From: a virus
Strand: one strand, 5' to 3'
DNA: 33,643 nucleotides
Virus record (IMG/VR): IMGVR_UViG_3300010885_049182
Coordinates: 1-33,643 of that record
In this document: positions 1-33,643 of the stretch, one piece after another
Layout: each line of letters begins with the position of its first letter
How positions within the stretch are numbered: the first letter of the stretch is position 1
Program-made: the position numbers and the translations under genes
Notes under the pieces: model-generated
The model's input: the letters and a program-made list of their open reading frames with translations, nothing else
Told to the model about the DNA's origin: nothing
The model's database searches: none

Positions 1-53
1 AGCCGACACAGTTTCAGAATCTCCGTCGCTGTCACCGTGATGATAATCGCCAT
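1..53 (-). CDS. 5' end of a further late gene, cut by the window edge
   Basis: An ATG at 53-51 on the minus strand opens a frame reading MAIIITVTATEILKLCR that runs off the window without a stop. A purine-rich ribosome binding site (AAAGGGGGGG) lies just upstream. It follows the 1892-residue gene after a 54-base gap and continues the leftward late operon. Too little is visible to assign a function. The hydrophobic opening fits a membrane or signal segment, but that is only a guess. Confidence 0.5.
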   Translation of the reverse strand, partial: MAIIITVTATEILKLCR

Positions 54-107
54 TAGCGCCCCCCCTTTCTCCCTGACACCGGAAATTGTCGCCAACCTCC
101 CGAACCA

Positions 108-3100
108 TTATACTTCAGGAATCAAACAATTGTTTCCATATCGGAATGAGTTTTGTCCCTGTTTAACCCTCTTGACGATGTAGTCATACAATACTTCAGC
201 AGGGATATTCCCGCTTTTAAGAGCGTGTTCCACTTCCCCGCGAATGGCGATATTGCTGTGAGAACCAAGAACATTTTCCATCCGATTATTGATTGAAAAA
301 TGAAGATTTGCGCCTTGGGCGGCGCGTTCATGGTGGGCGTCAGAGATACCTTGCTCGCTTGAAGCCCATGCGTTATCGCTATCTTTTGCGTTTGGGTCAA
401 AACCGGGGAGATGGTAGAAGGGTCCTCCCTGCGTTTCAAAGGTAGCGCCGGAGGGCAGTGTGACCGTACCGACTTTGGCTTGGTCTGCGATAGTAAATCC
501 AACGCGTGTAGTCTTGGAATTAGAAATTCCAGCGAGGTTTCTGACACTCGCTAAAGGCGACTTCGTCTGCTGGCTGGAATTCCTGTTTTCTATCTTACCA
601 CTATCGTCACTCTGTGCAAGACCCAAATCCGGAATCATTTGGTCTAATTTTGTTTTTATTCCGGCATAAAACTGCTCGGCAGGTTTGCCCGTTTCTTTTG
701 CCCATGTTTTCGCCCTTTGTTCCCACAGACCTCTGACCGCTTTGCGCTCAGCATCGTTTTTAAACGCGCCCGCTTTTGCAAACGTGTCAATCAAGTTGTC
801 CAGAGGTTTTGCCGCTTCCTTGTCCTTTTCCGTAGCGGAAGGCGTATTCTGTCCCGCGACAGTCTGCGAAGCCTGTACGGGTCGCGCAAGCGGGTTTACG
901 GGCGTCTTACTGCTATTACCTGCGGCAATCGCCTTTGCTAACGGTGATTGTTTTTCTTCAGGAAGTTTGCTCTGGTTCTCGTAATACTTCCTTGCCGCTT
1001 CTGCGCGATTTTGCCATGCCTGATTCGCTTGCTTGACTTCCTCTGGCGTATTGCGCTGTGAATACTGAGACACATATTGGGAACGAGCGTCCTGATACAG
1101 TTTGTCCAGATGCGGTTTGACTTTTTCGCCGAATGACTTGATTGCTTCGTTAGCAAAGTCACCGAACTTCACCGCGCCCTTCGCCATCTTCACCGCCATC
1201 AGTTTCGCCAAATCGGGTAAGAACTTGGCAAACCGTGCGGCAGTCATCGCGCCAAACGGGTCAGACATCACAATGCCCTTGCCGAGTTCGCGCTTCAGTC
1301 TGTCCGACAAACGCGCCTGAATACGGCTTTCAATGGCTTCCAATTGCTCCAGACGGGAGTTTGGTTGTGACTTAGAAAAAGCGACTCCGTAAGGCTTTTC
1401 CATTCCTCTGGACTCACCAGCAGTTTTTGCGTTACTGTATAGCGGTCCATAGAAAGCGTCTTTTGCTTTGCCGTTTTCGTCAACAAACTCCTCTGGTCTG
1501 TACGACAAGTCTTTGCCGCCCATAATAATTTCGACGGTACGCGCAAAACGGGACGGCGAAACATTTTCTTTCTGTTTCGACAGCACGTTCCGCAACATAT
1601 CGACAAGGCGACCAAAAGCCTTTTTGACTTGTTTTTGAAGGCGTTCCGATAAAGGTAATTTAGCGTCTGCCTCTCGCTCCTTGATGTTCTCTGCTATTCG
1701 CTTCAAGTTATCTTGCCATGTAGGTTTGACTTTCGGCGCAGGGGCGGTCATCCCAAGATATTCAAGGTAAGATTGCGGGGTTTCTTTCGCGTTTAATTTC
1801 CCGCCTTTCCCAACCTGAAGCATGATTTCTTTGCGAATGCCTTCGGCAACCCATTCGTTGAACAAGTCTTTCAAGTCATAATCTGATCCAGGGAATTTGC
1901 GGTATAATTCCGCTCTCATATTTTCGTTGCCCACTAAATCAGCAAAGTAATTGTGTAACGATGAACGTTCTTCGCCGGGTAACAAGAATGATAGGTGATG
2001 AGCGATTTCATGAGGAGTAACATCCTCTTGACCTGCGCCTACTTTGGACAAGTACACAACGGAGTTTGCCGTTTCTAATGGATGTTTCAAGACATAAAAA
2101 CCAGACGCTTTTACGCCAGATGCATTGCTGTCACCTGCGGTTTGATCTGTGTTGGAAAGGCGAACAAAGTCAAAAGCGGGAGTTGGCAATGTATCAACAA
2201 ACAGTTTTGCTACCTTCTTGGCGGCAGGAGACAGGTTCTGATCCGATTCTAAGGATTTAAGGAAGTTTTCCTTGCCCGTTTGCACAATGCCTTTTGCGGT
2301 TTGATCCCGTTTTAACTCCTCTTTTTCCCGCTTATGTTGCTCCAACACCTGCTCAAACGTTGGTACATAATTACGATCTCTTTCCTCTTGAAGTTCTTTT
2401 TCGTTTTCTACTTTGATCCTACGAGCAAATTCTTCTTTGCTCATAGGCTCATCCATCCATGCATCTTTTTCGATGCCTCTTTGATGCTCGATTTTGACCG
2501 CTTCCCAAAAAGTGTCGGGGTCTTTGTCAAAAGTACGGCGGTCTGTCCGTCGCATAATCCGGTCAAACTCATCGCGGGTTATGCCGGGGTTATCCTGCAT
2601 CTCCTCTAATCCAACACTAATCAGAAAGTCAACATCGTACCTATCATCTGGTGTGAATTTTGAGTACAATATCGCTTTGTCTTTAGATGCAAAGCCTTCT
2701 TTGGCATGAATCTCATTGGATTGTTTCCATATCTCCCGCAAGTACGTCTTGATTGACTCCCCATGCTCGTCAATCATCTGCTTGCGCCATTCATTGAACT
2801 TGATAGCGCCCTTAGCAATCTTGACCGCGCCAAGTTTGGCATACGCCGCAATTAACTCTGGTTCATCTTCGGGACGGAATGCGATACCTGCGCCCTTCTT
2901 CCGCTGCTTGATCTCGTCGATCTTGGCGCGAGCGTCGGACTCGATGGCGTCAAGGCGGGAGGTAGACTTTGCCGATTTTGGGGATTTATTTGATTCAGAT
3001 GCAGTGTTGCGTTTGTCGACTACGTAATCTCTCAAGTCCGTTTTGCCAAGACTTGTTTGCATTATCTCCTTTTTGCCGATTCTCATGGGAGTTGCAAATT

Positions 3101-5786
3101 CTTTTTCTTGGGAATATTTGTCCAGCCATTGAACATATACGTTCCCGTTGTTATCTACGGTGATAACCTGCCCTTTGACTTTGGGGTCATGGACGGAATA
3201 TATTCTTTTCCCTCTCATATCTTCGACATAAGCGGGAATTTGGTCAAGGTGCGTGTTTCCAGCGTTTCGTGACGCACGAATTTTTATTTCGCGTGAAATA
3301 TAAAATTCTGAGGTAAACTCCACCTGTTTACCTCGCGCTATAGCAATACCCCCCTCTTGATTGACTTCATCGGCAAATTTTTGCGCGGATTCCAAAGAGT
3401 CAAAATCCATGTAAGTCTTTGGGAGATTTCTTCTGTCAGCAGGAGTAAGTGAGTCAATGCCTTCCACAACAGGCTTTGCCGGTTCAGAAACAGCAACGCC
3501 CTCCGGTTTGGAGGGCGTCTTGCTTACTTCTTGGGCAGGTTTGGAACGATATTGATTGTCAGCATTATCTAAATACTCAGAACGCTTATTTTCTGACATT
3601 TGCGAAATTTTGAAAGGACTTTTGTCAAAAACACCTTTGCCACTAAGCACATAAAAGGCGTCTTTATCAAAAACATCGCTTGACTTAAACTTACCTGCAA
3701 GGTAGTTTTCCCATACAATACTTTCCCAATCAGCAATGGCTGAGTTATATTTCTCTCGAGCAATTGCATTAGAGGCAAATTTTTGTTTTAGACGCCGAGA
3801 TTGTTCCGCTTCCGACATTCTGCTTAATTGATATGCGGATACATCCGTTCCTATAATAGGTTTTGATGCGCCAACAGACCGTGCGTAACTTTCCTTATCC
3901 TTCATCCACGCAGGATTCTCCGTCTTAGCAGGTTCCGTCTTGCTTACTTCTTGGGCGGGTTCCGTCTTAGCAGGTTCCGTCTTAGCAGGTTTAGCGGCAG
4001 GAGGTTTGGGCGACAAATCAAGACCTGGCACGGTAGGAGTGCCCGGTTTGTTCGGAGCAGACAATTCCCCTACCGGATTCAATCTGATACCCGGCGCTGA
4101 CGGAACATTTCGAGAAGGCGAGGCGCTTCCCTGACGAAGCGGAGACGGACTCTTGTCTACAAGGCGATTCGGAATTATTGTTGTGTCAGGATTCTTCGCA
4201 CCCGGCATCATTGGCAATCCTGGCACATCCGGCAATGAATACTTGGAAGGGTCTACTCCGGCAAGGTCAAGCGGTGATCTTTTAGAATCGGGACGCGAAA
4301 AAGGAGGACGCAACATCATAGGAGCGCCGCCAGTACTTAAATCAAGCAGTGACTTGCCGCGAGGAACTGAAAATCTAAACGGAGCGACATCTCCCGCCAT
4401 GTTGGGCAATGGAGCCTCTACGCCGCCGTGCGCCCGTCCTGCAAGAGCGCCCGCAATGGCTTCTGCTGCCATATACGGATCACGGTTCTTTGCCGCTTCT
4501 ATCGCAGGAGGAACGGACAATCCTACATTCAATCCGACGTTGCTCGCCGCTTCAAAACCTTTGGCAAATTGACGCGCCGCCGCGACGTACTCTGGAGCCG
4601 CCCTTCCCGCTATCGCCGCGTTATACATGGCAAGTGGCGAAACTCCTCGCGCCTTCGCCGCCGCCATCAGCGTTTTTCCTGCCGCGATTGCGCCATAAGC
4701 GGATTTCGAGTTACGCACCGCTTGCGCCGGGTTCAACCCAAACGCAACGGCAAGCGCCGTGATCTTTCCTGCTGCCGCCGCGCCGGGAGCCGTTGCATTG
4801 GCTTTTTCCTGCCGCTGGCGGTACTGGTCGGCAACCTCCGGGTCGTAGGAGTTGCCCATCATTGCGCCCGCCGCCGCATCAATACCCTTCGGACCAAGCA
4901 TCGCGCCGCCTGCGCTACCGAGAACCGTTCCCGCAAGCGCCCCCACCGGACCAAACGCCCCCCCGACTTTTCCAAGAACCGCGCCGCCTGCATAACCTGA
5001 TGCCGCCGCTTTTGCAAGCTCCGGGTAGTCTTGTAATTGGGAGTCCAAATATACCTGTGTCGGGTCTTTGGCGACAAGGGGATTTGTCTGGTCAAACACT
5101 TCATTCGCCGCCGCCGTGTAACCATTTTTCTTCAAGCGAGACTGTTCCATCTGCGATAGGGAAAGCGCGAAGTTACGGGCAATAGCATTTGGAGCGTTCA
5201 AGATTGCATCGCCCAAATACCCCAATGCGCCTAACTCGTTTTTGCGTGGAGGCGCAACAGTTGGGACATTTGGCGCAGTCTTCCGTAATGCCTGTGCGTT
5301 ATTGGCGTAAGGCGTTCCTAAAACATCGGGGATTGCATTGCCGAAAAAATCTGTCTTGACAGGAGCGCTCGCCTGTACATCTGCGTAAGACTTGCCCCCA
5401 TTGGAAATAGCAGTATTGTCACGCCGTCTAAAATCTGTAATGCTCATCGGCGGCGATTGAGGCGCAGGTTTACTTGCCGTCTTTCTAACAGGCGCATTCT
5501 TCCTAACAGGCGCAGGAGTAGTTTTAGAAGGGTAGGAATCTACAAGGCGGCGCTGTTGTTCCGCTTTCCCTGCATCGGGATACGAGGAAAGAGCCGCATC
5601 CTCACGATGTCTAAAATCCGTAATGTTGATCTGCTTTGCTTGCGGAGGCTTAGGCGCGGTTGGGGTTTTTGCCGAGGCAAACACTTTTTCTGCCGCATCC
5701 GCTATGTCTTCTTTGGAAGGTTCTTGGTTAAAAGAAACTCGGTATTTCGCCCCGGTAGCAGGGTCTTTGATTTCATAGTCAGGCAT
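108..5786 (-). CDS. Giant internal virion protein with HEXXH metallopeptidase motif and duplicated polyvalent-protein-like module (1892 aa)
   Basis: The largest gene and the last complete one of the late operon; its ATG directly follows the TAA of the gene before, with AAAGGA upstream. The N terminus (MPDYEIKDPATGAKYRV, then an acidic helix) is a short domain often seen at the start of phage internal proteins. Two copies of an ITDFR-containing motif follow (about residues 52-71 and 113-131), then a Gly/Ala-rich hydrophobic stretch at about 265-312 that could insert in a membrane. Pro/Lys/Thr/Glu-rich linker repeats lie around 605-765. HEIAH at residues 1259-1263 is a zinc-peptidase HEXXH motif; E1311 in NEWVAEG could be the third ligand. 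Two related modules (about 943-1027 and 1479-1571) carry the A-V-K-x-A-K-G-A-[IV]-K-F motif seen in large polyvalent phage proteins. Position and size suggest an ejected protein. Coding and phage origin are certain; the enzymatic role is inference. Confidence 0.85.
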   Translation of the reverse strand: MPDYEIKDPATGAKYRVSFNQEPSKEDIADAAEKVFASAKTPTAPKPPQAKQINITDFRHREDAALSSYPDAGKAEQQRRLVDSYPSKTTPAPVRKNAPVRKTASKPAPQSPPMSITDFRRRDNTAISNGGKSYADVQASAPVKTDFFGNAIPDVLGTPYANNAQALRKTAPNVPTVAPPRKNELGALGYLGDAILNAPNAIARNFALSLSQMEQSRLKKNGYTAAANEVFDQTNPLVAKDPTQVYLDSQLQDYPELAKAAASGYAGGAVLGKVGGAFGPVGALAGTVLGSAGGAMLGPKGIDAAAGAMMGNSYDPEVADQYRQRQEKANATAPGAAAAGKITALAVAFGLNPAQAVRNSKSAYGAIAAGKTLMAAAKARGVSPLAMYNAAIAGRAAPEYVAAARQFAKGFEAASNVGLNVGLSVPPAIEAAKNRDPYMAAEAIAGALAGRAHGGVEAPLPNMAGDVAPFRFSVPRGKSLLDLSTGGAPMMLRPPFSRPDSKRSPLDLAGVDPSKYSLPDVPGLPMMPGAKNPDTTIIPNRLVDKSPSPLRQGSASPSRNVPSAPGIRLNPVGELSAPNKPGTPTVPGLDLSPKPPAAKPAKTEPAKTEPAQEVSKTEPAKTENPAWMKDKESYARSVGASKPIIGTDVSAYQLSRMSEAEQSRRLKQKFASNAIAREKYNSAIADWESIVWENYLAGKFKSSDVFDKDAFYVLSGKGVFDKSPFKISQMSENKRSEYLDNADNQYRSKPAQEVSKTPSKPEGVAVSEPAKPVVEGIDSLTPADRRNLPKTYMDFDSLESAQKFADEVNQEGGIAIARGKQVEFTSEFYISREIKIRASRNAGNTHLDQIPAYVEDMRGKRIYSVHDPKVKGQVITVDNNGNVYVQWLDKYSQEKEFATPMRIGKKEIMQTSLGKTDLRDYVVDKRNTASESNKSPKSAKSTSRLDAIESDARAKIDEIKQRKKGAGIAFRPEDEPELIAAYAKLGAVKIAKGAIKFNEWRKQMIDEHGESIKTYLREIWKQSNEIHAKEGFASKDKAILYSKFTPDDRYDVDFLISVGLEEMQDNPGITRDEFDRIMRRTDRRTFDKDPDTFWEAVKIEHQRGIEKDAWMDEPMSKEEFARRIKVENEKELQEERDRNYVPTFEQVLEQHKREKEELKRDQTAKGIVQTGKENFLKSLESDQNLSPAAKKVAKLFVDTLPTPAFDFVRLSNTDQTAGDSNASGVKASGFYVLKHPLETANSVVYLSKVGAGQEDVTPHEIAHHLSFLLPGEERSSLHNYFADLVGNENMRAELYRKFPGSDYDLKDLFNEWVAEGIRKEIMLQVGKGGKLNAKETPQSYLEYLGMTAPAPKVKPTWQDNLKRIAENIKEREADAKLPLSERLQKQVKKAFGRLVDMLRNVLSKQKENVSPSRFARTVEIIMGGKDLSYRPEEFVDENGKAKDAFYGPLYSNAKTAGESRGMEKPYGVAFSKSQPNSRLEQLEAIESRIQARLSDRLKRELGKGIVMSDPFGAMTAARFAKFLPDLAKLMAVKMAKGAVKFGDFANEAIKSFGEKVKPHLDKLYQDARSQYVSQYSQRNTPEEVKQANQAWQNRAEAARKYYENQSKLPEEKQSPLAKAIAAGNSSKTPVNPLARPVQASQTVAGQNTPSATEKDKEAAKPLDNLIDTFAKAGAFKNDAERKAVRGLWEQRAKTWAKETGKPAEQFYAGIKTKLDQMIPDLGLAQSDDSGKIENRNSSQQTKSPLASVRNLAGISNSKTTRVGFTIADQAKVGTVTLPSGATFETQGGPFYHLPGFDPNAKDSDNAWASSEQGISDAHHERAAQGANLHFSINNRMENVLGSHSNIAIRGEVEHALKSGNIPAEVLYDYIVKRVKQGQNSFRYGNNCLIPEV
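3518..3963. repeat. Direct repeat in linker of the giant virion protein
   Basis: GTCTTGCTTACTTCTTGGGC occurs near 3519 and again near 3938, encoding PAQEVSKT twice. Between and around them are short PAKTE repeats. These low-complexity linkers separate the N-terminal membrane-like part from the peptidase region. Confidence 0.75.
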
Positions 5787-7571
5787 TTATGGAATCCTTT
5801 TGAATTCGGCAATTTTTCCCGATTTGGTTGTGACCTTGCCAGTCAAAGAAGAACGTGAATTACTGCTCCGTGACGGAGGAGGAGTTGGCGAACTTAAACC
5901 AACCGCCCCTCTCATCTTTTTAGCATCGCGGGGAATAGCATCCTTTTGGGCTTGTGTCAAGGCAGGAGGAGGAGTAGCCTTATTTTTACCGGGGGTATCG
6001 TAAATAAAACCGCCTGTAGGGTTTTTAACAAGGGGTTTGCCGTTTGAAGGAATCGTGACAGGGAATCCTAAAGGAACATCAGGTTTGGTTTTGGGAGAAT
6101 TAGGGTTCAATCTCGATCGTTTTGTATCGACCAACCCTTGCATTTGATCTTTTTCTTCAGGAAGGAGAGTGTGCCAAACGCCATTCTTTCTATATCCGCC
6201 CGCCTTTAAAATGCTCTCCATCCCATCAATTTCATCATTAACTTTAAAAATTTCAGATGGCGTCAATCCTGTTACCGGGTCACGGAAGGAAGCGCCCGGC
6301 TTTTTGCTTTTCTCATACTCGAATCGTTTTAACGCAAGCTCATAAGTCCTGTCGGCATTCTTTCTTGCCGCCTCCGTAGTCGCCGCTTGTCGATCGGCAT
6401 CGGCTTGACGCAATGCAATCTCCGCTTTCTGATACGGAGTCATTTCGTCGTTTGCTTTGAAATTGTAATTTATTGGCAATGCGCTGGGATTCAGCGCCTT
6501 CATGATCTGGTTTAGCCTGTTGCCCGCTTGTTGTTTTGTTTCAATAGAAGCGTTCGGGTTTTGCATTGTCCTTTCATGGATAGGAATCTCTAACTGCAAT
6601 CGCTTGACTTGCGCCTCATACTTCAATTGATCTGGTGACTTTGCCGGGATTTTGGCAAAAGCGCCCGCCCCCGGATACTTCTGCAAAATTGCAGGATTGC
6701 CCGCAAGATACGCTTGTCGAGCCTCTGGAGTCATCTGGGCAAGCATTATCACCATCGCCCGTTCATCGTCTCTGATGCCGTTCTCTCTTTTCTCTTTTTC
6801 GGCAATAGAGCGCTCCAGAGCGGTTACCTTCTTAATGCCCAAATTCTCCCGGTTCGCCGCTTGCTGATACTGTCTCTGGTAGTCCTGTGCCGCTACCTGA
6901 TTCGCGTTCTGGATATCCTGTACTTGCGCGTTGTAGTTCTGCAATCGGTCTTGCTCCCGCGCATCCGATCCCTGCATTGCACCCTGACCGCCTGCCGCAA
7001 GCCCTGCAAGAGCGCCCTGACCGCCGCCAAGCAATCCTCCCAGCAATGCCGCAACGCCAGAGGCAATCAAGCCCCGCTTCGCATCGCCCCTGAAATCACG
7101 CGGCGTCAATGCCGGATTCCGAATCATGTTACGAGGAACCGGATACTTATAATCCTCATTGCGAAGCGATTCTAATTCGTCATTCTGGTAATTGTTACTC
7201 ACAGGCGCAGGAGGGGCAGGATTAGGGACAACCGCTATCATGCCATTCCGAGAAGATTCGGTTGACACTGGATTGTCGGGGTAATAACCCGGTGATACGG
7301 ATTGACCCATATGGAATCCCGGCACTAATGGGAAAGGTTCGTTCGTAGGGGGAGACGGTGCAATCGGGATAAGTTGCTCATCCGTCAAATCGTTCAATGT
7401 CGGACGCGCATACCCCTTTGGTTGGAACATACCAAGAAGCGGATCATAAGGACCCGCGCCTAAACGTTGACTTGCAGGACCGCTTTGACTTGCAGGTATC
7501 GGTATCCATTGACTTCGCGGCGGCACAGGATCAAGACCCGTATTTGGTTTTTTTGCAGGAGGTTTTGCCAT
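5787..7571 (-). CDS. Probable internal/ejection virion protein (594 aa)
   Basis: No family is recognised. The first 150 residues are Pro-rich and low in predicted structure. A Gly/Ala-rich hydrophobic segment at about 163-203 (LIASGVAALLGGLLGGG core) resembles a glycine-zipper membrane segment. Long charged helices rich in Gln, Glu, Arg and Lys follow (about 205-290 and 370-425), then a basic Pro/Ser-rich tail. This layout and its position just before the giant 1892-residue protein fit a DNA-ejection or core protein. It starts at ATG 7571 behind AAAGGGAATCACA, a leader shared with other virion genes, and its TAA abuts the ATG of the next gene, so translation is probably coupled. Confidence 0.8.
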   Translation of the reverse strand: MAKPPAKKPNTGLDPVPPRSQWIPIPASQSGPASQRLGAGPYDPLLGMFQPKGYARPTLNDLTDEQLIPIAPSPPTNEPFPLVPGFHMGQSVSPGYYPDNPVSTESSRNGMIAVVPNPAPPAPVSNNYQNDELESLRNEDYKYPVPRNMIRNPALTPRDFRGDAKRGLIASGVAALLGGLLGGGQGALAGLAAGGQGAMQGSDAREQDRLQNYNAQVQDIQNANQVAAQDYQRQYQQAANRENLGIKKVTALERSIAEKEKRENGIRDDERAMVIMLAQMTPEARQAYLAGNPAILQKYPGAGAFAKIPAKSPDQLKYEAQVKRLQLEIPIHERTMQNPNASIETKQQAGNRLNQIMKALNPSALPINYNFKANDEMTPYQKAEIALRQADADRQAATTEAARKNADRTYELALKRFEYEKSKKPGASFRDPVTGLTPSEIFKVNDEIDGMESILKAGGYRKNGVWHTLLPEEKDQMQGLVDTKRSRLNPNSPKTKPDVPLGFPVTIPSNGKPLVKNPTGGFIYDTPGKNKATPPPALTQAQKDAIPRDAKKMRGAVGLSSPTPPPSRSSNSRSSLTGKVTTKSGKIAEFKRIP

Positions 7572-7600
7572 TAGTGTGATTCCCTTTTCTCTCTGTTAAA

Positions 7601-8251
7601 TCAAAGCGGTTTAGACTGCGTTTGTTGTTTCATACCGCCCATACCGTACAGGCTTGCCCCGGTCTGCAATGCACCGCTTAACAGGTTTGTCCAGCGATCT
7701 ATTTTATGGTTCTCCTGCTGTTGCCATGCGTTCGCCATATTGCCGTACATACCCCCCGCATTGCCATAGGCGCTCTGCGCGTTGCCGTATGCGCCCATCG
7801 CATTACCATAGCCCTGCTGTGCATTACCAGAGAGTAACTGTTGCAGTTGGTTCGCCGAGTCTACCGCTCGCTGATTGTAGTAGTTGGACGCATCGTTCTG
7901 CGCTCCCCCTAACGCCCGTGCCAATTGGGACGCATAAATGGTTCCCTGACCTGCCGTGAAAGAATCGCCTCCCCCATTAGGAATCTGGTTTCTTAACTGC
8001 TCCATCTGCCGATTGTAAGCGTCCTGCATATTGCCCGTATTCTGATTCACAAACGAAGCGGTTTCCTGAGACGTTGGAGCATAGGTTCGCTTGCTTAAAA
8101 GCGAGGCAAGACCGGAGATAGCATTGTCTGCTTGCGGGCGATACTGCTGATACTGCCCGTATGCCGATTCCCCTGCATCCTTGAACTGGTTCCCAATGCC
8201 AGAAGCCATCTGCGCTTGTTGTTTTTGATCCCCAATGTACGGATTTCCCAT
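7601..8251 (-). CDS. Small Gln/Asn/Gly-rich virion protein with YGNA repeats (216 aa)
   Basis: The protein is rich in Gln, Asn, Gly, Ala and Tyr. Tandem repeats at about residues 148-172 have the pattern YGNAxxA-YGNAxxA-YGNAGGM-YGN, and the C terminus is a Gly/Met/Leu-rich segment. No catalytic motif is visible. It is the first of three consecutive genes that look like internal virion or ejection proteins. The start at 8251 is supported by GAGAGAAAAGGAATCACA. The family was not recognised, so the role rests on context and composition. Confidence 0.75.
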   Translation of the reverse strand: MGNPYIGDQKQQAQMASGIGNQFKDAGESAYGQYQQYRPQADNAISGLASLLSKRTYAPTSQETASFVNQNTGNMQDAYNRQMEQLRNQIPNGGGDSFTAGQGTIYASQLARALGGAQNDASNYYNQRAVDSANQLQQLLSGNAQQGYGNAMGAYGNAQSAYGNAGGMYGNMANAWQQQENHKIDRWTNLLSGALQTGASLYGMGGMKQQTQSKPL

Positions 8252-8278
8252 GTTTGTGATTCCTTTTCTCTCTCAGGT

Positions 8279-9037
8279 TTATATTGTCGCCATGTGTCTT
8301 ACATCGTTGGTATTGACACAGACAAAAGTCAATGTCGCAGAAGCGGCAGTGATAGATATCGTAGAAGGAGTCAATGTCTGACCCGAAGAAGCGCCAAACT
8401 GGTAAGTTCCAGACGATACCTTCGTTACCATCACAACCTCCCCAACCAACATCGCAGGTAATGTCACGATAGTGACGACGGCGCTTGAGGAGATGTCATA
8501 GCATTTATTCGATGTCGAAAGCGTATACGTGTAAGAAGAACCGCTGCCCCCCGATAAAGCAGTCACCCCATTTATCGGAAAAGCTCTGGCAGGAGTCGCC
8601 CATGCCCCGTCTCCGCGCAAGAACGTTGTGCTATCCGCTGTTCCCGTCGCTGATAGTTTTGTGTTCGTAATCAGTCCGTTCGGGATATCCGCTAAGGCAA
8701 GACTGCGGAACGTTGGAATACCGCTTGCGCCATCGGGAGACGCCCATAAAAGGTTCGCCGCCTGAAAAGCCAGAGAAACGGTGATAACGCCATTCGTCGT
8801 CAACGGAGAGTTATCAAGGGTAAACTGCGAAGGCATTGCAAGGCTTACCGAAGTCAACCCCGAAGAAGAAGATGCCTGTACATAATTATTAGTGTTGGTC
8901 ACCGCCGGAGACGGTTGCGCGTTGGCGCGTTCCATCGCGGCAATCCTTGCCAACAATTGACTATCTGCCGCTTTCAAGGCGTTGATGTCGGCGTCGAAGT
9001 CACCCTGTCTCGGATTCCTGACATTGTATTCCGGCAT
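8279..9037 (-). CDS. Tail fibre / receptor-binding-type protein (252 aa)
   Basis: The N terminus carries a short helical coiled-coil segment (about residues 12-40: DFDADINALKAADSQLLARI). A classic phage fibre shaft follows: GLTSVSL, then FTLDNSPLTTNGVITVSLA, then PTFRSLALADIPNGLI, ending in TTFLRGDGAWATP. This order is diagnostic of fibre proteins in many tailed phages. The last 100 residues form a beta-rich head (GSGSSYTYTL through VNTNDVRHMATI). It lies directly downstream of the nozzle-like gene, as expected for a tail appendage. The start at 9037 has AGGGG upstream. Confidence in fibre type is high; the receptor is unknown. Confidence 0.85.
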   Translation of the reverse strand: MPEYNVRNPRQGDFDADINALKAADSQLLARIAAMERANAQPSPAVTNTNNYVQASSSSGLTSVSLAMPSQFTLDNSPLTTNGVITVSLAFQAANLLWASPDGASGIPTFRSLALADIPNGLITNTKLSATGTADSTTFLRGDGAWATPARAFPINGVTALSGGSGSSYTYTLSTSNKCYDISSSAVVTIVTLPAMLVGEVVMVTKVSSGTYQFGASSGQTLTPSTISITAASATLTFVCVNTNDVRHMATI

Positions 9038-9063
9038 GATAAAACCCCTGAATTTGTTGAAGA

Positions 9064-12000
9064 TTAAATTTGACGATTGACCGTAATCATCAATTGCAAT
9101 CGGCGTAAGGTGCAGAAGTTGGTTGCGGTTCCTGGCGTTGCAGAAAACGCTAACGCAATGTATCTGCCCTTCGTGCAGGGCTTTATCTTCTGTCTGCCGA
9201 TATCGTTGTTACCCGCATTGCCTGTGTAAACTACCTGCGTCTGATTCGATGTATCGCCATCCGCTATCGCCGTTAAGGTCAACGATGGTGAAGCGCCCGA
9301 AGATTCACAGGCGAAACCCATTCTCTCCCCTCTCACCTCGTAGGGGAACGGCGCAAGCCATCTGGTCGCAACCGACATCGTCACTGCCGTCTCTGATGCG
9401 TTAGAGGTCGCCTTGTCGCCATACGCGCCGCCTGTCACCTTGTAGATCATGCCGTCGTTTAACCCTCCGGTCACATAAAAGTCGTTCTGGTCGCTTGCCG
9501 ACGAGAAGGTGAACCCTCCGGTCACACCCGTCTTTTTCCAGCGGAGCCAGCGCCCTCCTGCGGTCTGGTCAACGACATAGATTCCTGCCGTCGCCGAGTC
9601 TGAAGCGGTGAACGGAGCGCCAAGATACAGACGGTCTGCATGAGAAAACAACGAAGATTGAGAGTACGCCGCCTTGTCTATAGGAGCGCCTGTCAGTGTC
9701 GCTTGCGGGTTTAAGGCACGGTCTATGAGTTGCGAGGCTTTGCCTATCTGATCGCCATCCCATGTCCGAAGTCCGTCCTCCGACAAGAAGTACAGCAGGT
9801 TCCCAAACACCATACAGGCATTGGCGTTGATCGCGCCCCGCTGCGTCGTTCCGGCATATCTCACCAATTCAAAGTTACCGGGGTACGAGCCTCGCAGGAT
9901 AGCAAGCATATCCTTAAAGAGGACGATGAGGCTTTGCTGGAACGGAATAATGCGTACCGCCGATTGACCCGACGAGGCGTTTTCATTGCCTGATATGCGC
10001 CTGTAATACCCCTGATTGATAAGGTTGGCGCTCGTAATGTCGTTTACCGTATCCCAATAAAGACCGAATTCCCCTCCGGTGTTCACCTGAGATAGATAGA
10101 TAGACGAGTTCCCTGTCCCGCTATTAGGTTGCGTGATAACCGCGAGTCGTTGCGCGAACACGGCAACAGAAACCGCATACCCCCATGTTCCTCCGAAGTC
10201 CGGCGCGGTATGGTCAACCATCGTTATCGCGCCAATCAGCGCCGTATCTGGCGTTGAGTCCGTGAGAGCCTTTGAAGCGTAGGTGCAATACGAGGAACCA
10301 TACGCAAGTGACCCTCCCGAACTGATCTCCGCTACCTTTCGGTACAGACCATCGGTGAATGTTCCTCCAGAGCGCCATACCTCCGTCGTCGCCCCGGCAT
10401 TCACCGGAGGAGTCGCAGAGAAGTTGAGTTGCGATGTCGCCTGTACCTGCGTTGGCGTAAGACCCGGCGAGGCATATATCGCTTGCGACAGGTAGTTCGT
10501 ACTCGCCGCCTTTTCCCGAATCGCGTAAGTGTACGTCAGATTCGGCGTGAGGTTCCCGGCATTGAAGATGGGACCGATCTGGAACACCGCTTGCCCATTT
10601 GCCGATACTCCCGGCAGCGGCACATCGTCTACCGCATAGAAGTCAATGATCTTGATTGCGCCAAGAATGGTAGATGATGATCCTCCGAGGTTATCGGACA
10701 GTCCTGAAAGGTTTGCTGTCAGGTACTGGCGTCCAGTGGAGTCAATGTAGGGCGTCAGTTCCGCCGTGTCTACATAGTTGCCGTTGTACGTGTTGCGAAA
10801 CCGCATTCTGATACGGGGCGTTTGCAATCCCTGAATCAAAGGAGAATACGAAATGGCAATCTGTGTGTAATTTGAAAAATTAAGCGTACTGCCAACCGCA
10901 ACAAAATAGTTGTAACTGATGTGCTGATTGCCAATCCTTGCATAACTGCCTGGATAGACCGTCGCCCCATGCGCGAAGAACTGAACGCCGCTATTAGACA
11001 AAATAGGCGTTGGGGGAGCGACAGGAACTATATCAACTTCGGTAATATAAGGACCGTTAGTAGAACCTCCCGCGCCGGAACCTGAGTTCTGAAACCCCAC
11101 TTTCAATTTCACAGGCACGGTATCGGCGATAATGTTGGCGAACGAGAAATACACCGACGCCAGAACCGCTGAACCTGTCGTCGCCGTTGTGAATTGAGCC
11201 GGAACAGACGCCTTTACCGTTCCTCCGCTATCACAGGCGTACAACGTCACCGTGACGGCGTTGGTGGCAAAGGAGGCGATGTACTGGAAGTTGACGCGGA
11301 AGTGAGTCGCATACCGAGTGACCGATTCTCCCGTTGTCGGCGTGAACACCGTAACGTTGCTGTACTCGGAACCCGTCTTGGTGATGATGTTGTCGCCCGT
11401 CGCGTCAAGCCTGACCCACCCTCCCGTTGACTGGTTCCCTGAACTGTACGCCGTTCCCGTCGTAGTGGTCAACGTTTGGTTGGTGGCAAGCTCGACGCCT
11501 GTCGGCGAGTTGTTGACATACCAGACGCTTGACCCGCCTGTCTGGTCATCAAAGATATTATTGGTGACGCCTGAACCTTGCGGTTTGCCTCCTGCGAATT
11601 TAGAGTTACTGACCGTGATGGTCGAAGCGGAAAGCGTATCATTAACAAGGCTTCCTGCATTGCTGAACGAAACTACCTGATTGTTCGTCAGCGAATCCGA
11701 TACCGTGTACGAGGGCGTTGTAGCCCCTGTAATGCCCTCTACAGACCCCGCAGGAATATAACGGTATACTTTGCCGTCCGATGCCCCGCCGCAGATAAAG
11801 ACATAGTCATTGCCGCGAATGAGTTGAACCTTGTCACACTTCCAGGTAACGCCCGTTGAGTTCGTCGCAAGCGTAGGAGAAGAATCCCCCTTCTTCCAGT
11901 AATAAAGAACCCCGTTGGAACTGGTCGCCGTCGCTCCTGCAACAAACACATAATACTGATCATCGTTTGCGTCCCGAAACGTTGTCCCTGCCGCAATATA

Positions 12001-12192
12001 CTTGTTCGTCGCTATCGCCGCAGACCATACCCCCTGCATCCCCGGTCTTGTCTGTAAATGACCCCCGTCTCCCAAATGCCCTACAAATACCGCATCATCG
12101 CATTGCGTCAAAAACCCCGGAGGCAAAAGTTCAGGAGGCGTAGAAGCATCCAGACCGTTAAAAGAGTTTTCAAGAAGGGTATCTGTTTGCAT
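9064..12192 (-). CDS. Tail nozzle / tail-tip (P22 gp10-like beta-propeller) protein (1042 aa)
   Basis: A large beta-rich protein. Near its start it carries the LLPPGFLTQCDDAVFVG and LQTRPGMQG segments; an RPG near the N terminus is typical of podoviral nozzle and stabilisation proteins. Repeated blade-like strands occur, for example around residue 801 (FGNLLYFLSEDGLRTWDG), as in beta-propeller nozzles of P22- and T7-type tails. A galactose-binding-like beta-sandwich insertion may occupy about 130-470. ATG 12192 is preferred: it sits nine bases after AGGAG and just past the stop of the previous gene. A longer frame starting at 12372 would overlap that gene by 169 bases and has no such site. 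Nozzle assignment is inference from pattern and gene order. Confidence 0.8.
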   Translation of the reverse strand: MQTDTLLENSFNGLDASTPPELLPPGFLTQCDDAVFVGHLGDGGHLQTRPGMQGVWSAAIATNKYIAAGTTFRDANDDQYYVFVAGATATSSNGVLYYWKKGDSSPTLATNSTGVTWKCDKVQLIRGNDYVFICGGASDGKVYRYIPAGSVEGITGATTPSYTVSDSLTNNQVVSFSNAGSLVNDTLSASTITVSNSKFAGGKPQGSGVTNNIFDDQTGGSSVWYVNNSPTGVELATNQTLTTTTGTAYSSGNQSTGGWVRLDATGDNIITKTGSEYSNVTVFTPTTGESVTRYATHFRVNFQYIASFATNAVTVTLYACDSGGTVKASVPAQFTTATTGSAVLASVYFSFANIIADTVPVKLKVGFQNSGSGAGGSTNGPYITEVDIVPVAPPTPILSNSGVQFFAHGATVYPGSYARIGNQHISYNYFVAVGSTLNFSNYTQIAISYSPLIQGLQTPRIRMRFRNTYNGNYVDTAELTPYIDSTGRQYLTANLSGLSDNLGGSSSTILGAIKIIDFYAVDDVPLPGVSANGQAVFQIGPIFNAGNLTPNLTYTYAIREKAASTNYLSQAIYASPGLTPTQVQATSQLNFSATPPVNAGATTEVWRSGGTFTDGLYRKVAEISSGGSLAYGSSYCTYASKALTDSTPDTALIGAITMVDHTAPDFGGTWGYAVSVAVFAQRLAVITQPNSGTGNSSIYLSQVNTGGEFGLYWDTVNDITSANLINQGYYRRISGNENASSGQSAVRIIPFQQSLIVLFKDMLAILRGSYPGNFELVRYAGTTQRGAINANACMVFGNLLYFLSEDGLRTWDGDQIGKASQLIDRALNPQATLTGAPIDKAAYSQSSLFSHADRLYLGAPFTASDSATAGIYVVDQTAGGRWLRWKKTGVTGGFTFSSASDQNDFYVTGGLNDGMIYKVTGGAYGDKATSNASETAVTMSVATRWLAPFPYEVRGERMGFACESSGASPSLTLTAIADGDTSNQTQVVYTGNAGNNDIGRQKIKPCTKGRYIALAFSATPGTATNFCTLRRLQLMITVNRQI

Positions 12193-12203
12193 CGGTGAAA
12201 CTC

Positions 12204-13451
12204 CTAAAGGTCGTCTGTCGTATACGTCGTAGAACAATCTGGCAAGGTCACATACGTCGTAGAACAATCCGCAAGCATCGAATAAAGCGGCGAAACAACA
12301 AGCGTACTCGTTGCCGATCCGCAAGCGTTCGATGCCGATAATACAAACGTCTGAGCCAAGCCTATTTCCCATGAGCGCAGGGTATAGGTGTATGTCCCGC
12401 TTGCATACCCGCTATAGATCGCATCGCTCTGAGACGCCCCGAATGCGTCCCGGTACGCATGGGTAATCGTTGCCGTAAGGTTCGTGTCGCCCACCGGAAG
12501 CACTGTCCATGTCAGGTCGATGAACTTACCGCATTTAGTAAGCGTTCCGGTAAGCGTAACCGTTGGCGTTGAAGATGTCGCCCCGGTGACCGCATTGGAA
12601 TTAGAAGATTCGCTGATCCCGTCCCATGTTCGCACCGTCCATGTATGCGATTCCGCTACTCTCTGACTTGTTGCAACATAACTAATCGTTGGCGCAGTAA
12701 CCGTTGCGACCAATGCTCCATCCCGGTAGACACGGTAATTCACCGCAACCGAAACTGTCGCCCAGGATAAACTCACACTCGTCCCGGCAGCAGAACAGAA
12801 ATTCGCCGTTAAGACGGGCGCAGGAGGACTGAGCGATACACGGAAATCGTACAGGTCAAGAGAGACTTGTGTTGGTTGACCATTATTAGGGCGCGTTAAG
12901 TTGAGGGCAAAGCGTATCGCCTGAACGCCGCCTGTTATCGCTGACCCATTTCCTGTTGCGGTATCGTAAACGCTTATCCCATTACGAAGCGTTATGGTAA
13001 CAGGCGTTCCGGTTTGCCAGGAACCTGTAGAGTCTTTATAGTCTAATCTCTTCGTGCCTGTAGCGCCGTTGAGAGACGAGTTGTAATTCGCGTTGTAGGT
13101 TGCTTGCCAATCCCCTAAAAGCCATGTATCACTGAGCGTAATTTCGCCCAACAACGTGATTGTCGCAGGAGAAGCGGAGGTATCCTGAATGTCCTGAAAA
13201 CTGGAGGGGTACGTAGCCCGCGTCAGTGTGTCGCCCGGTGAACCATCCTGTAGATACGCCGTTGCAATCAGACCGCTATCAGAACCAGAGCGAGAGTTAA
13301 GAGTTCTGTATTTGACACTGGAAATACGGATAACCCCAAACGGATACTGCCCCAAAAGCGCAGGGCGTACCGATGCGCCGATACTGCCGCTTGGCAGTGT
13401 TACCGAGTCAAGAAGCGAACTGGAGCGCTTAAGTGATGAGTCAATCGCCAT
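12204..13451 (-). CDS. Tail protein with fibronectin/Ig-like domains (415 aa)
   Basis: The N-terminal 205 residues are beta-rich and end in YDFRVSLSPPAP. Residues about 208-292 look like a fibronectin type III domain (VSLSWATVSVAVNYRVYRDG, then HTWTVRTWDG). A second Ig-like domain spans about 293-390 (FIDLTWTVLP, YTYTLRSWE). The extreme C terminus repeats DCSTTYVTLP-DCSTTYTT, encoded by an 18-bp direct repeat. FN3 and Ig-like modules are common on phage surface proteins, where they may help attach to cell-surface glycans. ATG 13451 has AAGGAG eight bases upstream, and its TAG overlaps the ribosome binding site of the nozzle gene. Confidence 0.8.
   Translation of the reverse strand: MAIDSSLKRSSSLLDSVTLPSGSIGASVRPALLGQYPFGVIRISSVKYRTLNSRSGSDSGLIATAYLQDGSPGDTLTRATYPSSFQDIQDTSASPATITLLGEITLSDTWLLGDWQATYNANYNSSLNGATGTKRLDYKDSTGSWQTGTPVTITLRNGISVYDTATGNGSAITGGVQAIRFALNLTRPNNGQPTQVSLDLYDFRVSLSPPAPVLTANFCSAAGTSVSLSWATVSVAVNYRVYRDGALVATVTAPTISYVATSQRVAESHTWTVRTWDGISESSNSNAVTGATSSTPTVTLTGTLTKCGKFIDLTWTVLPVGDTNLTATITHAYRDAFGASQSDAIYSGYASGTYTYTLRSWEIGLAQTFVLSASNACGSATSTLVVSPLYSMLADCSTTYVTLPDCSTTYTTDDL
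12222..12269. repeat. 18-bp direct repeat at a gene end
   Basis: ATACGTCGTAGAACAATC occurs at 12222-12239 and 12252-12269, period 30 bases. It encodes the doubled DCSTTY at the C terminus of the 415-residue tail protein, just before its stop. Confidence 0.85.
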
Positions 13452-13463
13452 CAGAAACGCTCC

Positions 13464-13946
13464 TTACGAATATTTACCCCTTGTGAAAACAGAGCCGTCG
13501 TCGCTCTTGGTCGAAGTCGCCGCCGTTGTCGTCCCGTCGTCCTTAAACACTGTCTCAGTAGTCGCCGTCTGCGTTCGCTTGTTTCTGCCCAACACAAAAA
13601 GCCAGTTGATAGCGTCCTTCACCGAAGCGGTAATGGCAGGGATGGATGAAATGTCCGACATCACAACCGACCAAATGTCGGTTGTGTTGTACAGGGCGTC
13701 AAAGGATTCCATCGTTATGACAGTTGCAGAAATGTCCCAAACGATAAACCCCGCCCATGTGGTATCCCAGGACGATACTGCCGCACGATACGAACCAGAA
13801 CTACCCTGCTCCGCAACACCGCTATTGCTTCGCGCCTTCAAAACTGTCGTGCCATCTGTAGAATAGATGGTGTAATACAGGTTTGCCGCCTGCCCCGTTT
13901 TGGATGCGCCTAAATTGGCGGATATCGCTCTGGTGATTATTGACAT
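13464..13946 (-). CDS. Conserved-type virion/tail protein (160 aa)
   Basis: The start at ATG 13946 overlaps the TAA of the SGNH gene by one base (TAATG), so translation is likely coupled. An upstream in-frame start at 14084 would lie wholly inside that gene. The first 100 residues are beta-rich with repeated Trp (SSWDTTWAGFIVWDIS). The end, WLFVLGRNKRTQTATTETVFKDDGTT, resembles a motif I associate with phage structural hypotheticals. No enzymatic motif is seen. It sits among tail appendage genes, so an attachment or adaptor role is plausible but not shown. Confidence 0.75.
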   Translation of the reverse strand: MSIITRAISANLGASKTGQAANLYYTIYSTDGTTVLKARSNSGVAEQGSSGSYRAAVSSWDTTWAGFIVWDISATVITMESFDALYNTTDIWSVVMSDISSIPAITASVKDAINWLFVLGRNKRTQTATTETVFKDDGTTTAATSTKSDDGSVFTRGKYS

Positions 13947-16129
13947 TATTTCAACCCCGCAATGATAGAAGCGGCGAATTGCGCCATCAGTAAATGCCCC
14001 TGCGACGACGGATGCGTACCGTCTATCGTGTAGCAACTCGTCAGCACCTGAATGGTGGCGGATGTGGACGGGTTGTTCGTCCATGCGTTAGAATTTTGCA
14101 ACAGGGTCGCCGTGTTGTAATCGATGCAACGTATCTGCCCGATAGCCGCCGTCGTTACCGGGTCAGCGGAAACATACTCGCACAATCCCTGATAGGCGTT
14201 CACCGTCCAAGATGCGCCCGAATTAGTAACAGACGTTGATGCGACAGAGGTAGGCGTAAACGAGGTGACAGTGGTTCCTGCCCCCGGCTTCCAGTAACCC
14301 CCATTCAGTCCCGCCGTTCCTGATGCGTCAACCTCTAATACCCCCCCGGTGTCAATACTGTTTGTTAGTCCCTGCAATCCATTCGCAGAGTTTTTTAGCC
14401 CTGCCGGTTTGGTATAAGTGATCGTTACCGTTGCGCCGTTCGCCGGAGCGGAGTTGAACCGAACGCCAGAAATGTACACCGTTCCGTTTACCGTTCCCGA
14501 TAGCAGGTAGGAGTAATCGGTGGTGAGCGTTTTGGCAACGCCGTTGACACGGACGGTCTCAGAACCAGTCAGGAACGGATAGGCGGAAACGAAATCCGTC
14601 GCGGAACCATCGCCATTGACGTTACTGACGCCATACGCCCGTGTACCGCCGCCACCCCGGAACATGGTTTCGTTCGTGATGGTCGCCGCCGCCGTACTGT
14701 CCAGAATCCAGTTGTTTGCCGCCCTGCGATACCCCTCCGACGATGCCGCCGCCAATGATTGATTGGCAATTGTCTGCCATGCGTCCGTGCTATTGGTTTT
14801 TGGCAGTATCGTTGAGTGATAATACGTTAGCCCTGCATCCGTGAATCTTCGCGCAATAGTGTAAATAGAAGCTATCAGAGGAGCGGAACCGAGCGACAAA
14901 TCATTTGTGCCGTGATTTGACCAGACATAGGGCGACATAAACGCGATTTGTGAACGCTTCCATCCTGACGCCTGTACAAACTGCAATGCTGTCTCAGAAC
15001 CCTGCCCAAGCCATGCATGACCCATGTAGGGAACGATGGAAGCATCGTAGGGTAATCCTGATATTTGGGCGGTTACGGCGCGTTGCATGAACCCGCCCTT
15101 TTGAGCCGCAAACCCATTGTCGCCCGTCCCTACGCTGATACTATCTCCAATAATGGCAACGGACGGCGCACAGGTGGCGGAGAGACCGAGAATGGCGGCC
15201 GGGGCGAACACGTTACCAGCGGCAGTGGGTAGGATCGTGCGTATCAGGGATAGATCAGCCATGCTCTGCAACCCTATCCCCTCGCCATTGTTCGCTGTGC
15301 GCGTTGCCGTGCCGCCGCTGATACCGCCGCCATAGACGATATAGGTCGCTCCCGACACATCGACACGCTCAATGCCCTGATCCATCTGGGAGGTAAAATC
15401 TAATCGTTGCAGACTGGCGTTCGTCCCAAAAGCGATAACGCCTAATCCTGTATCGTAATAGGTGGAACCCCCCGCCGTCGTAGACCAGACGCGATACCCG
15501 ATTGCGCCAGCAACCGTTGTAGGAGCGGTAATGACGATGTTCTGCCCCGCCGTTGGCGTAATGGACGTTGCAGAGGACGCCGCGCTTTCGACGCCATCCG
15601 GGTAAACGATGGTCAGGGCGATCCCGTAGGCAGACGCCGTGAGCGCAGAACCGCTACCGGACGAGGAAAGCGATGGCGCAGACGGAGCGGCAGGGCAGGT
15701 TGCGGATACGGAATTATGGATGAAAAAACGCTGTCCCGCCCGAACGGGTACATAAATCGGGTCAGAGATTGCGCGTTTCCCCCGCCCGATCCAGACCACA
15801 TCACGCCCTCCGAATTGCACGTCATAAGCGGGATCGCCCACCGTGTCGTTAGGAGGGGATGCGGTCGTGAATCGGATTTGCGCCCTCACGCGGATTGGGT
15901 TGGTATTGGGCGTCTCCCCTGTACCGCCCGTGTACCAGTTTCCGTAAACCAGCCTGATAGCAACACAGTCAATCGCAGGTGTACATTCAATCCGGTATAC
16001 CTGTCCTGCCGTTTGCCTACCGCTGTACTTGCCGGGATTCGATGAGATAACCGACAACCCACCGAATTTTAGGGAGCGTCCGAGCAGGTTGATATCGGCT
16101 ATCTGTGAAGGAACGTATACTGCAGGCAT
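13946..16129 (-). CDS. SGNH/GDSL-hydrolase tail protein (727 aa)
   Basis: The catalytic blocks of the SGNH esterase superfamily are present in order: IIGDSISVG with nucleophile Ser330, HGTND at 406-410, and DGTH with Asp703 and His706. About 290 residues separate HGTND from DGTH, far more than usual. Most of that gap (about 485-690) is a beta-rich inserted module with strands such as TVNGTVYISGVRF. The first 315 residues are beta-rich and probably attach the enzyme to the virion. Such enzymes on phage tails remove acetyl groups from surface polysaccharide. The start at 16129 follows TTGGAG at nine bases. Esterase assignment is strong; the substrate is unknown. Confidence 0.85.
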   Translation of the reverse strand: MPAVYVPSQIADINLLGRSLKFGGLSVISSNPGKYSGRQTAGQVYRIECTPAIDCVAIRLVYGNWYTGGTGETPNTNPIRVRAQIRFTTASPPNDTVGDPAYDVQFGGRDVVWIGRGKRAISDPIYVPVRAGQRFFIHNSVSATCPAAPSAPSLSSSGSGSALTASAYGIALTIVYPDGVESAASSATSITPTAGQNIVITAPTTVAGAIGYRVWSTTAGGSTYYDTGLGVIAFGTNASLQRLDFTSQMDQGIERVDVSGATYIVYGGGISGGTATRTANNGEGIGLQSMADLSLIRTILPTAAGNVFAPAAILGLSATCAPSVAIIGDSISVGTGDNGFAAQKGGFMQRAVTAQISGLPYDASIVPYMGHAWLGQGSETALQFVQASGWKRSQIAFMSPYVWSNHGTNDLSLGSAPLIASIYTIARRFTDAGLTYYHSTILPKTNSTDAWQTIANQSLAAASSEGYRRAANNWILDSTAAATITNETMFRGGGGTRAYGVSNVNGDGSATDFVSAYPFLTGSETVRVNGVAKTLTTDYSYLLSGTVNGTVYISGVRFNSAPANGATVTITYTKPAGLKNSANGLQGLTNSIDTGGVLEVDASGTAGLNGGYWKPGAGTTVTSFTPTSVASTSVTNSGASWTVNAYQGLCEYVSADPVTTAAIGQIRCIDYNTATLLQNSNAWTNNPSTSATIQVLTSCYTIDGTHPSSQGHLLMAQFAASIIAGLK

Positions 16130-16204
16130 AAGTTGTTACTCCAAAAAAATCACTTCAGGTAACTCGCTCCCGCTACTACCCTGAAATTGACGACATACTC
16201 GCCG

Positions 16205-16381
16205 TCACTTACCCTTCTTCATTGACGCTCTCATATTGTCTACAAGGTTCGGGTAAGGTCGCCCCGCCGCCTTCGCCATCGCCTTCGCCCCGGACTTCTG
16301 CTTGGGCGTCAATGGCGTCGATTTTTTCTCTCGCGCAGGTATGCGCGATGGGTCAGGAGTTTCCCATACTGGTTTATTCAT
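16205..16381 (-). CDS. Small basic conserved phage protein (58 aa)
   Basis: ATG 16381 overlaps the TAA of the preceding 85-residue gene by one base (TAATG). The short protein MNKPVWETPDPS... carries LTPKQKSGAKAMAKAAGRPYPNLVDN, a helix-loop segment seen in small proteins near head-tail genes of other podovirus-like phages. It is strongly basic at its end (MRASMKKGK) and may bind nucleic acid. A GTG twelve bases upstream in frame is possible, but the coupled ATG is preferred. Function unknown. Confidence 0.7.
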   Translation of the reverse strand: MNKPVWETPDPSRIPAREKKSTPLTPKQKSGAKAMAKAAGRPYPNLVDNMRASMKKGK

Positions 16382-16638
16382 TAGCAATCCCACGCTTTCA
16401 GAGATTTATTGATTCGTGAGTTAGGATCGTTCGCGGTCTTTGTCGAAGTAAGTTTCGCCTTCATCCCCGACATTCGCGCACAAAACGACGATTTACGCCC
16501 CGCATCGGCTTTTGTCTTGGGATTCGGCGCAGGAGGCTTGAGGTTATGCCCTTGCGCCTTCGCGCTTGCCCGTCCCGCCGCGTTCAGTCCGCCGTTAGGG
16601 TTTTTACCTTCACTTCGTTGCCATGCTGGAGTTTTCAT
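16381..16638 (-). CDS. Small Lys-rich phage protein, DUF6321-like (85 aa)
   Basis: The start TPAWQRSEGKNPNGGLNAAGRAS and the end SFCARMSGMKAKLTS-TKTANDPNSRINKSL match a small protein common in podovirus-like genomes that I recall as DUF6321; that name needs checking. The conserved FCARM and DPNSRINK segments are intact. The leader AAGGAATCACACCG before ATG 16638 is shared with capsid and ejection genes. Upstream lies a large double hairpin at 16652-16709. The molecular role of the family is not known to me. Confidence 0.8.
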   Translation of the reverse strand: MKTPAWQRSEGKNPNGGLNAAGRASAKAQGHNLKPPAPNPKTKADAGRKSSFCARMSGMKAKLTSTKTANDPNSRINKSLKAWDC

Positions 16639-16651
16639 CGGTGTGATTCCT

Positions 16652-16709
16652 TATCGCACACCTCGCACAAGTATCGCACAAGTGTGTGCGAGGTGTGCGA
16701 TACTTGTGC
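16652..16709. repeat. Composite palindromic element with two interleaved long stems
   Basis: Two perfect inverted repeats overlap. An 18-bp stem pairs 16652-16669 with 16685-16702. A 16-bp stem pairs 16665-16680 with 16694-16709. The arms overlap, so the two hairpins exclude each other. At the centre (16674-16691) is the 18-mer TCGCACAAGTGTGTGCGA found repeatedly in the window. The element fills the gap between the 248-residue gene and the ribosome binding site of the 85-residue gene. No T-run follows on the minus strand, so it is not an ordinary terminator. Confidence 0.9.
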
Positions 16710-16714
16710 AAAAA

Positions 16715-17461
16715 TTATTGTTGTGCCGCCGCTGTCACCATGCCGAACAAAGAGAGAGGAGGAGTCGGGTAAAAAGATACCTTCAAGTCATCTTCCATCT
16801 TCTCGTAAATCAATCGCGCCATTGCATCGAAATGCGTAGCATGGTCTTTCAACCTGGCGTAAAGCGTAGAGTCGTCTGCGTTCTTCTGTACTATCCGCGC
16901 CGCCGCATAAATCACCAGAAGTGATGCCAGATCGTCGGGTATCCATGATGCCGTGTTAGGAGATGCCGTAATAGACGGGGGAACGACAAACCCGTAAAAC
17001 GTCGCCGTCGTAGAAGTCGAAGCGGTAGGAACCAGACCGATACTCTCGCTACTGATTTCATGCCATTTCGCCGGAGTTCCAATCGCTGTCAGGTAGTTGG
17101 TCGCCGATAGTTTCGATGCCATGAAACTATCGCCTTTGAGCAAAACTCCCCCAATCACAATGTCATAGCAGCAGTGAAGCGTCGATCCATCCGAACTGGA
17201 ACCCGGTTCGATCCATGCCGAAACAGATCGTAAAGGCACAATCCGCTTACCGTTTACGTCAATGGTTCCTTTCCCCGGCAACGGGTAGAAACTGCGACAG
17301 ATACGGCTTGCGCCTTCATCAAGAAACTGGTCGATGGTCGCATTTGTCGCAACCGTTGCGCCCCCCCCGGTTCCCGTTTCCTGATTGCCAATACTCGTAT
17401 TCGTGTTCTCATTCAGGAGGGTAATAACCTGAGAACGTAGAGTCGCCTGTGATACTGCCAT
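16715..17461 (-). CDS. Probable head-tail adaptor / tail accessory protein 2 (248 aa)
   Basis: The N terminus (MAVSQATLRSQVITLLNEN) is helical and TIDQFLDEGASRIC follows, a layout typical of head-completion adaptors. The middle is a beta-barrel-like region with WHEISSESIGLVPT. The C-terminal half is helical: DDLASLLVIYAAARIVQKNADD, then FDAMARLIYEKM. This two-helix ending resembles podoviral adaptor proteins that bind the portal. It lies directly after the similar 237-residue gene. ATG 17461 has GAGG about ten bases upstream. Assignment is from architecture and gene order. Confidence 0.7.
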   Translation of the reverse strand: MAVSQATLRSQVITLLNENTNTSIGNQETGTGGGATVATNATIDQFLDEGASRICRSFYPLPGKGTIDVNGKRIVPLRSVSAWIEPGSSSDGSTLHCCYDIVIGGVLLKGDSFMASKLSATNYLTAIGTPAKWHEISSESIGLVPTASTSTTATFYGFVVPPSITASPNTASWIPDDLASLLVIYAAARIVQKNADDSTLYARLKDHATHFDAMARLIYEKMEDDLKVSFYPTPPLSLFGMVTAAAQQ

Positions 17462-17476
17462 TTTGTCTACGCCTCT

Positions 17477-18190
17477 TTACATATTTAGCGGATTGAAGTC
17501 TGCCGTGTAGTTGCCGATTTCATTGGACTTGTGCGCCGTTGCGCGAGTGATAGTCGCTGTCTCCGTCCAGAACTGCGCCTTCGCTTTTTTGTAAGATCGT
17601 TCTGCATTCGCCTCGACGGGCGTACCGCCGAGCATCTTCATCACGACGCCGAGCGTTACCGCTATCTGAGCCTGACGGGGCAAAGGGCAGGTATCTGTTT
17701 CGTTCTGCCATGAGGTCGGGTCATACGTTCCCCAACCAACAATCCGCAGACCGTTTGCCGCGTTATAGTTGGGTTGCGGATAAATCAGGTAATCATTCAC
17801 GCCTTCTGTCGCCAGCACAAGCGGTGAACCCGTCGCCGGATTGTCGCGCCATATCGGACCAAAGAGCGCCCGTAAATCGTCCATACGCTTGATGGCAAGA
17901 CCGCTATACGTTCCATCCGCGTATGTAATCCTCGCCTCGTCTATCTCCAGCAAAGGCGGCATACAGTATTTCATCTGACCGCTCACCACATCGGTGGTGT
18001 AGGTCAGGTAAAGATTGCGAATGTCCCTCGTCAGGTCATCCATAATCTCATCGACAAACTCGTTGAGAAGGTCGCTATCATCCCATATCGGATCAAGCGT
18101 TTGCTTGACACGTACAGGCATCAATCGCGCCAATTGCCGATATCGTCTCTGTGCAGAAGATTTGATTTGTGCGCGGGTTGAAGATGACAT
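17477..18190 (-). CDS. Probable head-tail adaptor / tail accessory protein 1 (237 aa)
   Basis: The N-terminal helices (LDPIWDDSDLLNEFVDEIMD, then IRNLYLTYTTDVVSGQ) and the central segment KYCMPPLLEIDEARITYADG are typical of portal-binding adaptor proteins in short-tailed phages. DYLIYPQPN and LRIVGWGTYDP form the conserved beta part. The end is helical (ANAERSYKKAKAQFW). It lies two genes after the capsid and minor head genes and just before the second adaptor candidate. No good ribosome binding site precedes ATG 18190; GAGCGAG is the nearest purine stretch. Confidence 0.7.
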   Translation of the reverse strand: MSSSTRAQIKSSAQRRYRQLARLMPVRVKQTLDPIWDDSDLLNEFVDEIMDDLTRDIRNLYLTYTTDVVSGQMKYCMPPLLEIDEARITYADGTYSGLAIKRMDDLRALFGPIWRDNPATGSPLVLATEGVNDYLIYPQPNYNAANGLRIVGWGTYDPTSWQNETDTCPLPRQAQIAVTLGVVMKMLGGTPVEANAERSYKKAKAQFWTETATITRATAHKSNEIGNYTADFNPLNM

Positions 18191-18212
18191 ATCGTAGTTG
18201 CTCGCTCAAGTA

Positions 18213-18230
18213 TCGCACACACTTGTGCGA
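18213..18230. repeat. 18-bp palindromic element, copy in the 18.2-kb cluster
   Basis: TCGCACACACTTGTGCGA with seven-base arms and a four-base centre. Its flanks (AGTA before, GGTGTGCG after) match the composite copies at 16.67 and 19.43 kb, but the central four bases are in the opposite orientation. It lies in the 174-base gap between the 168- and 237-residue genes, just upstream of ATG 18190. Confidence 0.9.
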
Positions 18231-18240
18231 GGTGTGCGCG

Positions 18241-18297
18241 AAAAAAGAGAATCCTTTTCCTTCTCGCTCAAGTGTGTGCGAGAAGGAAAAGGATTCT
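18241..18297 (-). terminator. Strong intrinsic terminator with 20-bp stem and palindrome in its apex
   Basis: A perfect 20-bp stem pairs 18248-18267 with 18278-18297 (AGAAGGAAAAGGATTC is part of one arm). On the minus strand it is followed by TCTTTTTT (18248-18241), so it reads as a rho-independent terminator behind the 168-residue gene. The apex (18264-18281) is a one-base variant of the 18-mer palindrome, TCGCTCAAGTGTGTGCGA. Confidence 0.8.
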
Positions 18298-18306
18298 TGA
18301 GTAGTC

Positions 18307-18324
18307 TCGCACAAGTGTGTGCGA
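18307..18324. repeat. 18-bp palindromic element, inverse orientation
   Basis: TCGCACAAGTGTGTGCGA, a perfect copy in the opposite centre orientation to 18213-18230. It lies just downstream (minus strand) of the 168-residue gene and before the strong terminator. With those neighbours it makes three copies in about 110 bases. Confidence 0.9.
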
Positions 18325-18353
18325 AGGAGAGTGAAACAGAGACGAAGAAGTGT

Positions 18354-18379
18354 AAACGTGTCTACTAAAACGTGTCTAC
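18354..18379. repeat. 14-bp tandem duplication across a stop codon
   Basis: AAACGTGTCTAC occurs at 18354-18365 and again at 18368-18379, a period of 14 bases. On the minus strand the first unit encodes the last residues VDTF and is followed by the TAG; the second unit is noncoding. Confidence 0.85.
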
Positions 18380-18871
18380 AAGCGGAGGGCAAGCGGCGTC
18401 CTGATACGTGGTAGTGATACCTGTCGCCGCCTGTCCGGTAGTACCCGGCGTAAACGTAGTAGAGACGGCAATCACAACCTTTATGTACCCCAAGAGGCAG
18501 GTTCCCGCCGTGCGAGACGGAAGGTTTGTGCCGTCTGTGTTGGTAGTCACCGTACCTGCCGCATTCAGTGCAGACGGTTGAGTAACCGTGATCGCGCCCG
18601 AAGCGTCGATACAGACCGCATAGAAAACCGTAGCGGTAGTGCTTGCGCCTGTGGTGATAGCGGTAAGACCGCTTCCCCAGGTGATGCTGTCGGTGGTCGC
18701 TTTGGTGTAAAGCAATCCGTTGATAGCGTAGACGACGCCGCCGGAGTTGGTAACCTTGATGGTTCCTGTCGTTGTTCCGGTGGCAAGCGTGGCTTTGGTA
18801 TGGCATCGCGTACCGATAAGGTCGCGCAACACCGCTTCCTTCACGCTGAGGATGGAAATGGCATCAGACAT
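18365..18871 (-). CDS. Minor head/decoration-like virion protein (168 aa)
   Basis: The opening helix (MSDAISILSVKEAVLRDLIGTRCH) is followed by a Thr/Ala/Gly-rich beta region (TTGTIKVTNSGGVVYAINGLLY and TATVFYAVCIDASGAITVTQ). No enzyme motif is present. It lies close behind the capsid gene and is followed by the strong terminator at 18.25 kb. A head decoration or head fibre protein is plausible from composition and position. The ribosome binding site is weak (AGAAAG). Family not recognised with confidence. Confidence 0.7.
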   Translation of the reverse strand: MSDAISILSVKEAVLRDLIGTRCHTKATLATGTTTGTIKVTNSGGVVYAINGLLYTKATTDSITWGSGLTAITTGASTTATVFYAVCIDASGAITVTQPSALNAAGTVTTNTDGTNLPSRTAGTCLLGYIKVVIAVSTTFTPGTTGQAATGITTTYQDAACPPLVDTF

Positions 18872-18888
18872 AATTTATTCTTTCTGAC

Positions 18889-19353
18889 TTAGAGATTCAT
18901 CGGCAAGTTGTTCGATGCGCGATAAATCAAATCGTCCTGGTGAGGGTAGTGCTTCTCGTCGCCGACACGTTGCGGCATGATCTTTCCCGCTTGCAGTAGC
19001 ACAAGGTAGACCGATTCGGGTACTGGCACAAAAACGCCTTTAGGGAATTTCCATGTGTAACCGTTGATAGTCACCTCGCTCATCTGACCGGGCTTTTCTC
19101 CTGCCGCAACCGGGATAAAGATAGGAATCTTATCCTGAGAGTTGATTTGTGAGGCGAATTCATGCGTCTCGCGGATAAAGTCTTTTTCAAGGACTTGACC
19201 TACAGGAGACAGCAAAAGCGGTTCAGAAGTCGCTGCCATAACGCCGGAAGGAGCATACGAACCCGGCAGTGTCTGGTTGGTCGGGGTAGAAGTATGCCGC
19301 TGATCGGAGACAACGCCAAGCGTCGTTTCCAGAGGTTGGTTTCGAGTAGCCAT
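18889..19353 (-). CDS. Virion-associated protein next to capsid gene (154 aa)
   Basis: ATG 19353 (MATRNQPLETTLGVV) is chosen because CAAGGAAC lies just upstream. An in-frame extension to 19428 would translate a terminator hairpin. The first 50 residues are low complexity; then VGQVLEKDFIRETHEFASQI is helical and GYTWKFPKGVFVPVPESVYLVL is a beta-rich segment with Pro-Val-Pro. LLQAGKIMPQRVG closes the fold. It lies right after the major capsid gene, suggesting a head protein, but the family was not recognised. Confidence 0.7.
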   Translation of the reverse strand: MATRNQPLETTLGVVSDQRHTSTPTNQTLPGSYAPSGVMAATSEPLLLSPVGQVLEKDFIRETHEFASQINSQDKIPIFIPVAAGEKPGQMSEVTINGYTWKFPKGVFVPVPESVYLVLLQAGKIMPQRVGDEKHYPHQDDLIYRASNNLPMNL

Positions 19354-19370
19354 AAAGTTCCTTGCAAAAT

Positions 19371-19402
19371 CAAAACGGAGCAGGCCAATAAGGTCTGCTC
19401 CG
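19371..19402 (-). terminator. Terminator-like hairpin behind the capsid gene
   Basis: An 11-bp stem with one mismatch or wobble pairs 19376-19386 with 19392-19402 around a five-base loop. On the minus strand it is followed by TTTTG and then more T-rich sequence. It lies between the major capsid gene and the 154-residue gene. Partial termination here would raise capsid over downstream transcripts. Confidence 0.6.
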
Positions 19403-19421
19403 CCTGTACTTGGGTTATTGT

Positions 19422-19462
19422 CTCGCACAAGTATCGCACAAGTGTGTGCGAGGTGCGCGATA
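19422..19462. repeat. Composite palindromic element behind the capsid gene
   Basis: It contains the 18-mer TCGCACAAGTGTGTGCGA at 19434-19451. About 40 bp match the composite element at 16.66-16.70 kb with one change (GGTGCGCG against GGTGTGCG). An outer pairing TATCGC with GCGATA is also possible. It lies immediately downstream of the capsid stop and upstream (in + coordinates below) of the terminator-like hairpin. Confidence 0.9.
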
Positions 19463-19469
19463 GGAAGGG

Positions 19470-20408
19470 TTAGGAACCAACCGCGCTTTCAAACCGCAGG
19501 AGGAATGTGTCATTGAGAATGACAGCGGCGTAGGACGCCTTCCAACCCGAAGTCTGCCGTTGGTTGAGGGGGTCGGAGGTTCCGCCGGAGGCAGAACCCT
19601 TGTAGATAAACTGCAAGCCGAGGCTTTCGATATCTACTTGTCCGGTAGCGTCTCGCCCCATAATCAGGGTCGAGTAAACATCAATGGACGATGCGCCCGC
19701 GCCCGTGAACACCTTCGCGTTGCTCGATTCAAAGAACTTGATTGAGTACAGGTCGATGACCTTGCCGCGATAGATGTTGTCAGGGTCGGAATACTGACCG
19801 ATAGCGACATAGTTGGACGTTCCCTGAAGGTCGAAAACGACGTTCGGGTGAATGACCGCAACATAGCAGGAAGTGCCGCCGACATTGATCATCGGGACAT
19901 TGTTCGATGCCATCTGGCGTCGGATTCGACGCGCCTCGGTATCGTTGAACGTGTCCGTAGAAGCGACAGACGAGCGACCAGCGCGGTTAGCGGCGTATCG
20001 CACGTTGGAACCTGCGTTAAATGCCGTCTGCGCGATAGTATCCAGAGTCTCCCCGGCGTTCTGCCCTAAGAGTTCCGTCGCCGAATCAAGGATCGGGTCG
20101 ATGGAAGCGACCGTCACAACATCGGAGAACAGGAAGTACGAACCGTACTGCGCTACCGTCGCCGAAATATTGACCTGCACCATCGCGGTTTCGTTGGGAG
20201 TGACACCTTCCGACAAAGCGGTAGTTGCCGCAGACAGTTTGGTGAACCGTCGCCAGTTGACCGTCTTGCCCATGCCGCCAGGGATAACGCCCTTCTGCGA
20301 GTAGAGCGTGTGAACCAATGCCGGACGAGCGAAATACAACAGGTTCTTGTTGTAGTGCTGCCGGACTTCAGCGGCGATACCCGCTGAACCAGTAGTTGTA
20401 ATTGCCAT
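19470..20408 (-). CDS. Major capsid protein, N4-gp56-type (312 aa)
   Basis: RRFTKLSAATTALSEG at residues 53-68, followed by the strand YGSYFLFSD at 88-96, matches the N4-gp56 family of HK97-fold capsid proteins, in which a strand with ALSEGVTP leads into a beta hairpin. The central region has CYVAVIHPNVVFDLQG, a typical capsid segment before the P-loop-like domain, and the end is QTSGWKASYAAVILNDTFLLRF. Length is within the usual range. Scaffold and portal lie directly upstream. The leader GGAAAAGGAATCACAAA is a strong translation site. A palindromic element and a terminator-like hairpin follow. The first 20 residues recur in a fragment at 21.8 kb. Confidence 0.9.
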   Translation of the reverse strand: MAITTTGSAGIAAEVRQHYNKNLLYFARPALVHTLYSQKGVIPGGMGKTVNWRRFTKLSAATTALSEGVTPNETAMVQVNISATVAQYGSYFLFSDVVTVASIDPILDSATELLGQNAGETLDTIAQTAFNAGSNVRYAANRAGRSSVASTDTFNDTEARRIRRQMASNNVPMINVGGTSCYVAVIHPNVVFDLQGTSNYVAIGQYSDPDNIYRGKVIDLYSIKFFESSNAKVFTGAGASSIDVYSTLIMGRDATGQVDIESLGLQFIYKGSASGGTSDPLNQRQTSGWKASYAAVILNDTFLLRFESAVGS

Positions 20409-20454
20409 TTTGTGATTCCTTTTCCACCTGTTTTAAAGGCGAGTGAAATTGAAT

Positions 20455-21381
20455 TTACCGAGAGAATCCGCGACGGGTTTCTTCAAGGTAGACTCGGTAG
20501 GCATCGGGGTCGCGCAACGGGTCGGGGCTTGCCTTACCGCTTGCAGAAGGTTCCGTCCTACCTCCCCGTTCATCGCGGGGCAGTTTCTTGACTTTTGCTA
20601 CATCTGCCACCGCACGGTTTGCGGCGACTCGCTCTTTTGTAGCAACAGAAGCGTTGGCGCTGTCGAAGCGCCGTTGCATCAAGGCGAGGTTCTGCTCCAA
20701 AAGGTTTGCATCCATGCCTTGAGCAAGCGCGTTCTTGGCAAACGCTTTATCCGCATCGCCCATGAAGGTGAACTGCTTGGCGATATGCCCTATATAAGCA
20801 TCCGCTTTGCGTTCCCATTGGGCGTTATATTGCTCTTGCTGGACGGGGGCGAGTTCGGCGATCTGGTCGAAGACCGGACCTAAAAACTCTTTCATCGCAT
20901 CGGCGGCTTCATCGGAGATATAGCCATTCTCCAATTGGTTCTGAGTAAATTGCTCTAATGCCGTCCGATTCTCCGCCCGTTTTTGGTCAACGAGTTGGGT
21001 GCGTTCCCATTCCCTCCGGGCTTCGGCTTGTTCCCTTTCCTGCGCCTCAAGCGCCGAAAGCAAAGAACCGCCGTCCTCGTACTGCGCCTCCACCTTTTCA
21101 ATCAAAGGTCGCCATTTGGCATAGCGGTCATTGACCTGTTGGAAACGCTCGTAAGGAATGTACTTGGGGGTATTGCCCTCTCCGCTGCCTTCTCCCGATT
21201 GAAAACTTTCCCCGTCCTCCTCATTAACGACTGCGGAGGTATCGTCAAGGTCGTCGCCACCTGAGACATCGGTATCGCTATCATCGGTAAATTCGCCGAA
21301 AGATTCGTTCTCGGCTCCGTCGAACGCGGGCGGCGCATCCGATTCGTTTAACGCCCCTTGTGATTCGATTTCTTCTTCCAT
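20455..21381 (-). CDS. Capsid scaffold protein (308 aa)
   Basis: The first 70 residues are strongly acidic (Asp/Glu/Ser/Gly). YIPYERFQQVNDRYAKWRP follows, a typical start for phage scaffolds. Long charged helices rich in Gln and Glu follow (about 85-270), and the basic end (ETRRGFSR) fits a capsid-binding helix. It lies between portal and capsid genes, the usual place. ATG 21381 is within a short hairpin, and AAGGA lies 14 bases upstream, so initiation may be controlled. Confidence 0.85.
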   Translation of the reverse strand: MEEEIESQGALNESDAPPAFDGAENESFGEFTDDSDTDVSGGDDLDDTSAVVNEEDGESFQSGEGSGEGNTPKYIPYERFQQVNDRYAKWRPLIEKVEAQYEDGGSLLSALEAQEREQAEARREWERTQLVDQKRAENRTALEQFTQNQLENGYISDEAADAMKEFLGPVFDQIAELAPVQQEQYNAQWERKADAYIGHIAKQFTFMGDADKAFAKNALAQGMDANLLEQNLALMQRRFDSANASVATKERVAANRAVADVAKVKKLPRDERGGRTEPSASGKASPDPLRDPDAYRVYLEETRRGFSR

Positions 21382-21410
21382 GAAATGGAATAAATTCCTT
21401 AATTGGAAAT

Positions 21411-21440
21411 AAAAAAGACCGAATGGGTTTCCATTCGGTC
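21411..21440 (-). terminator. Intrinsic terminator between small basic gene and scaffold
   Basis: GACCGAATGG at 21417-21426 pairs perfectly with CCATTCGGTC at 21431-21440. On the minus strand it is followed by six T residues (21416-21411) and then ATTTCC. A strong rho-independent terminator placed before the scaffold and capsid genes implies partial read-through or a separate downstream promoter. Confidence 0.8.
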
Positions 21441-21477
21441 TATGTCATTCAAAGTTAATTATACTGACAAGTATAAT

Positions 21478-21762
21478 TTAGTAGTTCTTGCCGCCCCTCA
21501 TCTTTTCGATGGTAGCGTGTCCCATTGGAGTAGCATGGGCAGAGGTCGTTGCCGAATGCGGCGTCATAGAACCGCCCGCCATGTAGCCAGAACCAACCGA
21601 TTTGGAAGAAGGATTGCTGGCAGGCTTGCTGGCAGGTTTCATCGCCGCTTTTGCCGCAGGTTTCATTGCCGCTTTCGCCATCATCTTCATCATGCCCATC
21701 TTATCCATCTTCTTGTCCATAGGAGAATTTTCGTAACTCCCCATGCCCATTTTCTTTGCCAT
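21478..21762 (-). CDS. Small Met/Lys/Ala-rich basic protein (94 aa)
   Basis: ATG 21762 is chosen because AAAGGGAACACA directly precedes it. A longer frame from TTG 21837 exists, but its first 20 codons resemble the start of the capsid gene. The protein is basic and repetitive: MGMMKMMAKAAMKPAAKAAM, then PASKPASNPSSK, ending in a Gly/Ser/Thr/His-rich tail. Lys/Ala-rich tails of this kind often bind DNA, but no family is recognised. It lies between portal and scaffold and is followed by an intrinsic terminator. Confidence 0.65.
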   Translation of the reverse strand: MAKKMGMGSYENSPMDKKMDKMGMMKMMAKAAMKPAAKAAMKPASKPASNPSSKSVGSGYMAGGSMTPHSATTSAHATPMGHATIEKMRGGKNY

Positions 21763-21777
21763 TGTGTTCCCTTTCAT

Positions 21778-21837
21778 TTTGTACGTTTGTCGTGATTCGG
21801 GTTTTATACCCGTTGATTCCGTTGTTGTGATTGCCAA
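21778..21837 (-). repeat. Diverged copy of the capsid gene start
   Basis: The 20 codons after TTG 21837 encode MAITTTESTGIKPESRQTYK. The capsid protein begins MAITTTGSAGIAAEVRQHYN. Thirteen of the first 19 residues are identical and the DNA aligns without gaps over 60 bases. It lies directly after the portal stop, before the true start of the small basic gene. It is either a translated leader of that gene or a relic of a capsid duplication. Confidence 0.7.
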
Positions 21838-21839
21838 AG

Positions 21840-24395
21840 CTATTCGCTCTCCGTATTGCCGAGGCGTTTCTGCGCCGCTTTCGCTTCCTGTCGTATCGCG
21901 TCCATCCGCGCCTGTTCAATCGCCCTCGCACGGTCATGGGCGTACCCTGCGCCTTGCGTATGGGCGTCCGTCATCGCCTTGAGTTGCATTTGCTCTACCT
22001 CTAATTCGTGACGGTTGCGGTCTATCTCCATCTGCGCTTGCGCTTCGGTCTGCGCCTTAGATGCCTGAGACTGCGCCTCCGAAGACGCTTTGAGTTTTTG
22101 CAGTTCGGCGTCGAGTTGCGCCTTTGTCTGAGCGGTCTGCGACTGTATCTGCGCTTGCATGGTCTTAGCCTGGATATCGCCTTGCGTCTTTTGTTCCTGC
22201 ACCGATTGCGCCTGACTTGCCATTTGCGCCTGTTGCGCGTCCTGACGATCCTGAATCAATTGCAATGCCGCGATAAGGTCGTCTGTCAGCTTGTCGGGCG
22301 CTTCCATGTCCATCATCTGCAACGTTGCAATGGTCGTAGGAATGGCTTCAGGTATAAACATCCCCGCCTTCGCCATGTCAAGCACCATCTGTATCCGTTG
22401 CGCCGGAGTCTTGCTGGAAGAAACGCCGACTTCAATCTTGATTCGCCCTTCGGCAAACCTCTGAAAATTGAATACCTGCGTCCTCGCCTTGTCGTAAGGG
22501 TTATCTTCCTCATCCTGCGGCATACCCGCTTGCATACCGGGCATACCCGCTTCCATTGCTTCGGGAGGAGGAGCCATACCCGGAGGAGGAGGAGCCATAC
22601 CGGGCATACCCGGAGGAGGAGGCGCGTTCTGCCCTGCGCCCATAGGAGCGTTCTGCATCATCGCTTGCAACACTTCAGGAGGCATCTGAGGCGTTTGCGC
22701 CGCTTTCATCAATGCCTTCTTCAACAATCCGCTGTCGTCTGTGTCCTTGACATACAGCAGTCTGTCGGTGTGATACCCGGCGCGAGTGATACCAAGCACG
22801 ATATGCGCGAAATCCTCCAGAAACGCTTTCCAGAAATGCCCTGAGATGGTAGCCGTACTGCTACTGGCTTCCTGCAAACTCTGAATCGTTGCGCCCGAAG
22901 CCCCGGCAAACGGTTCACGTCCCATATCGACGCCCTGAACCTCGCTCATTTCGGCGAAGTCCTGATCGAATATCCGTATGGCTTCGATCAAAGAGCGATC
23001 CAAAGGCGGCGTCTGCACAAAAAACGGTTCTCTACCGCCGTTCAGAGACACACCATCATAAACAACCATCTCATCACGCTCACCCGAAGTCAGCGCCGTC
23101 GGCTTGACATTGGATGCGCTATCGACAAACCATTTGCCATCCCCTTTGCGGATATGCTCGCTCACTTTGGAGATAACGCGGTTCCTGGAGCGCTGTACCT
23201 CTATCAAAGGTGAAATGGCATTATCACCCCAAAACGAGTCTATAGCCCCCTCAAACGGGCAGCAGTGAACCGGAAACAGGTATCGGTTGGCTATGGTTGG
23301 ATGCTTGAGGTCGGGGTACGGGAAAACAGACGGTTCCTGTAATATCACTCCCCCCGCCATCATGACGAATCTGCCTTCAGGGTAATCGTCTGATGGTTGC
23401 TCGTACATTACGTGTTCCGTCGCCGTCTTGCCCTTGTTGCGGCTCAGGTTACGCCCCGAATCAGAAACATTCTCCAACAAGTCGATATCGTTATCAACCG
23501 CGCTATTGCTGTCGGGCGTCACCATCTTGCCCCGGTCACCGAACCTGCGTACAAAATACGACAACGGGCGACGGCGCGAGATAATCACCCATTCACACTC
23601 GTCTCTGAGATCGAGTCCTTTGGGATCAGGGGAAACGTGCGCGGCAGTCAGTAGCACCGAGTTCAGTTCGCCGAGTTTAACATCCTCAACCGATTCCAAT
23701 TGCGCGTTATCGTCCAGTATAGGAAACGGGACAACCGTCTCCGCATCGAACCAGACATAGTGAAAAACCGGACCGTACACAACGCGCATGATTCGCGCCT
23801 GTAACCATTTGCGCTCAAGGTCAAGGACTTCTTCCAAATGCCCCAACACGGCGCGAGACTGCTTTGCAACATCCCTGTCAATAGACAATGGCGTCAGGGG
23901 CGATACCTGTATGTCTGACTTGGTAGCAAGCTCCCTTGCAATGTGCTTTCGTGCGGCATTGCGGATTTTGTTGTGCGTAGCATAGACGCGAGATCGGTTT
24001 TTGAGGTCGCGCATATCCTTATACCGACCATCCTCGCCGTATTGCCCCCATTGGTTCCCCTTGTAAAACGACAATGCGTCCTTATACCGAACAAGGTGAG
24101 GTCGTTTCGCATCAGACGATTCCCTCAACCTCGCTTGCATTAGAGAGACAAGCGCCTTCTCCTTGTCCGTCATCGCTACGCCCGCAGGTAGGTTTGCCGA
24201 ATCGCCGTTATTACCAATGTTAGCCGTCGTCGTCAGAGGCTCACTGTCAGCATCTTCCCTCCCGCTTTTAGCCGCAGAGAGAGGCTTTGGCGCAGGAGGA
24301 GGAGGAGGTACAGACGGTACAGACGGTACAGGTTGACGACGAAACAACCCCGCCGCATCAAACGGTTTAAGTTTTGGCAGGGCAGGCATTCTCAT
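21840..24395 (-). CDS. Portal protein, P22-like (851 aa)
   Basis: The dodecameric ring through which DNA enters the head. After a Pro-rich first 55 residues comes ALVSLMQARLRESSDAKRP and HLVRYKDALSFYKGNQW, the portal clip/wing start, then YATHNKIRNAARKHIARELA, typical of P22-like portals. EAIRIFDQDFAEMSEVQGVD and GATIQSLQEASSS are conserved core segments. A Met/Pro/Gly-rich insertion (PPPPGMPGM type) lies at about 580-630. The last 150 residues are a Gln/Ala-rich coiled coil, as in the barrel of P22 portal. GGAG lies about eight bases before ATG 24395. It lies between the terminase genes and the scaffold gene. Confidence 0.9.
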   Translation of the reverse strand: MRMPALPKLKPFDAAGLFRRQPVPSVPSVPPPPPAPKPLSAAKSGREDADSEPLTTTANIGNNGDSANLPAGVAMTDKEKALVSLMQARLRESSDAKRPHLVRYKDALSFYKGNQWGQYGEDGRYKDMRDLKNRSRVYATHNKIRNAARKHIARELATKSDIQVSPLTPLSIDRDVAKQSRAVLGHLEEVLDLERKWLQARIMRVVYGPVFHYVWFDAETVVPFPILDDNAQLESVEDVKLGELNSVLLTAAHVSPDPKGLDLRDECEWVIISRRRPLSYFVRRFGDRGKMVTPDSNSAVDNDIDLLENVSDSGRNLSRNKGKTATEHVMYEQPSDDYPEGRFVMMAGGVILQEPSVFPYPDLKHPTIANRYLFPVHCCPFEGAIDSFWGDNAISPLIEVQRSRNRVISKVSEHIRKGDGKWFVDSASNVKPTALTSGERDEMVVYDGVSLNGGREPFFVQTPPLDRSLIEAIRIFDQDFAEMSEVQGVDMGREPFAGASGATIQSLQEASSSTATISGHFWKAFLEDFAHIVLGITRAGYHTDRLLYVKDTDDSGLLKKALMKAAQTPQMPPEVLQAMMQNAPMGAGQNAPPPPGMPGMAPPPPGMAPPPEAMEAGMPGMQAGMPQDEEDNPYDKARTQVFNFQRFAEGRIKIEVGVSSSKTPAQRIQMVLDMAKAGMFIPEAIPTTIATLQMMDMEAPDKLTDDLIAALQLIQDRQDAQQAQMASQAQSVQEQKTQGDIQAKTMQAQIQSQTAQTKAQLDAELQKLKASSEAQSQASKAQTEAQAQMEIDRNRHELEVEQMQLKAMTDAHTQGAGYAHDRARAIEQARMDAIRQEAKAAQKRLGNTESE

Positions 24396-24402
24396 CGTGT
24401 TA

Positions 24403-24446
24403 CTCCAACCATTCCTATTCCAACCATTCCTATTCCAACCATTCCG
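24403..24446. repeat. 15-bp tandem repeat, three units, across a stop codon
   Basis: Three head-to-tail units of TTCCAACCATTCCTA, with one differing base at the start of the first unit and the third incomplete. Read on the minus strand, each unit encodes EWLE and a stop; only the first is used by the 98-residue gene. The last unit carries GGAG, the ribosome binding site of the portal gene. Confidence 0.9.
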
Positions 24447-24726
24447 GCTCTTGCTGTCTCAGTCCTGGCGTTCGTGCGGCAAGCGAGATAACGGGCGTAT
24501 CGGCATCAGGGTCTGACCATTGCGGAGCGCCATATTCGATTCCCTGCTCCGGTTCCGACGCTACAGGCTCAATCGGTCGCCTGACAGGTTTCTGCGCCTG
24601 TGCGGGGCGTACAACAGGCATAAAACGCCATGCCAGAGCGATTGCCACCAATGCAAGACAGAGCGCAATGCACGAAAAGCACAAGGCGATGACGGCAAGA
24701 ATTTCACAGGTATGTGAAATGGTCAC
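24430..24726 (-). CDS. Small single-pass membrane protein (98 aa)
   Basis: A GTG start at 24726 overlaps the TAG of the preceding gene by one base (TAGTG), so translation is probably coupled. Residues about 8-33 (ILAVIALCFSCIALCLALVAIALAW) form one long hydrophobic helix. The rest is Pro-rich and charged, ending EPEWLE. A 20-bp palindrome of eight-base arms (24701-24720) overlaps codons 3-9. A membrane role in lysis is possible, yet the place between terminase and portal is unusual for that. Family not recognised. Confidence 0.65.
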   Translation of the reverse strand: MTISHTCEILAVIALCFSCIALCLALVAIALAWRFMPVVRPAQAQKPVRRPIEPVASEPEQGIEYGAPQWSDPDADTPVISLAARTPGLRQQEPEWLE

Positions 24727-25301
24727 TACTTGAACCTACCTTCGCTGATATGGTCGCATATGATGGCAGGATGCAGACTGCACAGGTTGTCAAACTCCCG
24801 TTTGCCGAACCGATGCAGAAGCCTCGCCTTGTCAATCCGCTTGGCGAAACGATGGATCAGGGCAGGATTCGCCATCTCCCCGTACCTGTCTACAAACGCC
24901 CGTCTCAGTTGCCCCTGATGGAACCCTTCGGGCGCGTTTGCCGGGTAAATACCTGTCGTCGTCGTATGCTCCATGATGTAAAGCAGAGGTATTGTAGAAT
25001 CGGCAGAGACAGAACCCGTCAGCAGTTGCGCGTGTGTTACGTCCTCTTTGAGGTTCCGCGCCTCGACCAGACGCATCAGGTAATGCAGGAGAAGCGCAAC
25101 GTCGGTCAAGTTATGGAAATGGTCGCGTGTTGCCGCTTCCGGTGCGTTCAGAACAGGCAAAACAAAAGGGAGCAAGCTGTCTACTTGCTCCCTCTGTGTC
25201 AATGCCGCAAACGATGGTTGCAGTTGCCTGACTATCGCCTCCATGTCGGGAGGAATGTCGGACGGTGTGATTATTGGGTTTCCCCTGTGGTCAAGAATCA
25301 T
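24726..25301 (-). CDS. Uncharacterised protein after large terminase (191 aa)
   Basis: It starts six bases after the large terminase stop and ends in a one-base overlap with the membrane protein gene. The first 110 residues are helical with VLPVLNAPEAATRDHFHNLT and ALLLHYLMRLVEARN. The C-terminal part is basic (FAKRIDKARLLHRFGKREF). No known motif is seen and no ribosome binding site stands out, so translation may depend on the terminase gene. The location suggests a packaging or portal-associated role. Confidence 0.65.
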   Translation of the reverse strand: MILDHRGNPIITPSDIPPDMEAIVRQLQPSFAALTQREQVDSLLPFVLPVLNAPEAATRDHFHNLTDVALLLHYLMRLVEARNLKEDVTHAQLLTGSVSADSTIPLLYIMEHTTTTGIYPANAPEGFHQGQLRRAFVDRYGEMANPALIHRFAKRIDKARLLHRFGKREFDNLCSLHPAIICDHISEGRFK

Positions 25302-25307
25302 AGTCAG

Positions 25308-26945
25308 TTATTCAAGCCAAGCGTCGTCGGTTTCGTCGTCGGTAAACGGGTCTTCCGCATGCGGCTTCGGTTTAGGAGGCAAGGGCGCATTGGAGACGCC
25401 AAACTGCCCCGCCAGAGCGTACAGAACCATGTGCGAGGTATGACTGCTCCCATCGTGCGCCATGTCCTCAGGCTTGGTCAGGTGATACCGTGCCGCACCA
25501 AGACTATCCGCAACGATGACCGCACTACCGCCATAGATGGCTAACTTTGGGAAGTCGCCGGGCAGTCTCTGCTTGAGGTACTCCCTTACACGGTTCCAGC
25601 CGTGCGCTTGCCTGTCCAGCGACGGGTCAGACGGGCGCATACGCAACCCCGCTTTAGTCCATGCCTGTACATCCGCAGGAGCGGCAACGCCTTTGTACCG
25701 AGATGCCGCCATGTTGTGGTCGTAGGTTATCCAGCACCGTTCTGGGTCAACGCCCCATCGCCTGAGCGTTTCCCTACCCCGTTTGGCTTGCTCGGCGGGC
25801 AGTACGTGCTTCGCCTCCCATGCCTCGACACAGGCAACCTGACCAGAGGGAGACACACACCAAAGACCAAAAGCGGCAGGGTCGTTGTAGCCTCCATCCA
25901 GACCGCCAAACCACGTCCACCATGACTGCGGGTAGATGGGTTTCCCCTTGCTGTCTACGTCGTCAATACCGGGCGTCGGCACAAGGTGGAGCGCAGGGTC
26001 GTACTCAGGGAAGAACGCCCCTCCCGCCCGCATATCGTGCTGTGATTCGCGCAAGAACGATTGTAAACCCTGCTTGTTTATCTGGCGTTCACAAGCGTCG
26101 AGAGGTTGTCCCGCCCATGTCGCCTTACCGCTGACGATTTTGTATGTCCCGTCCTCCTGCTGCTCGACCTCAAGGTTTTGCACAGCAGGTTCGATAGGCG
26201 CGACCTTCGCCGACATCAAGAAGTCAGCAGTACGGCTCCTGACCTTCGCCATGATGGACATGGCATGGATAAGGTTCTGGACGTAGATAATAGCAAGGTG
26301 AGGCGCTCCCGCCCCGATGATGTCGCCTCGTATGCGCTCTATCTTTCTCGCTATCACATCACCAGAATCGTGTATATCGTCTATGTCGTCAATGATAAGC
26401 GCGTCAGGTCTGAAGTTGTCCAGCTTTGCGCCTCGCATCGCCTCTCGTATACCAATGCCCGTCACGTTGAACCCGTTCTCGGTTCTCAGTTCGTCCCTGC
26501 GCCATCCCTGCGACGATCCGTATTTGTTGACCTTGCGTTCTACGCCCAACGTTCCAAGAAGCGTAGAGATGCTCTGAACGTGTTTGTTGGCTTGTTCTTG
26601 CGTCCCGCACAAATACAGGACGTAGCGACGGGAGAGTTTCGCACACCATCGTGCTGTTCCTATCTCGACGGTAGAGGATTTCGCACCGCCTCTCCCCCAT
26701 GTCTCGACCAGATCGTTCTCAGGCGGCAGATTCGGCTCTATACCGTCGAACCACTCAAAAACCCGCTTGTGACGATCCGCCCATTCCGCCGTAGTGAATC
26801 CGCCGTAATAGCGTTTGATCCACGTAAAAATGTCCAGGTTCGCGCCGTCGAGCTTTTTCGGTTGCGCGGTGACGATACCCATCTCCTCCGCTTCGCCGAA
26901 CAGCATATTGAACAGGTCGTCAGGTTTTGCGCTCAGGTTAGGCAT
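25308..26945 (-). CDS. terL: Terminase large subunit (545 aa)
   Basis: The DNA-packaging motor. Residues 83-91 (WGRGGAKSS) form the Walker A-like loop of phage terminases and 181-190 (DALIIDDIDD) the Walker B. YLCGTQEQANKHVQS lies between. The nuclease domain begins with FGGLDGGYNDPAAFGLW (Asp350) and continues with ITYDHNMAAS (Asp409), consistent with an RNase H-fold metal site. Size is normal for the family. It follows the small subunit gene by three bases and precedes portal and capsid genes. Gene content supports headful or cos packaging without distinguishing them. Confidence 0.95.
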   Translation of the reverse strand: MPNLSAKPDDLFNMLFGEAEEMGIVTAQPKKLDGANLDIFTWIKRYYGGFTTAEWADRHKRVFEWFDGIEPNLPPENDLVETWGRGGAKSSTVEIGTARWCAKLSRRYVLYLCGTQEQANKHVQSISTLLGTLGVERKVNKYGSSQGWRRDELRTENGFNVTGIGIREAMRGAKLDNFRPDALIIDDIDDIHDSGDVIARKIERIRGDIIGAGAPHLAIIYVQNLIHAMSIMAKVRSRTADFLMSAKVAPIEPAVQNLEVEQQEDGTYKIVSGKATWAGQPLDACERQINKQGLQSFLRESQHDMRAGGAFFPEYDPALHLVPTPGIDDVDSKGKPIYPQSWWTWFGGLDGGYNDPAAFGLWCVSPSGQVACVEAWEAKHVLPAEQAKRGRETLRRWGVDPERCWITYDHNMAASRYKGVAAPADVQAWTKAGLRMRPSDPSLDRQAHGWNRVREYLKQRLPGDFPKLAIYGGSAVIVADSLGAARYHLTKPEDMAHDGSSHTSHMVLYALAGQFGVSNAPLPPKPKPHAEDPFTDDETDDAWLE

Positions 26946-26948
26946 TTG

Positions 26949-27455
26949 TCACGAATTACTTGGAGGCAGGAACGCAGCATTTACCTGACGTTGTTGTTTC
27001 AGCCGGAGCATAATTTCATCCCTGACCGCAGGGGCGCATTGCCCAATCGTATCAAGGACAGTTTTCTGCCATTGTTGAATCTGCTGTATCTCGTACAGTT
27101 TCGACATCGCGTCCCGCGCATTGGTCAGCAGGGACTCAGAGCGAGCCAGTAGGGGCGCAATGGTGACAGGGTCTGCGCCTGACTGCTCTGCGCTGCGTAT
27201 GTACCGCTCAACCCTCTGATACTGATGCTCCATCTGCTCGGCGTAATTGAATACGGAGGCGACAGCTTTTTCGATGACTTCAGTTTGCTTGGCGGCGTTT
27301 GCCAGATCATCCATGCGCCTAATACGAGCGACATGACTATGTGCAGATTGTTGCGAAATCCCGCAAGCCGCGCCTATTTCAACCGTTGACCAACCTTGCG
27401 CCATAACCTTACGCAAGAATTCATCATCAGGGGCTTTTAATCGCGGCGCTGGCAT
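26949..27455 (-). CDS. Terminase small subunit (168 aa)
   Basis: A helix-turn-helix at about residues 18-46 (WSTVEIGAACGISQQSAHSHV) is followed by a long helical region (about 55-155), as in small terminase subunits that bind the packaging site. It lies three bases before the large subunit gene. ATG 27455 has no clear ribosome binding site. A 14-bp palindrome (27481-27494) lies 26 bases upstream and may be an operator. A small regulator of another type is possible, but position and layout favour the terminase. Confidence 0.75.
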   Translation of the reverse strand: MPAPRLKAPDDEFLRKVMAQGWSTVEIGAACGISQQSAHSHVARIRRMDDLANAAKQTEVIEKAVASVFNYAEQMEHQYQRVERYIRSAEQSGADPVTIAPLLARSESLLTNARDAMSKLYEIQQIQQWQKTVLDTIGQCAPAVRDEIMLRLKQQRQVNAAFLPPSNS

Positions 27456-27480
27456 AATTTTAAATACTGTAGATTTGTTG

Positions 27481-27494
27481 TTAACCGAGGTTAA
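27481..27494. promoter_or_regulatory. Palindrome TTAACCGAGGTTAA upstream of terminase
   Basis: A 14-bp inverted repeat with six-base arms. It overlaps the stop region of the 61-residue gene and lies just before the small terminase gene. Size and symmetry fit a dimeric regulator's operator, but no other copy was noticed. Confidence 0.4.
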
Positions 27495-27676
27495 TTCTCG
27501 TTAAACTCAATATTAATCGCATCAGGCACAACGTCTATTACGTCGATTACCTCCAGCCAGATGTCGCACAGATTGACGTATGCCTCGACGTAACGCAAGA
27601 GGTTATCGCCAGATACCGCATCTTGAGCGCATACCGCCGCCAATTCGATCATTTTCTCAAGGGTTTCGATGTTCAT
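27491..27676 (-). CDS. Small acidic helical protein (61 aa)
   Basis: The ATG at 27676 overlaps the TGA of the preceding gene by four bases (ATGA), typical of coupled translation. The protein is helical and acidic, with LEKMIELAAVCAQDAV and YVEAYVNLCDIWLEVIDVIDVV. No known family. It is the second gene of the leftward operon and lies just before the small terminase gene. Confidence 0.6.
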   Translation of the reverse strand: MNIETLEKMIELAAVCAQDAVSGDNLLRYVEAYVNLCDIWLEVIDVIDVVPDAINIEFNEN

Positions 27677-28158
27677 TGTTCTGTATCCTCTGTAATATCA
27701 GCGAGGGCGTCTACCCATGTCATACGCCAATCAGTCACAAATTTGTCAGCGAGTGTGTTGTATTCGTTGAGCTTGCGCTTGCTGGCGTTTCTGAGGTCAT
27801 GCGCTGCCCTGCATTTGTTCGCCTGTGCTATCCTGGATTTTGCTAATCCTCGCAGGTAGGCGGTGTTATCGTCTACGTCCAGCGCTCTGTTGCCTGCATG
27901 GTAGGAGTGCAGGGAAACCTGGTCGCGTGTCGTTGGCGTTTTGATTGCGTATCCTAATATCTCGCCCAAGGCGTTAGAGTTGGCGGTATCAGGGAGATAT
28001 CCAGAGCGGGCGACGTTGGCGGCGGTATCAACAGGTTTGTATTCCGTCCCTGTCTGTCGTGCAATTTCACGTTTCTCAGCGGTAGAGAGGGAGCGTGAGC
28101 GGTTGTCAGCATTGGCAACCTCTGAGCGTAGGATATTGAGTCTGCGTACATGATCCAT
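27673..28158 (-). CDS. First gene of the leftward operon, uncharacterised (161 aa)
   Basis: It starts at ATG 28158 behind GAAGGTG. Charged and largely helical, with SRSLSTAEKREIARQTGTEY near the start, then ALGEILGYAIKTPTTRDQVSL, and a basic stretch (KSRIAQANKCRAAHDLRNASKRKL). The many Arg and Lys fit nucleic-acid or protein binding. No family is recognised. Its place next to the divergent promoter region suggests early or middle expression. Confidence 0.65.
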   Translation of the reverse strand: MDHVRRLNILRSEVANADNRSRSLSTAEKREIARQTGTEYKPVDTAANVARSGYLPDTANSNALGEILGYAIKTPTTRDQVSLHSYHAGNRALDVDDNTAYLRGLAKSRIAQANKCRAAHDLRNASKRKLNEYNTLADKFVTDWRMTWVDALADITEDTEQ

Positions 28159-28246
28159 GCAGATACACCTTCCCCCTCTACCTATTTTATCCCATTAGCG
28201 CTATCAACATAGTGATCGACAGCGCGGGTCTATGCAGTTTTGTGCA

Positions 28247-28295
28247 GCGTGTGACTATCCGTTATGGCATTGCACCGCCCGGTATTTTCACACGC
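28247..28295. promoter_or_regulatory. Inverted repeat next to leftward promoter
   Basis: GCGTGTGA at 28247-28254 is perfectly complementary to TCACACGC at 28288-28295, with 33 bases between. The right arm sits where leftward transcription from the predicted promoter would begin. This fits an operator, or a hairpin in the 5' leader of the leftward transcript. Confidence 0.4.
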
Positions 28296-28297
28296 AC

Positions 28298-28326
28298 AAT
28301 ATATCATGATGTTTTATATTTGGTAA
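28298..28326 (-). promoter_or_regulatory. Candidate leftward sigma70-type promoter
   Basis: On the minus strand TTACCA (28326-28321) and TATATT (28303-28298) are separated by 17 bases, matching four and five of six consensus positions. It would drive the 161-residue gene and the terminase operon with a leader of about 130 bases. A second possible -10, TATAAT at 28375-28370, lacks a good -35. Confidence 0.45.
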
Positions 28327-28424
28327 TTATGCCGATTGCGCCGGTATTTAATGATAGGCATTGATATATATTATACTCATTCAGGTATTCTAAAATCTTT
28401 TTTTATTTATTTTTCTGAATCCCC

Positions 28425-28454
28425 TTGACACAGTACGACCTATGCCTGTATAGT
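28425..28454 (+). promoter_or_regulatory. Strong rightward sigma70-type promoter
   Basis: TTGACA at 28425-28430 is a perfect -35 box and TATAGT at 28449-28454 a good -10, spaced by 18 bases, with an A/T tract just upstream. It points to the plus-strand operon, which begins about 45 bases downstream. A host-recognised promoter of this strength suits early genes. Confidence 0.8.
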
Positions 28455-28495
28455 AGGTTTATATCCCGGCGGGGCTACGCATGGAGTTTTGTATT

Positions 28496-29263
28496 ATGTA
28501 CAATTTAGTTGCCAATATTCCGCTCAGTGCGCCTTTTGCCATTGGTGCGTTTGCTGACGAGTTCGTCGCCATATCTAACTGCGCGGGCTACTCGAACAAA
28601 ATGGGCGTCGAGGTCGAGATGCGCGACGATGCAGGTAATGTTGTCTGCGCCTACCATCGCGGCGTTCGCGTCGAGTCCGAACCTGTAGCGCCCGTTGCCG
28701 AACCTGTTGTCGAACCTGTCGCCGAACCTGTAGCGCCCGAATGGGATGGCGGCGACGGGTATGTTAAGAGATTGAAAGTCCGTCTACAGGCTGAGGCTGA
28801 TGCCGCCGCTATTGAGTTAGTTCAATTAGCAACGACAGATGCTGATTACGCCGCCGTCGCCAAAATGTCGCGCACGGAATTAGTGACGGAGCATACCCGC
28901 ATTGACAGCGAGTTCCGGTCTTGGCGGAGTCCCGGCAATGGCGGCGCACGGTACGTCATTGCAGTCAAGGGGCGAAAATTCCCGATTGGTAATATCTACT
29001 ACGCGGGGAAGGTTGAGCGCACAAAATGGGGTTACAAAATGGAGGTCGAGGGCGCTCTCGTCAATCCTGATAATTTCCAGACCGTTGTGACGCGCAAACG
29101 CTACGAGCATACGCTCAAAATGGCAGACGCGGTAATGCTCGCTGTCACCGCTATGGGATTGCTCGTCGAACAGATATCAGATTACAAATTAGACAGACTA
29201 AGCGTTTGGGATAACCTGCACATCGTTGAGGTTGACAGCGACGAGGATATCCCTCTCTACTAA
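28496..29263 (+). CDS. First gene of the plus-strand operon, uncharacterised (255 aa)
   Basis: ATG 28496 (MYNLVANIPLSAPFA) is preferred because GGAG lies nine bases upstream. An in-frame ATG at 28481, adding five residues, is possible. After a beta-rich first 60 residues comes a Pro/Val/Glu/Ala linker with repeated EPV units, then a helical part (KRLKVRLQAEADAAAIELVQLA), then a beta-rich part (ARYVIAVKGRKFPIGNIYY). No enzyme motif is seen. Directly behind the strong promoter, it is probably an early protein. Confidence 0.75.
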   Translation: MYNLVANIPLSAPFAIGAFADEFVAISNCAGYSNKMGVEVEMRDDAGNVVCAYHRGVRVESEPVAPVAEPVVEPVAEPVAPEWDGGDGYVKRLKVRLQAEADAAAIELVQLATTDADYAAVAKMSRTELVTEHTRIDSEFRSWRSPGNGGARYVIAVKGRKFPIGNIYYAGKVERTKWGYKMEVEGALVNPDNFQTVVTRKRYEHTLKMADAVMLAVTAMGLLVEQISDYKLDRLSVWDNLHIVEVDSDEDIPLY

Positions 29264-29270
29264 ACGACAA

Positions 29271-29358
29271 CGGGCGGCATCTGTCGCCCTTCTTAAACCC
29301 GCTTAGAACTGTCCGAAGCCAGTCTGAAAAAGGGTGACGGGGAAAGAGTTAAGACACC
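29271..29358 (+). repeat. 88-bp structured leader repeat, copy 1
   Basis: It fills the gap between the 255- and 121-residue genes. It matches 30097-30184 with one difference, and the match ends exactly at the start codon. Pairings visible: hairpin 29272-29277 with 29284-29289 (GGGCGG/TCGCCC); outer stem TCTTAA 29291-29296 with TTAAGA 29349-29354; CCCG 29298-29301 with CGGG 29338-29341. A purine tract, GAAAGAG, lies in the loop before the ATG. No known RNA family is recognised. Confidence 0.85.
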
Positions 29359-29724
29359 ATGAACTACGCCGTCATTGCAAAACCGAACTACTTTTCAGAC
29401 AACGTTCCATCGCATCCCGCCACCGTCGCGGCATTGTGCGAAACGATGGGAGAAGCAACCTCCTACATCGCTTCCCGTGAGCCTGAGAAAGTTCTGTCGC
29501 ATGGTCAATTCGCGCCGACCTCATACGAGATCAAGACCGTCGTCAGGTTTGCGTATGACAACGACCTCGAAGACCCGTCGCTTGACTGGTTAGATCAAGG
29601 CGCGTCTGAAGATGACGCGAACGATTACGAAAAAGTCGCTACCGCCTTACACAGCGGCGATATTGCAGGATGGTATCCCTGCGATTATCCCGCCGAGCGG
29701 ATTGTCGCTTGCAAAGTCAAATAG
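29359..29724 (+). CDS. Uncharacterised acidic early protein (121 aa)
   Basis: It begins at the exact end of the 88-bp leader repeat and stops at TAG 29722-29724, inside the 5' part of the type II hammerhead. The protein opens with a beta strand (MNYAVIAKPNYF), has a helical middle (ATVAALCETMGEATSYIASR), and an acidic second half (DNDLEDPSLDWLDQGASEDDA). No known family. It may be a small host-interacting protein, as expected in an early phage operon. Confidence 0.7.
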   Translation: MNYAVIAKPNYFSDNVPSHPATVAALCETMGEATSYIASREPEKVLSHGQFAPTSYEIKTVVRFAYDNDLEDPSLDWLDQGASEDDANDYEKVATALHSGDIAGWYPCDYPAERIVACKVK

Positions 29725-29798
29725 TCGAAACGCCTCTCGTACACACTTGTACGATGGGCGTCGTGCGGAGATGGTCTACCGCGCCTGATGAGACAGAC
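29716..29798 (+). ncRNA. Hammerhead ribozyme, type II permutation
   Basis: All core blocks are present in type II order: GAAA (29727-29730), stem III, cleavage triplet GUC (29760-29762), closed stem I, CUGAUGA (29785-29791). Stem III pairs 29731-29743 with 29748-29760 with one mismatch and one wobble. Stem I pairs GUGCGG 29763-29768 with CCGCGC 29779-29784. Stem II joins the ends: GAC 29792-29794 with GUC 29724-29726, and after an internal loop GAC 29796-29798 with GUC 29716-29718. Predicted self-cleavage falls after C29762, between the 121- and 89-residue genes. Stem III holds TCGTACACACTTGTACGA. Confidence 0.85.
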
Positions 29799-29817
29799 CA
29801 AAGAAAGAGTTAAGACA

Positions 29818-30087
29818 ATGTTTACTTTTGAAAACGCAGAACCGATTGCAAACAAGGGTTTGTATATGGCGCTCCTGCTTAGTGATGTCAACACATTCGT
29901 ACAGAAATTTGAAGGCGCAGACCCTTCTGTATCTAAAGTGACCATGATGGAACAGTCAACAGGAGAGTACCTTGTACTCGACCATATGAGCAGTGAAGAC
30001 TACATCACTTGGTTCTTCCCGACCTTTGAGTCTGCTGTTGATTGTTTCGGACAAATTGCTGAAACGTACAAATGTCAATTTGAATAA
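29818..30087 (+). CDS. Uncharacterised acidic early protein (89 aa)
   Basis: ATG 29818 (MFTFENAEPIANKG) is preferred. It sits after GAAAGAGTTAAGACA, the leader shared by neighbouring genes. An upstream ATG at 29788 lies within the ribozyme core CUGAUGA. The protein is acidic and alpha/beta (LYMALLLSDVNTFVQKF, YLVLDHMSSEDYITWFFP). No family recognised. After predicted ribozyme cleavage it would lie on the 3' RNA product, about 55 bases from the cut. Confidence 0.7.
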   Translation: MFTFENAEPIANKGLYMALLLSDVNTFVQKFEGADPSVSKVTMMEQSTGEYLVLDHMSSEDYITWFFPTFESAVDCFGQIAETYKCQFE

Positions 30088-30096
30088 CAAACGCTC

Positions 30097-30184
30097 CGGG
30101 CGGCATCTGTCGCCCCTCTTAAACCCGCTTAGAACTGTCCGAAGCCAGTCTGAAAAAGGGTGACGGGGAAAGAGTTAAGACACC
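30097..30184 (+). repeat. 88-bp structured leader repeat, copy 2
   Basis: Identical to 29271-29358 except for one base (GTCGCCCC here, GTCGCCCT in copy 1), with all proposed pairings intact. The match ends at the start codon of the 73-residue gene. The two genes that follow the copies are not similar, so only the leader has been duplicated. Confidence 0.85.
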
Positions 30185-30406
30185 ATGACAAGAACGCAAA
30201 TTATCAACGCGATGGAGACGGCGAAAATCAAAGGCGAAGTGCGCGGATCAGGAAAAAACGTAGAGATAGAACTACCGGACGATAACCAAAAAAAGAAATT
30301 CTGCAAGAATGTTGCCAACTTCGGAGGATTCAAGGCGGGATACGGCGCTTGGGTTTTAAGACCTGACTACCAGACCAGCCCGCTGTATTACCCTAACACA
30401 GATTAA
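30185..30406 (+). CDS. Small basic early protein (73 aa)
   Basis: The start is fixed by the end of the leader repeat. The protein is short and basic: MTRTQIINAMETAKIKGEV, then NVEIELPDDNQKKKFCKNV, and an aromatic C-terminal part (GYGAWVLRPDYQTSPLYY). A helix-strand layout may bind nucleic acid, but no family is recognised. The TAA (30404-30406) is immediately followed by the type I hammerhead. Confidence 0.65.
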   Translation: MTRTQIINAMETAKIKGEVRGSGKNVEIELPDDNQKKKFCKNVANFGGFKAGYGAWVLRPDYQTSPLYYPNTD

Positions 30407-30408
30407 CC

Positions 30409-30476
30409 CCGCCTGATGAGTCTGTTGGTCGCAGACGAAACTCCTCTCGTACAAGTGTGTACGAGAGGAGTCGCGG
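30409..30476 (+). ncRNA. Hammerhead ribozyme, type I permutation
   Basis: Type I order is complete: stem I 5' strand CCGC (30409-30412), CUGAUGA (30413-30419), stem II GUCUG/CAGAC (30420-30424 with 30432-30436) with a seven-base loop, GAAA (30437-30440), a perfect 13-bp stem III (30441-30453 with 30458-30470), GUC (30470-30472), and stem I 3' strand GCGG (30473-30476). Predicted cleavage is after C30472. Stem III holds TCGTACAAGTGTGTACGA. After cleavage GCGG can pair instead with CCGC at 30482-30485, giving the 3' product a 5' hairpin. It lies between the 73- and 128-residue genes. Confidence 0.88.
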
Positions 30477-30507
30477 TAGACCCGCTAAGAAAGAGAGTTT
30501 AGACACC

Positions 30508-30894
30508 ATGAGCGCGTACATCATGCAACACGATCTAACGATAAGTAGCCTTGTAAATCATTTCGCAGACCCCTGCTGTTCATACGACAGGCTATGGATT
30601 GAAACGGCGAACGGGTACGAATACCTCACACGCGAGAATGCCGCGTCTGTCGCGGAGATGCTCTACAACAAAAACGTTGACAGCGTAGACTACCGCTACA
30701 GCGAAACCAACGAACGGAACTTCGTCTATTGCCCTTCGCGGGAAGTCCTCAGCAACAAGGAAGTCAACGACATAATCAACAGTCTGGAGTACCAATCGTG
30801 CGAAGCGCCGGACTATTTCGCCTCAAAAGCCTTTTTCGTTTTGTGCGCTATGCGGAAAGACTTGTTGCGCCGCGTCCTTCAGGAGCAATACTAA
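30508..30894 (+). CDS. Uncharacterised early protein (128 aa)
   Basis: ATG 30508 (MSAYIMQHDLTISSL) follows AAGAAAGAGAGTTTAGACACC, the leader variant of this operon. A frame opening at 30457 would begin inside stem III of the ribozyme and is rejected. The sequence is alpha/beta with several Cys, Tyr and Asn, including CCSYDRLWIETANGYEYLT and SREVLSNKEVNDIINSL, and a basic helix at the end. No family recognised. Confidence 0.7.
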   Translation: MSAYIMQHDLTISSLVNHFADPCCSYDRLWIETANGYEYLTRENAASVAEMLYNKNVDSVDYRYSETNERNFVYCPSREVLSNKEVNDIINSLEYQSCEAPDYFASKAFFVLCAMRKDLLRRVLQEQY

Positions 30895-30905
30895 CAAACA
30901 GAAAA

Positions 30906-30958
30906 GGCAGAGCGCTGATGTATCAGCGCCCTGCCTGAGAGTTTAGACTCTGAATTTT
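30906..30958 (+). terminator. Double hairpin, terminator-like
   Basis: Hairpin 1 pairs GGCAG-A-GCGCTGA (30906-30918) with TCAGCGC-C-CTGCC (30923-30935), 12 bp with one mismatch. Hairpin 2 pairs AGAGT 30938-30942 with ACTCT 30947-30951 and is followed by GAATTTTA. It lies between the 128- and 66-residue genes and probably terminates part of the transcripts. Confidence 0.65.
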
Positions 30959-30984
30959 ACCATCGAACCAGACGGACGGCAACC

Positions 30985-31185
30985 ATGAAACCCATCATCA
31001 AAAAACAGCACCGCTTCTGCAAGATATCCTGGATTCGATTGAAACCAGTGTACGAAGTCATGATACCCGCGAACACCGAGGGGGTGATAGGAGATTACAC
31101 CATCATCTGCCAATGCGACACGCTCGCCGAGGCAAAGCAAAAAGCGAACGAATACAAAACCGGAGGACAAAACAATGGGAAATAA
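30985..31185 (+). CDS. Small basic protein (66 aa)
   Basis: Basic first half (MKPIIKKQHRFCKISWIRLK) and a beta-beta-alpha second half (VIGDYTIICQCDTLAEAKQKANEY). No known family. The ribosome binding site is weak. It overlaps the next gene by 11 bases, and that gene's strong GGAGG lies within its last codons. Confidence 0.6.
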   Translation: MKPIIKKQHRFCKISWIRLKPVYEVMIPANTEGVIGDYTIICQCDTLAEAKQKANEYKTGGQNNGK

Positions 31186-31423
31186 AGGCAGAGCGACAGG
31201 CGGGTACGTATGGGAACAGGCGTACATGACCAATGTCAATGGCGTCTGGTACATCGCCCGACGAAGCGAAGGTATGCCAGAGGCTTGTGACTCCTGCGGA
31301 AAAGGCGGTTACTGTCGCAAGCACTACAGCCTCGTTAGAGTTAACGAAAAGCACATAGACGAGACAGGCACACACCCCTGCACATTGGATTGCGCCTCGT
31401 CTGTGATTGACAGCGAACTATAG
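31175..31423 (+). CDS. Small Cys-rich putative zinc-binding protein (82 aa)
   Basis: GGAGG lies eight bases before ATG 31175. The middle holds C38, C41, C47 and H50 (CDSCGKGGYCRKH), a compact zinc-ribbon-like arrangement; C69 and C73 could be a second half-site. The first part (GGYVWEQAYMTNVNGVWYIARR) is beta-rich. No family is recognised. Metal binding is inferred from ligand spacing only. Confidence 0.65.
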   Translation: MGNKGRATGGYVWEQAYMTNVNGVWYIARRSEGMPEACDSCGKGGYCRKHYSLVRVNEKHIDETGTHPCTLDCASSVIDSEL

Positions 31424-31468
31424 ACAAGTCAGGAGATCACACCAGACAACCACCGGAAAGGGAACCTT

Positions 31469-31765
31469 ATGACAGTCAAATTATGCTCGGTATTCAATCC
31501 TGACTACCCCCGCCATCAACAAAACATTATAGCGCCCGTCACCATCCCCGTAGACGATATCAAAGGCGCTTCTATCGCCTGTAAAGCGTTCATCGCCGCC
31601 GCAGATATCGGGAGCGGCAACTGGTCGGGCGGCGCTGGAGAAGTACGCAACGACGACGGAAAACTAATCGCTCGCATATCCTACAACGGGAGAGCGTGGG
31701 AGGTAAGCGATCCCTTATGGGAAGTGTATCTCCCTGAAGAATACCGCAAAGAAATACAGTTTTAA
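31469..31765 (+). CDS. Uncharacterised small protein (98 aa)
   Basis: AAAGGGAACC lies upstream of ATG 31469. The first half holds VTIPVDDIKGASIACKAFIA and the second half GSGNWSGGAGEVRNDDGKLI and ARISYNGRAWEVSD, a small alpha-beta layout with a Trp-rich hairpin. The pattern is common among small hypothetical phage proteins. No function is assigned. Confidence 0.65.
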   Translation: MTVKLCSVFNPDYPRHQQNIIAPVTIPVDDIKGASIACKAFIAAADIGSGNWSGGAGEVRNDDGKLIARISYNGRAWEVSDPLWEVYLPEEYRKEIQF

Positions 31766-31786
31766 CCATCGAGAGGGGCAAAGATA

Positions 31787-32125
31787 ATGACAGCGACAAA
31801 AGAATGGATTGAAGGATTGAAAGAAGGCGACAAGGTTGCCTTGTACAATCGCCGATGGGGAATCTCAACAGTGACCCGCGTGACTAATTGCCGCATTATG
31901 GCGGGCGGATTGACATTTGACCGCAAAACAGGCAAGGAGTACGGCGGTAGTGGATGGAATTTCGGATCAATCAGACCGCTGACCCAAACATTTGTAGATG
32001 AACGAAAAGAACATGATCGACGGATAAAGGCGCAAAAAGCCTTTAAGGAAATCGACTATTTAAAACTGACAACGGATCAGTTAGAAGCGATTGTCGCTAT
32101 CGTAAACGCGAAAGAGACTGCTTAA
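31787..32125 (+). CDS. Small beta-barrel-like phage protein (112 aa)
   Basis: GAGGGG lies upstream of ATG 31787. GDKVALYNRRWGISTVTRVT followed by IMAGGLTFDRKTGKEYGG resembles a small barrel domain (promoter-clearance or SH3-like) seen in many phage hypotheticals, with a helical C terminus (AFKEIDYLKLTTDQLEAIVA). Its TAA overlaps the ATG of a 26-residue frame by one base. Confidence 0.7.
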   Translation: MTATKEWIEGLKEGDKVALYNRRWGISTVTRVTNCRIMAGGLTFDRKTGKEYGGSGWNFGSIRPLTQTFVDERKEHDRRIKAQKAFKEIDYLKLTTDQLEAIVAIVNAKETA

Positions 32126-32205
32126 TGCCTGACCAACAAGTGACCATTCCCTGCCGTGTTTGCGGCAGGGAACTGATTGCATCTCCTACAACAGGAAGGA
32201 AATAA
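32125..32205 (+). CDS. Micro-protein with CxxC (26 aa)
   Basis: ATG 32125-32127 overlaps the TAA of the 112-residue gene (TAATG), the coupling seen elsewhere in this genome. The product is MPDQQVTIPCRVCGRELIAS and a short tail, with C10 and C13 in a rubredoxin-knuckle-like CRVCGRE. One CxxC half-site would need a partner to hold zinc. A perfect 8-bp hairpin (32149-32170) lies within the coding sequence over the two Cys codons. Translation is not proven. Confidence 0.5.
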   Translation: MPDQQVTIPCRVCGRELIASPTTGRK

Positions 32206-32212
32206 GTATCTA

Positions 32213-32632
32213 ATGCCATCAAAACGTCATACAGACCGCATCGGTGTAATTTTATCGCCCCAAGCGGAGGAGTTTATCCGTTCCCGCGTCGATCCTGTAC
32301 GGGAGTTCGGAGCGGGTAGGGAATCTATCTCTACCCCGACAACAAACACCATCGAACGATACGCCGCGCTCATCGCAGACGGCGACGAGGAAGTCCAGGA
32401 GAAACTCAGCGAGGCAGAACTGAACTACCTGCGCGATATCCTCAATGGGACATTCATCACGCCCGACACGATTTCCAATTTATGGATGGAAGTCGCCGAC
32501 GCGGAGCCCGAATACGCTGTTAAATGGGGCATAAACGACAGCGAATTGGTCGTCAAACTCCAGATTATGCCTCTACACGCTCTCTGCGCCATCGTTGAGA
32601 ACGTCGAAGCGTACTGGAGGAAGGCAAAGTAA
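32213..32632 (+). CDS. Last gene of the plus-strand operon, uncharacterised (139 aa)
   Basis: ATG 32213 (MPSKRHTDRIGVILSPQ) is chosen; AGGAAGG lies about 13 bases upstream. A frame from TTG 32177 would overlap the 26-residue frame. The protein is acidic and helical (NTIERYAALIADGDEEVQEK, LSEAELNYLRDILNGT, LQIMPLHALCAIVENVEAYW). No family recognised. The bidirectional terminator follows nine bases after the stop. Confidence 0.7.
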   Translation: MPSKRHTDRIGVILSPQAEEFIRSRVDPVREFGAGRESISTPTTNTIERYAALIADGDEEVQEKLSEAELNYLRDILNGTFITPDTISNLWMEVADAEPEYAVKWGINDSELVVKLQIMPLHALCAIVENVEAYWRKAK

Positions 32633-32640
32633 AAACGTCA

Positions 32641-32674
32641 GGGGCGAGGTAGATTATCCTACCTCGCCCCTTTT
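32641..32674. terminator. Bidirectional intrinsic terminator
   Basis: GGGGCGAGGTAG (32641-32652) pairs perfectly with CTACCTCGCCCC (32659-32670) around a six-base loop. TTTT follows on the plus strand and TGACGTTTTT on the minus strand. It separates the convergent operons. The stop codon of the minus-strand 97-residue gene (32661-32659) is part of the stem. Confidence 0.9.
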
Positions 32675-32952
32675 ATCTGCGCTTCCAATTCCCCAATCCG
32701 ACAACAGGCGGCTTCGTGTTTCTCAAACCATTTATCGCACACACTTGTGCGAGTATCCCGCGAATCCAGAGCGCTTTGTAAATCCTCATCAGCTTCCTGT
32801 CGCTGGACTTTTTCATCGAACGCCCTCTCGTTTTCCGCTTCCAACTCCTTGATGTAGGATATCGCCTTCCTGATTCGCTCAGACACAGAGGGATATTCGC
32901 TTGACATACAATCAGCATCATTCCTCAATTCAATCAACTGGTAACAATCCAT
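32659..32952 (-). CDS. Small coiled-coil protein with embedded palindrome (97 aa)
   Basis: AGGAAG precedes ATG 32952. The start overlaps the gene before by 23 bases. Residues about 22-58 form a charged coiled coil (RIRKAISYIKELEAENERA). The palindromic 18-mer at 32735-32752 lies in frame and encodes RTSVCD within the otherwise helical SRDT...KWFEKHEAACC region. Such small coiled-coil proteins are common in phage accessory regions. Function unknown. Confidence 0.7.
   Translation of the reverse strand: MDCYQLIELRNDADCMSSEYPSVSERIRKAISYIKELEAENERAFDEKVQRQEADEDLQSALDSRDTRTSVCDKWFEKHEAACCRIGELEAQIKGAR
32735..32752. repeat. 18-bp palindromic element inside a gene
   Basis: A perfect TCGCACACACTTGTGCGA, in frame in the 97-residue gene, read there as codons for RTSVC plus the first two bases of D. 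This is identical to 18213-18230 and 33588-33605. Confidence 0.9.
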
Positions 32953-33229
32953 TGACTTCCTCTCTCAACTCAAACGATAAAGGCGAAACCGTTTCGCCTT
33001 TATCGAACGCTATCAACCATTTACCCGCTACCTCTGGCATCGCCCATGACCGCTGTATACCCTTGTAAACATCAGTAGCACAGACGATACGAGGAGCGAC
33101 CACCCATAACGCCGCTACCCTGATGCGCTCTTTCTGTGCCGTCCTGCGAAACGATAAGGCAATCGGGCAGCAGGACGTATCAGAGCGTTTCCCTTGCGCG
33201 ATATCGTCAGCCGTGATGGTCAGGCGCAA
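32930..33229 (-). CDS. Small conserved-type phage protein (99 aa, TTG start)
   Basis: The start is TTG 33229 (read M, then RLTITADDIAQGKRSD), because GAGGGG lies nine bases upstream and overlaps the stop of the methyltransferase. A longer TTG frame from 33268 has no such site. SCCPIALSF near the start and GKWLIAFDKGETVSPLSFEL near the end match a small protein I have seen in many phages, generally unnamed. VRVAALWVV-type strands lie between. Function unknown. It is likely translated with the methyltransferase. Confidence 0.7.
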   Translation of the reverse strand: MRLTITADDIAQGKRSDTSCCPIALSFRRTAQKERIRVAALWVVAPRIVCATDVYKGIQRSWAMPEVAGKWLIAFDKGETVSPLSFELREEVNGLLPVD

Positions 33230-33236
33230 AATTCTA

Positions 33237-33643
33237 TTACCCCTCGGCGAACGGGTCAGATAAATCAACTTCGCTGAATCGGTTTGCGATGGCTACGAGG
33301 ATAGGGTAGACCTGTGCGGGAACGACGGCGTTACCTAACGCTTTCAATCGTTTGGCACGGTCAGGCAGCTTGCTGGTGATTGTTCGCGGCGCTTCCCATT
33401 CGTGCTGTTCTTCGCCGGGGCGGGCGGAGAATCGGAAACATACGTCCATCCCTGCGGAAAGCCCTGCAACTGTTCCACCCATGACGGATTCAAGACTCCC
33501 TGTATCACTTGCTCCAATGTCGGCGAAAAGTTCGCACTGCTGTATCCGCCCACTTTGTTCGCTTTGGGCGTTGGAAACTCGGTGCGCTCGCACACACTTG
33601 TGCGATGCTTCAGGTTGTAAATGTCCGTCCTGAGTGAGCGTCC
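33237..33643 (-). pseudogene. C-terminal part of a cytosine-C5 DNA methyltransferase, frameshifted and cut by window edge
   Basis: One frame, open to the window edge, gives TEFPTPKANKVGG and VLNPSWVEQLQGFPQGWTY, the target-recognition end common in phage C5 methyltransferases. It then runs to a stop at 33344. The next frame supplies the missing continuation: EWEAPRTITSKLPDRAKRLK and ALGNAVVPAQVYPILVAIANRF, the family's motif X (GNAVVP). The change of frame falls near 33414-33420, in GCCCCGGCG. One extra C there would restore one frame (SPPAPGEEQHEWEAPR). The catalytic domain lies outside the window. A real mutation, sequencing error or frameshifting cannot be told apart here. Confidence 0.8.
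33588..33605. repeat. 18-bp palindromic element inside the methyltransferase reading frame
   Basis: A perfect TCGCACACACTTGTGCGA. In the methyltransferase frame (minus strand) it reads RTSVC followed by E, within NLKHRTSVCERTEFPTP, which is the same reading frame of the palindrome as in the 97-residue gene. Confidence 0.9.

Follow-up and report, generated by a model that had tools for sequence, protein, structure and literature searches.

The window analysed here covers the whole of an IMG/VR virus record (33,643 bases). It encodes terminase and portal proteins and carries an early operon whose first five genes are separated by ribozymes or ribozyme candidates (Table 1). On the plus strand the order is gene C, twister candidate, gene A, type II hammerhead, gene B, twister candidate, gene D, type I hammerhead candidate, and gene E. 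The number of promoter-like elements in the region is not above that in shuffles; a TTGACA/TATA element similar to the one ahead of gene C lies at the equivalent place in two related contigs, L003 and L005. PHROGs and Pfam searches of the early genes returned no match except a ProQ-like domain, and a DNA search of an annotated phage collection returned none. That domain belongs to a 112-aa protein further along the same strand (31787-32125; Pfam Phage_ProQ_C_like, 34.8 bits against a cut-off of 27), which is possibly an RNA chaperone.

Table 1. Features of the early operon and its ribozyme junctions, in positions of the window
Feature	Position	Strand	Remark
Sigma-70-like promoter, TTGACA-18-TATAGT	28425-28454	+	11/12 consensus matches; ahead of the early operon
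Gene C	28481-29263	+	260 aa; no known family
7-bp hairpin directly upstream of twister 1	29272-29289	+	kept in five copies, with one compensatory change
Twister candidate 1 (type P1 without P3)	29290-29344	+	RF03160, 37.6 bits, E 1.2e-5; predicted cut between 29294 and 29295
Gene A	29359-29724	+	121 aa; no known family; stop codon TAG 29722-29724 in the hammerhead 5' edge
Type II hammerhead	29723-29802	+	RF02276 match; strict descriptor with controls; kept in L005; predicted cut between 29762 and 29763
18-nt palindrome TCGTACACACTTGTACGA	29737-29754	+	in loop III of the type II hammerhead; absent from L005
Leader AAAGAGTTAAGACAATG, common to four junctions	29804-29820	+	further copies at 29343, 30169, and 30490
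Gene B	29818-30087	+	89 aa; no known family
7-bp hairpin upstream of twister 2	30098-30115	+	same five-copy comparison
Twister candidate 2 (type P1 without P3)	30116-30170	+	RF03160, 34.8 bits, E 7.3e-5; predicted cut between 30120 and 30121
Gene D	30185-30406	+	73 aa; no known family
Type I hammerhead candidate	30409-30482	+	descriptor and fold; predicted cut between C30472 and 30473
Gene E	30508-30894	+	128 aa; no known family
Terminator-like hairpin, likely operon end	32640-32671	+	13 pairs, T-rich tail

A preliminary description of this DNA had placed a type II hammerhead between genes A and B, and the evidence bears it out. The Rfam covariance search proposed there returned Hammerhead_II (RF02276) at 46 bits against a gathering score of 37, with the entire model covered (E 1.6e-6 over the window), and no other Rfam family reaches its gathering score in the window. 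(A match to STnc560 at 29673-29795, with 15 bits and E 0.5, was dismissed as chance.) The core motifs follow the permuted type II order that had been reported, with GAAA at 29727-29730, GUC at 29760-29762, and CUGAUGA at 29785-29791. Stem I closes with the claimed 6 bp (29763-29768/29779-29784, including one G-U), and stem III, described earlier as about 12 bp, consists of 6 bp, a 1x1 mismatch, and 7 bp closed by a loop. Stem II is short, as stated, with 3 bp (GUC/GAC) at the open end; it is continuous rather than interrupted. Loop I (UGGUCU, 29772-29777) pairs with the tail (AGACCA, 29795-29800) in a 6-bp pseudoknot that the preliminary description had missed; mutation of a type II hammerhead has demonstrated that fast cleavage depends on contacts of this kind (PMC3088659). 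The sequence at 29720-29803 reads AAUAGUCGAAACGCC...GGGCGUC and, beyond the predicted cut, GUGCGGAGAUGGUCUACCGCGCCUGAUGAGACAGACCAAAG; a cut after C29762 is at the canonical site. The statement that the element begins at the upstream stop codon is also correct, since the TAG of gene A overlaps its 5' edge, contributes one base to stem II, and ends 2 nt before GAAA.

The folding z-score of the element is -3.5. A strict descriptor (core, stem I of at least 4 bp, stem III of at least 5 bp, and stem II of at least one pair) matches the window and L005, and has no match in 740 kb of control sequence from 79 viral contigs, two of which come from the L003 relative, or in shuffled sample contigs. As judged from its sequence, the element is confirmed as a genuine type II hammerhead and a fresh member of a known family. 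A core not conserved in related phages had been named earlier as grounds for refutation; the core is kept in L005, and no other relative with gene A was found. There, on a 4.7-kb contig, a gene A homologue (79% amino acid identity) is followed by the same hammerhead. The two versions agree at every position outside loop III, in which the window carries 18 additional nucleotides and one adjacent substitution. The DNA of gene A differs at many positions between the two, which leaves strong constraint or a recent exchange to account for the unchanged hammerhead. That it might instead be a decayed or chance ribozyme-like sequence, now inactive, is highly improbable: the intact core and pseudoknot, the Rfam score above cut-off, the absence of control matches, and the conservation in L005 all argue against it.

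The preliminary description placed the hammerhead correctly between two genes, and it overlooked the series of ribozyme candidates at the adjoining junctions. A relaxed-threshold Rfam search of 28100-33643 recovered two candidate type-P1 twisters lacking P3, both below the RF03160 gathering score of 67.2 bits, which is a database cut-off and not a biological feature. The two cassettes are 99% identical across 92 nt, and the hairpin directly upstream of the first folds at -13.7 kcal/mol (z -3.4). Most of the conserved L1/L4 letters match, and UCCC/GAGGG is changed to UCCG/GACGG, a matching double change. We compared five copies (two from the window, two from L003, and one from L005), two of which are nearly identical. 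Placed on the named structure with its pseudoknots, 96.7% of cells are paired: 85% in P1, whose outermost pair is lost in three copies, 95% in P2, and 100% in P4 and in the T1 and T2 pseudoknots. Five pairs show double-sided changes, three in P4 (variants ACUG/CAGU, CACG/CGUG, and CUCG/CGAG), one in T1 (C-G to U-A in the L005 twister), and one in the upstream hairpin, and slid controls gave no compensatory pairs. The covariation rests on five sequences because the clade has few members. We consider both elements strong candidates for type-P1 twisters on this comparative evidence.

A model built from the five copies recovers all five and finds no further convincing full-length match among 87 loci. 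A partial match at L005 4680-4697 is stopped by the contig end, which suggests that another cassette begins there. Likewise, the twister pattern found no new members over the viral contigs, and the Rfam search found no ribozyme in L220-L222. The absence of twisters elsewhere is weak evidence, since RF03160 searches missed the L003 and L005 twisters, which are near-copies of those in the window.

At the fourth junction, a candidate type I hammerhead has a complete core and stems of 4, 6, and 14 bp, with stem I open and stems II and III closed, and a pseudoknot between GGUC (30427-30430) and GACC (30479-30482). Its fold z-score is -4.3. The type I descriptor has one match in the clade, one in 11.2 Mb of shuffles, and none in 3.7 Mb of other contigs on both strands; in the remaining loci of the clade it matches nothing, and no junction of gene D with gene E turned up there. 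The relaxed Rfam search gave a weak hammerhead match at 30409-30476 (21.5 bits, E 3.7), and a separate search with Hammerhead_1 gave no match at E 0.001. Because neither Hammerhead_1 nor RAGATH-1-hammerhead matches significantly, we grade this element as a candidate only. The stem I strand GCGG (30473-30485 region) can instead pair with CCCGC downstream, a pairing that the minimum-energy fold prefers and that could represent either a 5' hairpin after cleavage or a rival fold before it.

Both hammerheads also contain a dispersed palindrome, the variant TCGTACACACTTGTACGA, which is reversed in stem III of the type I candidate (30447-30464). The family (TCGCACACACTTGTGCGA and variants) has eight copies in the window (16674, 18213, 18307, 19434, 29737, 30447, 32735, and 33588), five in the L003 record, three in the L002 record, and one in a fourth record; in a scan of viral contigs, the exact 18-mer was found in the L003 record, the L002 record, and one more only. 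L003 lacks two of the window copies (18 and 21 nt), L005 lacks the one in loop III (18 nt), and the window lacks a 72-nt compound copy that L003 has; each of these four length differences is divisible by three. By its distribution, the palindrome looks like a small mobile or hypervariable element, with loop III of the ribozyme as a tolerated site. A host link through the palindrome was also sought; three single genome matches, with no multi-copy genome, were judged to be chance.

Four consecutive junctions are thus occupied by three ribozyme classes (twister, type II hammerhead, twister, and type I hammerhead), with three of the four elements graded as candidates. Behind all four lies a leader of the form AAAGAG(AG)TTWAGACA..ATG, which has only these four copies on this strand of the window. 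Over the viral contigs, repeated matches to the leader pattern were found only in L005 and the L003 record; single matches in other viral contigs were taken as chance. On the upstream side of every predicted cut lies a hairpin that either reaches the cut or stops 5 nt short of it, and both downstream pieces of the hammerheads start with a hairpin. After a twister cut, P2 and P4 can persist, in a fold no better than that of shuffles. The junction between gene E and the next gene, F (30905-30955), has two back-to-back hairpins (z -6.9) with pairing-conserving changes in L003; they are not a known ribozyme and are perhaps a processing or termination site.

Comparison of the relatives indicates that the ribozyme class at a junction can change. 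In L005 a type II hammerhead precedes a gene of 228/229 aa that in L003 is preceded by a twister; the two proteins are 98% identical. One gene has therefore retained a preceding ribozyme while the class of that ribozyme changed, as far as the sequences tell. Such a swap between closely related phages suggests that what matters is the cut and, because the ribozyme classes are exchangeable, we propose that the conserved feature is a cut at the junction and not a particular ribozyme.

The gene that follows the hammerhead in L005 is unrelated to gene B, and the identity between window and L005 spans the hammerhead and leader and ends at the start codon of the unrelated genes. Such boundaries, together with the 99% identity of the two twister cassettes, would be expected if the cassettes were mainly recombination linkers, near-identical ribozyme-leader blocks that allow accessory genes to be exchanged while cleavage is tolerated or secondary. 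We think this account unlikely, since homology alone requires neither intact catalytic cores nor compensatory changes in P4 and T1, and it has no need of three ribozyme classes or of the intact hammerhead pseudoknots.

The arrangement was placed in a broader context with two samples of viral type II hammerheads. The first comprised 50 records, namely 49 taken in list order among the matches listed and that of L078, a known multi-copy case; the second comprised type II hammerheads with another stem III, and the samples were clustered to 63 and 78 groups. In the first, 48 of 50 records have an Rfam match at E 0.001, and 18 of 50 have two to nine. Multi-copy contigs are in a single orientation in 25/25 and 27/27 cases (52 in total). 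A second ribozyme class, twister, occurs in one of the 50 records (L225, record G053), and Hammerhead_1 gave one weak match over 50 records (47 sample records with the window, L003, and L005). The L225 contig, found independently of the clade, has two twisters and two type II hammerheads on its minus strand (1892-1950, 4153-4213, 7509-7573, and 7811-7875). Another phage contig, L226 (record G004), has nine type II hammerheads in about 6 kb (578-6544), all in one orientation.

In the two samples, 46% and 51% of the clusters have an upstream ORF (70 aa or longer) whose stop codon ends at most 6 nt ahead of GAAA; at random positions the figure is 1.4%. This tightness, and the 2-nt spacing in the window, would fit a ribosome-gated switch in which a ribosome engaged in termination sits over GAAA and the 5' side of stem III and delays the cut until upstream translation pauses. 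However, compact packing can account for the same tightness. At junctions with a ribozyme, hardly any bases are unused 5' of it and about 30 nt are free 3' of it. The median distance from CUGAUGA to the start codon is 26 nt, and the median junction length is about 92 nt with a ribozyme and 11 nt without. The window twisters, moreover, are not fused to a stop codon, and we regard gating as improbable.

We consider it probable that the four junction ribozymes, of exchangeable classes, process the early polycistronic mRNA into single-gene mRNAs with hairpin ends. The type II hammerhead would cut the early mRNA after C29762, which fits the earlier idea of a hammerhead that splits the operon mRNA, and the four elements together would divide the first part of the transcript into monocistrons. 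Each cut would leave the upstream mRNA with a stable 3' hairpin (29272-29289 in the case of the gene C mRNA), and the downstream mRNA would begin with a structured 5'-OH end, followed by the common leader and the start codon. We favor this reading because the type II hammerhead has an Rfam match above cut-off and clean controls, and is kept in L005 even though a different, unrelated gene follows it there; because five twister pairs are compensatory, with none in slid controls; because a complete type I hammerhead stands at the fourth junction and one leader lies behind all four; because a twister or a type II hammerhead precedes the same gene in L003 and L005; because hairpins occur at the predicted new ends; because many other viral contigs have two to nine type II hammerheads in one orientation; and because tandem hammerheads of prophages provide a precedent for cleavage (PMC3088659). 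At the sequence level one can see the type II hammerhead itself, the twister changes that preserve pairing, where the elements lie, and the class swap. Against this reading, the twisters and the type I hammerhead score under the Rfam cut-offs, the later junctions of the operon are without a detected ribozyme, the clade has few members, and the minimum-energy fold of the type I hammerhead favors the GCGG:CCCGC pairing.

A hairpin end impedes 3' exonucleases, as a 5'-OH end does the 5'-monophosphate-dependent RNase E; both effects may apply in the host of this phage. Cleavage in the cell would be expected to yield pieces of independent stability, and the benefit may lie in the separate dosing of small accessory genes. 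The operon provides a test object of 1.3 kb, whose cuts could be abolished one at a time through point mutations. A more general claim, that phages widely tile early operons with interchangeable ribozymes and that fusion to the stop codon makes the cuts ribosome-gated, coupling translation to release of the next mRNA, is speculative and, in our estimation, doubtful.

The window hammerhead resembles known type II hammerheads (RF02276; PMC3088659) in its core, permuted order, and closed stems I and III, as well as in its short stem II and its loop I-tail pseudoknot, which is common but not universal among them; the sole difference is the 18-nt clade-specific palindrome in loop III. Similarly, P1, P2, P4, T1, and T2 can form in the window twisters, with the cut between U and A, as in type-P1 twisters without P3 (RF03160; PMC5408937), a form that makes up about 20% of annotated twisters (PMC5408937). 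They depart from the RF03160 consensus in the UCCG/GACGG change and in the extra conserved hairpin directly upstream.

The association of ribozymes with particular genes has been described before. According to PMC10085705 and PMC6155905, hammerheads and twisters share an over-representation close to certain genes and to other ribozymes, and the reason why ribozymes cluster in phages is stated there to be unexplained. Relative to the gene associations cited in PMC10085705, the exchange reported here is at single junctions of closely related phages. The words "stop codon" are absent from the texts of PMC3088659 and PMC10085705, and an earlier notice of the fusion in reviews is possible; in the searchable literature, exchangeable tiling and stop-codon fusion look new.

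Finally, hammerhead clusters flanking prophage genes were already described by Perreault et al. (2011, PMC3088659), together with the idea that they process transcripts to single-gene mRNAs; in that study, tandem hammerheads of prophages cleaved in vitro, and one set also in E. coli. There, too, several hammerheads flank small genes. The window, in contrast, mixes twisters with two hammerhead permutations at four consecutive junctions that share one leader, and in its relatives the ribozyme class changes before the same gene. We therefore regard the mixed, exchangeable tiling of one operon as a novel form of a known arrangement.
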